A DNA stretch of 64,000 nt from Flavobacteriales bacterium (GTDB lineage: Bacteria > Bacteroidota > Bacteroidia > CAIKAF01). Where the stretch lies: positions 1 through 64,000 of the forward strand of contig JAOABX010000011.1 in assembly GCA_026418175.1 (NCBI GenBank), given 5' to 3'. This document shows positions 1 to 64,000 of this stretch, in pieces. The position numbers and the translations under genes are program-made. The first letter of the stretch is position 1. Every line of letters starts with the position of its first letter. Under the pieces are notes generated by a model, which did no database searches, had not been told where the DNA came from, and saw only the letters and a list, made by a program, of their open reading frames with translations.

Positions 1-20
1 GAGATGTGTATAAGAGACAG
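1..20. other. Residual Tn5/Nextera mosaic-end adapter
   Basis: Bases 2-20 are exactly the 19-base Tn5 mosaic end used in tagmentation libraries (AGATGTGTATAAGAGACAG). The G at base 1 matches the base that precedes the mosaic end in the read-2 adapter; the read-1 adapter has C there. This is synthetic sequence left untrimmed at a contig end, not a native transposon: no transposase or second end lies nearby. Confidence 0.97.
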
Positions 21-271
21 GTATTCAATATAATTTAATAGCCAATCATTTTATTTGCATGAATTATAGATTATCAATCTATAGTATTGCAGTTTTTCCC
101 GTTTATTTAGTATTGTTGCTAATTTAACTTTAAAAGATAAATATTAAACCAGTTCATAGCACGAAAAAAATAGATAAGTGTTATATACATTTTATATTAC
201 TTGCCCCAATATACCTACTACATATTGGGTTGGGTGTAGCAATGATATGGTCTTAAAGTAATATTAATTTA
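21..271. other. AT-rich non-coding stretch at contig end
   Basis: About 250 very AT-rich bases lie between the adapter and the stop codon of the aldo/keto reductase. I see no coding frame, tRNA or hairpin-plus-T-tract terminator that I would defend. Confidence 0.5.
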
Positions 272-1261
272 TTATCCAAATGCCGGGAACTTGGGCTTGT
301 TGCCCAGGATGGTTTCAATTTTTTCCATCACTTCGTTGCTTAGTAGCGATACTACATTCAATGCATCCAGGTTTTCTTCCAGCTGTGGTACTTTGGTAGC
401 ACCCAATATAACAGAGCTTACGTTAGGATTTTTTAAACACCAGGCAATGGCCAGCTTGGGTAGGGTAGTTCCTAATTCTTGGGCTAAGGATTGTAGTTCA
501 CGAGCTTTTTGAATGCGTTTTTGGCCTTCTTCACTGGCCATAAAGTCGCGGAGCCATTGCAATTCGCTTACTTGCATACGACTATCTGTAGGAATGCCTT
601 GGCTGTATTTGCCGGTAAGAATGCCAGAGGCAAGAGGTGACCAAATGGTGGTGCCCATGCCAATGCCGGCATATAGCCTGCGGTATTCCACTTCAACCCG
701 TTCGCGGTGAAACATGTTGTACTGTGGCTGTTCTACCACGGGTGCTACTAAATAATTACGTTTGGCTACTTCATAGGCTTCTCGGATGGCTTCGGCACTC
801 CATTCGCTGGTACCCCAGTATAAAACTTTGCCCTGACGAATCAAATCGGTCATGGCTGCTACGGTTTCTTCTATGGGTGTGTTTTTATCCGGCCGGTGGC
901 AGTAATATAAATCTAAATAATCAACCTGTAATCTTTTCAAAGCTGCATGGCAAGCTTCTATCACATGTTTGCGGCTCAAGCCGTATTGGTTTGGCAGCTT
1001 GCCTCCCCAATATACTTTGCTGGATACCAGCCAGGTGTCCCTACGCCATCCTTGCTTTTTCAGGATGTTACCCATCACAATTTCACTTTTTCCATCAGCA
1101 TACAATTCGGCATTATCAAAAAAATTCACGCCGTTGTCGTAGGCTTTCACCATCAAGGCTTCGGCCACATCATCACTAATTTGATTGCCAAATGTAACCC
1201 ACGAACCCAACGAAAGAGCACTGATTTGTAAACCCGTTTTACCAAGATATCTGTATTCCAT
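272..1261 (-). CDS. Aldo/keto reductase, Kv-beta/YghZ-like
   Basis: Predicted NADPH-dependent aldo/keto reductase of 329 residues, the normal size for the family. The catalytic tetrad is visible as Asp49, Tyr54, Lys82 and His122 (FFDNAELYADG, SSKVYWGG, LYYCHRPD), and the C-terminal half has a cofactor-binding stretch (SSVILGATKVPQLEENL). The sequence is closest in style to the potassium-channel beta-subunit-like branch (AKR6; YghZ of E. coli), whose members reduce small aldehydes and ketones in the cytosol. The frame is open for 44 codons further upstream, but homology begins at the ATG at 1261 (MEYRYLGKTGLQIS), so that start is used. It is divergent from the OmpH-like gene, with about 135 bp between them. 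The physiological substrate cannot be told from sequence. Confidence 0.9.
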   Translation of the reverse strand: MEYRYLGKTGLQISALSLGSWVTFGNQISDDVAEALMVKAYDNGVNFFDNAELYADGKSEIVMGNILKKQGWRRDTWLVSSKVYWGGKLPNQYGLSRKHVIEACHAALKRLQVDYLDLYYCHRPDKNTPIEETVAAMTDLIRQGKVLYWGTSEWSAEAIREAYEVAKRNYLVAPVVEQPQYNMFHRERVEVEYRRLYAGIGMGTTIWSPLASGILTGKYSQGIPTDSRMQVSELQWLRDFMASEEGQKRIQKARELQSLAQELGTTLPKLAIAWCLKNPNVSSVILGATKVPQLEENLDALNVVSLLSNEVMEKIETILGNKPKFPAFG

Positions 1262-1363
1262 TGCTTTATTTTTAGGCAAAATAAACACATTTTGCGGGCT
1301 ATGGGTTTTGAGAATTATTAAGAAATCAAAAACCCTGATTTTTCCATATGTAATGCCATTGGT

Positions 1364-1371
1364 TATCTTTG
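1364..1371 (+). promoter_or_regulatory. Bacteroidota -7 box for the OmpH-like gene
   Basis: TATCTTTG matches the Bacteroidetes -7 consensus TAnnTTTG exactly and lies 25 bases before the ATG at 1397. The matching -33 position reads TTTC rather than TTTG. Confidence 0.55.
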
Positions 1372-1396
1372 TGCTCAATTTATTTATATCCAACGC

Positions 1397-2026
1397 ATGA
1401 AAAATTTTTCGCTTATTTTCAACATTGTATTGAGTGTGGCGGTGGCCATTTTATTTTTTCTGCACTTTACGTCTTCCGGCAAAAAATCATCCGGAACAAC
1501 CATGGATAACTCTTCCGGCTCAAATACAGAATTGAAAATTCTTTATGTAAATTCTGATAGTATTTCTGCCAATTACGATTTGGTAAAAGATATGGAAAAG
1601 AAATTTGAGGAAGATAATAAAGTACGTGAACAAAAGCTACAAAGCAAACAGGGTAACTTGCAACGAATGTATAAAGACTATGAAAACAAAGTGATGACCA
1701 TGACTACCCGCGAACGGCAAAAAAAAGAAGAAGAAATTACCCGATACCAGCAGCAGCTAATGCAGGAGCAGCAGGAGCTGAGCCAATTGGCTGCCATGCA
1801 AGAAGCCGGAATGGTTAGCCAAATGTTTGACTCACTGCATGTATTCTTTAAAGAATTTGCACAGCAAAAAGGAGTGGATCTGATTTTAGCATATCAAAAA
1901 GGCAGCGGGGTGTTGTATGCCAATGAAAAATTTGATGTAACCCGGGAGGCGATACAGGCAATGAACCTGCGTTATAGCAAATCGAAGGTTGCAGCACCAA
2001 CGCCAACCCCAGCACCTGAAAAATAA
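1397..2026 (+). CDS. OmpH/Skp-family periplasmic chaperone-like protein
   Basis: 209 residues. An N-terminal hydrophobic segment (about 5-24) serves as signal or membrane anchor, followed by a Ser/Gly-rich linker, a strand (LKILYVNSDSI), a long charged coiled coil (about 65-140, rich in Gln, Glu and Lys) and a strand-rich end with a Pro/Ala/Thr tail. This is the architecture of OmpH/Skp proteins, trimeric periplasmic chaperones that hold unfolded outer-membrane proteins. The sequence is diverged, so the family call rests on architecture and on elements such as VDLILAYQKGSGVLYAN near residues 155-171. It is the first gene of a plus-strand run; ruvX begins 8 bases after its stop. Confidence 0.75.
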   Translation: MKNFSLIFNIVLSVAVAILFFLHFTSSGKKSSGTTMDNSSGSNTELKILYVNSDSISANYDLVKDMEKKFEEDNKVREQKLQSKQGNLQRMYKDYENKVMTMTTRERQKKEEEITRYQQQLMQEQQELSQLAAMQEAGMVSQMFDSLHVFFKEFAQQKGVDLILAYQKGSGVLYANEKFDVTREAIQAMNLRYSKSKVAAPTPTPAPEK

Positions 2027-2034
2027 GTGAGAGG

Positions 2035-2454
2035 ATGGCTCGTATCGTAGCGCTGGATATAGGAGGCAAGCGAACGGGCATTGCGGTAACCGACTCTTTG
2101 CAGCTTATTGCTACCGGCCTTACTACAGTTGCTACCGAAAAGCTTCAATCATACTTGCAGGAGTACTTAAGCAAAGAGCAGGTAGAGGTGATTGTAGTAG
2201 GTTTGCCCCGAAATATGGATCATTCGTATAGTGAGTCGTACCCAATGATTTATCAAACGGTAGAAAAACTGAGACAGACATTTAATAACGTAACTTGGGA
2301 ATGGCAAGACGAACGGTTTACTTCTAAATTGGCTTTGAAAAGCATGAAAACAGCCGGAGCCAAACGAAGTAAAATGAAAAATAAAGAAACGGTGGATATG
2401 GTGAGTGCCGTAATTATTCTTCAATCATACTTGGAAAAGAAACAAAAATTATGA
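2035..2454 (+). CDS. ruvX: Putative pre-16S rRNA nuclease / Holliday junction resolvase-like YqgF
   Basis: 139 residues, the usual length for YqgF/RuvX. The RNase H-like fold is signalled by ALDIGGKRTGIAVTD at residues 6-20, with Asp8 as the first metal ligand, by the VGLPRNMD strand-loop, and by the C-terminal DMVSAVIILQSYL element with its conserved Asp. E. coli YqgF trims the 5' end of 16S rRNA; the name RuvX reflects an older resolvase hypothesis. The gene sits between the OmpH-like gene and def and overlaps def by four bases (ATGA), so the two are probably translationally coupled. Confidence 0.93.
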   Translation: MARIVALDIGGKRTGIAVTDSLQLIATGLTTVATEKLQSYLQEYLSKEQVEVIVVGLPRNMDHSYSESYPMIYQTVEKLRQTFNNVTWEWQDERFTSKLALKSMKTAGAKRSKMKNKETVDMVSAVIILQSYLEKKQKL

Positions 2455-3011
2455 TTTTACCCATAGTAGCATACGGTGATGCCGTATTACGGAAAAAAGC
2501 AGTAGAAATTGACCAAAACTATCCTGAATTGAAAAAGCTGATTCAGGATATGTGGGAAACGATGTATAATGCCAGCGGTGTAGGGCTGGCAGCTCCGCAA
2601 GTGGGCAAGTCAATCCGCTTGTTTATTGTAGATGGTGAGGGGTTTGCCGATGAAGAACCTGGACTGGAACATTTTAAGAAAGTATTTATCAATCCGGTGA
2701 TTATAGAAGAAACGGGGGAGGAGTGGGCATTTAATGAGGGGTGCCTTAGTATTCCCGGTATTCGCGAAGACGTTTTGCGTAAACCCAAAGTTACGATTGA
2801 ATACCTGGATGAAAACTTTGAACTTCATGAAGAAACTTACGAAGGCATTGCTGCCCGTATCATTCAGCATGAATACGATCATATTGAAGGGGTGTTGTTT
2901 ATTGATAAAATAGCTCCGCTCACAAAAAAAATGTTGAAAAGTAAATTGGATAAAATTACTCGAGGAGATGTAAACGTACAATATAAAATGCGTTTTCCCG
3001 GCCGAAAATAG
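2451..3011 (+). CDS. def: Peptide deformylase
   Basis: 186 residues. It removes the N-formyl group from nascent proteins. All three family motifs are present: GVGLAAPQVG (43-52), EGCLSIPG (96-103, with the metal-ligand Cys98) and HEYDH (140-144, with His140 and His144 as metal ligands and Glu141 catalytic). The ATG overlaps the ruvX stop. An insertion around residues 62-75 (GEGFADEEPGLEHF) lies between motifs I and II. This is a complete and apparently active enzyme. No methionyl-tRNA formyltransferase gene, its usual partner elsewhere, is next to it here. Confidence 0.97.
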   Translation: MILPIVAYGDAVLRKKAVEIDQNYPELKKLIQDMWETMYNASGVGLAAPQVGKSIRLFIVDGEGFADEEPGLEHFKKVFINPVIIEETGEEWAFNEGCLSIPGIREDVLRKPKVTIEYLDENFELHEETYEGIAARIIQHEYDHIEGVLFIDKIAPLTKKMLKSKLDKITRGDVNVQYKMRFPGRK

Positions 3012-3027
3012 TTTGTATTTTTATATC

Positions 3028-3777
3028 ATGAAATACATGATACGATATTGCTTGATGCTTTTTATTAGTTTGTTTCTTGCAACCAAGGTTTTTTTTGCTG
3101 TAAATACCAATGATTCACTAAAGTTAAAATCTTGGAAAGAAAATCATTATGTGGAGATGAGCCTGGGCATGGGTTCAAAGATATTTACCAGTTCAGTAGC
3201 TTGGCATAAAATGTTTAATGTGGCTTGGAAGAAACGAATAAAATTGGGTGGAGGACTGCGTTTTAACATGGCCAATGTTACCAAACGCATGTTTATAACT
3301 GCTTTTCCAGGGCGGCCTGATGCAGGCACTTACGATTCACTGTTTTTTGATGATCATACCATATATTCACTTAACCTTACCTTTCATGCAGATGTATCGT
3401 TTACACGCTGGCTGGATGGAGGGTTTAATTTGGATGTTGCTGGAGTGTCTTTTGGAGAAACTACCGATGCTTCCTATCGTTCGGCTACATTTTTACCGGC
3501 TACTTCAATAGAACAAGTCCACCCTGAATTATTCAATGTATTTGCTTTTGGGAACAACAATCGTGGAACTACCAATACTCAGTTTTATCTGCGATTTTGG
3601 CCGGGAGAAAATTTTTTTATAAAAGCCGGATATAGTTTATTCCATATAACCGAAAATACAGTGAATACTTTGAATTTTTCAAACAACCGTTTCGTAACTT
3701 CATCTCATATGGGATTTCTTTCCTTGGGATGGACCCCTTTAAGAACCGCATGGATAGCTAAAAACTCTAAAATATGA
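3028..3777 (+). CDS. Putative outer-membrane beta-barrel protein
   Basis: 249 residues, no family recognised. A signal peptide covers about residues 1-24 (hydrophobic run LMLFISLFLATKVFFA). The rest is rich in alternating aromatic and polar strands (for example SLNLTFHADVSFTRWLDGGF and TNTQFYLRFWPGENFFIKAGY), as expected of a transmembrane beta-barrel, and ends in a strand-like segment (MGFLSLGWTPL). A TTG at 3013 would also open the frame, but the ATG at 3028 gives a clean signal peptide. The stop overlaps the ATG of the next lipoprotein by four bases, so the two are probably co-translated. The function is unknown. Confidence 0.7.
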   Translation: MKYMIRYCLMLFISLFLATKVFFAVNTNDSLKLKSWKENHYVEMSLGMGSKIFTSSVAWHKMFNVAWKKRIKLGGGLRFNMANVTKRMFITAFPGRPDAGTYDSLFFDDHTIYSLNLTFHADVSFTRWLDGGFNLDVAGVSFGETTDASYRSATFLPATSIEQVHPELFNVFAFGNNNRGTTNTQFYLRFWPGENFFIKAGYSLFHITENTVNTLNFSNNRFVTSSHMGFLSLGWTPLRTAWIAKNSKI

Positions 3778-4256
3778 AAAAGACCCTGGCCTTACTTCTG
3801 CTTCTGTCGCTTATTTTAATTTCATGCAGTGAGTCATTAAAAAAAGGACCCTGCGATCAATATTTTGTAAAGTGCAAAATCAATCAAAAGGATTTTGTTT
3901 CAAACCTTATTTATGTATCTGAACCCACGTTGCCATATTATACCCTTGAAGCGATAGAATGTGGAAATTTAGAAAACAAGCTGATATTATCTATTCCTAA
4001 ACCCTTACAAATTGGTTTTTACAATATTACTGCGGTAACCGCTAGTGATATCAATCTTACCCAATCTTGTCGTGCTTTGTTTATTTACGAAGGGCACAGT
4101 TATACTTCGTCGCCTGATTTAGGAGGCACTTTGCAAGTAAATTCTTGGAATGAATCAGAAAAAATTTTGAATGGTGGTTTTGCATTTCAAGCGCAAAATT
4201 CAAATGGTCAAATTGAAGTTACAGAGGGTGAGATTAAATTAGTTCAATTTAAATAG
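3774..4256 (+). CDS. Hypothetical lipoprotein
   Basis: 160 residues, no family recognised. The N-terminus is a lipoprotein signal: two lysines, a Leu-rich core and a lipobox LISC with Cys18 as lipidation site. The mature part begins with a further Cys (GPCDQYFVKCKINQ) and looks like a small beta-sandwich with no catalytic motif. It is coupled to the preceding barrel candidate through an ATGA overlap and may be its surface or periplasmic partner; that link is inference from position only. The gene ends a plus-strand run and faces the minus-strand MORN gene across 141 bp. Confidence 0.75.
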   Translation: MKKTLALLLLLSLILISCSESLKKGPCDQYFVKCKINQKDFVSNLIYVSEPTLPYYTLEAIECGNLENKLILSIPKPLQIGFYNITAVTASDINLTQSCRALFIYEGHSYTSSPDLGGTLQVNSWNESEKILNGGFAFQAQNSNGQIEVTEGEIKLVQFK

Positions 4257-4397
4257 TTCTGCAAAATATATTACTTGTAATTTGCGATTAATGATATCCA
4301 ACGTATCGCTTCATAAAAACTTATTATTAAATAGAATCAATATTTGCTTGCATGTTATATAAGCTAAGTAAATACAGTTGAAATAAAGTAACGAAAC

Positions 4398-5120
4398 TCA
4401 AAAAGCCATTGATTCTTTTAGTTTTCCTTGTTCATAAATTTCTTGAAGTATAATTTTTCCGGTTTCATCAAAATATAACCAACGGCCTGCAGGTACTTCT
4501 TGTTTTTGAAGTTTCATTCGAATGGTATTCTTTTCATCCGGAGTGTCATAAGTTACAAGGATATCGTATTGATCTTCAAAAAATCGAATGCATTTAATTT
4601 TACCAGATTCAAAATATTCCATGTTTTTACCAATTCGCATGGAAGCTTGGCCGGGTAGTTCCGTATCGTTACCATTTCCAGATGGCGGAGGGTGAGGCAA
4701 ATAACTTCTAAACGATGAAAGCCCGAAATTGCCCTTTTCTTTGATTATGCCATTACGGTAATATAACGTATAACTGCCCAGCTTGATGCCATGGCGATAC
4801 GTGTATTCACTCATTAATTCGCCTGTTTCTGAATAAACTTTTTGATTGCCATGTTCCCATCCTTTTTTGTAATTGAATATAGCTCGTATTTTTCCGGAGG
4901 GATAATATTGTTTCCAAATTCCTTCACGTCGATTTTTATAATAACGGCCTTCCGTAAGCAAAATACCGGAAGGAGAAAAATGTTGGTATAAAACGATATT
5001 TTTTCCTTTTGCTTCATAGCGGTCTTTCACAGCACCGCTGTCCCAGGTAGTTTGATCAACGATTTGAGGAAAGGCATGAATGCTTACCCATAATAAACCA
5101 GCGAACAATACAACTCGCAT
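4398..5120 (-). CDS. Exported MORN-repeat protein
   Basis: 240 residues. A signal peptide covers about residues 1-19 (cleavage near HAFPQ). The body holds at least four MORN_2-type repeats of the form G-x-W-x-x-Y-x-x-x-G-K, for example REGIWKQYYPSGKI, GWEHGNQKVYSETGEL and IKLGSYTLYYRNGII, with a last copy at the C-terminus (AGRWLYFDETGKI). Such proteins are common in Bacteroidota and are often labelled YwqK-family antitoxin, a name this sequence gives no reason to use. It is last in an apparent operon, one base after the subtilase stop. The function is unknown; a structural or binding role at the cell envelope is likely. Confidence 0.8.
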   Translation of the reverse strand: MRVVLFAGLLWVSIHAFPQIVDQTTWDSGAVKDRYEAKGKNIVLYQHFSPSGILLTEGRYYKNRREGIWKQYYPSGKIRAIFNYKKGWEHGNQKVYSETGELMSEYTYRHGIKLGSYTLYYRNGIIKEKGNFGLSSFRSYLPHPPPSGNGNDTELPGQASMRIGKNMEYFESGKIKCIRFFEDQYDILVTYDTPDEKNTIRMKLQKQEVPAGRWLYFDETGKIILQEIYEQGKLKESMAF

Positions 5121-5121
5121 A

Positions 5122-6798
5122 TTAGCTTTTTACAAATTTGGTAGAAAACCGTTTATTCTGGGTATGAATTATCAATACATATACCCCTGCACTCATTTTT
5201 GTATCAATGTTTAAAACCAGTGTATTCATGGTTTTTTGATACACTTGCCTTTCTTGAGAATAAAGTTTCTTTCCCTTAACATTAGTAATTTCTATCAGGA
5301 TATTCTCCGTAAGTTGTGCATAAAAATCCACATAAAATGTTTGATCGCTTACTGGATTGGGATAAACTTTGATTTCCTGATTTTCAAAAAACTGATCAAA
5401 GGGAGTTTGGCTTAGCAGCATATCTGCCACTCCTAAATTTGGAATACCATACCCCATGCCGTCGTTAGGATTGTTAAATAAGTTGGATGATTTTTCCACC
5501 GCACGAAACACATCCATGTTACTCTTTGTTTGGCGATGTTTTTGCCAAAGGCATGCTACAGCTCCACAAATAATAGGTGATGAAAACGAAGTGCCATTGG
5601 CTGCAATAACTTCGCCTCCTATTCCTACCACGCTGGCTCCCTGCCCCATGGCACAAACATTGGGTTTAATACGGCCATCTGCACTGGGGCCAAATGAACT
5701 GAATGCTGCTTTTTCGCGATTATTCTTGATAGCACCTACAGCAAGCACGCTATCGCCATCAGCAGGGGCTCCAATATATTTCCACGCACTGCTTCCCGAA
5801 TTTCCGGCGCTATTAACTACTAAAATGCCTTTGGCTGCTGCTATATCAGCTGCTTTAGTAGCAATGGAGGTGTTTCCGTTCATATCGGCATAGGTATGAT
5901 CTCCTACACCAAAATCAAAGGTAGTATAACCCAATGAACTGTTTATAAGATCTGCGCCAACACTATCCGCAAATTCGGCTCCGCTTACCCAGTTGTATTC
6001 TTCAACAATGGTTTCCGTATAAACATCTTCAGTGCGTAAAAGCCAATACGAAGCTAAAGGAGCAGTACCCAATATCTTTCCATCAATAAAACCTGCCATG
6101 CATGAAAGTACATAGGTGCCATGGTTATTATCTTCGTACACGCTTTCTTCATTGGCAGCAAAATCCCAGGTTCCCAAAATTCGGTTGGCTGCACGAAGAT
6201 GTTCAAAAGCCGGCATTTGATCTACAAATAAAAAACCACCATCAAGTACTGCAATTACCATGTCTTGGCCTAAAAATCCCTTGCGGTGCAGGTAATCCAA
6301 TCCAATCATTTCAGTTTGTGTTTTTGCATTACCGTAATTCAGATCTTCAATTGATCCGAAGAATGATTTTGCACCTCCGCTGGACTGCTCCCCTTTGCCT
6401 GGTTCTGGTTTCTGCGGATATGCTCCCCGATACAACAGCTTAACTTGGGCTACATATGGCAGGGTTGCTATGGAATTAACAACCGATGAGTCGTAGGTGC
6501 CTACCATTACATAATTAAACCATCGAGACCTATTTACAATAGAAATACTGTTAGAAACGTTTGCAACGCCTTGAATATATGAGGGATTGACCGGAAGGTC
6601 TTGTTCAGTAACGGCAATGTTATAGCGTAATCTTCGATCAATGGCACGTTGTGAGAGAAACGTCGAAGGGTTGGAAATGCTATGTGGGTTATTGTTTCCT
6701 TTATCGGAAAAAAATACAGCAAATTTGAAGTAAGTTTGTGCAGAGAATTGCAGCGAAATTGCCAGTGAAAAACATACTAAAAAAATATTTCGTACCAT
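5122..6798 (-). CDS. Subtilisin-like serine protease (S8) with T9SS C-terminal signal
   Basis: 558 residues from the ATG at 6798, which gives a clear signal peptide (VRNIFLVCFSLAISLQFSAQ). Longer upstream starts would run into the preceding lipoprotein gene. The catalytic triad is visible as Asp186 (VIAVLDGGF), His226 (NNHGTYVLS) and Ser404 (NGTSFSSPI), with oxyanion-hole Asn333 (NSAGNSG). The last 75 or so residues are a type A T9SS sorting domain: it starts at KVYPNPVSDQTFYVDF and ends in strand-rich sequence with GVYVLII. The protein should therefore be exported, moved through the type IX system and released or anchored at the surface as a protease. It lies 4 bp after the lipoprotein gene and 1 bp before the MORN gene. 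Confidence 0.94.
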   Translation of the reverse strand: MVRNIFLVCFSLAISLQFSAQTYFKFAVFFSDKGNNNPHSISNPSTFLSQRAIDRRLRYNIAVTEQDLPVNPSYIQGVANVSNSISIVNRSRWFNYVMVGTYDSSVVNSIATLPYVAQVKLLYRGAYPQKPEPGKGEQSSGGAKSFFGSIEDLNYGNAKTQTEMIGLDYLHRKGFLGQDMVIAVLDGGFLFVDQMPAFEHLRAANRILGTWDFAANEESVYEDNNHGTYVLSCMAGFIDGKILGTAPLASYWLLRTEDVYTETIVEEYNWVSGAEFADSVGADLINSSLGYTTFDFGVGDHTYADMNGNTSIATKAADIAAAKGILVVNSAGNSGSSAWKYIGAPADGDSVLAVGAIKNNREKAAFSSFGPSADGRIKPNVCAMGQGASVVGIGGEVIAANGTSFSSPIICGAVACLWQKHRQTKSNMDVFRAVEKSSNLFNNPNDGMGYGIPNLGVADMLLSQTPFDQFFENQEIKVYPNPVSDQTFYVDFYAQLTENILIEITNVKGKKLYSQERQVYQKTMNTLVLNIDTKMSAGVYVLIIHTQNKRFSTKFVKS

Positions 6799-6802
6799 AA
6801 CT

Positions 6803-7552
6803 TTATTCCATTCCATAATCAATAATTTTTTGTTCCCAGTATGATCCCAATTTAATGCGTTGCATGATGGGTACTTGTGTCCACAATACATCCGGCGGCA
6901 ATTTTTCTTCGCAGGGGTCATATTGGTTTGGATTACTGTTGGTAATTCCTTCAACATTTATTTTTATTTGATAAACCAGCCCAATTCCCCGAGCATATTT
7001 TTCAAGTTGATATTTATACAATAACAAGTTTCCTTCAACTTGTTGTTGCAATACTGTAGCAACTGAATCAAACTGCAACATTCCGTTGGAATATGTCTCA
7101 TCTACGCCGGTATACCGATAATCAAAATTCCAGTCGGTTATGGAATTAAATGCATTACCGTCCCATCGTTTACCATTTAAAACCGGAAAAATAAGTTTTA
7201 CATATTTCATGTTTTCTTCCACTTTTATTGCCTGGGTAGGCAATACGTATGCCCACCACACATCGCGTATTTGCCAGCTTGACGAAGGATTATTTCGTAC
7301 GAATCGTTCGATACGCATGGATAAATGGCCGGATGCATCGATAAAAAAAGTATCCAGTTTTTCTTTCAGTTGAAAATTTAATGTATCGTAAATATTGAAT
7401 TGGCAATCAATATAAAATGAATCTACATCGTATATGGCATACATTCCGGGCTGTAGCGGGAAGTAATTATATCCCATATCTGCCGGTTCTTCCGTTTTTT
7501 TTTCGCAAGATAAAAGTACCGCAACAATGCCAATCCAAAGCCAGTTCTTCAT
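6803..7552 (-). CDS. Hypothetical lipoprotein
   Basis: 249 residues, no family recognised. It has a short lipoprotein signal with lipobox LLSC (Cys16), followed by a charged linker (EKKTEEPAD) and a beta-rich domain beginning YNYFPLQPGMYAIYDVDS. That opening is a style common in Bacteroidota lipoproteins that measure or bind at the envelope. There is no catalytic motif. It is first in the probable operon with the S8 protease and the MORN protein, so it may be a partner or inhibitor of the protease; this is positional inference only. About 67 bp of intergenic DNA separates it from the end of mnmA. Confidence 0.75.
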   Translation of the reverse strand: MKNWLWIGIVAVLLSCEKKTEEPADMGYNYFPLQPGMYAIYDVDSFYIDCQFNIYDTLNFQLKEKLDTFFIDASGHLSMRIERFVRNNPSSSWQIRDVWWAYVLPTQAIKVEENMKYVKLIFPVLNGKRWDGNAFNSITDWNFDYRYTGVDETYSNGMLQFDSVATVLQQQVEGNLLLYKYQLEKYARGIGLVYQIKINVEGITNSNPNQYDPCEEKLPPDVLWTQVPIMQRIKLGSYWEQKIIDYGME

Positions 7553-7619
7553 TTATTCCATCAAATTCTTGTAAATATACCAAAAATACCGATTGTGTAG
7601 GTTAAAATTGTCAAATACA

Positions 7620-8714
7620 TTACTCAGAGCGCATAATAAATCCTCCACCAATCAAGTCGTTTCCTTCATAAAAAACTGCTGATTGCCCTGGAGCTATGGC
7701 ACTTACCGGTTCATAAAATGTAACCTGCATATTATTGCCTTGTTGTACCAAAGTGCTAAAATGGCCTTTGTCCTTATAGCGTATTTTGGTAATTGCTTCG
7801 GTTGGTTCTTTTAATTCTGCATATTTAATTAGGTTGATGTTTCGTACCATCATTTGCTGGCTAAATAAATCTTCTTCATCTCCTAAAACTACGGTGTTAG
7901 TTTCCGGTTCAATTCGAGTAACAAATACCGGCCGGCCCAATGCCACTCCTAGTCCTTTTCGTTGTCCAACGGTATAAAATGGATATCCTTTGTGTATTCC
8001 TAGAATGTTTCCATGTTTATCAACAAACTTGCCGCCTGCTACTCGTTCTTCCAATCCTTCTACTTTTCTTTTCAAAAATCCCCGATAATCATTGTCTGGA
8101 ACGAAACAAATCTCGTAGCTCTCACTTTTTTTGGCTATACTTTCATACCCATGTTGCAATGCAATTTGCCGTATTTCAGGTTTAGTAAACCCTCCGCAGG
8201 GAAAAATAGTGCGTTTCAGGTTTTCTTGTTTCAACCCCCATAGTACATACGATTGGTCTTTGTTTTCATCGCGGCCTTTTGAAATAATATATCTGCCATG
8301 TTCTTCGCGAATCTGAGCATAATGCCCGGTGGCAATAAATTCACAATCAAGCTGGTTGGCGCGTTTTATCAATGCATCCCATTTGATGTGTGTATTGCAC
8401 AAAACACAAGGGTTCGGTGTACGCCCGGCCAGATATTCTTCTACAAAGTTGTCAATAATATATTCTCCAAACTCTTCGCGTATGTCTAATATATAATGCG
8501 GAAAACCTAAGTCAACAGCCAGGGCCCGGGCATCATTTATATCATCAAGGCTACAGCAACCGGTAGTACGTTTGGTTCCTCCTGATGTAGCATAATCCCA
8601 CGTCTTCATAGTAATACCAATTACTTCATACCCTTGCTCATGCAACAACAGGGCAGTAACGGAACTATCTATTCCGCCACTCATGGCTACCAATACTCTT
8701 CCTTTTTTGCTCAC
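7620..8714 (-). CDS. mnmA: tRNA-specific 2-thiouridylase
   Basis: 364 residues. It makes 2-thiouridine at the wobble position 34 of tRNAs for Lys, Glu and Gln, using ATP to activate the base and persulfide sulfur. Visible elements are the PP-loop AMSGGIDSSV (10-19), the nucleophilic Cys106 in NPCVLCN and the second catalytic Cys203 in EICFVPDNDY. The C-terminal beta-barrel is present (residues about 270-364). The start is a GTG at 8714; the next in-frame ATG would remove the strand before the PP-loop. A -7 box lies about 50 bases upstream. It appears to be a single-gene transcript. Confidence 0.96.
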   Translation of the reverse strand: MSKKGRVLVAMSGGIDSSVTALLLHEQGYEVIGITMKTWDYATSGGTKRTTGCCSLDDINDARALAVDLGFPHYILDIREEFGEYIIDNFVEEYLAGRTPNPCVLCNTHIKWDALIKRANQLDCEFIATGHYAQIREEHGRYIISKGRDENKDQSYVLWGLKQENLKRTIFPCGGFTKPEIRQIALQHGYESIAKKSESYEICFVPDNDYRGFLKRKVEGLEERVAGGKFVDKHGNILGIHKGYPFYTVGQRKGLGVALGRPVFVTRIEPETNTVVLGDEEDLFSQQMMVRNINLIKYAELKEPTEAITKIRYKDKGHFSTLVQQGNNMQVTFYEPVSAIAPGQSAVFYEGNDLIGGGFIMRSE

Positions 8715-8764
8715 GTGATTATGGTCTGAAATAAAACAAACGGAACTTTTCTAAGTTCATTTTG

Positions 8765-8772
8765 CAAAGATA
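8765..8772 (-). promoter_or_regulatory. Bacteroidota -7 box for mnmA
   Basis: On the minus strand this reads TATCTTTG, an exact TAnnTTTG match, about 50 bases before the GTG start of mnmA. I see no TTTG at the expected -33 distance. Confidence 0.5.
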
Positions 8773-8802
8773 CAACGGAAAAACGGGAAGTTCAGTTACT
8801 AA

Positions 8803-9591
8803 TTATTTGGGCATTAAGCCTTCAAACCCACCTTTGTAGATGATACTTTCCGGAAAAACTTCTTTAGGTTCTTTTACCAAATGCCGTTTTTCATCATCCG
8901 GATGAAGGAACCCTTTATCGTAGCGAAGGGTTTCTTTTACTTTGCCGTTATCCTCATAAATAGTAAATACGCCTTGCCTCAAGCCTTTTGCATATGTTCC
9001 TTCCATTAGTTTTTTTGAATTGGAATGATAATATGTGATTTTTCCATCCAACGTATCATTTTTAAAAGTTCCATCCGTTTTTAAGACACCACTTTCATAG
9101 AATTGTTTCCAGGGCCCTTCCCGTTTACCTTTTAGGTATGTAATTATTTCAAATGTTTTACCACTTCGGTAAAAAGTCTTTACAATACCATCGAGCAACC
9201 CATTTTTATACGGTTCTTCGCGCAGTTTTACAGAATCTTTACCATAATAATACCATATTCCTTCTTTTTTCCCTTTTACATAAATCCCCTCGGCTGTTTT
9301 AGTTTTATCAGGATCGTACATTTTAAGGTTAGTGGTGATGCCATCAGTAAGATATTCCACCTCTAAAAACACTTCGCCGGTTTCGTAGTAAAAAAACCAA
9401 ACTCCTACCCGTTTATTGTTTTTATAAACTCCTTTTGATTTGATTTGGGTTTTTGCCTGGTCATAATATTCAATCCATTCGCCTTGTTTCAACCCCTTGC
9501 TGTCTTTTTGGTTGATGGGTTGAGCCCAATGCAGATGATGTGATGTCATCCATACCAGCAATATCACAATTATTCTTTTCATAGTTTCCAA
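8803..9591 (-). CDS. Exported MORN-repeat protein
   Basis: 262 residues; a signal peptide follows (MKRIIVILLVWMTSHHLHWAQ, about residues 4-24). The gene may start at the ATG at 9591 or at a second ATG at 9582. The body consists of about seven MORN_2-type repeats in tandem, including KQGEWIEYYD, GKKEGIWYYYGKD, GLLDGIVKTFYRSGKT, GKREGPWKQFYESG and GLRQGVFTIYEDNGK. It resembles the MORN protein at 4.4-5.1 kb in plan but has more repeats and is not next to a protease. The function is unknown. The repeats form a regular beta-hairpin sheet in known MORN proteins. Confidence 0.8.
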   Translation of the reverse strand: METMKRIIVILLVWMTSHHLHWAQPINQKDSKGLKQGEWIEYYDQAKTQIKSKGVYKNNKRVGVWFFYYETGEVFLEVEYLTDGITTNLKMYDPDKTKTAEGIYVKGKKEGIWYYYGKDSVKLREEPYKNGLLDGIVKTFYRSGKTFEIITYLKGKREGPWKQFYESGVLKTDGTFKNDTLDGKITYYHSNSKKLMEGTYAKGLRQGVFTIYEDNGKVKETLRYDKGFLHPDDEKRHLVKEPKEVFPESIIYKGGFEGLMPK

Positions 9592-9726
9592 TCACTACAA
9601 AAATAAACAATTAAAATGGCGATTTAGTATCCAACTTCCTGCAGAACTATCAATGATTTTTAACAATTTGCTCTCAGGGTTTCTTATTCCTGCTATGCAA
9701 TCATGCAAAAATCCCCAAGATTCGTG

Positions 9727-9734
9727 TATTTTTG
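9727..9734 (+). promoter_or_regulatory. Bacteroidota -7 box for gltX
   Basis: TATTTTTG matches TAnnTTTG exactly and ends 18 bases before the gltX ATG at 9753. This leaves a leader of only about 10-15 nt. No clear -33 TTTG is present. Confidence 0.5.
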
Positions 9735-9752
9735 CACACCTTAAAACATGGT

Positions 9753-11291
9753 ATGGAGAAAGAAATAAGAGTTCGTTTTGCCCCCAGCCCTACAGGGCCT
9801 CTTCATCTAGGTGGTGTACGTACGGCGTTATACAATTACTTGTTTGCCCGCAAACATGGAGGTAAGATGATTTTACGCATTGAAGATACGGATCAAACAC
9901 GTTTTTATCCGGGTGCGGAGGAGTATATTGTAGAATCTCTTACATGGTGTGGAATTCAGTTTGACGAAGGTGTGCATGTGGGAGGCCCGGATGCTCCTTA
10001 CCGCCAGAGTGAACGCAAGGAAATGTATCGGCAATATGCAGATATGTTAGTAGAGAAAGGCCATGCCTATTATGCGTTTGATACGTCCGAAGAATTAGAT
10101 GAAATCCGTGAACGAATGAAAGCTGCCGGAAATAGTGCCTGGCAATATAATCACATCACTCGGGTGAATATGAAAAATTCTCTCACCTTGCCGGCAGATG
10201 AAGTAAAACGTAGGCTTGAAAGTGGTGAACCGTATGTAATACGCATTAAAATTCCAAGAAACGAAGAAGTAAAACTTCATGATTTAATACGTGGGGTGGT
10301 AGTGGTAAATACAAATAACCTGGATGATAAAGTATTGTTTAAATCTGATGGAATGCCTACCTACCATTTAGCTAATGTGGTGGATGATTACCTGATGCGT
10401 ATTTCGCATGTGATTCGTGGAGAAGAGTGGTTACCATCGGCTCCACTGCATGTGTTATTATATAAATACCTGGGTTGGGAAGATGTGATGCCTGAATTTG
10501 CTCATCTTCCCTTAATTCTTAAACCCGATGGAAACGGAAAACTGAGTAAACGCGATGGAGACCGTCTGGGATTTCCGGTTTTTCCACTGGAATGGAAAGA
10601 TCCGTTTACTGGTGAAATATCCAGTGGCTACCGCGAATCAGGTTGGTTCCCTGAAGCTGTAGTCAATTTAGTGGCTTTGTTGGGTTGGCATCCGGCCGAT
10701 AATCAGGAAGTGTTCAGCATGGAAGAACTGATTCAGGCCTTCAGCCTTGACCGTGTTTCCAAATCAGGAGCTAAGTTTGATGTAGATAAAGCACGCTGGT
10801 TTAATCAATATTACCTCCGTCAAAAATCTAATGAAGAACTGGCCGACTTGGTAGCTCCTTTTTTTGAAAAAGATGGAATAACTGTAGATAAAGAAAAACT
10901 GGTAAGGGTAGTATCAGCGGTGAAAGAGCGAGCTGTATTTCCTATGGATATTTATAAAGATGCTGGTTATTTTTTTGTAAGACCAAAATCGCTGGATATG
11001 GATCAGTTACGCAAAAAATGGAAAGAGGATACAGCTACTCATATTCAACGGTTGGCTGAAATATATGAATCGTTGGATACCTTTGAACCTTATGTTATTG
11101 AATCGACTACCAAACATTACTTAGAAGAAAATCACCTAAGTGTTGGTGCCATTATGCCGGTCATTCGAATTTTTTTAACCGGCTCATTGGTAGGACCCGT
11201 AGTATTTGATATTGCATCTATATTAGGAAAAGAAGAAACCATAGACCGATTGCGCACCGGAGTTTCCATTGCTAAGCAATTATTATCGTGA
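9753..11291 (+). CDS. gltX: Glutamyl-tRNA synthetase
   Basis: 512 residues from the ATG at 9753 (MEKEIRVRFAPSPTG). It charges tRNA-Glu. Class I signatures are present: the HIGH equivalent HLGG at residues 18-21 within PTGPLHLGGVRTALYNY, and the KMSKS equivalent KLSKR at 263-267. The alpha-helical anticodon-binding region fills the C-terminal third. An upstream TTG would add seven residues but falls inside the proposed -7 box, which argues against it. folB follows after 12 bases, so the two are likely co-transcribed. Whether the enzyme also charges tRNA-Gln cannot be judged without knowing if the genome has GlnRS or GatCAB. Confidence 0.97.
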   Translation: MEKEIRVRFAPSPTGPLHLGGVRTALYNYLFARKHGGKMILRIEDTDQTRFYPGAEEYIVESLTWCGIQFDEGVHVGGPDAPYRQSERKEMYRQYADMLVEKGHAYYAFDTSEELDEIRERMKAAGNSAWQYNHITRVNMKNSLTLPADEVKRRLESGEPYVIRIKIPRNEEVKLHDLIRGVVVVNTNNLDDKVLFKSDGMPTYHLANVVDDYLMRISHVIRGEEWLPSAPLHVLLYKYLGWEDVMPEFAHLPLILKPDGNGKLSKRDGDRLGFPVFPLEWKDPFTGEISSGYRESGWFPEAVVNLVALLGWHPADNQEVFSMEELIQAFSLDRVSKSGAKFDVDKARWFNQYYLRQKSNEELADLVAPFFEKDGITVDKEKLVRVVSAVKERAVFPMDIYKDAGYFFVRPKSLDMDQLRKKWKEDTATHIQRLAEIYESLDTFEPYVIESTTKHYLEENHLSVGAIMPVIRIFLTGSLVGPVVFDIASILGKEETIDRLRTGVSIAKQLLS

Positions 11292-11303
11292 TAGAATGCA
11301 TGT

Positions 11304-11666
11304 ATGACTGGTGAAATTCACATTCAGGGAATGAAATTCTACGGATATCATGGTTATTATCCGGAAGAAAGGGTAGAAGGAAGTTGGTACCTGGTAGATG
11401 TGACATTGGAAACAGATATTACCGGTGCAGCAGAAAACGATGATATTAGTGGAACAGTAAATTATGAGCAGATTTACAGGTTGGTAGAAACTCAGATGCA
11501 AAATCCTGTATCGCTTATTGAACATTTGGCAAAACGAATTGTTGATAGTATCCAGTTAACATTTACTCACCTAAACTGGCTGGAAGTAACTGTAAAAAAG
11601 TTGCAACCTCCCATTGGTGGTGAATGCGAATGGGTTAGTATCACATTGAAACATGGAACCAAATGA
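11304..11666 (+). CDS. folB: Dihydroneopterin aldolase
   Basis: 120 residues, the standard length. It cleaves 7,8-dihydroneopterin to 6-hydroxymethyl-dihydropterin and glycolaldehyde in folate biosynthesis. Family signatures are the N-terminal GMKFYGYHGYYPEER with its conserved Glu, the TVNYEQIY segment with the conserved Tyr, and the C-terminal VTVKKLQPP with the catalytic-region Lys. It lies 12 bases after gltX. Its last 14 bases overlap the start of the small cysteine-rich gene in another frame. No other folate genes are nearby. Confidence 0.94.
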   Translation: MTGEIHIQGMKFYGYHGYYPEERVEGSWYLVDVTLETDITGAAENDDISGTVNYEQIYRLVETQMQNPVSLIEHLAKRIVDSIQLTFTHLNWLEVTVKKLQPPIGGECEWVSITLKHGTK

Positions 11667-11850
11667 AGATAAAAAGCTGGTAACAAAAATTTGTCCACGT
11701 TGCCAGGAAAAATTTGTTTGTAACGAAAATGCGGGTTGTGCCTGCGAAAAAATATTTCTTACTAAGGATATTTTATCTTATTTGCGTACCAAATACATTG
11801 ATTGTTTGTGTATGCGATGTCTGGAATATTTTTCTCATTCAAAGAATTAG
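11653..11850 (+). CDS. Cysteine-rich CWC-type small protein
   Basis: 65 residues with eight cysteines at 14, 17, 23, 29, 31, 51, 53 and 56, arranged as CPRC, C, CxC and CLCMRCL. This matches the layout of the cysteine-rich CWC family, except that the central CWC reads CAC here. The spacing suggests a small metal-binding, probably zinc, domain in the cytosol. The gene overlaps the end of folB by 14 bases and shares its transcript. The function of the family is not established. The short length and overlap make it easy to miss, but the Cys pattern is too regular to be chance. Confidence 0.8.
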   Translation: MEPNEDKKLVTKICPRCQEKFVCNENAGCACEKIFLTKDILSYLRTKYIDCLCMRCLEYFSHSKN

Positions 11851-11888
11851 TCTAAAGAATATTTACAATATTCTGGCAGAATAATTGT

Positions 11889-11896
11889 TATTTTTG
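11889..11896 (+). promoter_or_regulatory. Bacteroidota -7 box, very short leader
   Basis: TATTTTTG matches TAnnTTTG exactly and ends only 6 bases before the ATG at 11903, so a transcript from here would be nearly leaderless. It serves the SPOR-domain gene. Confidence 0.5.
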
Positions 11897-11902
11897 TACC
11901 TT

Positions 11903-12313
11903 ATGAAGGTATTTTTAACATTTGTATTTATTTACACTGTTTGTTTTTCATTGTATTCACAACAAACCGGAGGTGTGTTGGTAATTCATTTTGACCGCGG
12001 GGTAGAAAGCGCTATTCAGGGGTACATTACACAAGTTACAGAAGAAAAGCCCAAAGGTTTTAGAGTTCAATTATGTTCAGAGTCTGGTAATAATGCCAAA
12101 ACCATTGCTAATGGAATAAAGTCACAATTTTTATCTAAATATAAAGATGTACCAGCATATTTGATTTGGGAATCTCCCAATTTTAAGGTACGGGTAGGTG
12201 ATTTTAAAACCCGGCTTGATGCAACATTATTTTGGAAGCAAATTCAGGATCACTTTCCTCAGTCGTATGTGGTAATGGATCAGATTAACTTGTTTCGTTC
12301 AGAACAGAAGTAA
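11903..12313 (+). CDS. SPOR-domain exported protein
   Basis: 136 residues from the ATG at 11903. A signal peptide covers about residues 1-20 (VFLTFVFIYTVCFSLYSQ). The region from about 52 to 130 has the SPOR-domain pattern: a first strand FRVQLCSESG, a helix, a second strand FKVRVGDFKTRLDA, a second helix and a final strand YVVMD. SPOR domains bind septal, glycan-stripped peptidoglycan; proteins of this plan in Bacteroidota are common and mostly uncharacterised. A TTG 18 bases upstream opens the same frame but precedes the proposed -7 box and gives a poorer signal peptide. It is convergent with the GT2 gene, 6 bp apart. Confidence 0.8.
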   Translation: MKVFLTFVFIYTVCFSLYSQQTGGVLVIHFDRGVESAIQGYITQVTEEKPKGFRVQLCSESGNNAKTIANGIKSQFLSKYKDVPAYLIWESPNFKVRVGDFKTRLDATLFWKQIQDHFPQSYVVMDQINLFRSEQK

Positions 12314-12319
12314 AACTGC

Positions 12320-13033
12320 TTATTTCATCCGAAGCAAACCATACTTAATGATGGTCCAGAGGATTTTAAATGCATCCATATTGCGAAGTTTTTTTCCTTC
12401 ACCTTCATTTCGTGGGAAATATCGAACCGGTACTTCAGCAATATTATTGCGTTTTACCCGTAGTGCTTTAATAATCAATTCGGCTTCGAATCCGAACCGG
12501 TTTTCACGAAGCGTAATTTTTTCGTAAAGATTCTTGTGAAAAAGCTTGTAACCGCAAGCCATATCTGTAATCTTTACATTAATCAAAATAGAAGTAAGTA
12601 ACGTAAATAATTTATTAGCCAAATAGCGTTTGTAAGATGATAATGGGCGGTATACTCCCTCCATGTACCGTGAACCGTTTACAAATTCTACCCCTAGTTC
12701 TTCCATGCATTCCACCATTCGGGGAATATCTTGAGGACGTAACTCCAGATCGGCATCCTGAATCAGAAATACATTTCCATGTGCATTGCTGATACCGGTT
12801 CTTACTGCAGCACCTTTACCCATATTTTTGTTGTGGCGGATGAGCCGTACCTGCGGAATTTCCTGTATTAGCTTTTCTACAACCGAATACGTGGCATCTG
12901 TAGAACAATCGTCAACAATTACTATTTCCCAGTATGTTACGGTTGAAGGAAAATTTGTGGATGCCACCAGTTTCACCACTTCTGGCACCAAGGCTTCTTC
13001 ATTATATACTGGTATAATAATGCTGAGAAACAT
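12320..13033 (-). CDS. Family 2 glycosyltransferase, polyprenyl-phosphate sugar synthase-like
   Basis: 237 residues from the ATG at 13033. GT-A signatures are FLSIIIPVYNEE at the N-terminus, VIVDDCSTDATY near residues 38-49, and the metal-binding Asp motif QDADLELRP. The sequence is of the dolichol/undecaprenyl-phosphate mannose synthase type: a short single domain with KITDMACGYKLFHKNLY and no C-terminal membrane helices. It would transfer a sugar from a nucleotide donor to a polyprenyl phosphate at the inner face of the inner membrane. It is divergent from the polytopic membrane protein at 13.1 kb, which could be a downstream user of the lipid-linked sugar. Confidence 0.88.
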   Translation of the reverse strand: MFLSIIIPVYNEEALVPEVVKLVASTNFPSTVTYWEIVIVDDCSTDATYSVVEKLIQEIPQVRLIRHNKNMGKGAAVRTGISNAHGNVFLIQDADLELRPQDIPRMVECMEELGVEFVNGSRYMEGVYRPLSSYKRYLANKLFTLLTSILINVKITDMACGYKLFHKNLYEKITLRENRFGFEAELIIKALRVKRNNIAEVPVRYFPRNEGEGKKLRNMDAFKILWTIIKYGLLRMK

Positions 13034-13117
13034 ATCAGACCTCAAACCTACATAAAATTTTAATTCTTATCCGGTGAATGTTTATTCAAGCAACCGGGCA
13101 TTTACTATCATTGTAGT

Positions 13118-14554
13118 ATGAATCAGCAAAAAATAAACCAGCCGCTGAAAGGAAAAATTGCCTGGCTAATGTGGACAGGACACCTGGCTATGATTACATT
13201 ACTGGTGTTTTCGGTTGTGTTTTTTGTGGAACGATGTACCTTTCTTGATCCCTCTTTTCAATTATTTGAAATGATTAACCGGGAAGGTTTTAAATATTAT
13301 GTACATCGGTATTCTATGGTGATCAATCAGGTGCTTCCGGTTATTGCTATAAAATCAGGTCTTTCCTTAAAATGGATCATGCTTAGTTATTCCGTTTCCT
13401 TTGTTGTGATCTATTATTTTTGTTTTATCCTAGGCCTTCATGTACTTAAAGACCTTGCAGCTCCCATTGCTTTGGCTGCTGTGCCGTTAGTTGTTCGGGA
13501 TGCATTTGTTCATTCTATCTCTGAAAATTGGTTAGGTATTGCATATAGCGGAGTGTTTTTTTCGTGGATCAGATTCAATTTATTGCGTGACCGGTTCGTG
13601 CCACCTCACTGGTTTTTTATCAATTCCATCCTTATTATTCTGGTGAATTATCACTTGCATCCTGTAACGTTATTTACGTTGAGTTTTTCACTCGTGTTTC
13701 TAGCCTTATTTTATCAACGGTTTAATAGCTGGCAACTTTGGACCGTTTTAGCGCTGATTGTGCTAATTTACGGATACAAATTTTTATTTCCTGCTACTGA
13801 TCATGAACAAGGCTTTTTTAGCAACGTAAAAAACATTCATGCCTGGCCCATGGCATTTAAAGGTGGATTATTTCGGTTTTTTACTTCGCACTTTTTTAAA
13901 TTATACATCTGGATCTTCCTATTTTGGGCAGTTTCCATGTTTTTGCTTTGGAAAAATGGAAAAGTATTGGCCACATTGTTTCTGGCAGCCTGGATGCCTG
14001 GATTTTTCTTTTTGATACTAATAACTTTTGGCAACGGAGAATCAATGGCCGGGATGGAAAGTCGTTTCATGCCGTTTATTTTTTTTACAATGATACCTTT
14101 TGCTTTGTGTTTGAATGATGCTTCTTTATTTGTGAAAAAAATTTCAATTGTTGTACTTGCATTGTTACTTGTATACAGTTTTTCAATGTTGGCTAGTAAA
14201 GTTCACACTAAATATACGGCCCGTTTGCAGTACATTGAATCTATTTTTCAACGACATGAACATATACCTACACGTAAGTTTTTTATAAAATATGCTAACC
14301 TGAATAAAGAAAAATGGGTACTTACCTGGGCTACAGCGGTTGAATCACTTTTATTAACTTCTGTAAAAGGAAGAGAATTCTCTAAAACATTATTTGTAGA
14401 AGATTTAGTGCCTATGCCAGAATGGATGTTGCAGGGAAATGACCGGTTTTTGCAAGTTGACTGGTGGCAATACATTAAAGAAGATAAACTTAATTCAAGG
14501 TATTTTGATTTGAAAAACACAGCATATTATGTAATAAAAGAATTTCAGCCGTAA
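13118..14554 (+). CDS. Polytopic membrane protein, unknown
   Basis: 478 residues with about ten hydrophobic segments through residue 370, then a soluble C-terminal region of about 110 residues. I recognise no family with certainty. The arrangement of membrane helices followed by a periplasmic-looking tail resembles GT-C glycosyltransferases, and a polyprenyl-phosphate sugar synthase is divergently transcribed 84 bp away. However, I cannot point to a family-defining acidic motif in the first loop. truA follows 5 bases after the stop, so the two probably share a transcript. Confidence 0.7.
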   Translation: MNQQKINQPLKGKIAWLMWTGHLAMITLLVFSVVFFVERCTFLDPSFQLFEMINREGFKYYVHRYSMVINQVLPVIAIKSGLSLKWIMLSYSVSFVVIYYFCFILGLHVLKDLAAPIALAAVPLVVRDAFVHSISENWLGIAYSGVFFSWIRFNLLRDRFVPPHWFFINSILIILVNYHLHPVTLFTLSFSLVFLALFYQRFNSWQLWTVLALIVLIYGYKFLFPATDHEQGFFSNVKNIHAWPMAFKGGLFRFFTSHFFKLYIWIFLFWAVSMFLLWKNGKVLATLFLAAWMPGFFFLILITFGNGESMAGMESRFMPFIFFTMIPFALCLNDASLFVKKISIVVLALLLVYSFSMLASKVHTKYTARLQYIESIFQRHEHIPTRKFFIKYANLNKEKWVLTWATAVESLLLTSVKGREFSKTLFVEDLVPMPEWMLQGNDRFLQVDWWQYIKEDKLNSRYFDLKNTAYYVIKEFQP

Positions 14555-14559
14555 TAAAA

Positions 14560-15330
14560 ATGAAAGATAATTTGCAACGATATTTTATAGAATGTGCCTA
14601 TGACGGAACAGCATACAATGGCTGGCAGATACAGCCTAATGGCATGGGCGTGCAGCAGGTTATAGAGGAAGCTTTGCATACGCTGTTTCGTAAAATATAT
14701 CCCATTCTTGGTTCTGGTAGAACAGATACCGGCGTGCATGCTCGTCAACAATTTGCCCATGTTGATCTTCCGGTAATGAATGATGATGCATTGCAACAAC
14801 TGGTTTATAAATTAAATAATATTTTACCTGAAGATATTTGTATTCGAAATATTTTTCCGGTGAAGCCAACAGCTCATGCACGTTTTGATGCCATTCGCCG
14901 TACATACAAGTATTATCTGTCGTTTCAAAAAGATGTGTTTTCTTTTCGACATCAATATTATTATCGTGGAAAATTAAATATGCAAGCCATGGAATCGGCA
15001 GCTGCTATTATTCCTCACTATACTGATTTTTCATCGTTTTGTAAGTCACATGCTGCATCTAAAACTCCATTTTGCAAAGTGGAAACTAGCTTTTGGGAAG
15101 AAACTGAACAAGGTTGGGTGTATACTATTTCTGCTGACCGTTTTTTACGTAATATGGTTCGGGCAATTGTTGGAACCATGATAGAAGCTGGAAAGGGTAA
15201 AATTTCAGCGGAAGAACTTCATCACATCATTCAAAAGAAAGACCGTCGTGCAGCTGGTTTTAGTGCTCCTGCCAATGGGCTTTTTTTGCATCGGGTAGAA
15301 TATCCGGAAGATATTTTTATTTTACAGTAA
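14560..15330 (+). CDS. truA: tRNA pseudouridine(38-40) synthase
   Basis: 256 residues. It converts uridines 38-40 of the tRNA anticodon arm to pseudouridine. The catalytic motif GSGRTDTGVHA is at residues 51-61 with nucleophilic Asp56. Other family elements are YDGTAYNGWQIQPNG near the N-terminus, HARFDAIRRTYKYYL and the C-terminal FLRNMVRAIVGTM. The length is normal. The gene begins 5 bases after the upstream membrane protein. Its 3' end overlaps the 3' end of the cyclase gene on the other strand by 9 bases. Confidence 0.96.
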   Translation: MKDNLQRYFIECAYDGTAYNGWQIQPNGMGVQQVIEEALHTLFRKIYPILGSGRTDTGVHARQQFAHVDLPVMNDDALQQLVYKLNNILPEDICIRNIFPVKPTAHARFDAIRRTYKYYLSFQKDVFSFRHQYYYRGKLNMQAMESAAAIIPHYTDFSSFCKSHAASKTPFCKVETSFWEETEQGWVYTISADRFLRNMVRAIVGTMIEAGKGKISAEELHHIIQKKDRRAAGFSAPANGLFLHRVEYPEDIFILQ

Positions 15331-17589
15331 TTGCTTATCTCCGTATTTTTTTAAATATCTGCCTAAAGCCCACAACGGGAAAACATTTCTATATGCGCTG
15401 TAGGTTATCATGCAATTGAAATTAAATACTCCTGAAATTTGCTCTTGAGGCCAATCGCCATTTAATTCCTGTTTTTTTAATAAAAAATTTATACCCCGGT
15501 CAATTACTTCTTTGTTCGGATAGTCAGCAGCCATTAAAGTAAGCAATGCCCATGATGTATTTACAATTTGTGATTCTTTTGATTCGATGTATTTTTTTTG
15601 TACAGAACTTTGAAATGATTCGCCCCATCCCCCGTCATCGCGCTGTTTACTACATAAAAACTCACAGGCTTTTTGAATGGCGATGTCAGGTATACCAGTT
15701 GAGTAATTATTGGCTCCTGCAGCTAGTAAAGCATCTACTCCAAACCAGGTTGCATAGGTAAAGCATACAGCCCATGAACCAAGCCATGAACCATCTTCTC
15801 TTTGTTTTTTTCGTATAAATTCTGCACCGCGTGCCAGACTTTTTTGTATTTCATATTTTTTATAATTCGGATAGTGTTTAGTGAATGTTGCTAAGGCTTG
15901 CATACTGGCTGAAGAACATTCAACATAGGAATAGTCAATCATGATATCGCCAAATACCTCGGAAGGATTCATCTTTTCGAGCCAACGTGGGGCTCTTGTA
16001 TTTTCATAACTAGCCCATCCGCCATCTTGGTTTTGAAAGGATAAAATTAAATCTGCCGACCAGTGTAATCGTTCATCTGATATTTTAGCTTTGACAGGTA
16101 TTTGTAGTTCATGAATTTTAAGCGAAGTTTTTAGTCCTTCCGATGTACAATCAGTAATGGGCCATCCATGTTCTAAAGTAGAAAATGGCCAACCCCCTTT
16201 GCTGGTGTGCCTAAAAAATTCTTTTGTTCCTGGAGGGTCTTCTTGTATTTGAGAAATTTCAGCGTAATGGTAGATTTTTTTTAGTACCTCTTTGCTTTTA
16301 TCGGAGGCTGGATATTCTAGTATAGCCTGGCCGGCAAACATGGTGTCCCATAATTGGGAACCATTGTAACCGTTCATTTTCATACCATCTTCAGCTATCC
16401 ATAAATAATCACTCCATCGGTCTTTGTGTTTTTTAAATGCTTCGCTATCTTTTCCGTGGGCATGCCAAATACATAACGAATTTATTACTTTATTAACCGG
16501 GCCAATATTGATATAGTTTGTTTGTAGATCTTCTGTTTCTATGTATTGTAACGCAAATTGCAGGGCTTTTTTTCTTAGCCAACGAATATGAAATTTTTCA
16601 TATGTATTTAGTATGGAATAAAGTATTTTTAGGAAATTGCTTTTGGGTGTGTAAACATCCTTGGGGCAAATAGTATTTCGGGCTTTTTTCCAGTTTATTT
16701 GGTCATAAGGTTCTGTATAAATTTCATTTCGTAGTTCAAGAATTAAATTATTTTCAGGAATCGTGATTTTTTGCCCATAAGCATACGACATGGGTAAATA
16801 CACCATGCGTGTGTGGCACCAATACTTCCCCGGATGAATAGGAAGCCATCGGGGTAGTATCCAAAGCTCCGGTAACAATGTATCACACCCTTTCCAATCA
16901 TAAGCTCCCAAAACTGATAGATAAAATTTTCCCCAGGATGGAGTACCGGTAGCACCTCCATTTGTTATTATCCATCTTCTGGCTTTTTCCAAAACAGGAT
17001 CTTGGGCTTTCATCCCCATTAGCCGCAGACTTACGTAGTGCATTACCGTGCCAAACATGGTAGATTCTCCCTCAATATGAAGTCCCCAACCACCATCGTT
17101 GCGCTGATGATTGAGAATATATCTTCGCATGAGTGTTTGAAATGGTTCTTCAATTTTTTCACCAGTTACATAAGCTGTTATTATCAATCCGGGTAGTAGA
17201 AACATTGGCCCCCCATAATCTCCCGGCCAGTTTCCATCTGTAGTTTGAAGCTGTGAATAAAATAAAACACCACTTTCAAATGCTTCCCGAATAGTTTTTT
17301 TCTGTTGACTTACGTAATTAGCAGAGGTATAAAGATGGCGCAAAACCTTATCACTAGCATTGGGATTAAGGATTGTATCAAATGTAAATGCTTGATCTAA
17401 TTCTTTTAAAAATCTCTGCGGACCAGGTTCATTCCAGTTAATAGGTGTATGTAGCTGGTATTCGTTTTTAATTTCAGCTTCAGGATCAAAAACCCATTGT
17501 TGCCTTCCTTTGTATGTTATCAGGCGAAAACATTTCCATAAGATAGTAGAAGTATTTTTTTTCTCAGAGGTTTCTATAAGTTCATTCAT
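15322..17589 (-). CDS. Oxidosqualene cyclase, cycloartenol-synthase-like
   Basis: 755 residues, the size of eukaryotic sterol cyclases. It should cyclise (S)-2,3-oxidosqualene to a tetracyclic or pentacyclic triterpenol. The initiating motif is DCTSE (480-484) with catalytic Asp480, in place of the DXDD of squalene-hopene cyclases. Cys558 in YVECSSAS matches the Cys that supports this Asp in human lanosterol synthase. Typical oxidosqualene-cyclase blocks are NWPGDYGGPMFLLPG (120-134), WCHTRMVYLPMSY (257-269) and GYNGSQLWDT (407-416), plus several QW-type repeats such as QREDGSW and QRDDGGWGESF. His259 suggests protosteryl chemistry; Tyr408, His474 and Ile478 match the product-determining Tyr410/His477/Ile481 of plant cycloartenol synthase. 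It is divergent from the squalene synthase gene. The product is predicted, not proven. Confidence 0.95.
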   Translation of the reverse strand: MNELIETSEKKNTSTILWKCFRLITYKGRQQWVFDPEAEIKNEYQLHTPINWNEPGPQRFLKELDQAFTFDTILNPNASDKVLRHLYTSANYVSQQKKTIREAFESGVLFYSQLQTTDGNWPGDYGGPMFLLPGLIITAYVTGEKIEEPFQTLMRRYILNHQRNDGGWGLHIEGESTMFGTVMHYVSLRLMGMKAQDPVLEKARRWIITNGGATGTPSWGKFYLSVLGAYDWKGCDTLLPELWILPRWLPIHPGKYWCHTRMVYLPMSYAYGQKITIPENNLILELRNEIYTEPYDQINWKKARNTICPKDVYTPKSNFLKILYSILNTYEKFHIRWLRKKALQFALQYIETEDLQTNYINIGPVNKVINSLCIWHAHGKDSEAFKKHKDRWSDYLWIAEDGMKMNGYNGSQLWDTMFAGQAILEYPASDKSKEVLKKIYHYAEISQIQEDPPGTKEFFRHTSKGGWPFSTLEHGWPITDCTSEGLKTSLKIHELQIPVKAKISDERLHWSADLILSFQNQDGGWASYENTRAPRWLEKMNPSEVFGDIMIDYSYVECSSASMQALATFTKHYPNYKKYEIQKSLARGAEFIRKKQREDGSWLGSWAVCFTYATWFGVDALLAAGANNYSTGIPDIAIQKACEFLCSKQRDDGGWGESFQSSVQKKYIESKESQIVNTSWALLTLMAADYPNKEVIDRGINFLLKKQELNGDWPQEQISGVFNFNCMITYSAYRNVFPLWALGRYLKKYGDKQLL

Positions 17590-17836
17590 GGTAAATGCAA
17601 AATGAAAGGCTTAAATTCGGCAATAAAAGCAACTTTTTTGCCAAAATTAATGTATAGAATCATGATTTTTTGTAAAATACAATTAATCAAGAAGATATGA
17701 TATATTATTAAAATATATTAAATTTTAAATATCCCATGGCATAAGATTTGCGATGAAAAAGGTTTGATTTTGAAAATTGAGGTGAAAGCAACTGTTTGAT
17801 TTTCCAAAATCGTGCCAATTTGCAGCAAGGTTACTT
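17590..17836. promoter_or_regulatory. Divergent promoter region between cyclase and squalene synthase
   Basis: 247 very AT-rich bases separate the two divergent start codons, with a stretch around 17695-17735 made almost only of A and T. On the minus strand, 17642-17649 reads TAATTTTG, an exact TAnnTTTG match about 53 bases before the cyclase ATG. On the plus strand I see only imperfect boxes (for example TGATTTTG at 17764-17771). A shared control region for the whole pathway is likely from layout. I see no clear operator palindrome. Confidence 0.5.
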
Positions 17837-19060
17837 ATGATAAAAGATATTTACGCATCCATTACCCGTCCGCGTGAAATAGCAGCGATGCTTAGCTTTC
17901 GGAAAAATTCACGTGAAATAAAATTGTACAAAGAATCACTAGATGAGCTTGCTTCTCAACTGTCTGACCGTGATTTCTGTTATGCAGCATTAAATAAAGT
18001 GTCGCGTTCGTTTGCTGTTGTGATCCAGCAATTGCCTGAACAGTTAAAAGATGCGGTATGTTTATTTTATTTAATTCTTAGAGCGTTAGATACCTTAGAA
18101 GATGATATGCGTTTTACAGACGATGAAAAATTGCCGCTTCTTCGTCGTTTTCATGAATTAATAGGAGATGAAACCTGGCATAAAGAAGGGATTGGTGATA
18201 CTGCAGATTATCGTGATTTATTAAAACATTACCCCAAAGTAGCACGAGCATACAATCAGTTAGGAAAAGAATATAAGCAGGTAATTAAAGATATTACGCA
18301 GCGTATGGGCCAGGGTATGGCTGATTTTGCAACTCGTAAAGTAAATTCATTGGAAGATTATGATGAATATTGTCATTATGTAGCCGGTTTGGTAGGTCAT
18401 GGTTTGTCTGGTTTGTTTTCAGCATCCGGTTTTGAATCTGAACAACTGAAGGACCAACTACAAATTTCAAATAGCATGGGTTTGTTTTTACAAAAAACAA
18501 ATATCATAAGGGATTATCATGAAGATTTGTATTTGGGACGTTCGTTTTGGCCTTCTGAAGTATGGAAGCAATATGCTGATCATTTTGATTATTTTGCCAA
18601 TGCACCAACAAACCCTGAGTCGTTGGCATGTCTGAATCATTTGGTAGCTAATGCCCTCAACCATATTCCGGATTGTATTCAGTATATGCGATTGTTACAA
18701 AATAAACAGGTGTTTCGATTTTGTGCTATACCACAGGTAATGGCCATGGCAACATTAGCTGAAGTATATAATAATCCGAAAGTGTTTACTGGTGTTGTGA
18801 AAATCCGAAAAGGTTTGGCCGCCCGGTTAATGTTGCATACCCAAAACATGGATGAAGTAATCAAAAGCTTCCGGAAGTTTTTAAGAATCATTGAAAATAA
18901 AATGAATTCAAATGATCCGCATACACCAGAAATGCAAATGCAATTAAAATATATATATCAACTGCTTGATAAGCCTGAATTGTCAGCAGATCAATCAAGG
19001 GTATTGTCCTCACAGGCTTCTCAAGATTCTGTAAAAAAAATGGTTGAACAAGAAGTTTGA
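17837..19060 (+). CDS. Squalene synthase, eukaryote-like
   Basis: 407 residues. It condenses two farnesyl diphosphates to presqualene diphosphate and reduces this to squalene with NADPH. Both aspartate-rich motifs are present: DTLEDD (85-90) and NIIRDYHED (222-230). Blocks highly typical of eukaryotic FDFT1/ERG9 are SRSFAVVIQQLP, YCHYVAGLVGHGLSGLF and CAIPQVMAMATL. Length and motifs fit the single-enzyme squalene synthase rather than the bacterial HpnC/HpnD/HpnE route. Unlike many eukaryotic forms it shows no C-terminal membrane helix; the tail is Ser/Gln-rich and polar. The monooxygenase gene begins 3 bases after its stop, so the two form an operon. It supplies the substrate for the next two enzymes. 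Confidence 0.96.
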   Translation: MIKDIYASITRPREIAAMLSFRKNSREIKLYKESLDELASQLSDRDFCYAALNKVSRSFAVVIQQLPEQLKDAVCLFYLILRALDTLEDDMRFTDDEKLPLLRRFHELIGDETWHKEGIGDTADYRDLLKHYPKVARAYNQLGKEYKQVIKDITQRMGQGMADFATRKVNSLEDYDEYCHYVAGLVGHGLSGLFSASGFESEQLKDQLQISNSMGLFLQKTNIIRDYHEDLYLGRSFWPSEVWKQYADHFDYFANAPTNPESLACLNHLVANALNHIPDCIQYMRLLQNKQVFRFCAIPQVMAMATLAEVYNNPKVFTGVVKIRKGLAARLMLHTQNMDEVIKSFRKFLRIIENKMNSNDPHTPEMQMQLKYIYQLLDKPELSADQSRVLSSQASQDSVKKMVEQEV

Positions 19061-19063
19061 AAT

Positions 19064-20494
19064 ATGGAAGTACTTGACAGAAAAATATCCACCACAATTT
19101 CCTCTAGCGGAAATGAAAAAATACAAACTCAGGTATGTATTGTTGGAGGAGGCCTTACCGGTTCCTCATTGGCAACTTTTCTAGGAAAGCAACAAATTCC
19201 GGTAGTAATTATAGAAAAAGATTGGAACGAGGTTGACAGGATTGTAGGTGAATTACTCCAACCGGGGGGGGTTCAGCAACTCAAAAATATGGGCATTGAA
19301 CAGGTGTTAGAAGGGATTGATGCACAGCCGGTTTATGGATATTCAATTTTTAGGAAAGGGAAAAGTATTCAGGTTGCTTATCCGTTGGGTGATGATTTTT
19401 CGCCAGGCATGGGATTTAGAAATGGAAAATTTGTTCAAAATATTCGTTCCTTGCTTAACGAACTTACATCAGTAACGAGGATACATGGAAATGTAACAGA
19501 ATTGGTGTATGAAAATGAACAGAAAATTTCCGGAGTGAAATATGTTACGGAAGAGGGTAAAATAGTTGAGGTGGAGGCGGCATTAACGGTAGTTTGTGAT
19601 GGAATTTTTTCTCGATTCAGGGAACAATTAAATGCAGAAAGGCATCGGGTAACTGGTTTTTTTGCTGGACTTGTTTTAGAAAATGTAACATTGCCAACTC
19701 CTTCTTATGGTCATGTATTTATAACCGATCAAACTCCTTTTTTGGTTTATCCCATTACATCAACTAGCGCTCGAATGTTGATTGATTTTCCGGGTGAACA
19801 ACCTCCACGTATTACCGATGAATTTAGGGAAATGTTAAAAAGCAAGCTTATTCATGATATGCCTGAAATACTACGCCCGGCATTTATCCAAGCTGTGGAA
19901 GAAGGCAAAATAAAAATTATGCCGAATCATAAATTAAATGTAAAACCAATTTTGGTTGAAGGTGCTGTGTTGATAGGTGATGCTTTGAATATGCGCCATC
20001 CATTGACCGGTGGAGGAATGACGGTAGCTTTTACCGATGTTTATCAATTGGGCAAACGAATCATTGATTATTATCAACACGGAATATTTGAAACCATTGA
20101 TCAAGCTATACAAGATTTTTATTCTTCCAAATCATCACATACCGGATCAATCAATATATTGGCTGATGCCTTGTATGGAGTAATGAGTGATGACGAATTG
20201 AGCGAAGCTTGTTTTAATTATTTGGCTCAGGGTGGCCATTATGCATCAGAGCCTGTATCGTTGCTTTCTGCCATAAGCAGAAATAAAAAATTACTGACGA
20301 AACATTTTTTTGCAGTGGCATGGTTTGGAGCATGGAAAAAAATGAAAAAATCGTTCTCTATTCAAGCACTTCGTGAATCATATTTTATGATTGGAAGAGC
20401 CACTATATTGGTTCGTCCGTTACTATTGGCTGAAAAACCAAGCTGGTTGATGAAGCAGCTGTTAGCATTTTCCAATTTGTTGTATAAAAAGTAA
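19064..20494 (+). CDS. Squalene monooxygenase (epoxidase)
   Basis: 476 residues. FAD-dependent enzyme that converts squalene to (S)-2,3-oxidosqualene with O2. The dinucleotide-binding fold starts at VCIVGGGLTGSSLATFLG (about 24-41). The squalene epoxidase signature RIVGELLQPGG is at 59-69, and the second FAD motif GDALNMRHPLTGGGM lies in the C-terminal half, followed by VAFTD. These separate it from other FAD monooxygenases of the family. There is no N-terminal membrane segment; the C-terminal 80 residues are hydrophobic and basic and probably attach it to the membrane. It is 3 bp after the squalene synthase gene. A run of eight G at 19264-19271 encodes part of the signature. Confidence 0.95.
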   Translation: MEVLDRKISTTISSSGNEKIQTQVCIVGGGLTGSSLATFLGKQQIPVVIIEKDWNEVDRIVGELLQPGGVQQLKNMGIEQVLEGIDAQPVYGYSIFRKGKSIQVAYPLGDDFSPGMGFRNGKFVQNIRSLLNELTSVTRIHGNVTELVYENEQKISGVKYVTEEGKIVEVEAALTVVCDGIFSRFREQLNAERHRVTGFFAGLVLENVTLPTPSYGHVFITDQTPFLVYPITSTSARMLIDFPGEQPPRITDEFREMLKSKLIHDMPEILRPAFIQAVEEGKIKIMPNHKLNVKPILVEGAVLIGDALNMRHPLTGGGMTVAFTDVYQLGKRIIDYYQHGIFETIDQAIQDFYSSKSSHTGSINILADALYGVMSDDELSEACFNYLAQGGHYASEPVSLLSAISRNKKLLTKHFFAVAWFGAWKKMKKSFSIQALRESYFMIGRATILVRPLLLAEKPSWLMKQLLAFSNLLYKK

Positions 20495-20495
20495 G

Positions 20496-20522
20496 GCAAG
20501 TTTCTATACACTTGCTTTATTT
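20496..20522. terminator. Weak bidirectional terminator
   Basis: GCAAGT and ACTTGC (20496-20501 and 20510-20515) form a 6-bp stem with an 8-base loop, with TTTATTT on one side and an A-rich flank on the other. It sits between the convergent monooxygenase and desaturase genes and overlaps the last codons of the latter. Confidence 0.4.
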
Positions 20523-21241
20523 AGTTGAATTAAGCCTAACGTATTAAATAATACAATAAAGGGATAAACAGTATCAAATTCAAACCACTTCACTGCAAAA
20601 TTAGCCCTTGCAGGAAATTGATGGTGGTTGTTATGATAACCTTCTCCTTGCATTAGAAAATTGAAAAAATAAAGGTTTTTTGAAGTGTTGTTTTGTTTAA
20701 AATTAACATATCCGGTTTTGTGAGCAAACCAGTTTACAATTACACCATGAAATGGACCCATCACAAAATGAATGGGTAGTAATAAATACAACCACCAGTA
20801 TTCAGCAAAGTAAATATAAAATGATATGTACACTAAACACCATAATATTCGTGATGTAATTGATTCAGCCCAATTATCAAATGCATGCCAGTGAGGAACA
20901 TTTTTAGTAAACTTTTCATCCACTTTTATTCTGCCTCTAAATATATCAGAATAAACTTTCTTTGTATCCCACATCATGGCAAACATATTTTTTGAATATC
21001 TGGGTGAATGAGGGTCTTTTTCGGTATCAGTATATGCATGGTGCATTCGATGCATTACCCCATATGCATAGGGACTTAAATATGATGATCCCTGAAAAAT
21101 ATAAGAAACAATAAACCAAAATTTTTCCCACCCCTTACTCATAGTAAATTGGCTGTGGGCTGCATATCGATGATTGAAAAATGATTGAGTAAATAAAGAT
21201 AGATACCAATGTGCAAAGAAGAAAATCAAAATAATAACCAT
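20504..21241 (-). CDS. Acyl-CoA desaturase-like membrane di-iron enzyme
   Basis: 245 residues. The three histidine boxes of stearoyl-CoA desaturase-type enzymes are present: HRYAAH (24-29), HRMHH (64-68) and HNNHH (203-207), with a further conserved His174 in NWFAHKTG. Hydrophobic segments lie around residues 1-20, 42-60, 130-150 and 150-170. The enzyme would introduce a double bond into a saturated acyl chain using O2 and an electron carrier. It is convergent with the squalene monooxygenase gene, only 9 bp apart, so it is not in that operon. The box spacing is that of fatty-acyl desaturases rather than of sterol C-4 methyl or C-5 oxidases, so I do not assign it to sterol tailoring. Confidence 0.87.
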   Translation of the reverse strand: MVIILIFFFAHWYLSLFTQSFFNHRYAAHSQFTMSKGWEKFWFIVSYIFQGSSYLSPYAYGVMHRMHHAYTDTEKDPHSPRYSKNMFAMMWDTKKVYSDIFRGRIKVDEKFTKNVPHWHAFDNWAESITSRILWCLVYISFYIYFAEYWWLYLLLPIHFVMGPFHGVIVNWFAHKTGYVNFKQNNTSKNLYFFNFLMQGEGYHNNHHQFPARANFAVKWFEFDTVYPFIVLFNTLGLIQLNKASV

Positions 21242-21379
21242 GTAACAAAAATCTTAATAATGAATACAAATGCAATTTAAAAGAGCTGCAACAAAGTTAA
21301 CAGTTTGCTTTAACATAGTATGATGATAAAAAGGATTTATGAAAAGTTAATAATTGGTTATACAAATTCAGATTAAATA

Positions 21380-23287
21380 CTATAGCAGTTTGTTTAATAG
21401 CTTACGATTTATTTCAACCATGTTCAAGGGGTTTACCTTGATAATTCCATTATCAGAAAGCCATCTCAAGTGCTTGTAATTTTCCTTTTTTAATTCTGGA
21501 ATTTGTTCTTCTAATTGTGGTAAGTAAATCAAATCATTGGTTAAGTAACGAAGCTTATTGATAATTTTTGAAAAATCATCCGTATTATCATGGATTTTCT
21601 TTTTGCAAATGTCACATTTCCGACAGTTTTCATGATTTAATTCGTCAAAATATTCTAATAGAATACGATTTCGGCATTTATCCTGCCTAGACACATATTG
21701 TATTACTGAATGAACTTTTTTCTCTGCAATTTTTTTTCTTTCTGTATAATTTTCCTTACTGATTTTTAAATCACCGGCCGCTATTCTTCCTGTAAGAAAG
21801 GTTACCCGAAATCCTTTTTTCTTGTGTGCATAACGTAATACATCCAATCGGTGTAATTTGCGTAAATGATTTACAATCTTGATAATGTGGCAGTTTAGTT
21901 TTTTAGCTAAAAAATTTTCATTGATCCAAACGAACTGATCAAACACTCCTTCATACGAACGTAGAATCAAACGAACTAGCTCTTTGTCAAATTCAGACGG
22001 AATGGATTGATAATTCACTTCGGGTTTATGTATATGTACTTTTGAATATGCTTCTTCATGGTCAGTAAAATCAAGTATTCCCTCTTTACTTAAAAATTTT
22101 AATGCATGAAAAAGTGTACTTACATTCACATTAAAATGGTATGAAAAGTCCCCTAAATCAACCGAGTATGTTTCGTTTTCGCCTGAACCTAATGCCAATT
22201 GTAAATAATCACACAGTGCATTATAGCATCGGCGTATTTCCTCAACTGGCGGAAAACTTTGTTGTAAATTTTCAAGTAATTCATTGATATCACTTTGATT
22301 GTACAAAGTGATGGCTATAGCAGGTTTTTCATCGCGTCCTGCACGTCCTGCTTCCTGAAAATAAGCCTCCAGGTTATCGGGTAAATCCATGTGTACTACC
22401 AGTCGAACGTCTGGCTTATCAATGCCCATACCAAATGCATTGGTAGCCACCATTACTCGGTATGCATTGTTAATCCAGCCTTCCTGACGTGCATTTCGTG
22501 TTTCATAATCGAGGCCTGCATGATAAAATGTAGCTGAAATATTTTTTTTTTGAAGAAACTCTGCAATTAACTTGGTGCGTTTGCGATTGCGAACATACAC
22601 GATACAAGTGCCAGGAATTTTTTGTAAGAATACTTCTAATTTTTGCAGTTTATCTTCGGTTTGAACAACTGCATAGGTTAAATTGGGGCGGTAAAAACTT
22701 TTTCTTAATACATTCTTTTTTGAAAAATTTAGTTTTTCTTGAATATCATCTATTACATTGTGGGTAGCGGTGGCTGTTAATGCCAAAACGGGAACTTGTG
22801 GATGATATTGGCGGATTGTGGCTATTTCAAGATATGGTGGCCGAAAATCATATCCCCATTGTGAAATACAGTGTGATTCATCTACAGCTATTAAATTTAC
22901 TTTCATACGTTTGAAACGCTCAATAAACAGCGGTGTTTTCAAACGTTCGGGCGAAACGTATAAAAATTTTATATCTCCATATATACAATTGTCTAAAGCT
23001 ACATCTGCTTCAGTATATGTCATTCCTGAATATACAGCAATAGCTGGAATACCTCTCTGTTTAAGGTTTTGAACCTGATCTTTCATGAGTGCAATGAGTG
23101 GGCTTATCACTACACAAATGCCCGGCTTTGCCAATGCCGGAACCTGAAAACAAATAGATTTTCCTCCTCCGGTAGGTAGCAATGCTAGAGTATCTTTGCC
23201 TTGCAGAATATGGGTAATAATTTCTTCCTGCAAGGGCCTGAATTGAGTGTAACCCCAATATTTTTTTAAAATTTCATAAATGTTCAT
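21380..23287 (-). CDS. RecQ-family ATP-dependent DNA helicase
   Basis: 635 residues from the ATG at 23287 (a second ATG directly precedes it). Motifs in order: QFRPLQEEII (16-25), Walker A LLPTGGGKS (about 37-45), the DEAH-type box DESHCISQWGYDFRPPY, and motif VI EAGRAGRDEKPA. The zinc-binding Cys cluster CRKCDICKK follows, with a winged-helix region after it. The usual C-terminal HRDC domain is not evident; the tail ends in a shorter helical segment. The enzyme unwinds branched DNA 3'-to-5' in recombination and replication repair. Its 5' end overlaps the 3' end of the AAA ATPase gene by 14 bases. Confidence 0.93.
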   Translation of the reverse strand: MNIYEILKKYWGYTQFRPLQEEIITHILQGKDTLALLPTGGGKSICFQVPALAKPGICVVISPLIALMKDQVQNLKQRGIPAIAVYSGMTYTEADVALDNCIYGDIKFLYVSPERLKTPLFIERFKRMKVNLIAVDESHCISQWGYDFRPPYLEIATIRQYHPQVPVLALTATATHNVIDDIQEKLNFSKKNVLRKSFYRPNLTYAVVQTEDKLQKLEVFLQKIPGTCIVYVRNRKRTKLIAEFLQKKNISATFYHAGLDYETRNARQEGWINNAYRVMVATNAFGMGIDKPDVRLVVHMDLPDNLEAYFQEAGRAGRDEKPAIAITLYNQSDINELLENLQQSFPPVEEIRRCYNALCDYLQLALGSGENETYSVDLGDFSYHFNVNVSTLFHALKFLSKEGILDFTDHEEAYSKVHIHKPEVNYQSIPSEFDKELVRLILRSYEGVFDQFVWINENFLAKKLNCHIIKIVNHLRKLHRLDVLRYAHKKKGFRVTFLTGRIAAGDLKISKENYTERKKIAEKKVHSVIQYVSRQDKCRNRILLEYFDELNHENCRKCDICKKKIHDNTDDFSKIINKLRYLTNDLIYLPQLEEQIPELKKENYKHLRWLSDNGIIKVNPLNMVEINRKLLNKLL

Positions 23288-23861
23288 CACGCATTTTTTG
23301 TGTGATCAACGGAATTTCATTTTTTAAATATTGCAAAATAAATTCTACTCGATTTTCAACTGAATCAAACGGTATATCTACCAACGTGTAACCAAAGGAA
23401 CCATAAAATGCACGAATATTATCATGTACTTTGAGGGCATAATTGTATTCTTCCCACCGTTCGTTATCTTTCTGATAAATTTCTTTCCAGGGGGGGGTTA
23501 AGAAAACTACCGGAAAGTAGGGGCGTTTTCGGGTTTCCCGGAAGTGTTCTTCAGGAACTTCTTTTTCATCAGCCAGTAAATAAGCTAGTGAATCAGGTAA
23601 TCCACGGTCAAAAAAATATATTTCACCGGGGGTATTAGCCAATTCATATTGTTTTTTTCTTCCTTCAAAAACCGCATCATTAAAGGCATGATGGTCTATC
23701 CAGGGGAGCCGTGTTCCTCCAATTTTCTGTTCGTATTGAATTATTTCACGTGAGATTTCATGAAACACACGGTATCCCAATTTCTCTAGTTGATTAATGA
23801 TACTGGATTTTCCGAATCCGGGGCCGCCGGTAATAATTATTTTGATGGATTGATCATTCAT
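23274..23861 (-). CDS. AAA_28-like P-loop ATPase
   Basis: 195 residues. Walker A is GGPGFGKSS (12-20), followed by a kinase-like fold with GYRVFHEISREII, a central DRGLPDSLAY and a C-terminal strand. This fits the small predicted-ATPase group AAA_28, related to nucleoside and cofactor kinases such as NadR. The substrate is unknown. It precedes recQ with a 14-base overlap and follows the phosphatase gene by 33 bp. A run of eight G (eight C in the coding strand) at 23490-23497 encodes Thr-Pro-Pro-Trp and would be prone to slippage. Confidence 0.8.
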   Translation of the reverse strand: MNDQSIKIIITGGPGFGKSSIINQLEKLGYRVFHEISREIIQYEQKIGGTRLPWIDHHAFNDAVFEGRKKQYELANTPGEIYFFDRGLPDSLAYLLADEKEVPEEHFRETRKRPYFPVVFLTPPWKEIYQKDNERWEEYNYALKVHDNIRAFYGSFGYTLVDIPFDSVENRVEFILQYLKNEIPLITQKMRDEHL

Positions 23862-23894
23862 TTATTGTTCCACATTAAAATTTGAATTGCTTGT

Positions 23895-24614
23895 TTATGC
23901 TAATTTTTCTATGTTGGCTTGTACCTTGATTTCAAGGGTTTCCAAATTAATTGCTATCAGGTTACCCATGCCTTCTCTTCCTTTGTACACGCATCCGTTA
24001 TCAATATCAATAAATCCTAATTCTGGTGTTTCTATACAATGCCTAATGACTTCCAAAGGTACAGGAACATGCCCATGAATTATACGTTTACCTCCGGTTT
24101 TTTTTAAATCTGGTTCAAATTGCCGGATCCATTTCATTGAAGCAGTGTCATCAAATATGTTATTGTAATTAAAATTAAATCCTGCATGAACCAGTAAAAA
24201 CTTATCTTCTTCTACAAATAACCGGGTTTGGTTTAACCATTGAATGTATTTTTCAGGAATATCCGTAACGCGTTGAACTCCAAAACTAGCAAGTGTTTCA
24301 TTTGCTCCTGCAGCGTACCATGTATGGGCAAATGGATTTTGTTTTTTTAAAAATAGCGATTTCGGAGGTTTTTTTTCCCACTCGTAATTTTTGAGTAGCA
24401 ATTCTTCGTGATTTCCTTGCAAGCAAATGGTTTGGATGCCTAATTGTTCAAGGTAGCATATATAGTCAATTACTTGTCGTGAAGATGGGCCACGGTCAAT
24501 GTAATCACCCAAAAAAATTAACGTATCATCCGTTGAAGGACAAAGCTTTTTTTCAATCAGTTCCCGAAGCGTATTATAACACCCGTGTATATCGCCAATG
24601 GCCCATTTGCCCAT
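23895..24614 (-). CDS. Calcineurin-like metallophosphatase (PPP family)
   Basis: 239 residues. Metal-binding motifs are in order: GDIHG (7-11), GDYIDRG (36-42) and GNHE (67-70), then LVHAGF and IIHGHVPV for the remaining histidines. This is the layout of PPP-type serine/threonine phosphatases and of symmetric diadenosine-tetraphosphatases. Bacterial members act on phosphoproteins or on Ap4A, and the sequence alone does not decide which. It lies 14 bp after gpmA, in the same direction, so the two probably share a transcript. Confidence 0.9.
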   Translation of the reverse strand: MGKWAIGDIHGCYNTLRELIEKKLCPSTDDTLIFLGDYIDRGPSSRQVIDYICYLEQLGIQTICLQGNHEELLLKNYEWEKKPPKSLFLKKQNPFAHTWYAAGANETLASFGVQRVTDIPEKYIQWLNQTRLFVEEDKFLLVHAGFNFNYNNIFDDTASMKWIRQFEPDLKKTGGKRIIHGHVPVPLEVIRHCIETPELGFIDIDNGCVYKGREGMGNLIAINLETLEIKVQANIEKLA

Positions 24615-24628
24615 GTGTTATTATTCAT

Positions 24629-25375
24629 TTATTTTGCCTTCCCTTGCGAAGCTACTTCGTCCATTAGTTTTCGAAGGATTTCATCGTCTGCCAGGTAGTA
24701 ATCGCGTATTACCTTTAAATCATCCGTCAATTCAAATACATATGGAATACCGGTAGGAATATTCAGTTCTAAGATTTGTTCCTGAGAGAGGTTTTTTAAA
24801 TACATTACCACTCCACGCAGACTGTTTCCGTGAGCTGCTATTAATACTTCATTATGTTGCTGAATAGATGGAATTATTTGGTCATTCCAATACGGAATAA
24901 TACGATTAATAGTATCTTCCAGCGATTCTGTGGTAGGAATAAGATGTTTATCTAGATGTTGGTATTTGGGGTCAAATTGCGGATGCCGTTCATCCGTATT
25001 TTCTAATGCAGGTGGTGCAATATTGAACCCTCTTCTCCATAATTTTACTTGTTCTTCTCCATATTTAGCAGCCGTTTCAGCTTTGTTTAAACCCTGTAAA
25101 GCTCCATAATGTTTTTCATTAAGACGCCATGTAGATTGTATGGGTATATACATTTGATCCATTTCTTCAAGCACCAACCAGAGGGTTTTGATAGCTCTTT
25201 TTAAGTAAGAAACATGAGCCATACCAAATCTGAACTGGTGTTCTGATAGGGTTTTCCCTGCTTGTATAGCTTCTTGTACACCTACTTCGCTGAGGGGTAC
25301 ATCCGCCCATCCGGTAAACCGATTTTCTTTGTTCCATTGGCTTTGCCCATGCCTAATCAATACAAGACGTTTCAT
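24629..25375 (-). CDS. gpmA: 2,3-bisphosphoglycerate-dependent phosphoglycerate mutase
   Basis: 248 residues. It interconverts 3- and 2-phosphoglycerate in glycolysis and gluconeogenesis. The phosphohistidine motif IRHGQSQWN places His9 as nucleophile, with [14 protein letters not shown] after it, Glu87 in [15 protein letters not shown] as proton donor and the second catalytic His in AAHGNSLRG. Length and insertions match the cofactor-dependent dPGM branch. It heads a minus-strand run towards the phosphatase, AAA ATPase and recQ genes. Confidence 0.96.
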
Positions 25376-25445
25376 GAATTTTATTTATTAACAAATTTAA
25401 TTTAAAAAAACAGCTTATGTACGCTTCAAATTTTATCAAACCTTA

Positions 25446-25453
25446 TAAATTTG
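25446..25453 (+). promoter_or_regulatory. Bacteroidota -7 box
   Basis: TAAATTTG matches TAnnTTTG exactly, 47 bases before the ATG at 25501. It would leave a leader of about 40 nt with an A-rich end, unlike the very short leaders elsewhere in the window. Confidence 0.45.
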
Positions 25454-25500
25454 TGCAAAATAACCTAATTTTAGAATTAAACCTTAAAAAAACATTTAAC

Positions 25501-26103
25501 ATGAAAACAACTATGTATGTAAAAAGTCTAATGATGTTTGTAATGATGGCAATGCTTGCAGTAACTGTTTCTGCTCAGCGTATTCACAAACATCCTCGAA
25601 TTACAGTAAAAGCTAATAAAGTAGAGCAGAAAAAAAAGAATGCGAATGATGCAGAGAATGTAGTTTTGCCTACAACTGCCACTGTAATGCAAGAAGAAAA
25701 TATTGCTAATGCTGAAACTGAAGCTTTGGTGAATGAGGTTGCCGTTGCAACGGTTGATTCAAAAGTTGAAGTGAATAAGGTAAGAAGAAGTATTGCTAAA
25801 TCTGTAGATGTAAAGGATATAAAGCACCTGTTCAACTTTGCTACTTATTCTCAAAAGCTTACTGAACATAGTCGTTTGATGAAAGTGAAGGAAGTGCAGA
25901 AAACAGCCTTAGAAAAATGGTTATTATGGATGATTATTTTATTTTCCGCAGCCTTCTTGTTTACAATTTTAGCGGTTATATTTGGTTTAGCATTATATTC
26001 AACTGCGGGTTGGGCATTAGCTACCGTATTTTGGATCTTATCAGGTTTATGCTGGTTAGGTGGTCTAATTGTACTTGTTCTTGGGCTTGTTGGAGTTATC
26101 TAA
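25501..26103 (+). CDS. Exported protein with C-terminal membrane hairpin, paralogue 1
   Basis: 200 residues from the ATG at 25501; the open frame upstream is A/T-rich leader. A signal peptide covers residues 1-25 (cleavage after VSA). Next comes a short basic motif HPRITVKA (31-38), a polar Ala/Val/Glu-rich middle, the motif KVKEVQKTALEKW (128-140) and two hydrophobic stretches (about 141-165 and 168-200) that run to the C-terminus (LGLVGVI). The gene at 26461 encodes a protein of the same plan. I recognise no family and give no function. A strong terminator follows. Confidence 0.75.
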   Translation: MKTTMYVKSLMMFVMMAMLAVTVSAQRIHKHPRITVKANKVEQKKKNANDAENVVLPTTATVMQEENIANAETEALVNEVAVATVDSKVEVNKVRRSIAKSVDVKDIKHLFNFATYSQKLTEHSRLMKVKEVQKTALEKWLLWMIILFSAAFLFTILAVIFGLALYSTAGWALATVFWILSGLCWLGGLIVLVLGLVGVI

Positions 26104-26123
26104 AAAGTCTAAATAATGTTCAG

Positions 26124-26153
26124 ACGCCCTGCCGTAATTGCAGGGCGTTTTTT
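26124..26153 (+). terminator. Rho-independent terminator
   Basis: A 9-bp perfect GC-rich stem (26124-26132 with 26140-26148, ACGCCCTGC/GCAGGGCGT), a 7-base loop and a run of six T. It ends the transcript of the gene at 25501 and separates it from its paralogue. Confidence 0.92.
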
Positions 26154-26460
26154 ATTAATAATTAATAGTCTATAATTTTAATATTTTTAAAAAATTAAGC
26201 AATATTTCAAGTATTAAAGCAGAGATTTAAATATAATCATATAGCATTTAGATAATTTTAGTTATGAGTTTTCAATTATTTTGCTCAACTAATAATTTGC
26301 AATTAAGATAATTATTGGGAGATAAAATTAATTTGGATATTAAAAAGTTTGAGTATTATTCTTTTTGAGAATTTAAGTAATGGTAATTTAAATTATAATT
26401 TTTTTTGTCAATTATGAAAATGGCTTCTATATTAGCCTTACTTTTTAATTCCTTATTTTT
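26154..26460. other. AT-rich intergenic region, no gene seen
   Basis: About 307 bases, strongly A/T, between the terminator and the second paralogue. I find no coding frame and no convincing RNA hairpin. TATTTTTA just before the ATG at 26461 is one base off the -7 consensus. It may hold upstream control sites for the paralogue. Confidence 0.5.
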
Positions 26461-27066
26461 ATGAAAAGTTATTATTTAGTATTAATATTATTTCTTTTAA
26501 GCGGATTTTCATTGATAAATGCTCAAAAGCGATCCAAGTTGCCTCGTATTACTGTAGAAGCACCTTTAAAAAAGAATCAAATTAAAAGATGGAGTAAAAA
26601 TAATTCGGTGAAAGAAGAATTGTTCATTTCAGCTTCTCCTATAACCAATAGTCTACAAGAAGAACCAAGGGAATATGAAATGGAAGATTTGTTAGTATCA
26701 GCAGAACAGTTACTTCATAAAAGCCAAACAATTTCACCAATTATTCATACAAGAAAATCATCTGTAAGACTTGAGATGGTAAATGTTAATAATAACAATT
26801 CTACTTCGTTTAAATTTTCTGGTGAGTCATTAAAATCGCATACCTTACTATTCAAGGTGAAAGATGTGAAAAAGACAAGCATGGAAGTGTGGGTAATACT
26901 ACTTATTATATTTTATATAGTTGGTTTAATTTTTACTGTTCTATGTGTTTTATCTATAATAACTTGGAATAACCTTACATTGTTTATAGTGTTTTTAATT
27001 TTAGCGATATTATTTTCTGCAGCCGGTTCACTTATGCTTACGTTAGGGCAAATGGGAGTAATATAA
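26461..27066 (+). CDS. Exported protein with C-terminal membrane hairpin, paralogue 2
   Basis: 201 residues. A signal peptide covers about residues 1-21 (cleavage near INAQ), then KLPRITVEA at 26-34, a charged variable middle, KVKDVKKTSMEVW, and two hydrophobic segments ending LGQMGVI. The order of elements is that of the gene at 25501, and the N-terminal and C-terminal motifs align while the middles do not. This indicates tandem duplication followed by divergence of the middle region. pyrD begins 57 bases downstream. The function is unknown. Confidence 0.75.
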   Translation: MKSYYLVLILFLLSGFSLINAQKRSKLPRITVEAPLKKNQIKRWSKNNSVKEELFISASPITNSLQEEPREYEMEDLLVSAEQLLHKSQTISPIIHTRKSSVRLEMVNVNNNNSTSFKFSGESLKSHTLLFKVKDVKKTSMEVWVILLIIFYIVGLIFTVLCVLSIITWNNLTLFIVFLILAILFSAAGSLMLTLGQMGVI

Positions 27067-27123
27067 ATTACATAAATTATTTTGTTAGTAAATATAAGTG
27101 TGCACTTTTGAGGATTGAATGGC

Positions 27124-28161
27124 ATGTATTCAGTGTTAAGATATTTTTTATTTAAAATTCAGCCTGAAAAAGCACATCAACTTACTTTCAGCCTAATAAA
27201 ATTCATAACTTACATACCAGGGGTGAAGCCTTTGCTTCATGCTTTATACAATCCAACACGTCCGGGTGACCAGGTAGTTTTATTTGGATTAACTTTTCCT
27301 AACAGGGTTGGTTTAGCTGCTGGTTTTGATAAAGATGCAAAATTATTTGATGAATTGGCTTGTTTTGGATTTGGTTTTATTGAAATTGGTACTGTTACAC
27401 CACGTGCACAATCAGGAAATCCTAAACCTCGCTTATTCAGGCTTATTAAAGACCATGCAATCATCAACCGCATGGGCTTTAATAATGAAGGGGTTGAAGC
27501 TGCGGCATATCGGTTACGTCATAGAAAAAATAGATCTATCATTATTGGGGGAAATATTGGTAAAAATAAGCTAACCCCCAATGAAGAGGCTACTTCCGAT
27601 TACATAAAGGCGTTTGAAGCCTTATACCCTTTTGTAGATTATTTTGTGGTAAATGTTAGTTCACCTAATACTCCCGGGCTACGTGAATTACAGGAAAAAG
27701 AGCCTCTTAAAAAATTATTACAAACGTTGCAACAGCATAATGAAAATAAACCTTTTAGAAAGCCTTTGCTTTTAAAAATAGCCCCTGATCTTACTCAAAA
27801 TCAATTAGATGATATTATTGATATTGCATTTTCTTGCAAGTTGGATGGAATTATTGCTACCAATACCACAATTTCTAGGGAGGGATTGCTAACTCCGGTG
27901 AATGAGCTTCAAGCCATTGGTCCTGGTGGTCTTAGCGGCAAACCGCTCACCCAACGTTCAACCGAAGTAATTCGTTACCTGGTAAAAAAATCAGAAGGAA
28001 AAATCCCTGTTATTGGTGTAGGGGGAATTATGAATGGGAATGATGCATTGGATAAAATAAAAGCCGGGGCTTCACTTGTACAGGTATATACAGGTTTTAT
28101 TTACCGAGGGCCTGAATTGATTCGTGAAATTGTAGAAACTATCAGAAATTATAAAAAATAG
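27124..28161 (+). CDS. pyrD: Dihydroorotate dehydrogenase (quinone), class 2
   Basis: 345 residues from the ATG at 27124; a TTG nine bases earlier is less likely. It oxidises dihydroorotate to orotate in pyrimidine synthesis and passes electrons to quinone. Class 2 features are the N-terminal helical membrane-association domain ([15 protein letters not shown]), [27 protein letters not shown], the catalytic Ser in [10 protein letters not shown] and the FMN phosphate-binding [12 protein letters not shown]. The length is normal. The HMG-CoA lyase gene follows after 12 bases. Confidence 0.96.
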
Positions 28162-28173
28162 TATTTTAGGGGC

Positions 28174-29037
28174 GTGACTTCAGAAAAAGTAATCATTACT
28201 GAATGCCCCCGCGATGCCATGCAGGGAATTCCTCAATTTATTGCCACTGACGATAAAGTTCGGTACATCAATGCCTTGCTTAAGGCTGGATTTGATTATT
28301 TAGATTTTGGAAGTTTTGTTAGTCCTAAAGTGATGCCACAGATGGCTGATACAGATGAAGTGGTACAGCGTATAGATTGGCAACAAAGCAATTCAAAATT
28401 ATTAGCCATAATTGGCAATTTAAAAGGAGCTGAGCGGGCTGAAATGTATCCACAAATTCGTGTGCTTGGTTTCCCATTTTCTGTATCTCCTACCTTTTTA
28501 CAGCGAAACATTAATGCTACCTTAGCAGATACAGTAACCCGGATAGGTGAAATTAAGGAGGTATGTGACCGCTCTAATAAAGACTTAGTGATTTATATAT
28601 CTATGGCTTTTGGCAACCCCTATGGTGATGATTGGAATACAGAAATTGTTGGCGAGTGGGTTGAGCGGTTAGCTTGGATTGGTATTCGTAAAATAGCACT
28701 TTCTGATACCATTGGTACAGCCAACCCCGAAACTATAGATTATATTTTCTCCTACGTAATTCCTCAGTTTCCTGAAGTAGAATTCGGGGCTCATTTCCAT
28801 ACTACACCAACTAACTGGAAAGTAAACATTGATGCTGCCTATAGGGCAGGTTGCCGCAAGTTTGATGCAGCGTTGAGAGGATTTGGAGGATGCCCGATGG
28901 CTAAAGATGATTTGACAGGGAATTTACCTACTGAAAATCTGATTGCATATTTGGATGAAATTGGAGCAACACATTCAATTCAAAAACAAGCTTTTCAGGA
29001 TGCCTACTTATTGGCTGCCGAAGTTTTTCCACATTAA
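28174..29037 (+). CDS. Hydroxymethylglutaryl-CoA lyase
   Basis: 287 residues, starting at a GTG. It cleaves HMG-CoA to acetoacetate and acetyl-CoA, usually as the last step of leucine breakdown. Signatures: ECPRDAMQG with Arg13 and metal-ligand Asp14, metal-ligand His207/His209 in GAHFHTT, and the catalytic Cys240 in GFGGCPMA. The TIM-barrel length fits. HMG-CoA is also the branch point to mevalonate, so in a triterpenoid-making cell this enzyme would compete for a precursor if the mevalonate route is used. That route is not visible here. Confidence 0.93.
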   Translation: MTSEKVIITECPRDAMQGIPQFIATDDKVRYINALLKAGFDYLDFGSFVSPKVMPQMADTDEVVQRIDWQQSNSKLLAIIGNLKGAERAEMYPQIRVLGFPFSVSPTFLQRNINATLADTVTRIGEIKEVCDRSNKDLVIYISMAFGNPYGDDWNTEIVGEWVERLAWIGIRKIALSDTIGTANPETIDYIFSYVIPQFPEVEFGAHFHTTPTNWKVNIDAAYRAGCRKFDAALRGFGGCPMAKDDLTGNLPTENLIAYLDEIGATHSIQKQAFQDAYLLAAEVFPH

Positions 29038-29049
29038 TTTTAATTTTGC

Positions 29050-29080
29050 TTTGGCAGAAATTGAATTTTTACTAATTTCG
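29050..29080 (+). promoter_or_regulatory. rpmB promoter, -33 and -7 boxes
   Basis: TTTG at 29050-29053, a 19-base spacer, then TAATTTCG at 29073-29080. This is the Bacteroidetes TTTG-N19-TAnnTTTG promoter with one mismatch in the -7 box. The ATG of rpmB is 20 bases downstream. Confidence 0.7.
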
Positions 29081-29100
29081 CACTCCCAATACATACTGAT

Positions 29101-29337
29101 ATGTCAAAAGTTTGCCAAATTACAGGAAAGAGAGCTATGACCGGTAATAAGGTTTCGCATTCAAACCGCAAAACTAAAAGAACCTTTGAGCCCAATTTGT
29201 TCAAAAAACGCTTTTATCTAGAAAGTGAAGATCGTTGGATTACCTTAAAGGTTTCAGCTAAAGGTATTCGCACCATTAACAAAATCGGTTTGGAAGAAGC
29301 TATTGTTCGTGCTTTTGAAAAAGGATATATTGATTAA
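29101..29337 (+). CDS. rpmB: 50S ribosomal protein L28
   Basis: 78 residues. Recognised by [20 protein letters not shown] at the N-terminus and the basic KTKRTFEPN segment, followed by the KRFYLES and [11 protein letters not shown] strands. The length is normal. In many Bacteroidota L28 is followed by L33; here it is not, and a terminator stands directly downstream, so it is a single-gene transcript with its own promoter. The lone cysteine (Cys5) means this is not the zinc-ribbon type. Confidence 0.97.
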
Positions 29338-29366
29338 GTAGTTATAGTTATAATAATATTCAGTTC

Positions 29367-29396
29367 AAAAACGTTGCAATTTTGCAGCGTTTTTTT
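29367..29396 (+). terminator. Rho-independent terminator of rpmB
   Basis: An 8-bp stem with one G-T pair (ACGTTGCA, 29371-29378, with TGCAGCGT, 29383-29390), a 4-base loop and a run of seven T; the A-run before it can extend the stem. It ends 10 bases before the next ATG. Confidence 0.9.
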
Positions 29397-29405
29397 GTTT
29401 TTTAT

Positions 29406-31055
29406 ATGATAAAGAACTTTCATTTTACCATCTTAACTGGCATATTGTTTAATTACATAGCACTGAATGCGCAATCTTTTTCAAGAGCTGATAGCTTGCG
29501 TGGAGCACTTCGACCTGAACGAACCTGTTTTGATGTTACTTATTATGATTTGAAGTTGCAGTTCGATTTGAAACATCGAATGATTCAAGGAAGCAATACC
29601 ATTTATGCAATTAAAACCGAAGAGTCTGCCCGATTGCAAATAGACTTATTTGAAGAACTTACCATCCATAGAATAGTTGATTACCATGGCAATACCTTGA
29701 ATTTTGTTCGTGAGGGACGAGCTGTTTTTATTGACATTCCGAAAGATGTTAAAACTGGAGATAGATTTTGGTTTGAAGTGTTTTACAGTGGAGTGCCGCT
29801 TTCAGCAAAAATGCCTCCCTGGGACGGTGGATTTGTTTGGTCAAAAGATGCATATGGAACGGATTGGGTCGGTGTTGCCTGTGAGGGAATTGGTGCCAGT
29901 TTGTGGTGGCCAAACAAAGATCATCTTAGTGATGAACCGGATAGTATGCGTATGGCATTTACTATTCCTGCCAATTTAAAAGCTATTTCAAACGGACAGC
30001 AGATTGCTGTTTTACCTGGCGATAATTATACAACTTATGTGTGGAAAGTTACTTATCCCATCAATAATTACAATGTTACTTTTTACATTGGCGATTATGT
30101 AAATTGGAGAGATACCTATGAGGGAAAACAAGGGCCTTTTACTTTAAATTTCTATGTGTTAAAAGACAATTTTGAAAAATCTAAAAAACATTTTCAACAA
30201 GTAAAACCTATGCTTGATTGTTATGAAAAATTTCTTGGCCCGTATCCGTTTCCCCGTGATGGATTTGCCTTGGTGGAGGCTCCTTACCTGGGTATGGAAC
30301 ATCAAAGTGCAATTGCTTATGGCAATAAATACAAACCCGGATATGATGGTATGGACTTTTCAATGCTGGGACTTACGTTTGATTACATTATCATACATGA
30401 AACAGGTCACGAATATTGGGGAAATAGCGTAAGCATGAAGGATATTGCAGATATGTGGATTCATGAAGGATTTTGTACTTATACAGAAGCAATTTATATT
30501 GAGTGTATATATGGTGCAGATATCGCTCTGAAATATGTTAATTCATGGAAATATAGGGTAATGAATGATGAACCGGTAATTGGCCAGTACAATGTAAATC
30601 ATGAAGGCTCAACTGATATGTATTACAAGGGTGCATTAATGTTGCACACATTGCGTTGGTTGGTAAATGATGATGAGCTTTGGTGGAATTGCCTACGTTC
30701 CATTCAAAAGGATTTTCGGTTTAAAACTACTGATACTCAAGAGCTCGTGGCATACATCAATAGTAAATTGAATAAGGATTACACCTGGTTGTTTGAACAG
30801 TATCTTAAAAAATCAAATCCTCCGGTATTAGATATTCGTTTTAAGAAGAAAGGGAAAGGAACGCTGGTTGCATGTAAGTGGGATATGGTTGTCCCCAATT
30901 TTCAGCTTCCGGTAACACTATTGGATGATGCTGCCGGAAAAACATATAAAATTCCTTGTAATTCGGGTATATTAAAGGAAACTTATTTGCCAGTGTCAAT
31001 TACATCGCTACGCATAGATGAATATCATGCGTATTTTATAAAAAAGTATGAATAA
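29406..31055 (+). CDS. M1-family zinc metallopeptidase
   Basis: 549 residues from the ATG at 29406; an upstream TTG lies within the rpmB terminator and is rejected. The signal peptide ends near residue 23 (FNYIALNAQ). The zinc site is HETGHEYWG (HEXXH), with the third ligand in WIHEGFCTYTEA. The substrate-recognition motif that reads GxMEN in classical aminopeptidases reads YLGMEHQSA here. The C-terminal ERAP-like helical domain is missing, so this is a shorter, exported M1 form. It would remove N-terminal residues from peptides in the periplasm or outside. The next gene overlaps its end by 8 bases. Confidence 0.93.
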   Translation: MIKNFHFTILTGILFNYIALNAQSFSRADSLRGALRPERTCFDVTYYDLKLQFDLKHRMIQGSNTIYAIKTEESARLQIDLFEELTIHRIVDYHGNTLNFVREGRAVFIDIPKDVKTGDRFWFEVFYSGVPLSAKMPPWDGGFVWSKDAYGTDWVGVACEGIGASLWWPNKDHLSDEPDSMRMAFTIPANLKAISNGQQIAVLPGDNYTTYVWKVTYPINNYNVTFYIGDYVNWRDTYEGKQGPFTLNFYVLKDNFEKSKKHFQQVKPMLDCYEKFLGPYPFPRDGFALVEAPYLGMEHQSAIAYGNKYKPGYDGMDFSMLGLTFDYIIIHETGHEYWGNSVSMKDIADMWIHEGFCTYTEAIYIECIYGADIALKYVNSWKYRVMNDEPVIGQYNVNHEGSTDMYYKGALMLHTLRWLVNDDELWWNCLRSIQKDFRFKTTDTQELVAYINSKLNKDYTWLFEQYLKKSNPPVLDIRFKKKGKGTLVACKWDMVVPNFQLPVTLLDDAAGKTYKIPCNSGILKETYLPVSITSLRIDEYHAYFIKKYE

Positions 31056-31602
31056 AAAATACATTGCAATTTTAATCTTTTCTTTAATTTCTTTAATTAC
31101 TTCTGTTTTACAAGCACAGCTCATACCTTGTAAAGTAGAAATCAGAGCAGAAAGTGAACAAGATGTTCGCTGGGCATATTCAGATTATGGTAAACTAACA
31201 TATAGTATTTATTCAGGCATACTGCGATTTGAAATTAATACCTGGTTATTAAGTGAACGATTGAATAATATGCCGGATTTGTACAGAAAGGAAGTATTGT
31301 TTCCGGCTGATAGTTTTATGATTCGCGTTTGGGCCATTGTGTCTGAAGATCAAATCAAACCACAGGGCTCCATGTTTGATTATGTTCAAAGAACAATTCC
31401 TGGTTTTATACGTTGGGGGGCAATAGAGCAGTCAGTTATGATAGAATATGCCTTGTTGTTTAATCAGGGAATAGACCTAACATTACAATTCTCACAGCCT
31501 TCTGATGAACGATTGCCATTGTTTGGTTTAGGAAATTGGTTTAAGCCATCAACCCTGAATATTTACGTGAAACAAGCGGTGATAAACAGAACCGCCGATT
31601 AG
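31048..31602 (+). CDS. Hypothetical exported protein
   Basis: 184 residues, no family recognised. A signal peptide covers about residues 1-24 (cleavage near VLQAQ). The mature part is beta-rich with one Cys and no catalytic motif. Its start overlaps the end of the M1 peptidase gene by 8 bases, so it is co-transcribed and probably works in the same compartment. Any link to peptide processing is inference from position. Confidence 0.65.
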   Translation: MNKKYIAILIFSLISLITSVLQAQLIPCKVEIRAESEQDVRWAYSDYGKLTYSIYSGILRFEINTWLLSERLNNMPDLYRKEVLFPADSFMIRVWAIVSEDQIKPQGSMFDYVQRTIPGFIRWGAIEQSVMIEYALLFNQGIDLTLQFSQPSDERLPLFGLGNWFKPSTLNIYVKQAVINRTAD

Positions 31603-31641
31603 TTGTTGTTTTTTAAGTTAATAAATTTTTACTTTTACAAT

Positions 31642-32106
31642 ATGATTGCCGCATCGGTAGAACAGAATATTTTGGAATGTATTCCTCATCAGCCTCCTTT
31701 TCGGTTTGTTGATGATATCATATCAATTGACGAAGAACATGTATCGGGAAGCTATCGTTTTAAGCAAGATGAAGTTTTTTACAAAGGGCATTTTCCCGGA
31801 AATCCAATTACACCAGGAGTTATTCTTACCGAATGTATGGCTCAGATTGGATTGGTGGCCATGGGGGTTTACCTCTATGGTGCAACTCCTGAAATTATGA
31901 AGCATTTGAAAGTGTTTTTTACCGGCTCGGATGTGAATTATTATCGAATGGTGTTACCCGGTGAACGGGTGATTGTGCATTCCACTAAACTTTTCTTTCG
32001 TTTAAAACGACTCAAATGTGAAGTTAAAATGGAAACCGAATCCGGAGAACTGATCTGTTCAGGAATTCTTAGCGGAATGTTTATTGATCAGCGTGAAAAG
32101 CGTTAA
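31642..32106 (+). CDS. FabZ-like 3-hydroxyacyl-ACP dehydratase
   Basis: 154 residues from the ATG at 31642. Hot-dog fold dehydratase: ECIPHQPPFRFVDDI is the FabZ N-terminal signature, and the active-site His50 and Glu64 lie in GHFPGNPITPGVILTECMAQ. It would remove water from 3-hydroxyacyl-ACP in fatty-acid elongation. Several Bacteroidota carry an extra copy for aryl-polyene (flexirubin-like) pigments, but no such cluster is visible here, so the housekeeping or an unassigned role stays open. It is convergent with lysA and overlaps it by four bases. Confidence 0.88.
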   Translation: MIAASVEQNILECIPHQPPFRFVDDIISIDEEHVSGSYRFKQDEVFYKGHFPGNPITPGVILTECMAQIGLVAMGVYLYGATPEIMKHLKVFFTGSDVNYYRMVLPGERVIVHSTKLFFRLKRLKCEVKMETESGELICSGILSGMFIDQREKR

Positions 32107-33338
32107 ATTGATTCAATCATTATTTGGTTTCGTATCAAGTCATCTAACGTTTCTCTACGGGTTATTAGATAATCTTTTCCTTCATGAATCAATACTTCTG
32201 CCGGACGGAAACGTGAATTATAGTTGGAAGCCATCATAAAGCCATATGCTCCTGCATTGAAAAAACAAAGAACATCTCCTTCTCTGATTTCGTTGATTTT
32301 TCTGTCCCAACCAAATGTGTCAGTTTCACAGATGTAACCTACTACAGTATAAATTCGAGGTGTAGCATCTGGATTGCTAACATTGATAATGTGATGATAA
32401 GAATCATAAAACATGGGACGGATTAGATGATTTAAGCCTGAATCAATTCCAGCAAAAACAGTAGCTGTAGTTTGTTTGATAACATTCACTTTGGCAAAAA
32501 AATATCCGGCTTCACTCACTAAAAATTTACCCGGCTCAAACATCAGGGTAAGTTTTTTTCCATATGATTGACAGAAATTTTTGAATCGTTCAGTCATCTT
32601 TTCACCCAGTAAATCAACATCGGTCGTTACATCATCGGGCTTGTAGGCTACTTTAAAACCACTTCCAAAATCAATGTATTCTAAATCTTTGAAGGTATGT
32701 GCAAGCTCTAATAAAATATCAGCACCACGTAAAAACACATCTACATCCAGTATGTCTGATCCGGTATGCATGTGCAGACCTGATACTCTTATGTTTTGAG
32801 ACGCTACTACACGTTCTACATGACGTAGCTGGTAAATGGAAATTCCAAACTTAGAATCAATATGTCCTGTAGATATTTTGGCATTGCCGCCTGCCATGAT
32901 ATGCGGATTGAAACGAATACATACGGGAATTTTGTTTCCATACTCATGGCCAAATTGTTCTAAAATGGAAATATTATCAATGTTAATTTTTACTCCCAAA
33001 TCAACCGCCATTTTTATTTCTTCTAACGATACGCAGTTTGGGGTAAAAATGATATCATTAGGCGCAAAGCCTGCTTTTAATCCAAGCATTACTTCCTGAA
33101 TGGAAACAGTATCTAAGCCTGCTCCCAGACTTTTAAAAAAACGTAATACATTGAGATTGGTTAGTGCTTTGCACGCATAATTTATTTTTAATTCAACACC
33201 CTGAAAAGCATGAATTAGTTTGTCGTACTGGCGCTTCATGATGGCTGTATCATACACATACAATGGTGTATCATACTTTTCGCAAATGCTTAGTACCGGT
33301 ATGCCTTGAATGGCATATTTTCCGTTGATTTTTTCCAT
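32103..33338 (-). CDS. lysA: Diaminopimelate decarboxylase
   Basis: 411 residues. PLP enzyme that makes L-lysine from meso-diaminopimelate. The PLP-binding Lys57 is in NYACKALTN. The glycine-rich phosphate loop GSGFKVAY and FEPGKFLVSEAG follow, then the C-terminal active-site Cys in YICETDTFG and GAYGFMMASNYNSRFRP. This fits the alanine-racemase-fold decarboxylases. The length is normal. On the minus strand TATCTTCG (33361-33368), one base off the -7 consensus, lies 22 bases before the ATG. The 3' end overlaps the fabZ-like gene. Confidence 0.94.
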   Translation of the reverse strand: MEKINGKYAIQGIPVLSICEKYDTPLYVYDTAIMKRQYDKLIHAFQGVELKINYACKALTNLNVLRFFKSLGAGLDTVSIQEVMLGLKAGFAPNDIIFTPNCVSLEEIKMAVDLGVKINIDNISILEQFGHEYGNKIPVCIRFNPHIMAGGNAKISTGHIDSKFGISIYQLRHVERVVASQNIRVSGLHMHTGSDILDVDVFLRGADILLELAHTFKDLEYIDFGSGFKVAYKPDDVTTDVDLLGEKMTERFKNFCQSYGKKLTLMFEPGKFLVSEAGYFFAKVNVIKQTTATVFAGIDSGLNHLIRPMFYDSYHHIINVSNPDATPRIYTVVGYICETDTFGWDRKINEIREGDVLCFFNAGAYGFMMASNYNSRFRPAEVLIHEGKDYLITRRETLDDLIRNQIMIESI

Positions 33339-33519
33339 AAACCAGGTTCTTGTAAAGCTGCGAAGATAATGAAGCTAGATGAATTATGTTTCGTATTTTA
33401 AATTTCATGTAAAAAGTGCTTTTATTTAAAAATTGCGAATTACAAGTTTTTCAACGAATGGTTTCTTTTCTGAAATATAACTTCATCATTTGCTAACTTA
33501 GCCTTCTAAAATTTTGTCT

Positions 33520-34761
33520 ATGATAGAATTTAATAAATATACATTATCCAATGGATTACGTGTATTAATTCACCAGGATCATACAACTCCTTTGGCAGCC
33601 ATGAATATTGTGTATGATGTGGGCGCCCGTGATGAACATCCGGAAAAAACAGGATTTGCACATTTGTTTGAACATTTAATGTTTGAAGGTTCTAAAAATA
33701 TACCGAATTATGATACCCCTTTGCAATTAGCGGGTGGTTCAAATAATGCATTTACTTCCAACGATGTAACAAATTATTATTTAACCGTACCTGCATCAAA
33801 TATAGAAGTGGGTTTCTGGTTGGAAAGTGATCGGATGTTGGAATTAGCTTTTTCTAAAGAAAAATTGGATGTGCAGAAGAAAGTGGTTAGTGAAGAATTT
33901 AAACAACGATATCTTAATCAACCCTATGGCGATATTTGGCTCTTAGCCCGCCCGTTGATTTATAAAAAACATCCTTATCAATGGGCAACGATTGGAAAAG
34001 ACCTATCACATATTGAGAAAGCAACCCTGGAAGATGTTAAAGATTTTTTCTACAAGTTTTATGCACCTAACAATGCTGTGTTGGTTATTAGTGGGAATGT
34101 GGAAACTTCTGCCATACTTCAGCTGGCAGAAAAGTGGTTTGGTCCCATACCTCGGCGCAACGTTCCAAAGAGAAATTTACCGCAAGAACCACCACAAACC
34201 GAAGAACGTAGGTTGCGTGTAGAAAGGGATGTACCCTCGGATGCTTTGTTAATGGCCTTTCATATGCCATCCAGAACAGATGAAAGGTATTATGCGTTTG
34301 ATTTATTAACCGATATTTTAAGCGGGGGAAAATCATCAAGACTATATGAAAAGCTGGTGAAAGAAAAAGAAATATTTACCGAGATTGGTGCGTATGTGAT
34401 GGGAAGCCATGATCCAGGGTTGATTATCGTATTTGGCAAGTTGGAAAAGAAAATTACTATAGCACAGGGAGAAGCTGCTGTATGGGAGCTACTTGAAGAA
34501 ATTAAACAACTACGAATAGCTGATGAAGAGTTGGCAAAAGTTAAAAACAAATGGCTAACTCAAAATGCTTTTGAACAGCTTAGTGTGCTTAATAAAGCCA
34601 TGAAACTTTCTTTTGCAGAATTACTGGGAGATGCTCAGATGGTGAATCGGGAGCCTGAAATCTATGCATCCATTACAGTTGAACAAATTCAACAGGCAGC
34701 TGCTATGGCTTTTCAAAAAAATAATTGTTCGATTTTGGAATATAAATCATTGCAAATATGA
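33520..34761 (+). CDS. M16-family zinc peptidase, catalytic subunit
   Basis: 413 residues from the ATG at 33520. The inverted zinc motif HLFEH is at 48-52 (FAHLFEHLMFEGS), with the third ligand Glu125 or Glu126 in VVSEEFKQRY. The N-terminal and C-terminal halves of the family are both present (SGGKSSRLYEKLVKE in the second). No signal peptide is visible, so it is probably cytosolic, though M16 proteins in this phylum vary. The next gene overlaps it by four bases (ATGA) and encodes the partner subunit, a layout known for bacterial heterodimeric M16 proteases related to mitochondrial processing peptidase. Confidence 0.94.
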   Translation: MIEFNKYTLSNGLRVLIHQDHTTPLAAMNIVYDVGARDEHPEKTGFAHLFEHLMFEGSKNIPNYDTPLQLAGGSNNAFTSNDVTNYYLTVPASNIEVGFWLESDRMLELAFSKEKLDVQKKVVSEEFKQRYLNQPYGDIWLLARPLIYKKHPYQWATIGKDLSHIEKATLEDVKDFFYKFYAPNNAVLVISGNVETSAILQLAEKWFGPIPRRNVPKRNLPQEPPQTEERRLRVERDVPSDALLMAFHMPSRTDERYYAFDLLTDILSGGKSSRLYEKLVKEKEIFTEIGAYVMGSHDPGLIIVFGKLEKKITIAQGEAAVWELLEEIKQLRIADEELAKVKNKWLTQNAFEQLSVLNKAMKLSFAELLGDAQMVNREPEIYASITVEQIQQAAAMAFQKNNCSILEYKSLQI

Positions 34762-36032
34762 ATTTAGATCGAAGTATACCGCCTGTTATTCGGCAGGAAT
34801 TTCCATTTACCCTTATACAACCTGAAAAGCAAATGATTAGGGGTGTACCTTACTATTTGATTTCTGGAGATGATACAGATTTGGTCAGGTTAGAGCTGGT
34901 ATTTCAGGCAGGGTCAGTATATGAGCCATCTGCACTAATTGCTTCAACGGCTAATAATTTACTTGGTGAAGGTACTTCTTCGCACTCGGCAGCTGAAATC
35001 AACGCCCGGTTGGATTACTATGGTGCGTATATTGAAAAAGAAATTACCCACGAACATGCATCAGTAACTTTGTATTGTCTAGGGCGTTTTTTAAAGGATG
35101 TTTTGCCGTTTTTTGCTGAATTGGTGTTAGATAGTGTTTTTCCGGATAGGGAGTTGCGTATTAACTTAAATAACCGGAAAGCCTCGTTTGAAAGCAATTT
35201 GAAAAAAGTTGAATTTGTTTGTAGACAACATTTTCCGTCATTGTTATTTCCAGGTCATCCGTATGGTAAAGTAACCCGATTAGAAGATTATGATCAAGTA
35301 ACTCAAACGGATGTTTTTCATTTTTATCAAACTTATTATCATGCTGCCCCGGTAGCGGTATTTCTTTCTGGTAAAGCCAATCAGCAAACCTTTCAACTTG
35401 TATCGGATGCTTTTGATTGGCACAAACGAACAATCCCTCTCAATCATATTGCGTTGCCCGATTATACACCTGTTCATAAACACATTGCCATGGAAGATAC
35501 CATTCAATCAGCCATACGAATTGGTAGGCCGGCTGTAACGCAGGAACATCCTGATTTTGCAATATGGAGCCTTACTAATACTATTTTGGGCGGATATTTT
35601 GGTTCCAGACTGATGAAAAATATTCGTGAAGAAAAAGGTTATACTTATGGTATAGGATCAGCATTACAAATGCATTCTCAATGCGGGGTTTGGTTAATCG
35701 CAACCGAAGTGGGGGCAGAATACACGCAAGCTACCTTGGATGAAATAAATAAAGAAATACTTCGTATGCATCATGAACCTGTAGGTGAAGAAGAGATGCA
35801 GATTGTAAAAAATTATATTCAAGGAAATTTTCTAAAATCAGTGGATGGACCTTTTGCGCAAACAGAACGCATCAAGATTATTGTATTGAAAGGTTTGCCT
35901 GAGGATTATTATCAACGCTTGATAGAAGCTATTCGCAAAGCTTCTGCAGATGATGTGTTACAATGCATGCATACCTATTTGCATCCTGACCAATTAAGTC
36001 GGTTGGTAGTTGGTAAAGCTTGGAAAAATTAA
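34758..36032 (+). CDS. M16-family peptidase-like, non-catalytic subunit
   Basis: 424 residues. It has the M16 fold (NNLLGEGTSSHSAAEINARLDYYGAY as two adjoining blocks near residues 55-80, and GGYFGSRLMKNIREEKGYTY in the second half), but the zinc-binding HxxEH is absent: the matching place reads LLGEGTSS. The second half keeps the Arg/Tyr pair (EEKGYTYG) that in two-subunit M16 proteases completes the substrate site of the partner. It overlaps the catalytic gene by four bases, so the two should be made in equal amounts and form a heterodimer. Its end overlaps the end of the DDAH-like gene on the other strand. Confidence 0.92.
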   Translation: MNLDRSIPPVIRQEFPFTLIQPEKQMIRGVPYYLISGDDTDLVRLELVFQAGSVYEPSALIASTANNLLGEGTSSHSAAEINARLDYYGAYIEKEITHEHASVTLYCLGRFLKDVLPFFAELVLDSVFPDRELRINLNNRKASFESNLKKVEFVCRQHFPSLLFPGHPYGKVTRLEDYDQVTQTDVFHFYQTYYHAAPVAVFLSGKANQQTFQLVSDAFDWHKRTIPLNHIALPDYTPVHKHIAMEDTIQSAIRIGRPAVTQEHPDFAIWSLTNTILGGYFGSRLMKNIREEKGYTYGIGSALQMHSQCGVWLIATEVGAEYTQATLDEINKEILRMHHEPVGEEEMQIVKNYIQGNFLKSVDGPFAQTERIKIIVLKGLPEDYYQRLIEAIRKASADDVLQCMHTYLHPDQLSRLVVGKAWKN

Positions 36033-36877
36033 GGGAGCATCATTTTCATACAAAATACTGAACCTCCCGATTTAATAAATTCAGAAGTGTCTATAGAAAA
36101 GATTTCAAATCCTAATTCTGCTAATACACGCTCGGTATAAGTATTACCTTGTTGAATAATTGCTGCTTTTTGTCCTTTTGAGTTTTGAACTAAATGAGCA
36201 TTCAGCGCAAAACCAGCTTTAGCTTCTTGTATAGGTACTTCAATAAGATTACGAAAAGTTTTTTGTAAAATTTTTATTCCATCAGTACTAAATGCTAGTG
36301 GTTGGTAAAGTGCTGTTTTAGCATTTACGGGAATCAGACAGGTATCCAAATGGTAAAAATATTCGCTTACTAGCTCTACCGCTGTAATGCTGCCAGGAAG
36401 AATCAACCTCAACCAGTCAATAGCAGTTGGCGTAGTTCGATGTCCGTAGCCGGCAATCCAATGGTCGGTAAATGGCACAGGGAGGATGTCGCCCATTCCT
36501 TCTAAAATTATATTTTCGGGTGGTTCTATGATTTCAAATCCTTGGTTTTTATAAAATTCACGAAATGCAGGAATTTCACGTTGTCTCGTTGCATGTTTCA
36601 TCCGGCTTAGAACGACTGATTTTTTCCCTTGTGCAGAAACAAACGGCAAACTTTGATTAGCAGCAAACACCATATCTTCACATTGTGGGGTACCGTTCAG
36701 AATATGTATTTTGCTAATAATTCCGTTTTGCTGAAGTTTTTCATACACCGTTTTTAATACTTCCCATTGTTTCCGAGCTTTGGCTAGGTTTGTATTTCCT
36801 ATATGATCTTTCATGTGAATGTTTTTTACATCCACCACTTCAAACCAATCTGGAGTTACCAATAAAACTTCTTGCAT
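36029..36877 (-). CDS. DDAH/amidinotransferase-fold hydrolase
   Basis: 282 residues. A beta/alpha-propeller protein of the guanidine-modifying superfamily. The catalytic set is visible as Glu126 before GMGD (ILEGMGDIL), His176 (FYHLDTCL) and Cys276 at the end (SGGSVFCMKM). The first acidic motif is CEDMVFAAN (66-74). Close relatives hydrolyse dimethylarginine or deiminate arginine derivatives; the exact substrate is not fixed by these motifs. The gene overlaps the lipoprotein gene upstream by one base, so it belongs to a minus-strand run with the lipoprotein and the four-helix membrane protein. Confidence 0.88.
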   Translation of the reverse strand: MQEVLLVTPDWFEVVDVKNIHMKDHIGNTNLAKARKQWEVLKTVYEKLQQNGIISKIHILNGTPQCEDMVFAANQSLPFVSAQGKKSVVLSRMKHATRQREIPAFREFYKNQGFEIIEPPENIILEGMGDILPVPFTDHWIAGYGHRTTPTAIDWLRLILPGSITAVELVSEYFYHLDTCLIPVNAKTALYQPLAFSTDGIKILQKTFRNLIEVPIQEAKAGFALNAHLVQNSKGQKAAIIQQGNTYTERVLAELGFEIFSIDTSEFIKSGGSVFCMKMMLP

Positions 36878-37911
36878 TATTTTGATTTTTTTTCCTGAAC
36901 CACTCGAAGGGTGTAAGAAGGGGAAAGATATTCACGTCCGTCAATTATAATACCAAACCAAACTTCAGTTTCATAGGTTGGTTTTCCATTGCTATAATAT
37001 AATGGAGATATAGGTTCTTTTTTCTTATTCCATTCCCAGTAAAATGGTAATGAAGGATTTAATTCTTTATAAAATAACGAGTATAAATTTTCTGCAAAAA
37101 TTTCTTTCTCTTCACCCGGTTTAAGGATGATTTTACGGTTGCGTTGAAAATATTCTTCCTTGAAACGAAGCACCATTACCGCAGTCCTGTTTTTGCTGTA
37201 TCCATAAAGGTTAAATCTCACAGAACCACTATTTTCAAAATAATACTGGTCATAATTGCTGGTATTTTTTACACGGCAACGTATTATGTTTTCTTTTTTC
37301 TTATTGCCTGGCAATATTTCTGGTTCATCTGCACTAATACTCAATATTGCCTTTTGGTAAGTTTCTGTAGGAATTGTTGTTTGATCAATAGAAAAAAGGG
37401 TTTCTTTAGATCGAATAAACTTATCTTGTACTTTTACTTCTACTTTCATTTGAATGTAAGGTTCAAATTCTCTAGCATTAACTAACATAGGTAAGCGGGT
37501 AGGAGAAATATTTTTTTTATTTTTCCAGTTAGAAACAAGTAGTAATTCTTGTTCTGTTATCCAACCCAAAGCTTTTACATCTCCCGGTTGCAGGCTAAGT
37601 GTAGAGGCTTGCATTGTATGTGCCAGTATTTCAAAAGATTTTTTTTTATAAAATCTTGGATAGGCATATAATTTAAATAGGTGTTCATCAATAGATTGTA
37701 AAGTTATTGGTTGTGAATAGTGGTTTCTTACCAATATCCACAAGGTATCATTCGCACTTTGGAGATCAATAGAATAATTGGGTGCATGTAGCCAAACTTC
37801 CAACCCCCAAGGATTTTTTATGGAATACATGGCTTTTTTCTCAGATAAACAACCCGAAAAGAGTATACACCCCAACCATGTAAAAAAGAAAAAAACGAAA
37901 TATTTTTTCAT
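36877..37911 (-). CDS. Hypothetical lipoprotein
   Basis: 344 residues, no family recognised. The N-terminus has basic residues, a Phe-rich core and the lipobox LFSGC (Cys21). The mature protein looks like two or three beta-sandwich domains without catalytic residues (for example EVWLHAPNYSIDLQSAND and IIDGREYLSPSYTLRV). It overlaps its neighbours at both ends: four bases with the membrane-protein gene upstream and one base with the DDAH-like gene downstream, which indicates tight co-expression. The role is unknown. Confidence 0.72.
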   Translation of the reverse strand: MKKYFVFFFFTWLGCILFSGCLSEKKAMYSIKNPWGLEVWLHAPNYSIDLQSANDTLWILVRNHYSQPITLQSIDEHLFKLYAYPRFYKKKSFEILAHTMQASTLSLQPGDVKALGWITEQELLLVSNWKNKKNISPTRLPMLVNAREFEPYIQMKVEVKVQDKFIRSKETLFSIDQTTIPTETYQKAILSISADEPEILPGNKKKENIIRCRVKNTSNYDQYYFENSGSVRFNLYGYSKNRTAVMVLRFKEEYFQRNRKIILKPGEEKEIFAENLYSLFYKELNPSLPFYWEWNKKKEPISPLYYSNGKPTYETEVWFGIIIDGREYLSPSYTLRVVQEKKSK

Positions 37912-38249
37912 AATGTAAGAGAAAGTCCCAGAATCCAGTTAGCCAGCGAAATAAATATACCCATAAATAGAGCTGGCCAAAATCCATTTACCTTAAAATC
38001 GTTAATAATTTGCCCGGCAAGCCAAATTAAAAAGGCATTGATTACCAGAATAAAAAGACCGAGCGTAATAAGTGTGACGGGCAAAGTCAGAAAAATAAGT
38101 ATAGGTTTTACAATAGTGTTCAGCAATGCCATCAAAATTGCTACAACAAAAGCTATGGTAAAGCTTTTTACTTGAATTCCCGGAAGAATTTTGGAAAAAA
38201 CCAAAATCAAGGCAGCATTCACAATAAGGGTTATCAATAATTCCTTCAT
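37908..38249 (-). CDS. Small four-helix membrane protein, phage_holin_4_2 family
   Basis: 113 residues from the ATG at 38249 (MKELLITLIVNAALIL), with a longer frame upstream rejected because it lacks hydrophobic or conserved sequence. Four membrane segments are visible, with NTIVKPILIFLTLPVTLITLG in the middle, which is typical of the family named after mycobacterial 4-TMS phage holins. In most bacteria, including here, no phage genes accompany it and a holin role is unsupported. It overlaps the lipoprotein gene by four bases. The function of chromosomal members is unknown. Confidence 0.85.
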   Translation of the reverse strand: MKELLITLIVNAALILVFSKILPGIQVKSFTIAFVVAILMALLNTIVKPILIFLTLPVTLITLGLFILVINAFLIWLAGQIINDFKVNGFWPALFMGIFISLANWILGLSLTL

Positions 38250-38462
38250 ACCGGTAAAGATAGATAAATCTTGAAAGTTACCATGTTGGAAAGTTATTAA
38301 CATATTGTTTATAAGTGTGAGCTTTAAATTAGAGTAAATCATATACTAATTGAAAGGGGTGTTTTACTAACCCAAAACCCTATTCTAAAAAATAGTATAA
38401 AATATTCCATAATTACCATATGATATTTGCTGCGTCAAAAAAAAATAACAAAAAACAAAAAA

Positions 38463-39164
38463 ATGAAAACAAAATTCTTCGTACCGGTTTTAATGATAGT
38501 AGCAGTAGCATTTACTAGCTGTTCAAAAGAAGAATCGGGGGCTTTGGAAATGAATTTGAGTTTTGATTTTTCTAAAGAATATCAAGGTTGGTCTTACGAT
38601 ATTTCTAATTATACTGAAGGAGAACAACAAGCAATAGCGTTTGCATGTAAATATACTCGTTTACCCCAGCCATTGAATACCAATAAATCGGCATTGCTAT
38701 TGAGTGCTAAAAATATGGGTGGAGATTTATTCTTTTACATTCGCCGTCAAATTACTGGTTTACAACCCAATACTCAATATTCAATTAATTTTCAAATGGA
38801 ATTAGCTTCTAATGCTCCATCCACAGCCACTGAGGCTGGCAGTGCTAATGATGTGTATGTAAAAGTAGGTGCATCCAGCAGTGAACCTCGTACTGTTAAA
38901 AACGGTTCCGTTTACAACTTTACTTTAGATAAAGGTGTTAAAAAAGATAGTGATGGACAAGATTTAAAAGTAATTGGTAATATAGGTAATGGTACTACTG
39001 AACCGGTTTATAGTTTGTTTGAAAGAAACAGTTCAAACAAGACAATTGTAGCTGAAACGGATGCCATGGGTAACTTATGGTTGGTTGTGGGTTTTGATTC
39101 AAATTATAAATCTCGTACTTCGTTATTTATTAGTCAATTAGTAATAAATATTAGTGCTATCTAA
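38463..39164 (+). CDS. Hypothetical lipoprotein
   Basis: 233 residues from the ATG at 38463. Lipobox AFTSC with Cys20. The mature part begins with a short acidic linker and forms a carbohydrate-binding-module-like beta-sandwich: LSFDFSKEYQGWSYDISNY near the start, and ITGLQPNTQYSINFQMELA in the centre, the style of a sugar- or ligand-binding jelly roll. No catalytic residues are seen. It stands alone with a strong terminator after it. The function is unknown. Confidence 0.72.
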   Translation: MKTKFFVPVLMIVAVAFTSCSKEESGALEMNLSFDFSKEYQGWSYDISNYTEGEQQAIAFACKYTRLPQPLNTNKSALLLSAKNMGGDLFFYIRRQITGLQPNTQYSINFQMELASNAPSTATEAGSANDVYVKVGASSSEPRTVKNGSVYNFTLDKGVKKDSDGQDLKVIGNIGNGTTEPVYSLFERNSSNKTIVAETDAMGNLWLVVGFDSNYKSRTSLFISQLVINISAI

Positions 39165-39187
39165 TAAATAATTAAACTTTGTTGAAG

Positions 39188-39212
39188 AGGCAACCTACGG
39201 GTTGCCTTTTTT
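39188..39212 (+). terminator. Rho-independent terminator
   Basis: A 7-bp perfect stem GGCAACC/GGTTGCC (39189-39195 with 39200-39206), a 4-base TACG loop and a run of six T, extended by one A-T pair. It ends the lipoprotein transcript. Confidence 0.92.
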
Positions 39213-39337
39213 ATTTTATCTAATTGATAATACCATTGTAGCATCTAAAATCTTTATAACCATTAGCATCGAGGTGTTTTAATTATATCTTATTTCTTTA
39301 AGGAAAATCTTCGTGTATCTTAGTGGTTTGATGATTA

Positions 39338-39345
39338 TAACTTTG
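39338..39345 (+). promoter_or_regulatory. Bacteroidota -7 box for pfkA, nearly leaderless
   Basis: TAACTTTG matches TAnnTTTG exactly and ends 8 bases before the GTG at 39354. A transcript would start only a few bases before the start codon. No TTTG is seen at -33. Confidence 0.5.
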
Positions 39346-39353
39346 CAAAAGTT

Positions 39354-40337
39354 GTGAAAAATATTCAGCAAATAGCCGTTTTAACATCTGGAGGCGATGC
39401 TCCGGGTATGAATGCCTGTATTCGAGCAGTAGTTCGTACTGGTTTGTTCAATGGATTAAAAGTTTGGGGGATTCGCAGGGGATATCAGGGCATGATTGAA
39501 AATGATTTTATTCCGATGGATTCTTCCTCAGTTAGTAATATTATTCAGCGAGGGGGAACAATCCTTAAAACTGCACGTAGCAAAGAATTTATGACTCCCG
39601 AAGGGCGTAAAAGGGCTTATGAAAACCTTCGATCCCGTAATATCAATGCTATTGTAGCCATTGGGGGTGATGGTACTTTTACCGGGGCTCGGGTTTTTAT
39701 GAACGAATATCCGGATATCGATTTTATAGGATTGCCCGGAACTATTGACAATGATCTTTCTGGAACAGATTTTACTATTGGATTTGATACTGCTATCAAT
39801 ACTGTTATTGACGCGGTGGATAAAATAAGGGATACAGCTGCCAGCCATGACCGCCTCTTTTTTATTGAAGTAATGGGACGTGATTCGGGAATGATTGCCT
39901 TACATTCCGGCATTGGGGTGGGAGCCGAAGCCATCTTAATTCCCGAAACAAAAACGTATGTGGATCAACTGATTCACCAGTTGGAAAGGGGGTGGCTACG
40001 CAATAAATCATCCTGTATAATTATTGTTGCTGAGGGCGATGATACCGGTGGAGCACAAGCATTAGCTGATGTTGTAAAACAGCGTTTTACACAATATGAT
40101 ACCCGGGTGAGTATTCTTGGACACATACAGCGTGGCGGAAGCCCTACATGTAACGACCGTATGCTGGGTACAAGGTTAGGTTACGAAGCAGTTGAAGCCC
40201 TGGTCCGTGGTAAATCTGGTGTGATGGTTGGAATTGTGAATAATCAAGTAGTGTATACTCCTTTTGAACACGCAATTCGTGATGAAGGAAAAATGAATAT
40301 GCAATTGATAAGAATGGCCGAAATTCTGGCTATGTAA
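39354..40337 (+). CDS. pfkA: ATP-dependent 6-phosphofructokinase
   Basis: 327 residues, starting at GTG. It phosphorylates fructose 6-phosphate, the committed step of glycolysis. Signatures: the nucleotide loop TSGGDAPGMNACIRA (11-25), IGGDGTFTGA, the catalytic PGTIDNDL and GFDTAINT, then EVMGRDSGMIAL and the C-terminal GHIQRGGSPTCNDR. GGDGT favours ATP over pyrophosphate as donor (PPi enzymes carry GGDDS there). The length is normal for the bacterial tetramer. priA begins 13 bases after its stop. Confidence 0.96.
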   Translation: MKNIQQIAVLTSGGDAPGMNACIRAVVRTGLFNGLKVWGIRRGYQGMIENDFIPMDSSSVSNIIQRGGTILKTARSKEFMTPEGRKRAYENLRSRNINAIVAIGGDGTFTGARVFMNEYPDIDFIGLPGTIDNDLSGTDFTIGFDTAINTVIDAVDKIRDTAASHDRLFFIEVMGRDSGMIALHSGIGVGAEAILIPETKTYVDQLIHQLERGWLRNKSSCIIIVAEGDDTGGAQALADVVKQRFTQYDTRVSILGHIQRGGSPTCNDRMLGTRLGYEAVEALVRGKSGVMVGIVNNQVVYTPFEHAIRDEGKMNMQLIRMAEILAM

Positions 40338-40350
40338 TGTATAATTGGCC

Positions 40351-42840
40351 ATGATTTCAGGTTCTCATACTTGCTCTAATTGGATAGAAGTTATTTTACC
40401 GTTGGCATTGCCTCGCCAGCTCACCTATGGAGTGCCTGATACTATAAAAAGTATCATACAACCCGGTTGTAGGGTAGTAGTGCAAGTTGGAAAAAGTAAA
40501 ATGTACACAGCCTTAGTTTATCGCACGCAGGTTCCAGCTCCTCAAGGCTATCAGGCTAAACCTATTCTCGAAATTTTAGATGAACAACCTGTGGTTACTA
40601 CTGATCAGATTCGTTTCTGGGAATGGATTGCATCATATTATATGTGTACCCTGGGCGAAGTAATGAATGTGGCCTTACCCTCAGGGCTGCGATTAGCTGC
40701 TGAGAACAAGTATGTACTTGCCAACAGAGATATAGACCTGAATATTCTTAGCAACCGCGAATGCCTAATCGTTGAAGCCTTGCTGGAGCGTCCAGCCCTG
40801 TCGCACGATGAAATTGTAAAACTTATTGGTATTAAAACGGTTCAGCCTTATATTAAGAGTTTGATTGAAAAAGGGTATTTGGCGATTGAGCAGGAAATGA
40901 AAAAAGGCTTTGTACCTAAAACCGAAATATACATCGAACTTACTGAAACGGCTGACCAGGAAGAAAATCTTAAAAAAATATTTGATGATCTGATTAAAGC
41001 TCCAAAACAACTTGAAACGCTGATGCGATTTATACACCTATCCTCACGTTATACAGACAAGGTGCGTAAAGTAAAAAAAAATGATTTATTAAAGTTTGAA
41101 CAAGTATCTGCCCAAGCTATTCGTGAATTGGTGAAAAAAAGTGTATTCAAAGAAGTGAAAGTGGAAGTGGGCCGCTTTCATGCAGATGATGTAAAAGCAG
41201 CTACGACCTATTCCCTTACCGATGAACAGCAACGAACCCTACAGCAAATTAAGTCGGGATTTGCTCAAAATAAGCCTGTTTTGCTTCATGGCGTAACTTC
41301 CAGCGGAAAAACCGAAGTGTATATATCACTTATAAAAGAATGCATTGATGCAGGGAAGCAAGTGTTGTATTTATTGCCTGAAATTGCTCTTACCACCCAA
41401 CTTATTCAACGACTACAACGCTTTTTTCCTGGAAAGGTAGGAGTGTACCATTCCAGATTCAATGAAAATGAACGGGTGGAGGTATGGAACAATGTTTTAA
41501 ATTTCAGTAAAGGCAATACGCGATTTCAGATTATACTGGGAGCTCGATCAGCTCTTTTTTTACCATTTACTCAATTAGGACTGGTTGTGGTGGATGAAGA
41601 GCACGATGCTTCGTTCAAACAGCACGACCCAGACCCTCGTTATAATGCACGGGATGCAGCAATCTACTTAGCTACCCGTAAGCAGGCGCATGTACTGCTT
41701 GGTTCAGCTACTCCTTCACTTGAATCGTATCATAATGTACAAATTGGGAAATATACCCTAGCTGAACTGAAAAGTCGATTTGGTAATGTATCCTTGCCTG
41801 ATATTATTACTGCTGATGTTAAGCATGAATTGAAACACAAAAAAATGCAGTCGCATTTTACCTCTTTGTTACTTCAAGAAATACAGCAGGCTTTAGATAG
41901 GCGCGAACAAGTGATCCTCTTTCAAAACCGCCGGGGCTATGCTCCTATGCTGCAATGTGGTGAATGTGGCTGGGTCCCTCAATGCAAACATTGTGATATT
42001 TCACTCATTTATCATAAAAATTCTGATCAATTACGTTGCCATTACTGTGGTTATACCGAACGCATGGTAGATGCATGTAAGGCTTGTGGCAGTGTAAATC
42101 TTGATAAAAAAGGCTTTGGAACTGAAAAGGTAGAAGATGAGCTACAACCCTTGTTCCCCAAAGCACGAATTGCCCGTTTGGATTTAGATACTACCCGCCG
42201 AAAAAATGCATATCAGGAAATCTTACATCAGTTTGCTGATGGGGCGATTGATATTTTGGTTGGTACCCAAATGATAACTAAGGGCTTGGATTTTGATCAT
42301 GTTTCGGTAGTAGGGATACTGAATGCTGATAACATGCTGCACTTCCCTGATTTTAGGGCGCATGAACGTGCCTATCAACTCATGAGTCAAGTTGCAGGTA
42401 GGGCCGGAAGACGTAATCGGCAGGGCAAGGTAGTGATACAAACGTATAATCCGCAGCATGTTATTATACGCCATGTAATCCATCATGATTACGAAGCCAT
42501 GGCTCGGCAGGAATTGCTGGAACGAAGTAATTTCAAGTATCCACCTTATTATAAATTCATTGAAATTACCCTCAAAGCAACTGATTATGTTCTGGTAAAA
42601 CAAGCTGCCTTGCATTTGGCCCATTTGTTAAAACAACAGCTTGGTGACAGGGTATTAGGTCCAGAAATGCCGGGTGTAGCACGTATTAGAAATCAGTTTT
42701 TATTCCGTGTATTGATACGTTTGGAATTAGGGGCACCATTAAATACATGCAAACAATGGATACTAGCAGCCATGCAAACTGTAAAACAAACTCCCGATGG
42801 AAAACGAGTGGTATTTCAGATAGATGTGGATCCGTATTGA
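40351..42840 (+). CDS. priA: Primosomal protein N' (replication restart helicase)
   Basis: 829 residues from the ATG at 40351. It recognises stalled forks and reloads the replisome. Visible parts: an N-terminal 3'-DNA-binding domain (LPRQLTYGVPD), Walker A GVTSSGKTEVY, the DEEH box VVDEEHDASFKQ, two zinc-binding Cys clusters (CGECGWVPQCKHC and CHYCGYTERMVDACKACG) and helicase motifs VGTQMITKGLDFDHV and QVAGRAGR. The length is slightly above E. coli PriA, with extra sequence in the winged-helix region around residues 150-250. It is probably co-transcribed with pfkA. Confidence 0.96.
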   Translation: MISGSHTCSNWIEVILPLALPRQLTYGVPDTIKSIIQPGCRVVVQVGKSKMYTALVYRTQVPAPQGYQAKPILEILDEQPVVTTDQIRFWEWIASYYMCTLGEVMNVALPSGLRLAAENKYVLANRDIDLNILSNRECLIVEALLERPALSHDEIVKLIGIKTVQPYIKSLIEKGYLAIEQEMKKGFVPKTEIYIELTETADQEENLKKIFDDLIKAPKQLETLMRFIHLSSRYTDKVRKVKKNDLLKFEQVSAQAIRELVKKSVFKEVKVEVGRFHADDVKAATTYSLTDEQQRTLQQIKSGFAQNKPVLLHGVTSSGKTEVYISLIKECIDAGKQVLYLLPEIALTTQLIQRLQRFFPGKVGVYHSRFNENERVEVWNNVLNFSKGNTRFQIILGARSALFLPFTQLGLVVVDEEHDASFKQHDPDPRYNARDAAIYLATRKQAHVLLGSATPSLESYHNVQIGKYTLAELKSRFGNVSLPDIITADVKHELKHKKMQSHFTSLLLQEIQQALDRREQVILFQNRRGYAPMLQCGECGWVPQCKHCDISLIYHKNSDQLRCHYCGYTERMVDACKACGSVNLDKKGFGTEKVEDELQPLFPKARIARLDLDTTRRKNAYQEILHQFADGAIDILVGTQMITKGLDFDHVSVVGILNADNMLHFPDFRAHERAYQLMSQVAGRAGRRNRQGKVVIQTYNPQHVIIRHVIHHDYEAMARQELLERSNFKYPPYYKFIEITLKATDYVLVKQAALHLAHLLKQQLGDRVLGPEMPGVARIRNQFLFRVLIRLELGAPLNTCKQWILAAMQTVKQTPDGKRVVFQIDVDPY

Positions 42841-42929
42841 ATCGGGCTATTCTACAAATTCAAAATGTAATTAAATACTATTTCCTATTAAGAATCTTTT
42901 CCTTCTAACAGCCCTTCGGCATAAAACCT

Positions 42930-42937
42930 TATCTTTG
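42930..42937 (+). promoter_or_regulatory. Bacteroidota -7 box for the arginase-family gene
   Basis: TATCTTTG matches TAnnTTTG exactly, ending 25 bases before the ATG at 42963. No clear -33 element. Confidence 0.5.
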
Positions 42938-42962
42938 CAGCTTAAAAATAAATTTGTTAAGC

Positions 42963-44048
42963 ATGGCTAGCACCCAACAAAAAACTATGTTTGATCCCAA
43001 CGGTCCTGCTGGTATACATAGCGGTATATTTGGCCTTCCATACAATGTATCGCAGGCTGAATTAATTCTTATTCCTGTACCTTGGGATGTTACGGTGAGC
43101 TATGCTACTGGTGCTGCTAAAGGGCCTGCAGCTATTTTAGAAGCCAGCCGTCAGGTAGATCTTTTTTTGGCTGATATACCTCAGGCATGGAATAATGCCA
43201 TTTGTATGCTTCCTTTGCCTGAAGAATTGCGAAAACGCAGTAAAAAAGCCCGTAAATACGCTGAAGCCTATATTCATTTACTTACAGAGCAACCTGAACA
43301 GGCTGAAACTGAAAAAGCCAAACAAATGCTGGCTTTTGTAAATGCGGAATGTGCTTCCATGAATGATTGGGTATTCAATCAAGCCAAAAAAATTATACAG
43401 GCCGGAAAAATGGTTGCTCTCATCGGCGGTGACCATTCAACTCCATTAGGTCTAATGAAAGCATTAGCAGATAAGCATACCTACAGTGTGTTGCACATAG
43501 ATGCCCATGCAGATTTACGTATTGCTTATGAAAATTTTACATACAGCCATGCCAGTATTATGTACAATGCACTGCAGCTGAAAAACTTGAAAAATCTGGT
43601 ACAAGTTGGTATTCGCGACTGGTGCCAGCAGGAGCAAGATATAGTGGATCAGTCGAAAGGACGTATTATCATGTTTACTGATGAGCAACTGAAAAATCAG
43701 CAATATGAAGGAAAAACTTGGAGTCAGCAATGTGATGAAATTATTGCCAACTTGGGGGAAAAGGTGTACATCAGTTTTGATATTGACGGTTTAGACCCAA
43801 AACTTTGCCCCAATACCGGGACCCCAGTTCCTGGTGGATTGGAATTTCATGAAGCGTTATTGCTGATAAAAAAAGTGGTACAAAGCGGACGTGAACTAGT
43901 TGGGTTTGATGTAGTGGAAGTTGCACCGGGTAAAGATGAGTGGGATGCCAATGTAGCTTCCCGCCTTATTTATCAATTGGCTAACCAAATGTTTATAAAT
44001 TCAAAGAAAGCAAAACCGGCAGCGAAGAAAAAGGCCGGTAAAAAATAA
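42963..44048 (+). CDS. Arginase/agmatinase-family ureohydrolase
   Basis: 361 residues from the ATG at 42963. The binuclear manganese motifs are in order: GGDHS, DAHADLR and SFDIDGLDP, with GTPVPGGL after them. The enzyme should hydrolyse a guanidino compound to urea; arginine, agmatine and formimidoylglutamate are candidates and the motifs do not decide. An insert of about 50 residues (around 75-125) precedes GGDHS, and the C-terminus is a Lys/Ala-rich tail (about 15 residues). The deoxyhypusine-synthase-like gene follows 31 bp later in the same direction. That pairing favours a polyamine role, hence agmatinase (agmatine to putrescine), as inference. Confidence 0.9.
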   Translation: MASTQQKTMFDPNGPAGIHSGIFGLPYNVSQAELILIPVPWDVTVSYATGAAKGPAAILEASRQVDLFLADIPQAWNNAICMLPLPEELRKRSKKARKYAEAYIHLLTEQPEQAETEKAKQMLAFVNAECASMNDWVFNQAKKIIQAGKMVALIGGDHSTPLGLMKALADKHTYSVLHIDAHADLRIAYENFTYSHASIMYNALQLKNLKNLVQVGIRDWCQQEQDIVDQSKGRIIMFTDEQLKNQQYEGKTWSQQCDEIIANLGEKVYISFDIDGLDPKLCPNTGTPVPGGLEFHEALLLIKKVVQSGRELVGFDVVEVAPGKDEWDANVASRLIYQLANQMFINSKKAKPAAKKKAGKK

Positions 44049-44079
44049 ATATTCACTTTAAATTTAATTTGATACGGAT

Positions 44080-45051
44080 ATGAAAGGACCGATTTCACAA
44101 TTCATTGAAAAAAATTACTTGCATTTTAATGCTGCAGCTTTAGTAGATGCTGCCAAAGGATATGAAGCACATTTGCTGGATAATGGAAAGATGATGATTA
44201 CCCTTGCTGGAGCTATGAGTACAGCAGAATTGGGAAAGTCATTGGCTGAAATGATTCGTCAGGATAAAGTTCATATCATTTCTTGTACAGGAGCTAACCT
44301 GGAAGAAGATATAATGAACCTAGTGGCTCACAATTCTTATAAAAGAGTGCCCCATTATCGTGATTTAAGTCCGCAAGATGAATGGGAACTTCTGGAGAAT
44401 CATTACAATCGTGTTACGGATACATGCATTCCTGAAGAAGAAGCATTTCGGCGTTTGCAGAAACATTTGTATCGGGTATGGAATAAAGCCGATAAGGCTG
44501 GAGAGCGTTATTTCCCCCATGAATACATGTATCAAATGATTCTTTCAGGAGAGTTGAAGCAATATTATGAGATTGACCCGAAAGATAGTTGGATGGTAGC
44601 TGCCGCCGAAAAAAACTTACCCATTGTAGTGCCGGGTTGGGAAGACAGTACCATGGGAAATATTTTTGCATCCTATTGCATCAAGGGAGAATTTAAACCC
44701 TCTACCATGAAAAGTGGTATTGAATACATGATGTGGTTGGCCGACTGGTACATAAAAAACTGCCAAGGAAAAGGTGTTGGATTCTTTCAGATAGGTGGGG
44801 GGATAGCCGGTGATTTCCCCATTTGTGTAGTGCCTATGTTATATCAGGACATGGAAATGCATGATATCCCTTTTTGGGCGTATTTCTGCCAGATTTCTGA
44901 TTCTACTACTTCTTATGGAAGCTACAGCGGAGCTGTGCCCAATGAAAAAATTACATGGGGCAAGCTGGGCATTGATACTCCTAAGTTTGTTATAGAAAGT
45001 GATGCTACCATTGTAGCTCCGCTTATCTTTGCATATGTGTTGGGATGGTAG
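44080..45051 (+). CDS. Deoxyhypusine-synthase-like aminobutyl transferase
   Basis: 323 residues. Homologous to eukaryotic and archaeal deoxyhypusine synthase, which uses NAD to move an aminobutyl group from spermidine to a lysine of eIF5A. Recognisable parts: the NAD-binding ISCTGANLEEDIMNLVAH, GWEDSTMGNIF, FFQIGGGIAGDFPI and SYSGAVPNEKITWGKL, whose Lys295 matches the active-site lysine that carries the aminobutyl group in the human enzyme. Bacteria have no eIF5A, so another acceptor such as putrescine (giving homospermidine) or agmatine is more likely. It lies 31 bp after the arginase-family gene. The family is certain; the acceptor is not known from sequence. Confidence 0.9.
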   Translation: MKGPISQFIEKNYLHFNAAALVDAAKGYEAHLLDNGKMMITLAGAMSTAELGKSLAEMIRQDKVHIISCTGANLEEDIMNLVAHNSYKRVPHYRDLSPQDEWELLENHYNRVTDTCIPEEEAFRRLQKHLYRVWNKADKAGERYFPHEYMYQMILSGELKQYYEIDPKDSWMVAAAEKNLPIVVPGWEDSTMGNIFASYCIKGEFKPSTMKSGIEYMMWLADWYIKNCQGKGVGFFQIGGGIAGDFPICVVPMLYQDMEMHDIPFWAYFCQISDSTTSYGSYSGAVPNEKITWGKLGIDTPKFVIESDATIVAPLIFAYVLGW

Positions 45052-45181
45052 CGAAAGGCCTATAAAAGTTATTAATTTATGGGCATAGATGAAGCAAGGA
45101 ATATAAAATAAAAAATCGGGAAGAATTAACACCCATTATCAAAACAAAGTTTTCTTGATTAATTAATCCTTGTTTAAAAAA

Positions 45182-46849
45182 TTACTTTTTAGCTAGTTTG
45201 TTTTTTGCCAATGAGATAATGTGGAGCAAGCCTACTGCAATTAGTATGCTGTAAAGTGGGAATATAGGTGTGAAATAGCGAGCCCAATCAATCCATAAAA
45301 AGTCAGTATTCCCCCAAAAAATAATTAGAAATGCCAGGAGTAACATGGCAGATGCATGAAATATTTTTTCCTGTTTCCATTTTTTCCAGGCAAATCTTCC
45401 TAGCACGATAATACCCACTAAAGCCAATAATCCATCCAGAAAATTAAAAGGTACTTTAAGGATGTAACCAAAGGTACCGTAGTAATTTTTTTTAATGTCT
45501 TTTACATAGGCTATCCGTTCTAACATCAGATTTAATTTCATGCTCCTGTCGCGCTTCAATTTTGCCCAATTATTATATTCTTTCGGGTTATCACGTTTTT
45601 CGTTTTGGGTAAGGATATTGGCTCGTTTGGTAAAATAATCATCAATACTTTCACGGGTTGCCTTTATTTTTTTAATACTGGCCCCCTGATATTGAGGATT
45701 GAGTTGAATAAACAAGCTGATGCTTATTAGGCCAGTAATTATTCCGGAAACTATCAGTTGAGGCAGTTGCTTAACAAAAATCTTTGAACTTTTCCCGGAA
45801 TCTACTGTTTGAGATTTCATTTTTACTATTTGTTTTTTATTGAGAGCTTGCCATATCAAGAGTAATCCCATGAGAACAAAGCAGGCAATGCTAATAAATA
45901 CAAGAACCCCGGCATTTAGCTTACTACCAATGGCCAATCCTATGACCACTGCATTAGCTAAGGAAATTAGAATTACCAGCCACCAAGGTTTGTTTTTTCT
46001 AACAGCATTTATAGTTGCAATAATAAAAACTACTCCTAGTGTAGTGAGGAATGTAGAAAATGAATCTAACCCAACGGCTGAATTAACATCAAAAAATATT
46101 TGATTCAGCAAAAGCCAGCAGGCGGCAATCAATCCTGTCCAAAAATTTAAATACAACCATGCAGTTAAGAATACTAATACAACAATGAAAGCGGTAAAAA
46201 TTGCATTGGGAATTCTGGCAAGATGAATGTATTCTGAAGGAGCAAAACTAAAAGGAGACGAACTGTATAATGAACTGGGAGCATATTCATCTTCTTTGTA
46301 TTCTTGAGGCAGCTTAGCTTTAACATTTCCGTGGTTTACCGGATGAGCAAATACAAAATAACCGTTAGGATCAGGCTTGTTAGATGCAAATGTATTAATA
46401 AACCAGCCCATGATATATTTTCCTACATTGGGAGCTTTCCATCCAAAAGTCCACATGGCCCTGTCGTACCACTGAAACTCTTTTCGAGGAAATTTTAAAG
46501 TATCATATTTTACTACTTCACTGATATTTTTTATTGTAATAAAATCGTAAGGAAATTTTATGGTATCAGGATTAAACTGGCTCCACTTTTCGCCTGTAAA
46601 AATGTCAATACCATGTATCCATGCATAAGTTGGCCACCAATTATCCAATTCTTTGGTTGGGCGAATATGGCCTTTAAAATACATTTGATACGATGCAATG
46701 GATGAGCTGGTCCACATTTGTTCATCATATCCGTTGGCATTCCGATGTTCTAAGCTGGTAAGTATCAGCCCTCGAATCAAGGAGATTATACCAATTAAAA
46801 CTACAATGCCAACTCGTACCAAACGGTTTTGAAAAAGTTGCATATACAT
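45182..46849 (-). CDS. GT-C-type membrane glycosyltransferase
   Basis: 555 residues with about ten membrane segments. A large loop after the first segment (about residues 30-195) begins with acidic and aromatic residues (NANGYDEQMWTSSS), the style of PMT/ArnT-like family 39 transferases that use polyprenyl-phosphate sugars at the periplasmic side. A hydrophilic insert of about 80 residues (around 375-455) lies before the last helices, and the tail is basic. The substrate is unknown. The divergent gene 43 bp away is a family 2 transferase; the two could supply one glycan. On its own strand TATCTTCG (46861-46868) is one base off the -7 consensus. Confidence 0.75.
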   Translation of the reverse strand: MYMQLFQNRLVRVGIVVLIGIISLIRGLILTSLEHRNANGYDEQMWTSSSIASYQMYFKGHIRPTKELDNWWPTYAWIHGIDIFTGEKWSQFNPDTIKFPYDFITIKNISEVVKYDTLKFPRKEFQWYDRAMWTFGWKAPNVGKYIMGWFINTFASNKPDPNGYFVFAHPVNHGNVKAKLPQEYKEDEYAPSSLYSSSPFSFAPSEYIHLARIPNAIFTAFIVVLVFLTAWLYLNFWTGLIAACWLLLNQIFFDVNSAVGLDSFSTFLTTLGVVFIIATINAVRKNKPWWLVILISLANAVVIGLAIGSKLNAGVLVFISIACFVLMGLLLIWQALNKKQIVKMKSQTVDSGKSSKIFVKQLPQLIVSGIITGLISISLFIQLNPQYQGASIKKIKATRESIDDYFTKRANILTQNEKRDNPKEYNNWAKLKRDRSMKLNLMLERIAYVKDIKKNYYGTFGYILKVPFNFLDGLLALVGIIVLGRFAWKKWKQEKIFHASAMLLLAFLIIFWGNTDFLWIDWARYFTPIFPLYSILIAVGLLHIISLAKNKLAKK

Positions 46850-46860
46850 GGATTTGTTTA

Positions 46861-46886
46861 CGAAGATAATACTATTCGTACATTTG
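46861..46886. promoter_or_regulatory. Two divergent -7 boxes in a 43-bp gap
   Basis: On the plus strand TACATTTG (46879-46886) is an exact TAnnTTTG match and ends 6 bases before the ATG at 46893; a TTTG at 46853-46856 is 22 bases upstream. On the minus strand TATCTTCG (46861-46868) is one base off and ends 11 bases before the ATG at 46849. Both transcripts would have very short leaders. Confidence 0.5.
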
Positions 46887-46892
46887 CATGAA

Positions 46893-47813
46893 ATGAATCA
46901 TTGCTTTAAGATTTCAGCTGTAATTTGTACGTATAATCGGGAAAAGTACATTAGAAAAGCCTTGGATGCATTAGCAGTACAAACCTTGGCGAAATCTGAT
47001 TTTGAAATTGTGGTAATTAATAATAACAGTACTGATCGTTCTGCTGAACAAATTCAGGAATTTATATCAGATCATCCCGAACTACACATTGTTTTTTGTA
47101 ATGAAGCACAACAGGGTTTATCACATGCCCGTAACCGAGGTATAAAAGAATCAACGGGTAAGCTGATTACTTTTTTAGATGATGACGCCATTGCGCCTCC
47201 TGATTTTCTTGAAAAGTGTGTAAAGTATTTTGAGCAAAATCCAAACATGATGGCATTGGGCGGAAAAATAATTCCAGAATTTGTAGATGGTAAACCGATT
47301 TGGTACACCAAACATTATTGGGGAGTAACCGGGCAGTTTGATCCGGGAAATCAACCCGGAGCGATATTATATTGGGGTAAATTTCCTTGTGGCAGCAACA
47401 TGACTTTTCGACGAGATTTTTTTGATACTTACGGATTTTTTAATCCTAATTTGGGAAGAAAAGGAGCTATTTTGTTAGCAGGTGAAGAAAAGGAATTATT
47501 TTCAAGGGTAAAAGATAAGCATGATAAAGACTGTGTTTGGTATCAGCCTGATTTAATTGTGTATCATATAGTAGATAATACCAAGTTGAATGCTGATTAT
47601 TTGAAAAAGTTTTGCTTGGGTTTTGCCAAAGGTGAAAAATTAGAAGTAGCAGATGCCCCTTGGAATGTAAAGTTGAAACGATATATGGAATATACCATCA
47701 AGCCACTTGGTGCAATGTTGTTGGGCTTACTATTTATCATTAAAGGAGAAAAGGAAAAAGGCCATATGCTTATTCGCTTTGGATGGTGGATATTAAAAGG
47801 AATGTGGGAATAA
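46893..47813 (+). CDS. Family 2 glycosyltransferase
   Basis: 306 residues from the ATG at 46893 (MNHCFKISAVICTYNREKYI). An earlier ATG at 46848 would place the proposed promoter inside the gene and adds a non-homologous leader. GT-A features: VICTYNRE, VINNNSTDRSAEQI, the DXD-type ITFLDDDAIAPPDFL, GSNMTFRRDFF and GEEKELFSRV as a catalytic-base region. A short hydrophobic stretch near the C-terminus (GAMLLGLLFIIKG) suggests membrane contact. It probably transfers a sugar to a surface glycan or lipid; donor and acceptor are unknown. Confidence 0.9.
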   Translation: MNHCFKISAVICTYNREKYIRKALDALAVQTLAKSDFEIVVINNNSTDRSAEQIQEFISDHPELHIVFCNEAQQGLSHARNRGIKESTGKLITFLDDDAIAPPDFLEKCVKYFEQNPNMMALGGKIIPEFVDGKPIWYTKHYWGVTGQFDPGNQPGAILYWGKFPCGSNMTFRRDFFDTYGFFNPNLGRKGAILLAGEEKELFSRVKDKHDKDCVWYQPDLIVYHIVDNTKLNADYLKKFCLGFAKGEKLEVADAPWNVKLKRYMEYTIKPLGAMLLGLLFIIKGEKEKGHMLIRFGWWILKGMWE

Positions 47814-47846
47814 AAAATGCATGTTGAAAAATACGTTATTGATATT

Positions 47847-48872
47847 CTATAATTTATCAACTTCTTCCTTAAATTTTTTACCATCATAGGCCCATTTTAC
47901 GTACACAGCCCCCCACGTAAAACCACCCCCAAATGCAGAAAGAATTAAATTGTCGCCCCGTTTTAATTGGGATTCATATTCCCACAGGCATAGCGGAATG
48001 GTTCCGGATGTTGTATTTCCATACTTATGAATGTTCAGCATTACCTTTTCTTCGGGTAATTGCATCCGTTGTGCGGTTGCTTCTATGATACGTTTATTGG
48101 CTTGATGAGGCACCAGCCATGCAATGTCTTCGGGTTTTAAGTGATTGCGTTCCATTACTTCGGCTGACACATCAGCCATGTTAGTTACGGCAAACTTAAA
48201 TACGGCTTGCCCTTCTTGATAAACATAGTGTTCACGTCTATCCACGGTATCATGTGATGCCGGGCGGCGAGAACCACCAGCTTTCTGATGCAGGTATTGT
48301 GCTCCTGACCCGTCGCTTTTTAAAATTTCATCCATAATACCATAGCCTTCGCTATTAGGTTCTAACAATACAGCTCCGGCTCCATCTCCAAAAATGATGC
48401 AAGTTGCCCGATCGGTGTAATCAATAATGGATGACATTTTATCGGCACCTACTACAATTACTTTTTTATATGTACCACTTTCAATAAATTTTGAAGCTGT
48501 AACCAAAGAATAAATAAATCCGCTGCATGCAGCATTGATATCATAATTAAAAGCATTGGTAGCACCTATTGCATCAGCAATGATATTAGCAGTAGCCGGA
48601 AATTGCATATCGGGTGTTACGGTGGCACAAATAAGTAGGTCTATTTCTTTGGGATTGGTATTTGTTTTTTTAAGTAATCCTTTTACAGCTTCAATCCCCA
48701 TCACAGAGGTGCCTTTGTCTTTTCCTTTTAAAATACGCCGTTCTCGTATGCCGGTGCGGCTAGTAATCCATTCATCGGTGGTATCCACCATGGTTTCTAA
48801 CTCTTTGTTGGTAAGAATATAGTCGGGAACATACCCCTGAACACCGGTGATGGCTGCTGTGATTTTATGCAT
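47847..48872 (-). CDS. fabH: 3-oxoacyl-ACP synthase III
   Basis: 341 residues. It starts fatty-acid synthesis by joining an acyl-CoA primer to malonyl-ACP. The catalytic triad is visible as Cys116 ([10 protein letters not shown]), His256 (VPHQANKRI) and Asn286 (GNTTSGTIP). The C-terminal GGGFTWGA is also typical. The ATG overlaps the end of plsX by 8 bases, so the two are translationally coupled. It is the last gene of the classic DUF177-rpmF-plsX-fabH order. Confidence 0.96.
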
Positions 48873-49815
48873 GCTGTACCGCTTCTTTTATTTTTTCACA
48901 AACTGAACTTTCGATCATTTCTTTTGTTAGGCGAATCATATTTTTTATAGCCAGTGAGGAACTAATGCCATGCCCAACAATTACGGGTTTATTTACTCCT
49001 AAAATGGGCGAACCTCCATGTTGTTCATAATTGAATTTGGAATAGAATGGATCATTCTTTCCTCCTTTATGAATTGCAATTTCATAAAATTTTTCAGATA
49101 GTTTTAAAATTACATTCCCTACAAATCCACTACAAACAGCAACGTCAGCCTTGCCATCAAAAAGGTCTCGTCCTTCCAGATTCCCTACAAAATTTATCCT
49201 CTTGTATTCTGCCATTAGTTTATGAGCAGCAATACTTAGCTGATTGCCCTTTTCGGGTTCTTCACCTATATTTACTAAACCAACTCTAGGGTTTTTAATT
49301 TTAAGTACGCTTTCGGCATAGGTAGAACCTAGTATGGCAAAGTCAAGTAGATTTTCTGGTTTACAATCTGCATTGGCACCTACATCCAAAATAATTCCAT
49401 CTTGACCATATAAATTGGGTAAAATGGAAATTAAACAGGGGCGAAGGTCTTCACGTGATAATCCTACTTTAAAATAGGCTCCCACTAACATAGCACCTGA
49501 ATTGCCTGCACTACAAAATCCATGAATTTTTCCGTCGCGAAGCATATCAAACCCAACTGCCATTGAGGATTGTGGTCTTTCGGCAAAACTTTTTACCGGA
49601 CTGGAGGACATACCAATTATTTCCGGTGCATTTACAAGGGTAAATTGGCCTGGATCGGCTCCTTTTTCTTTTAACATGTTAGTTATCAATACAGCATCTC
49701 CCAATAAAACCAATTCAATTTCATTGCCCCATGTTTCTTTTGCTTCGATAGCCCCTTGAATGGTTGCATTGGGAGCAAAATCCCCTCCCATGATATCTAA
49801 GCCAATTTTGATCAT
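48865..49815 (-). CDS. plsX: Phosphate acyltransferase
   Basis: 316 residues. It makes acyl-phosphate from acyl-ACP, the first step of phospholipid synthesis by the PlsX/PlsY route. Signatures: [12 protein letters not shown] at the N-terminus, [45 protein letters not shown] and [14 protein letters not shown]. The length is normal. It precedes fabH with an 8-base overlap. A terminator and its own promoter stand between it and rpmF, so here it is partly uncoupled from the ribosomal-protein gene. Confidence 0.96.
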
Positions 49816-49832
49816 ATTGTATGATATGGTAA

Positions 49833-49860
49833 CAAAAGTATGAATTTATTTGAATGGCAA
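49833..49860 (-). promoter_or_regulatory. plsX promoter
   Basis: On the minus strand TACTTTTG (49840-49833) is an exact -7 match, 17 bases before the plsX ATG. A TTG (49860-49858) lies 17 bases further upstream, slightly closer than the usual 19-21. Confidence 0.55.
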
Positions 49861-49915
49861 TTATTTATCCTAAATAAGCCATTTTGTTTGGAAAGGAATG
49901 ATTTTAAAACAAATG

Positions 49916-49944
49916 AAAAAACCGGACAATTAATTATTGCCCGG
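49916..49944 (-). terminator. Rho-independent terminator after rpmF
   Basis: On the minus strand CCGGGCAAT and ATTGTCCGG form a 9-bp stem with one G-T pair and a 5-base loop, followed by six T. It lies 23 bases after the rpmF stop. Confidence 0.88.
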
Positions 49945-49967
49945 TACCTATACAAATTAAAAATATT

Positions 49968-50159
49968 TTAAGCTGATGTTTTAGCTTCAACAACTAGCTT
50001 TCCTTTATAATAAAGGTTGCCATCAACATAATAGGCACGGTGGCGCTGGTGAACAGTTCCTGTTGTGGGACAGGTAGAAAGTGTAGGTGCAGTAGCCTTG
50101 TAATGAGTTCTGCGCTTATCTCTCCGAGTCTTGGATATTTTTCGTTTAGGATGTGCCAT
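49968..50159 (-). CDS. rpmF: 50S ribosomal protein L32
   Basis: 63 residues. Recognised by the start [20 protein letters not shown] and the conserved [13 protein letters not shown] end. Only one cysteine remains (CPTTG), with HRAYY in place of the second Cys pair, so this is the non-zinc form. It lies 11 bases after the DUF177 gene, the order conserved across bacteria, and is followed by a terminator. Confidence 0.97.
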
Positions 50160-50170
50160 GACTGTACTAT

Positions 50171-50710
50171 TTAATTATTATCCATTATTTTTTTTAAAGC
50201 CTCCCACCGGGGATCAGTTTCTTCAGCAGTTTGACCAGAATTTCGATATGATTTAAGTTTTTCAATCATTTCCTGATTACAGGTTTTAGTTTCATTTACA
50301 TCATTTTGGCAAACCCGTTTCATGGGGATTGAAAGTAGAATATAATCATACATGTATGGTGCCAGGTTAATCTCAAATTCTGATCGGGGCAGGGTGATAA
50401 TCGTGTCATCATCTCCTTGGTCTTCCTCTCCGAAGTTTACAATCAATTTTTGCCTGATTTCAATAGGTTGATGATAGTCATCCAAACACCGGTCACAAGG
50501 CATATATACTGTTCCTAAAATTTCAAAATCAAACACCAGCATGGTGGGATCTTTCATTAAATGAACAGTAGCTTTTAGATCAGCCTGGCTAAATTCCGTC
50601 TCTGCTTCAAAGAACTCCCTGAAAAAATCATCATTGATTAAATAATCAAATGTATGACTCCCGGTTTTCAGGCCTTCGTAATTTATGATATATTCTTGCA
50701 ATTTTCTCAC
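50171..50710 (-). CDS. DUF177 (YceD-like) protein
   Basis: 179 residues from a GTG at 50710 ([18 protein letters not shown]). A TTG at 50731 also opens the frame, but it lies inside the predicted -7 box (50729-50736) and cannot be transcribed from that promoter, so the GTG is preferred. The DUF177 pattern includes the Cys pair [16 protein letters not shown] near the middle, the [18 protein letters not shown] helix, and the C-terminal [10 protein letters not shown]. The gene is next to rpmF in most bacteria; YceD homologues are linked to 23S rRNA maturation or ribosome assembly, a role not proven for this branch. Confidence 0.9.
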
Positions 50711-50728
50711 GACCTGAAATTGGGATGG

Positions 50729-50760
50729 CAAAAATAGAAGTTATTAAGTATAAAACCAAA
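50729..50760 (-). promoter_or_regulatory. Promoter of DUF177-rpmF, -33 and -7 boxes
   Basis: On the minus strand TTTG (50760-50757), a 20-base spacer, then TATTTTTG (50736-50729), an exact Bacteroidetes promoter. Its position fixes the GTG at 50710 as the first usable start codon of DUF177. Confidence 0.72.
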
Positions 50761-50829
50761 CTTTTTTCTGTTCATAGCTATAAATTTTCCTTGAAAAAAT
50801 GTATAAGTTTGAAGCATATCTTGCTAATT

Positions 50830-51708
50830 ATGCAATTTAAAGAATCAGAACTTATCATTAATCATCGTGGCGGGGTGTATCACCTCAATTTACGCCCGGA
50901 AGAGCTGGCTGATACAGTGATTTTAGTAGGGGATCCGGGACGTGTGGCTGAGGTGTCTCGTCATTTTGACCGGTTGGAAGTAAGTACCGGAAATCGTGAA
51001 TTTATTACACATACCGGATATATTGGTAAAAAACGAATTTCCTGTATTTCTACCGGAATCGGTACAGACAATATTGATATTGTACTAAATGAACTGGATG
51101 CTGCGGTAAATATTGATTTGGAAACCCGTACCGAAAAGTCAGAGAAAAAAAGTTTGAATTTGATTCGTTTGGGAACTACCGGTGCCTTGCAACCGGATAT
51201 TGAAGTAGATAGTTTTATCGCATCAGCGTATGTAATTGGTTTGGATGGATTAATGAACTATTATAAATATCACAAATCCATTGAACAGATGGATATGATT
51301 GAAGATTTTACATGGCAAACGGGTTATCCGCATGTATTATCTAAACCGTATGTTTTTAAAGCATCTGAAAATCTATTGAAATTGTTTCGTGGCGACAATT
51401 GTCATCATGGAATTACATTAACTGCCCCCGGCTTTTATGCTCCTCAAGGTAGAAAATTGCGGTACGAACTTCTTTATCCCGAATTGATTGATAATTATTC
51501 AAAATTCAGGTATAAAGAATATCATACAACAAATCTTGAAATGGAAACTTCAGCCCTTTATGGGTTGGGCACATTGCTGGGCCATAAAGTATGTACGGTT
51601 TGCACTGTTGTGGCAAACCGTATCAACCGTACTTTCTCTGCTGATGGGCACAAGGCCGTAGAGGAATTGATTAAATTTGCATTAGAAAAAATCTGTTCTA
51701 CTCCTTGA
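50830..51708 (+). CDS. Nucleoside phosphorylase (uridine phosphorylase-like)
   Basis: 292 residues from the ATG at 50830. The PNP/UDP family pattern is clear: ILVGDPGRVAEVSRHF near the N-terminus (phosphate-binding Gly-Asp), STGIGTDNIDIVLNEL, IRLGTTGALQ, and the nucleoside-binding NLEMETSALYGLG (ME-ETSAL). It would split nucleosides with phosphate for salvage; base preference is not clear. An earlier ATG at 50725 would run into the opposite promoter and has no family sequence. TAAGTTTG at 50804-50811 is an exact -7 box 19 bases before the ATG. queE overlaps its stop by four bases. Confidence 0.9.
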   Translation: MQFKESELIINHRGGVYHLNLRPEELADTVILVGDPGRVAEVSRHFDRLEVSTGNREFITHTGYIGKKRISCISTGIGTDNIDIVLNELDAAVNIDLETRTEKSEKKSLNLIRLGTTGALQPDIEVDSFIASAYVIGLDGLMNYYKYHKSIEQMDMIEDFTWQTGYPHVLSKPYVFKASENLLKLFRGDNCHHGITLTAPGFYAPQGRKLRYELLYPELIDNYSKFRYKEYHTTNLEMETSALYGLGTLLGHKVCTVCTVVANRINRTFSADGHKAVEELIKFALEKICSTP

Positions 51709-52349
51709 TAACTAACGATTTTTATGATGTACATGCGATAGCTGATGCGGAGATAACTTATCCGCTCATGGAGCACTTTTATACTATTCAGGGAGAAGGA
51801 GCCAATGCAGGAAAGCCTGCGTATTTTCTTCGTTTAGGCGGATGTGATGTAGGATGTGTTTGGTGTGATGTGAAAGAATCATGGGAGGCTAATAAACACC
51901 CAAATACTTCTGTACATCAGATGGTGAAATGGGTACTGGATGCAGGTGCTGTACGTTGCGTGATTACTGGAGGCGAACCACTGATGTATGATCTTGGGCC
52001 ATTAACCCGCGAATTAAAAAAAAATGGCATTGAAACTTTGATTGAAACATCCGGTGTTTATCCTTTTTCCGGAGTGTTTGACTGGGTTTGTTTTTCTCCT
52101 AAAAAATTCAAAAAACCACACGATTCCATTTATAAACATGCTAATGAACTAAAAGTAATCGTTTATCATACATCTGATTTGGATTGGGGAATGGAATATG
52201 CCAAACGTGTCAATAAAACTTGTCGATTATTTTTTCAACCCGAATGGAGTAAAGAAAAAGAAATGTTACCTCGTATTATAGAATTTGTAAAGCAACACCC
52301 AGAATGGAGTATTTCTTTACAAACTCATAAGTATATGAATATACCCTAA
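51705..52349 (+). CDS. queE: 7-carboxy-7-deazaguanine synthase
   Basis: 214 residues from a TTG at 51705 that overlaps the upstream stop (TTGA). The next ATG at 51771 would remove residues just before MEHFYTIQGEG that other bacterial QueE proteins appear to share, so the TTG is preferred but not certain. Radical-SAM enzyme of queuosine synthesis; it contracts carboxy-tetrahydropterin to carboxydeazaguanine. The iron-sulfur cysteines are Cys47, Cys51 and Cys54 (CDVGCVWC), with ITGGEPLMYDLGPL after them. The protein is compact, as usual for QueE. No other queuosine genes are nearby. Confidence 0.93.
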   Translation: MITNDFYDVHAIADAEITYPLMEHFYTIQGEGANAGKPAYFLRLGGCDVGCVWCDVKESWEANKHPNTSVHQMVKWVLDAGAVRCVITGGEPLMYDLGPLTRELKKNGIETLIETSGVYPFSGVFDWVCFSPKKFKKPHDSIYKHANELKVIVYHTSDLDWGMEYAKRVNKTCRLFFQPEWSKEKEMLPRIIEFVKQHPEWSISLQTHKYMNIP

Positions 52350-52481
52350 TTACTTTTAAGAATATATATGACTGTATGAAAAAAAATTCGCAATATAAAA
52401 TGAAAGGATACTATGATTTAATAAACTATAAAACTTTTTGATTGGTATTTATCTAGATTCATTCATCATTAAATTAGTAGC

Positions 52482-54431
52482 ATGAAAAATAATTCAATTA
52501 CCATATTCATTTATTTGATTATACACATTCTAATCAGTGCTTGTTCAGTTGCTCAAAATCAATATTCAATATCCAACAAAAAAGCTATCAAAGTATTTGA
52601 AGAAGGATATAATTTGGCCATGAAACGTGAAGACGATAAGGCCATCAAAAAGCTAGAGGAAGCTTTAAAAATTGAGCCTCGGTTTGGAGAAGCCTATGCC
52701 CTGTTAGGAGAAATTTATTTGGATAAAAAGGATTACGAGAAAGCTGAGCAATATTATATCCAATTGATTGAGTTAAATGAAAAACGATATGCTGTATATT
52801 ACTCAACCATAGGCGATATTTTAATGAAGCAACAGAAATTCAGAGAAGCCGCAAGGGCTATTGGTGCATATCTTGAAAAGGCAGCTCCAAAAAAAGCCAT
52901 GGCTGATAAATATATGGGTTTACTTCGTAAGTGCGAAGTAGCAGCTTTTCTTATGGAACATCCGGTACCATTTATGCCGGTAAATTTAGGTAATCAAATT
53001 AACAGTGCCTCTTCTGAATATCATCCCTCCATGCCGGCAGATGGTTCATTCATAATTTATACTGTTCGTGAAAAAAGTGAAAGCGCACATTGTCGCTCCA
53101 TGGATGGTACTTTTGAAGATTTCTACATTAGTTATCGTAGTGATAATGGTTGGACATTGCGTAAAAACCTCGGCCCACCAGTAAATACTGATTGCAATGA
53201 AGGAGCAGCCAATGTATCGCCAGATGGAAGATTTATGTTTTTTGCAGCAAATAATCGCAAAATGCGGGATGAAAGTATGGATATTTACTTGGTTGAAAAA
53301 AAAGGGAATGAATGGTCAGCCCCGGTAAATTTAGAATCTCCCATTAATACAGATGCTTTTGAGTCTCAACCCTCTTTTTCTTCGGATGGAAAAACCTTGT
53401 ATTTTGTTAGCAATCGTCCGGGAGGCCTTGGTGGAAATGATATTTGGTATTCCATACGCCAGTCAGATGGTACCTGGTCAAACCCAGTAAATCTTGGAGC
53501 ACCCGTTAATACGGTAGGAAATGAAATTTCTCCCTTTATTCATCCCGATGGAAGTACTTTATATTTTTGTTCAGATGGCCATGAAGGCATGGGGGGATAT
53601 GATTTTTTTGTTGCCCGTAAAGACCCTGCATCTAATGTATTTGGTGAACCTATCAATCTTGGATATCCCATCAATACAGTAGCTGATGAACGAAGCCTGA
53701 TAATCAGTGCTGATGGTACACGCGGTTATTTCGCATCCAATCAGTTGGGAGGGTTAGGGCAATATGATTTGTATATGTTTGAAATTCCTCAAACGGTTCG
53801 TCCTAAGCCGGTTACTTATTTAAAAGGAAAAGTGCTGGATCGTAAAACCCGAGTGCCTTTGCAAGCTCAGTTTCAGCTAATTGATATTCAAACCGGAAAT
53901 GTAATTGTTGAATCATCTTCTGATCCTATAAATGGTGAATTTTTGGTAAGCATTCCACCTGATAAACGCTATGCATTGAACGTAAACAAGCAAGGGTATT
54001 TATTTTTTTCTGAATCGTATGATGTAAAAGCCAATGATTCGCTTCGCCCGTTTTTGATTGATATTCCTTTACAACCCATTGAAGTGGGTGGGGCTGTGGT
54101 ATTAAAAAATGTATACTTTAATACCGATAAGTACGATTTGCTAAATGAATCAAAAGCAGAGTTAAACAAATTGGCAGAATTACTTAAAGCAAATCCTTCC
54201 ATGAAAATTGAAATTGGAGGTCATACTGATAACGTTGGAAATAAAACTTACAATCAAAAATTATCAGAAAACCGTGCCAAAGCAGTTTATGATTATTTGA
54301 TATTTCAGGGCATTGCTGCAGCCCGTTTATCATACAAAGGCTACGGCGATACTATGCCCATAGCAGATAATGCTACTGAACAAGGTAGAGCCCTGAATCG
54401 TAGAACAGAGTTTAAAGTTACAGCCAAATAA
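52482..54431 (+). CDS. PorE-like lipoprotein: TPR, beta-propeller, CRD and OmpA domains
   Basis: 649 residues. Lipobox ISAC with Cys21. Then TPR repeats (about 34-145), five PD40/WD40-like blades (about 170-430, repeats such as NTDAFESQPSFSSDGKTLYF and NTVGNEISPFIHPDGSTLYF), a carboxypeptidase-regulatory-like domain (about 440-535) and an OmpA peptidoglycan-binding domain (about 545-649) with GGHTDNVGNKTYNQKLSENR and ALNRRTEFKV. This domain order is that of PorE of Porphyromonas gingivalis, a type IX secretion component thought to tie the system to peptidoglycan. Related proteins of the same plan may have other roles. The GDPD gene begins at its last base. Confidence 0.88.
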   Translation: MKNNSITIFIYLIIHILISACSVAQNQYSISNKKAIKVFEEGYNLAMKREDDKAIKKLEEALKIEPRFGEAYALLGEIYLDKKDYEKAEQYYIQLIELNEKRYAVYYSTIGDILMKQQKFREAARAIGAYLEKAAPKKAMADKYMGLLRKCEVAAFLMEHPVPFMPVNLGNQINSASSEYHPSMPADGSFIIYTVREKSESAHCRSMDGTFEDFYISYRSDNGWTLRKNLGPPVNTDCNEGAANVSPDGRFMFFAANNRKMRDESMDIYLVEKKGNEWSAPVNLESPINTDAFESQPSFSSDGKTLYFVSNRPGGLGGNDIWYSIRQSDGTWSNPVNLGAPVNTVGNEISPFIHPDGSTLYFCSDGHEGMGGYDFFVARKDPASNVFGEPINLGYPINTVADERSLIISADGTRGYFASNQLGGLGQYDLYMFEIPQTVRPKPVTYLKGKVLDRKTRVPLQAQFQLIDIQTGNVIVESSSDPINGEFLVSIPPDKRYALNVNKQGYLFFSESYDVKANDSLRPFLIDIPLQPIEVGGAVVLKNVYFNTDKYDLLNESKAELNKLAELLKANPSMKIEIGGHTDNVGNKTYNQKLSENRAKAVYDYLIFQGIAAARLSYKGYGDTMPIADNATEQGRALNRRTEFKVTAK

Positions 54432-55330
54432 TGTTTAGTCGTTTTAAAATAACACGATTTGTTTTATTATTTGTAGCTGTTAGTTTAATAGATAAAGTTT
54501 TTTGTCAGGGTGGGTTTGATATTCAAGGACATCGTGGTTATCGTGCAAGATATCCTGAAAACTCCATTCCGGGCTTTATTGCAGCATTGGATAGTGGCGC
54601 TACCACGCTGGAATTGGATGTAGTTATTAGTGCTGATCACCAGGTGGTAGTTTCACATGAACCGTGGATTTCTTCAAAAATATGTACCACTCCGGATGGA
54701 ATGACCTTGGAGGAAAGGGATGAGCAACGATTAAATATCTATCGGATGAATTATGAAGATATTCGTGGGTTTGATTGCGGCTCAATAGGTAATGAGCGAT
54801 TTCCGCTACAACGCAAAATGAAGGTATATAAACCTTTGCTTGCTGAAGTAATTGATGCTGCATTGGCATGGGAGAAAAAACATAGTAAGCTGGTTTACTT
54901 TAATATCGAAACAAAAAGTACTCCATCGGGCGATTATAAAAATCATCCTTCCCCCGATACCTTTTGTGTTTTACTATATCAGGTATTAAAGGAAAAGAAT
55001 ATCATTTCACGAACTTCTATTCAATCCTTTGATTATCGCACATTACGAACCATGCATTCAATGGATGAAAATATTCCATTGATTATTTTATCAGCGTCGC
55101 CTGTGAATATTTTAAAAATTGAAAAAAAATATGGCTTTAAAGCGTATGCATACAGCCCATATTATCCATTGGTTTCCAAATCAATGGTTCAAAGAATCCA
55201 TGCAATTGGGAAGAAAATTATTCCTTGGACCGTAAATGATGCAGCCATTATGAAAAAATTGCATCTATGGGGAGTAGATGGAATTATTTCTGATGATCCA
55301 GGTTTATTGAGACGTGTATGTGAACCCTGA
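54431..55330 (+). CDS. Glycerophosphodiester phosphodiesterase
   Basis: 299 residues with a signal peptide (about 1-24, ending VFCQGG). GDPD motifs: the HRG..PENS box (IQGHRGYRARYPENSIPGF), the metal-binding LELDVVIS and VVSHEPW, later YFNIETKST, SIQSFDYRTL and the C-terminal WTVND..DGIISDDPGLL. It hydrolyses glycerophosphodiesters from deacylated phospholipids in the periplasm. An insert between motifs (about 95-140) is common in exported members. It starts at the last base of the PorE-like gene's stop codon, so the two are probably co-transcribed. Confidence 0.94.
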   Translation: MFSRFKITRFVLLFVAVSLIDKVFCQGGFDIQGHRGYRARYPENSIPGFIAALDSGATTLELDVVISADHQVVVSHEPWISSKICTTPDGMTLEERDEQRLNIYRMNYEDIRGFDCGSIGNERFPLQRKMKVYKPLLAEVIDAALAWEKKHSKLVYFNIETKSTPSGDYKNHPSPDTFCVLLYQVLKEKNIISRTSIQSFDYRTLRTMHSMDENIPLIILSASPVNILKIEKKYGFKAYAYSPYYPLVSKSMVQRIHAIGKKIIPWTVNDAAIMKKLHLWGVDGIISDDPGLLRRVCEP

Positions 55331-55383
55331 TTGTTTGTTGATTTTACGTTTTTTTGTAAATTTATTAAGTTAATTCAGATTGC

Positions 55384-58300
55384 ATGCGAAAATTTTTATA
55401 TTTCCTTATTATTCCCCATTTGTTATGTGGCATAGTAGCTGCTCAATCTAGTTATCTTTTTGTTGAAAATAAAGGCCAGTGGCCTGAAGAGTTTAATTAC
55501 AAATGTGACCTTCCCGGTGGTGCCATGTTTATTGAGCCGGGTGTTATTACCTGGCATTTTGTAGATCGTTCTGCTATGCATCATGCTCATACGTCTCCAC
55601 TTGCAAACCATCAGCAATTTATCCGTGGTCATGCTTTTAAGACGATATTTATAAATGCTAATAAAGAAGCCCATCATTTTTCAACCGATCCTGTAAAACA
55701 TTATTTGAATTATTATTTAGGAAACGATCCTGAAAATTGGGTCAGTGAATTGTATCCCAAACAAAAAGTATATTACCAAAATATATGGAATCAAATTGAT
55801 TTACATTTTTACAATGCTGCCGGTAAGTTAAAATATGATTTTATTATACATCCCGGAGGAAATATTGCTGATTTGCGCTGGAAATATGATGGGGTAACAG
55901 AAGCAAAAATTAAAGATGGACATTTAATAGTAAAAACCAGCCTGGGAACGGTTACCGAACAAAAACCGTATGCTTATCAAATGATACAAGGTGAAAAAAA
56001 AGAAATTTATTGCAGGTATATTCAACAACCCAATGGAGAGTTCACTTTCGAAGTTGGAAAATATAATCGCAATCTTCCCTTAGTGATAGACCCTACGCTC
56101 ATATTTTCATCATTTACCGGTTCAACTTCTGATAATTTTGGAATGACAGCTACTTATGATAGCCAAGGGCATTTTTATACGGGTGGTATGGCTTACAATG
56201 TGGGTTATCCAGTAACGGTGGGGGCGTATCAAACTACAACAAATCTTAATGGAAGTACATATGGTGTAACCGATGTAGTAATTACAAAGTTTACTCCAGA
56301 TGGCTCCAATTTAGTTTACTCCACTTATCTGGGAGGAGGAAGTGCCACTGGAGGAACTGAAACAGTTCATAGTTTAATAGTAAATGAAAATGATGAACTG
56401 TATATGTTTGGTGTAACCAGCTCTTCTGATTTTCCAACTACTCCTGGAGCGTATGACCAAACCTACAATGGAGGTTCGTATATTGGATTTATGCAAAATG
56501 GAACATATTTCAGTACAGGTACAGATATTTTTGTTTCTAAGTTTAATGCAGCAGGAACTAATTTATTAGCATCAACCTTTATTGGTGGTTCATCTAATGA
56601 TGGAGTAAATTATAATCATAATTACTTTAGTGCAGGATACTGGGTATCTAATTATGATTCATTACAGTTTAATTATGGCGATCAGTTCCGTGGAGAAATT
56701 ATGCTGGATGCTACAGGTAATTGTTACATAGCTACAACTACCAAGTCAAGTGATTTTCCGATAGTAAATGCGTTGCAACCTTCATTTGGTGGAATTCAGG
56801 ATGCGGTGGTTTTTAAGTTTGATCCCAATCTTCAGAATTTAATTTTTAGTACCTTTTTAGGTGGAAGCAATAAAGATGCGGCATATGGAATTAAAGTTGA
56901 CCAAAACAATGATGTGTATGTAGTAGGAGGTACTGCTTCTTCTGATTTTCCAACTACTACCGGGGTTATAAATCCTAATTTTAATGGGGGTAAAGCAGAT
57001 GGTTTTGTGGCAAAAATTGATGCAAGCGGAAACGCTTTGGTGAGTAGTACATTTATAGGCACGAATAGTTATGACCAAATATTTTTTATTGAACTGGATG
57101 TAGATAATGATATCTATGTATTCGGGCAAACCCAGAACCCATTGGCATATCCTAGTGTAAATGTGGCTTATTCTAACAATAATAGCGGACAATTTGTTAC
57201 TAAAATGAATAATAGCCTAACATCCGTTATATATAACAGCCAAATAGGAAACGGAAACGGGCAAGTGAATATATCGCCTACTGCCTTTTTGGTGGATATT
57301 TGTGAAAATGTATACATATCTGGCTGGGGTGGAAGTTTGATCAGCGGAATTCCTTTAACAGGATTGCCGGTAACTTCCAATGCCTTTCAAACATCCAGTG
57401 GCGACGGTTTTAATTTTTATGTTGCAGTATATGCTGCAAATTTTGATTCGTTGGTATATGCTACCTATTTTGGAGGCCCTCAAAGTCGTGAACATGTAGA
57501 TGGAGGAACCAGTCGTTTTGATAAAAATGGTGTAATTTATCAATCTGTTTGTGCCGGTTGCGGCGGATATGATGATTTTCCCACAACGCCCGGTGCTTGG
57601 TCGCAAACCAATAACAGTACAAATTGTAATAACGGTGTATTTAAATTAAGTATTGAAATGCCCGTTGTGAATGCTGATTTTGATTTTCCTTCAGCCGTAT
57701 GCTCAGGTTTTAATTACCAGTTTCAAAGTAATGCTCCTACTTCGTTTTTACATCAATGGGATTTCGGGGATGGAAATACCTCTAATCTTCCCAATCCATA
57801 TCATACCTATCCAAGCGCTGGTACTTATACTGTAACTCTCATAGTTACTGATACAACCTTAAGCTCTTGTATTACCAGTGATACAATTTCAAAACAAATT
57901 ACTATTGTAGATAATCCCGGCAATCCAGATTTAGCTCAAATTGATGTTTGCCAAAGTTCATCGGTACAGATAGGCATTCCCCCTCAGCCTGGATATACTT
58001 ATACCTGGATACCAGCTACCGGGCTTAGCAATCCGAATATTTCTAATCCAATAGCAAGTCCACCTGTTACTACCGATTACATGTTGATTATAGATAATGG
58101 TTTTTGTGTAGATACTGTGTATCAAACTGTACAAGTGGATGATGTAATTCCGGTGCCTGGATTTGGTTTTGTAGCTTCGGGTAATTGTGGTGGAGTAACA
58201 GTTGCACTACAAAATTTTGCAACCAATCAAACCAATACCATTTTCATCATCAATGGTGATACGTTGGCTCCGGGGGATACCATTTTTAATGTAGCATTTA

Positions 58301-58671
58301 ATAATTCTGTAAATGTTACGCAGGTGGTATTTAATGGGGCATGTACTGCAAGTCTCACCCAAACCTTTACGGCTGGCGGTTTTGGTGATTATAATCCGGA
58401 TAGTTTAATTATGCCTAATGTATTTACACCCACTGTTTCTCCAGGCTTAAATGATTTGTTTTGTCCTGTTAATGCAAATGGCGCGTATTGCTATAAAATG
58501 TACATTTATAATCGTTGGGGAATTTTGGTATATGAGAGCGGTTCAAACAATCCCTGCTGGGATGGCCATGTAAAAGATTCTGGTAATTTGGCAGTGGACG
58601 GAGTATATTTTTGGATATTAGAGTATGCCGGTGAAAAACAACATGGGTTTGTACATCTCATCCGGCATTAA
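55384..58671 (+). CDS. Large T9SS type B surface protein with SBBP repeats and PKD domain
   Basis: 1095 residues. A signal peptide (about 1-20, VAAQS) is followed by a domain starting SYLFVENKGQWPEEFNY, which often precedes SBBP-type propeller repeats. Repeats follow with the signature NLVYSTYLGG / FPTTPGAY (for example LIFSTFLGGSNKDAAYGI, and DFPTT.G at several places). A PKD domain lies at about 765-825 (HQWDFGDGNTSNLPNPYH). The last 85 residues are a type B sorting domain (PNVFTPTVSPGLNDLF, MYIYNRWGILVYES, CWDGHVKDSG). It is therefore a surface or secreted protein carried by the type IX system; its binding partner is unknown. Confidence 0.92.
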   Translation: MRKFLYFLIIPHLLCGIVAAQSSYLFVENKGQWPEEFNYKCDLPGGAMFIEPGVITWHFVDRSAMHHAHTSPLANHQQFIRGHAFKTIFINANKEAHHFSTDPVKHYLNYYLGNDPENWVSELYPKQKVYYQNIWNQIDLHFYNAAGKLKYDFIIHPGGNIADLRWKYDGVTEAKIKDGHLIVKTSLGTVTEQKPYAYQMIQGEKKEIYCRYIQQPNGEFTFEVGKYNRNLPLVIDPTLIFSSFTGSTSDNFGMTATYDSQGHFYTGGMAYNVGYPVTVGAYQTTTNLNGSTYGVTDVVITKFTPDGSNLVYSTYLGGGSATGGTETVHSLIVNENDELYMFGVTSSSDFPTTPGAYDQTYNGGSYIGFMQNGTYFSTGTDIFVSKFNAAGTNLLASTFIGGSSNDGVNYNHNYFSAGYWVSNYDSLQFNYGDQFRGEIMLDATGNCYIATTTKSSDFPIVNALQPSFGGIQDAVVFKFDPNLQNLIFSTFLGGSNKDAAYGIKVDQNNDVYVVGGTASSDFPTTTGVINPNFNGGKADGFVAKIDASGNALVSSTFIGTNSYDQIFFIELDVDNDIYVFGQTQNPLAYPSVNVAYSNNNSGQFVTKMNNSLTSVIYNSQIGNGNGQVNISPTAFLVDICENVYISGWGGSLISGIPLTGLPVTSNAFQTSSGDGFNFYVAVYAANFDSLVYATYFGGPQSREHVDGGTSRFDKNGVIYQSVCAGCGGYDDFPTTPGAWSQTNNSTNCNNGVFKLSIEMPVVNADFDFPSAVCSGFNYQFQSNAPTSFLHQWDFGDGNTSNLPNPYHTYPSAGTYTVTLIVTDTTLSSCITSDTISKQITIVDNPGNPDLAQIDVCQSSSVQIGIPPQPGYTYTWIPATGLSNPNISNPIASPPVTTDYMLIIDNGFCVDTVYQTVQVDDVIPVPGFGFVASGNCGGVTVALQNFATNQTNTIFIINGDTLAPGDTIFNVAFNNSVNVTQVVFNGACTASLTQTFTAGGFGDYNPDSLIMPNVFTPTVSPGLNDLFCPVNANGAYCYKMYIYNRWGILVYESGSNNPCWDGHVKDSGNLAVDGVYFWILEYAGEKQHGFVHLIRH

Positions 58672-58681
58672 ATCATAACAT

Positions 58682-60169
58682 TTAATTTTTTTTCTTTAAT
58701 CGAATACGCTTCACCATAAATGCTACAAACCCATTTATATCTGGTGAAATACGAGTAAATAATATTAGAGAGCCAAAGACAGATGTAAAAATGATGCATC
58801 GAATTACAAGATCAATAATATAATAAGAAATAATTGGCAATGCTCTACAGGCTAATATTCCTATCAATGCATAGATAATTACCAACCCATGTTTAATATG
58901 AAAAGGTTGAAATTTATACTTCACCAACAGCAGAATAAACATACCTGCATTATACATAAATAATGAAATTGCTGTAGCTAAAGCAGCGCCAGTAATTCCA
59001 TATAAAGGAATAAAAGCCATATTGGTTAATATAATGAGCACAAGCAGGCTCATTACAAAATATGTATTCCACCTAAAATAGGGAGAAAAACTAATGACGG
59101 CGGTATTTACCCCTCCGGCCATATTTATCAAATTACCCAGTCCGATAAAAAAGATGACATACTTCCCAGCTTCATAACTTTTTGGAATGATTTGATAAAT
59201 ATTATGAATATTAATCCACATCATACAAAATAAAAACAAACCAATTATTAGTTGGTTGAGGCAAGATTTATAATAGATATTTTTTATTGCAGTAAGGTCA
59301 TTTTGTTTGAATTGTGCAGCAAGTAATCCTGAGGCTGACTTATGTAAAACGCGGTAGGGCAAAGCTACCAACACACCAAAGAACATATTTCTTCCGTAAA
59401 TTCCGGCAGCTTCTAGGTTAATGTATCGTTCAATCATAATTGCATCAACATTGGTTACACCTACATAGGTAAGTCCAAGCAAAAAGGAATAACCAGCTAC
59501 TTTCGACATGTCTTTAAAGTGTACACGATAGCTTTGTATGAAATCAAAACCCAGATTGAAATGACCCTCATGGATAAGAAGTATAGCCATCAATAATGAC
59601 GGAATCAGAATAGATATTGAGTATGCCCATATGAACTCTGAGAATCGAAGGGTATAAAATATATATGCTCCAATACTACATAAAATAAGTAAACGTTGTA
59701 CAACATCTTTTAATGTAAATCCTCGAACCGGCTTTTGTATCGCAGTTGAGTATGAATCGTAGAGATAAAAAAACAGTAGAGAAAATGTCCATGGAATAAG
59801 TAAAAAATAATACTGACTAAAGAGGGGAGAAGCTTCAAAGATAGATTTAAAGAAAGGTTTGGTTAGATAATAAAACAAAAGAAAGAATGAAAAACCAATT
59901 AATCCCAACAAAGTGATAAACCATAAAAATTGAGGGCGGTGCTGATGAATATCTTTAATGTGCGGATAAAATCGAATAATTACTGTACTTAACCCCATCA
60001 TGGCTATCTGACTATATATTAGCGAATACGAATTAAGTAAGGTGAGCACACCATTTTGTTCTTCAGTGAAAAAATTTGGTAATAAATATCCACTGGTAAA
60101 GAATCCTAAAAGAATTCCTATACCTAAGGTAAGTGAAGAATAAAACGATTGTTTTTGAATGATACCCAA
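58682..60169 (-). CDS. Wzx-like polysaccharide flippase
   Basis: 495 residues with about 12-14 membrane segments spread over the whole length, beginning IIQKQSFYSSLTLGIGILLGF. The pattern of paired helices with short loops and conserved Gly/Pro fits the polysaccharide-transport branch of the MOP exporters (Wzx/RfbX). It would flip lipid-linked sugar units across the inner membrane. It is the last gene of the minus-strand glycan cluster, 2 bases after the GT-B-like gene, and ends 10 bases from the T9SS type B gene that faces it. Confidence 0.88.
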   Translation of the reverse strand: MGIIQKQSFYSSLTLGIGILLGFFTSGYLLPNFFTEEQNGVLTLLNSYSLIYSQIAMMGLSTVIIRFYPHIKDIHQHRPQFLWFITLLGLIGFSFFLLFYYLTKPFFKSIFEASPLFSQYYFLLIPWTFSLLFFYLYDSYSTAIQKPVRGFTLKDVVQRLLILCSIGAYIFYTLRFSEFIWAYSISILIPSLLMAILLIHEGHFNLGFDFIQSYRVHFKDMSKVAGYSFLLGLTYVGVTNVDAIMIERYINLEAAGIYGRNMFFGVLVALPYRVLHKSASGLLAAQFKQNDLTAIKNIYYKSCLNQLIIGLFLFCMMWINIHNIYQIIPKSYEAGKYVIFFIGLGNLINMAGGVNTAVISFSPYFRWNTYFVMSLLVLIILTNMAFIPLYGITGAALATAISLFMYNAGMFILLLVKYKFQPFHIKHGLVIIYALIGILACRALPIISYYIIDLVIRCIIFTSVFGSLILFTRISPDINGFVAFMVKRIRLKKKN

Positions 60170-60171
60170 GA

Positions 60172-61434
60172 CTAACTTTTTTTAATGTTCCAAATTATTC
60201 GTAACAAAAATGGGTGATATAAGATGATTTTCCATGCATCTGTTATGGAAAAGCGACTTGGTTTAAACTTTAAGAAGTAAAACAGTTCTTTAATAGTTTG
60301 AGTGGGTGTTTTTTCTTTTTGTATGCAATGATTGACTAAATAATTTTTTATTTTTTCAATGTCAGAAAAATCTAATGCTTTTATTAAGGCTTTTTCTAAT
60401 TGGTGTTTATTAGTAGCCAGTATTAAGAATTCATCATTAAATCCAAAATCATAGGCCATTCGTTCGCCATGCGGATTGTAATAAATCACAGGAATACCTG
60501 CTACCAATGCTTCATGTATTAGTGAGCTAAAGCGGGTAACCAGGCAACGGCTATTTTTTAATTGCTCGGCTACCTGGGTTGATGAAGAGCGGATTACTCC
60601 GTGATAAGATGATAAATCTCCGGTATCTCTTGGGTGTTGTGAAATAATATAAGGTGTTTCCAATGCATCGGCACAATGAATGATGTCTTCTAACCAGGTG
60701 TTACGTACCTCTTCAAAAATTCCGTATGTAAAATTGCAATTGATTAATATGTTTTTTCTTTCCGTTTGTTTAATAGATTGTAATGTTTCATAGCGAGGAT
60801 TGCCGGTTAAAAAATACACACTTCTCTTTAGGTCAAAAATTGTTTGTGTACCTTGTATCATCACTTCATCTGCCCATTGCATACGTTTAAATTTATCACC
60901 AAAATCAATGACAGATTCCTGCAAGCAAACTGTTGGTATTTTTAATAACCTGCATAATGCAATAACCCATTGAGGCTGTTTACTCCAATCATTCAACATT
61001 ATTACCACATCAGGGTTAAATTGTTTGAGTGTTTTGAATGAAAATTCTTTAAAAGAAATGTTTTTGTTCTTAAAAAAGTCGTCGGATCTTTCTTTTTTTA
61101 ATTTGGGAATAGTGTAAATAATTTCTGCTGTGTTTTTTAACGCTTCACCCATCAACCAGCAAGAATGGGCAAGTGTGTCACTTTGGGCGAAAAACAGAAT
61201 TTTTTTTATTTTATGATGATGGGTTTGTAAAGGATGAAAATAATGAATGTCAGTTTGATTATTGATGTATGGTTTAAAACTGCTCTCAAGATAAAAAACA
61301 ACCGGGCCTTTTTGATGATTTCGAATATAATCAAGTACAATGTTGATATCATGCGTTAAGGGAAACCAAATTTGCTTGGTTTTTTCAGGTAACGCGGTGT
61401 GTGGCTTATCAAAATGAAAAAAATGATACTCCAT
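60172..61434 (-). CDS. GT-B-fold glycan biosynthesis protein
   Basis: 420 residues without signal peptide. Two Rossmann-like halves are visible: KKILFFAQSDTLAHSCWL and VVIMLNDWSKQPQWV in the first, and RKNILINCNFTYG, PYIISQHPRDTGDL and CLVTRFSSLIHEALVAGIPV in the second. The SSLIHEALVAG..V.Y.NP block resembles the nucleotide-sugar or polyol-phosphate site of CDP-glycerol transferases and UDP-GlcNAc epimerases. I cannot choose between a transferase and an epimerase-like role. It lies between the flippase (2 bp) and the next transferase (1-base overlap). Confidence 0.72.
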   Translation of the reverse strand: MEYHFFHFDKPHTALPEKTKQIWFPLTHDINIVLDYIRNHQKGPVVFYLESSFKPYINNQTDIHYFHPLQTHHHKIKKILFFAQSDTLAHSCWLMGEALKNTAEIIYTIPKLKKERSDDFFKNKNISFKEFSFKTLKQFNPDVVIMLNDWSKQPQWVIALCRLLKIPTVCLQESVIDFGDKFKRMQWADEVMIQGTQTIFDLKRSVYFLTGNPRYETLQSIKQTERKNILINCNFTYGIFEEVRNTWLEDIIHCADALETPYIISQHPRDTGDLSSYHGVIRSSSTQVAEQLKNSRCLVTRFSSLIHEALVAGIPVIYYNPHGERMAYDFGFNDEFLILATNKHQLEKALIKALDFSDIEKIKNYLVNHCIQKEKTPTQTIKELFYFLKFKPSRFSITDAWKIILYHPFLLRIIWNIKKS

Positions 61435-62459
61435 TAGGGTTTAATGCCATTTTCTGTAAAAATACGATGTAGTATTTTATTCCATACTTCTTTTTGATTA
61501 TACTCTGTTTGAATACGTGTTAAAATCCTCTCTATGTATGGCTTTTGTTTATCCACATGTTTCATATAATAAACACTTTTTTCCACATATTCTCCGGGAT
61601 TAGTTTCCAAAACTACTTCATCCTGGTTATAAAAATTTAGTATTCCTTCATTATCTATTACGCCAAAGCGTCCAAGTGAAAAAACAGTCCAAAACCGGTC
61701 CATAATACCTTTTTCAACTTTCCACGAAGTTGCATGAATAATGGGGCAAAGCTTGGATTTTATAAGTGCCCGCTCATGTTCTGCCACTGATACCGGTCCT
61801 TTCGGTGTCCCTTTGCCCGCTAAATAATAGTTTCCTGCAGCTTGAAGCACTGGTTCCAAAAATGTTTCCCATTCAGTAATATTTCCTCGATAACGGGTTC
61901 CCCATTTACTGCCAACAAATCCAGCATCATATTCAAATCCTTCAAGTATTGGTTTAGATTTCATGATGTGGTCATAAGGTACAGTCATGGTACCCCATGG
62001 TATCCAAAAGATTCGTTCTTTATACTTATCTACTATGGCTTTTTTCTGTGGAAAGGAATCAACGTCAGTAAGAGCACCAAATGCATAAAAGCGAGGCCAA
62101 ATTTTATTTAATGTATCCAACTTTTGATATTGTGGCCAATGCCATTCCTTAAAAAATTCAAAAGGCTTATCAGTCCATTCTTTATTGGCAGATTCAGGGC
62201 TACCGTCAAAACTGGTTAGTTTTTGAATGACAATACTATCTGGATGTATTTTATAGTTTTCTATAAGAGAAATACTATCCGGTTCATTCCAGCAGATATA
62301 TATGCCGGGCTTAGAACGATCAATTTTCTGAATATTCAAATGATATGCTTGATAGCCCAAAAGCCGAAACGTATCTTTTAAATAGTTCCATGGCCACCAG
62401 TTAGTATGCTTGGATTTAAAAAAGAATTTGGGTTGATATCCTACCAGATAAATATTCAT
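61434..62459 (-). CDS. Putative glycosyltransferase (GT-B, group 1-like)
   Basis: 341 residues, no signal peptide. The C-terminal half has a group 1-type nucleotide-sugar region (AEHERALIKSKLCPIIHATSW, then FWTVFSLGRFGVIDNEG and TNPGEYVEKSVYYMKH), similar to glycan chain transferases in which an accused-of-signalling receptor-like name is sometimes copied without basis. The N-terminal part is Trp/Tyr-rich (NWWPWNYLKDTFRLLG). Donor and acceptor cannot be inferred. It shares one base with the next gene and lies 6 bp after the methyltransferase, inside the surface-glycan cluster. Confidence 0.7.
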   Translation of the reverse strand: MNIYLVGYQPKFFFKSKHTNWWPWNYLKDTFRLLGYQAYHLNIQKIDRSKPGIYICWNEPDSISLIENYKIHPDSIVIQKLTSFDGSPESANKEWTDKPFEFFKEWHWPQYQKLDTLNKIWPRFYAFGALTDVDSFPQKKAIVDKYKERIFWIPWGTMTVPYDHIMKSKPILEGFEYDAGFVGSKWGTRYRGNITEWETFLEPVLQAAGNYYLAGKGTPKGPVSVAEHERALIKSKLCPIIHATSWKVEKGIMDRFWTVFSLGRFGVIDNEGILNFYNQDEVVLETNPGEYVEKSVYYMKHVDKQKPYIERILTRIQTEYNQKEVWNKILHRIFTENGIKP

Positions 62460-62465
62460 ACACCT

Positions 62466-63176
62466 TTATTTGATAAATGTGGCTAGTTTTCTTTTTAGGA
62501 ATTTTAATTCAAGTATTAAATTAAATGGTGCCGTGTTTTTTTCTGCACGTTGCAAAAGCACAGAGTTTTTTTTGTAGTAATTGATAACATATCCATGACT
62601 CAGTAAAAAGGGAATAGCTGTTTTACCTTTGCCTTGCCAATTTCCCTGGTTATCTTTCCAGGCATCGTCAAAGCAAATAAATCCACCCGGAACAACTTTA
62701 TCCCAAACCTCTTGGGCAGCATCTAAATGCATTTTATAAGCAGCTTCATTAGTAAATTCTGCATTTCTTTTTTTATATGATTCGATGGTGCTTTCTTTGT
62801 GAGGCCAGTCTGTGATTAAATCAAATGCGTCTAAGTAACAAATTCCGATATTTTTTTTAGAATAATTTCTTAGAAAAATTTCACCCAGCTGATGATGGGC
62901 TTCAAAATGGTTATCAACTGCAGCAATAATTTCTGCAGCTCCTTTGGCGTTGTTTTCATCTGCATCTACAGTAATAAAATGCATGTTATTTTGTGAAGCA
63001 AAACGGCACAACCGATGAGTGGAACCAGTTCCTCGTTGAGAACCAATTTCAATTATAGCCAAACGGTCTTTTCCTTTTAGCGATTGGAGAATGAACGTTT
63101 TGTTCAGAAGAATCATTTCATCGCCATGAATTAACGACCTGGGGGCTTTAATAAGAACATCATTACTTGTTTGCAT
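62466..63176 (-). CDS. Class I SAM-dependent methyltransferase
   Basis: 236 residues. The SAM-binding motif I is AIIEIGSQRGTGSTHRL (about 40-56) with the acidic residue of motif II in HFITVDADENN. The catalytic and metal-binding region GICYLDAFDLITDW and FICFDDAWKDNQGNW carries paired Asp residues as in the macrocin-O-methyltransferase (TylF-like) and related metal-dependent group. In a polysaccharide cluster it may methylate a sugar hydroxyl. It overlaps the dehydrogenase gene upstream by 14 bases. Confidence 0.83.
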   Translation of the reverse strand: MQTSNDVLIKAPRSLIHGDEMILLNKTFILQSLKGKDRLAIIEIGSQRGTGSTHRLCRFASQNNMHFITVDADENNAKGAAEIIAAVDNHFEAHHQLGEIFLRNYSKKNIGICYLDAFDLITDWPHKESTIESYKKRNAEFTNEAAYKMHLDAAQEVWDKVVPGGFICFDDAWKDNQGNWQGKGKTAIPFLLSHGYVINYYKKNSVLLQRAEKNTAPFNLILELKFLKRKLATFIK

Positions 63177-64000
63177 AAATAAGATGATTCAATAAATTTT
63201 TTACAGCCATGGTTCCTTGTCGTACTACTGATTCATACGTTCTTGAACCAATATGGGGCGTTATAAATACATTTGGTATATTTTTCAATGGATGATCTTT
63301 AGGCATAGGTTCTTCTTCCAATACATCGGTTAAATATGCCCGAAGACGTTTATTTTGTAAGTTCTCAATCAATGGATGCAATTCAACCAGTTCGCCTCTG
63401 GCTGTGTTGATAAGAATACAACCGGGTTTTAAAATTGAAAAACGTTTTGTATTTAATAAATGTTTGGTAGCTTTTGATAATCCTACATGCAAGCTTAGTA
63501 TATCACACAAAGGCAATATGCTTTCAAATGAATCATGCAGCATTATTTGATGTTTAGAAATAAATTCCATATCGGGATTTATGTCATAAGCATGTACCTT
63601 CAGTCCAAAAGCTATGGCCCGTAATGCTACTTCTTTTCCAATATTTCCTAATCCTACAATGCCTATTGTTTTTCCCCAAATTTCTATTCCCGTGATTCGT
63701 TTCCATTCCCCTTGACGGGTGTAATTTATTTCATCAGGGATATGCTTGCAATAACTTAATAAAAGCGCAAAAACATGTTCTGCAACGGTTGTATGATTTA
63801 CTCCAGGGCAGTTTGTAACTGTTATTCCTAATTCTTTGGCTGCTTCCAAATCAATTTTATCTAATCCAATACCGTATTTCGAGATAACTTTTAGTTTTCC
63901 TTGTTTTCCTGCCAGTAATACCTCCCGTGTGTATTCATCGTCGCCACAAATAATCCCATCATACTGATGAATGATAGGTTTTAAAATTTCTGCCTTAAGA
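63163..64000 (-). CDS. D-2-hydroxyacid dehydrogenase (phosphoglycerate-dehydrogenase-like), partial
   Basis: The frame is open from the stop at 63163 through the right edge, giving 279 codons; the N-terminus (roughly the first 40 residues) is outside. A first ATG-like start at 63849 is really a Leu codon within the gene, because upstream codons still read the family sequence (KVISKYGIGLDKIDLEAAK). NAD-binding motif GIVGLGNIGKEVALRA, the substrate-binding NTARGELV with catalytic Arg, and the catalytic His in FITPHIGSRT are all present. The fold is that of SerA, but the context (a glycan cluster) suggests a sugar-acid or hydroxyacid precursor. Substrate unknown. Confidence 0.93.
   Translation of the reverse strand, partial: LKAEILKPIIHQYDGIICGDDEYTREVLLAGKQGKLKVISKYGIGLDKIDLEAAKELGITVTNCPGVNHTTVAEHVFALLLSYCKHIPDEINYTRQGEWKRITGIEIWGKTIGIVGLGNIGKEVALRAIAFGLKVHAYDINPDMEFISKHQIMLHDSFESILPLCDILSLHVGLSKATKHLLNTKRFSILKPGCILINTARGELVELHPLIENLQNKRLRAYLTDVLEEEPMPKDHPLKNIPNVFITPHIGSRTYESVVRQGTMAVKNLLNHLIYANK

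Follow-up and report, generated by a model that had tools for sequence, protein, structure and literature searches.

Cycloartenol synthesis by a member of the Bacteroidota has already been published. Cultures of Fluviicola taffensis contain cycloartenol as their sole sterol, and neither CYP51 nor any other later sterol gene was reported from that organism (PMC4919349). Thus, the chemistry itself is known. Moreover, the product of an oxidosqualene cyclase (OSC) can be related to a small set of residues, given here in human numbering. Known cycloartenol synthases invariably carry Tyr, His, and Ile at positions 381, 449, and 453 (PMC5101207), as in Arabidopsis CAS1 and other plant enzymes (PMC5101207, PMC4919349), and in all bacteria tested, Ile453 goes with cycloartenol and Val453 with lanosterol (PMC4919349); the bacteria behind the Tyr/His/Ile product rule are few. 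Human lanosterol synthase has Thr/Cys/Val at the three positions, and the lanosterol synthases of Methylococcales (L043 of Methylobacter luteus and others) have Tyr/Asn/Val or Tyr/Gln/Val. Another Bacteroidota enzyme, the OSC of Eudoraea adriatica, reportedly gives an arborane-type product.

Here, we describe an OSC encoded in a stretch of 64,000 nucleotides (the window) from an uncultured order of Bacteroidia. Locus L119 (genome G476), which we take to be the F. taffensis OSC Fluta_3214, is among the closest described systems. There, the epoxidase lies seven genes from the cyclase, as is also the case for the published locus tags Fluta_3214 and Fluta_3221. Like the window OSC, L119 has His/Tyr/His/Ile at positions 232, 381, 449, and 453, belongs to the same large clade, and has squalene synthase and epoxidase genes nearby, and the window's own genome likewise lacks CYP51. 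The two cyclases are 51% identical, however, and whereas the F. taffensis sterol genes form one run, the window OSC is divergent from a squalene synthase-epoxidase pair. We note that the F. taffensis run (L119:8963-19862) holds, on one strand, the OSC, a polyprenyl synthase (PF00348), genes that look like those of the mevalonate pathway, the epoxidase, and squalene synthase; within the stretch that these sterol genes enclose, the profile scan covered the polyprenyl synthase. The Methylococcales lanosterol synthases share the protosteryl-type His and a neighboring epoxidase with the window OSC and are 52 to 55% identical to it. CYP51-like genes lie around three of them (L043, L042, and L016), and L043 also has SdmAB-like genes, but neither kind is found around the window OSC.

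Results

The OSC reading frame starts with ATG and has zero internal stops, and the plus strand over the same interval is stop rich (Table 1). The initial annotation had placed an OSC of 755 residues here without giving a strand; the gene is real and is encoded on the minus strand. The protein scored 703 bits against the OSC family model TIGR01787, above the cut-off of 322.7, and matched human lanosterol synthase (1w6k) with an E value of 1.6e-221 by phmmer. The score against a narrower model, TIGR03463, was 729 bits, below its cut-off of 851, and the score against the hopene-cyclase model TIGR01507 was 261 bits, far below its cut-off of 431. Compared with a 90%-identical relative, the gene had a dN of 0.058 and a dS of 1.05, and thus the OSC is under strong purifying selection.

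Table 1. Positions of the cyclase gene, its key codons, adjoining genes, and related features at other loci
Feature	Position	Strand	Details and basis
Oxidosqualene cyclase (OSC), predicted cycloartenol synthase	15322..17589	-	755 aa, stop codon included; family models, alignments, structure model, tree
Codon of His259 (human His232), protosteryl-type His	16813..16815	-	Alignment
Codon of Tyr408 (human Thr381)	16366..16368	-	Alignment
Codon of His474 (human Cys449)	16168..16170	-	Alignment
Codon of Ile478 (human Val453); Ile here goes with cycloartenol in the bacteria tested	16156..16158	-	Alignment; PMC4919349
Codon of Asp480 (human Asp455), epoxide-opening acid	16150..16152	-	Alignment
Codon of Cys558 (human Cys533), partner of catalytic Asp	15916..15918	-	Alignment
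Divergent intergenic region, OSC/squalene synthase-epoxidase pair	17590..17836	.	
Squalene synthase	17837..19060	+	407 aa; DTLED and DYHED motifs; TIGR01559 468 bits, cut-off 287; PF00494
Squalene epoxidase (monooxygenase)	19064..20494	+	476 aa; PF08491 251.6 bits; FAD motifs GGGLTG, DGIFS, GDA
DesA-like fatty acid desaturase, facing epoxidase	20504-21241		
Squalene synthase-epoxidase fusion	L079:137-2677	-	845-847 aa (both fusions); PF00494 + PF08491
Squalene synthase-epoxidase fusion	L095:301-2835	+	845-847 aa (both fusions); PF00494 + PF08491
Rieske oxygenase, sole one in own genome (G000:C55)	L085:6401-7432		Distant SdmA match

The active site is that of an OSC with the residues of a cycloartenol synthase. 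Correspondences to the human enzyme were taken from HMMER and MAFFT sequence alignments, which were ungapped near the sites, and not from model coordinates. Where squalene-hopene cyclases have DXDD, the window OSC has DCTSE (in ITDCTSE), and its D480, C481, E484, and C558 correspond to human D455, C456, E459, and C533. Among the human cavity positions compared, 23 of 29 are identical in the OSC, including D455, C456, C533, E459, W230, H232, and Y98, as well as W387, F444, Y503, F521, W581, F696, and Y707. Of the six that differ, three form the product trio, and the other three (human 338, 502, and 699) are conservatively substituted. Tyr408, His474, and Ile478 make up the trio, which matches the cycloartenol-synthase pattern at 381, 449, and 453 in a bacterial protein; the Val453 of lanosterol synthases is replaced by Ile478. 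Moreover, position 232 is His259, in contrast to the Tyr of plant 8j5z, which goes with dammarenyl-type enzymes.

The window protein was modeled with AlphaFold2 from its own sequence and those of 24 relatives, and the model had a mean pLDDT of 87.4 and a pTM of 0.90. Its top folds in the PDB were the human OSC structures 1w6j and 1w6k (TM 0.88/0.91), and plant TwOSC1 and then squalene-hopene cyclase (0.73) followed. Human lanosterol synthase thus resembles the window OSC in fold, in the catalytic Asp/Cys set, and in most cavity residues but differs in the trio, and the two are 43% identical by structural alignment. The initial annotation had named His259 in WCHTRMVY, the trio, and Asp480 in DCTSE and had proposed a comparison with 1w6k. 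All of these residues occur where it put them, and the trio falls at the product-determining positions by sequence alignment to the human enzyme.

A maximum-likelihood tree of OSCs was rooted with a squalene-hopene cyclase that has DXDD; it included human lanosterol synthase and was built without eukaryotic cycloartenol synthases. The window OSC formed a clade with L002, L045, and L003 at full support (100/100). That clade was nested in a large Bacteroidota and Methylococcales group that holds Fluviicola as well as the Methylococcales lanosterol synthases. Backbone support between the window clade and Fluviicola was moderate (95/87 and 61/73), some inner branches of the tree were weak, and several terminal branches were long. 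A pair of Eudoraea-like OSCs fell outside the clade of window, Fluviicola, Methylococcales, and human enzymes, and fused cyclases fell outside the large Bacteroidota and Methylococcales group. Horizontal transfer of the OSC within the phylum was considered and set aside: the OSCs of the window's order were not monophyletic, yet monophyly was not rejected (AU p 0.10). We note that L045 is labeled Candidatus Competibacteraceae, a label that looks wrong, as genome G392, with the same OSC, was placed in the window's genus.

The genes that would supply the cyclase adjoin it. Squalene epoxidase lies directly 3' of squalene synthase, and the pair is upstream of the OSC and divergent from it. A promoter scan of the region between them found promoter-like sites no commoner than in shuffled sequences. 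Compared with the nearest relative, the three genes had dN values of 0.05 to 0.08 and dS values of 0.9 to 1.25, and thus all three are strongly constrained. As squalene synthase and epoxidase sit beside the OSC, the module spans the steps from farnesyl diphosphate to a cyclized product. The desaturase that faces the epoxidase was considered as a further member and rejected: it is DesA-like, and among the flanks compared, those of the 90%-identical relative alone retain it.

The window's own genome is 2.68 Mb and 99.7% complete and encodes one OSC. A search for a second triterpene cyclase, hopene cyclase included, found none in it (E 0.001). Likewise, searches for cytochrome P450 found none in the genome, while control searches were positive in seven genomes, and therefore the genome lacks CYP51. 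A search for ERG24 gave zero matches in the genome, as did its control search anywhere, so that ERG24 may still be present.

The OSC is present in 10 of 16 genomes and five of six genera of the window's order, and squalene epoxidase is present in exactly the same 10 genomes. The divergent arrangement of the squalene synthase-epoxidase pair and OSC recurs in most Bacteroidota relatives; in G401 and G402 the pair is found elsewhere in the genome, away from the OSC. In two species of one genus (g179) of the window's family, a single reading frame encodes squalene synthase joined to epoxidase. In Bacteroidota as a whole, sterol synthesis is rare. Among 392 genomes drawn across the phylum, the sole close protosteryl OSC was the window's own, and four more genomes held a relative of 34 to 37% identity. 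A strong OSC match occurred in 16 of 240 genomes of the Crocinitomicaceae, the family of locus L010.

Natural variants of the trio were observed in two groups. Two OSCs of the window's order (L029:9941-12286 and L035:7312-9612, from genomes G403 and G404) have Tyr/Gln/Ile, with Gln in place of His at 449 and Ile453 kept. F. taffensis and its close kin have Ile453, in contrast to seven OSCs of the Fluviicola family (L101, L105, L110, L111, L121, L123, and L124) that combine Val453 with a Tyr/His background and a change of Gly450 to Ala.

Discussion

We conclude that the window encodes a protosteryl-type OSC, and the residue set indicates that its product is probably cycloartenol. The experimental anchor for this prediction is the lipid analysis of one relative, F. 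taffensis. Because the window OSC shares His/Tyr/His/Ile with that enzyme, and because the Eudoraea-like OSCs are more distant and carry other residues at the same positions, cycloartenol is the best prediction and an arborane is disfavored. By gene content, the route is complete: three genes lead from farnesyl diphosphate to a precursor of plant-type sterols, most likely cycloartenol.

By analogy with the human and plant enzymes, for which the course of the cyclase reaction is established, the pathway may proceed as follows. Squalene synthase would couple two molecules of farnesyl diphosphate to squalene, which squalene epoxidase would convert with O2 to 2,3-oxidosqualene. Asp480, paired with Cys558, would protonate the epoxide, and the cyclase would fold the chain in a chair-boat-chair conformation to give the protosteryl cation. 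Methyl and hydride shifts would then proceed to a C-9 cation, and Tyr408, His474, and Ile478 may steer loss of the C-19 proton so as to close the 9,19-cyclopropane ring. As the genome lacks CYP51, the pathway likely ends with cycloartenol or with a derivative little changed from it, and we infer that this end product is probably used as a membrane sterol.

Other products deserve weight. The same cation could lose a proton from C-11 or C-8 instead, such that a protosteryl-type cyclase would make mainly parkeol or lanosterol or a mixture of either with cycloartenol. Gemmata yields both lanosterol and parkeol. Mutagenesis indicates that small changes in the cavity shift the product ratio, and two of the trio positions are variable among lanosterol synthases, a few of which carry Tyr or His there (PMC4919349, PMC5101207). 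Ile453, however, tracked cycloartenol in all tested bacteria (PMC4919349), and the full Tyr/His/Ile set of the window OSC is that of F. taffensis. We regard such an enzyme as the main rival to a cycloartenol synthase, though an unlikely one. The initial annotation had offered cycloartenol or parkeol, with an arborane as a further option. Cycloartenol gains from the F. taffensis OSC, with the same four residues in the same large clade; parkeol keeps its chance because sequence alone does not show whether a cycloartenol synthase makes one product or several; and the arborane option is weakened. Synthesis of a pentacyclic triterpenol, as in Eudoraea adriatica, draws on the fact that this other product class was reported from a Bacteroidota OSC. 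We take L128 and L129, from two genomes of one Flavobacteriaceae genus, to be probable Eudoraea-type arborane OSCs, on a basis that includes a divergent adjoining epoxidase and Val453. They resemble the window OSC in coming from Bacteroidota and in that divergent adjoining epoxidase. Nevertheless, the probable Eudoraea-genus OSCs (G942 and G754) are only about 36% identical to it, have Tyr/Phe/Asn/Val at 232, 381, 449, and 453, and occupy a separate deep branch outside the clade of window, Fluviicola, Methylococcales, and human enzymes, and an arborane product is highly improbable. Finally, a squalene-hopene cyclase or other cyclase of squalene rather than oxidosqualene would have the superfamily fold and Pfam domains in common with the window protein, but DCTSE replaces DXDD, the hopene-cyclase model scores far under its cut-off, the protein does not fall among squalene-hopene cyclases in a tree rooted on one of them, and an epoxidase adjoins the gene and accompanies it across the order. 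The chance of such an activity is negligible. Residues and tree together led us to reject both the arborane and the squalene-hopene cyclase readings.

Cycloartenol might also be an intermediate that is oxidized further, for example at C-4, by the single Rieske oxygenase of the genome or by one of its nine FA_hydroxylase proteins. This is compatible with cycloartenol as the cyclase product, and we consider it doubtful. The top NCBIfam match of the Rieske protein, the only one in the genome, is SdmA, a 4beta-methylsterol monooxygenase, and this distant match is the sole hint of further modification, yet its 103.6 bits fall well short of the cut-off, 600 bits. Moreover, the protein is 24 to 27% identical to Methylococcales Rieske proteins encoded near OSCs and, over 216 aa, 31% identical to the SdmA-like protein at locus L082, which is itself 55% identical to an SdmA-like protein of Methylobacter luteus. 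On score and identities we rejected it as a true SdmA. Its gene is away from the OSC, and cycloartenol is the only sterol of F. taffensis, whose OSC carries the same residues. The number of FA_hydroxylase genes does not follow the OSC within the order. They are present in OSC-negative genomes and absent from two OSC-positive ones, for six of the seven proteins scanned the sole match is to an ornithine-lipid hydroxylase model, far under its cut-off, and a role as sterol oxidases is unsupported. We speculate, as a long shot, that a sterol of the cycloartane type is made in the order and then altered without CYP51, for example by C-4 oxidation with the single SdmA-like Rieske oxygenase. If so, these bacteria would be a distinct source of biomarkers, with a 4-methyl cycloartane lipid as the product; to our knowledge, no such bacterial lipid is known so far.

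A separate sterol gene cluster was observed in another class of the same phylum (L082:7131-16316 in G380, also L081 and L083). It holds genes for a sterol methyltransferase, a P450 about 38% identical to a Methylococcales P450 near an OSC, ERG4/ERG24, an SdmA-like Rieske protein, and an SdmB-like SDR, with squalene epoxidase fused to the OSC in one frame of about 1,140 aa. Fused SMO/OSC proteins have been mentioned (PMC10070321), and clusters of similar layout are described from Rhodothermia (PMC9531527). Thus, this type of cluster is probably known already.

The initial annotation did not mention the published cycloartenol-making Bacteroidota, and its claim is therefore less new than it sounds. 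The present findings add breadth: a module of squalene synthase, epoxidase, and OSC is conserved in an uncultured order of Bacteroidia, the first two enzymes are fused in one genus, and relatives of Fluviicola offer natural variants with Val for Ile at position 453. These variants, found in Crocinitomicaceae on a Tyr/His background, are natural material for testing the rule that one residue decides between cycloartenol and lanosterol. Sterol synthesis is rare in Bacteroidota yet is a standing trait of the window's order, and thus the phylum is likely a broader bacterial source of cycloartenol than one cultured species. Ultimately, this bears on how far steranes and cycloartanes can be read as eukaryotic markers and on whether bacterial cyclases derive from eukaryotes.
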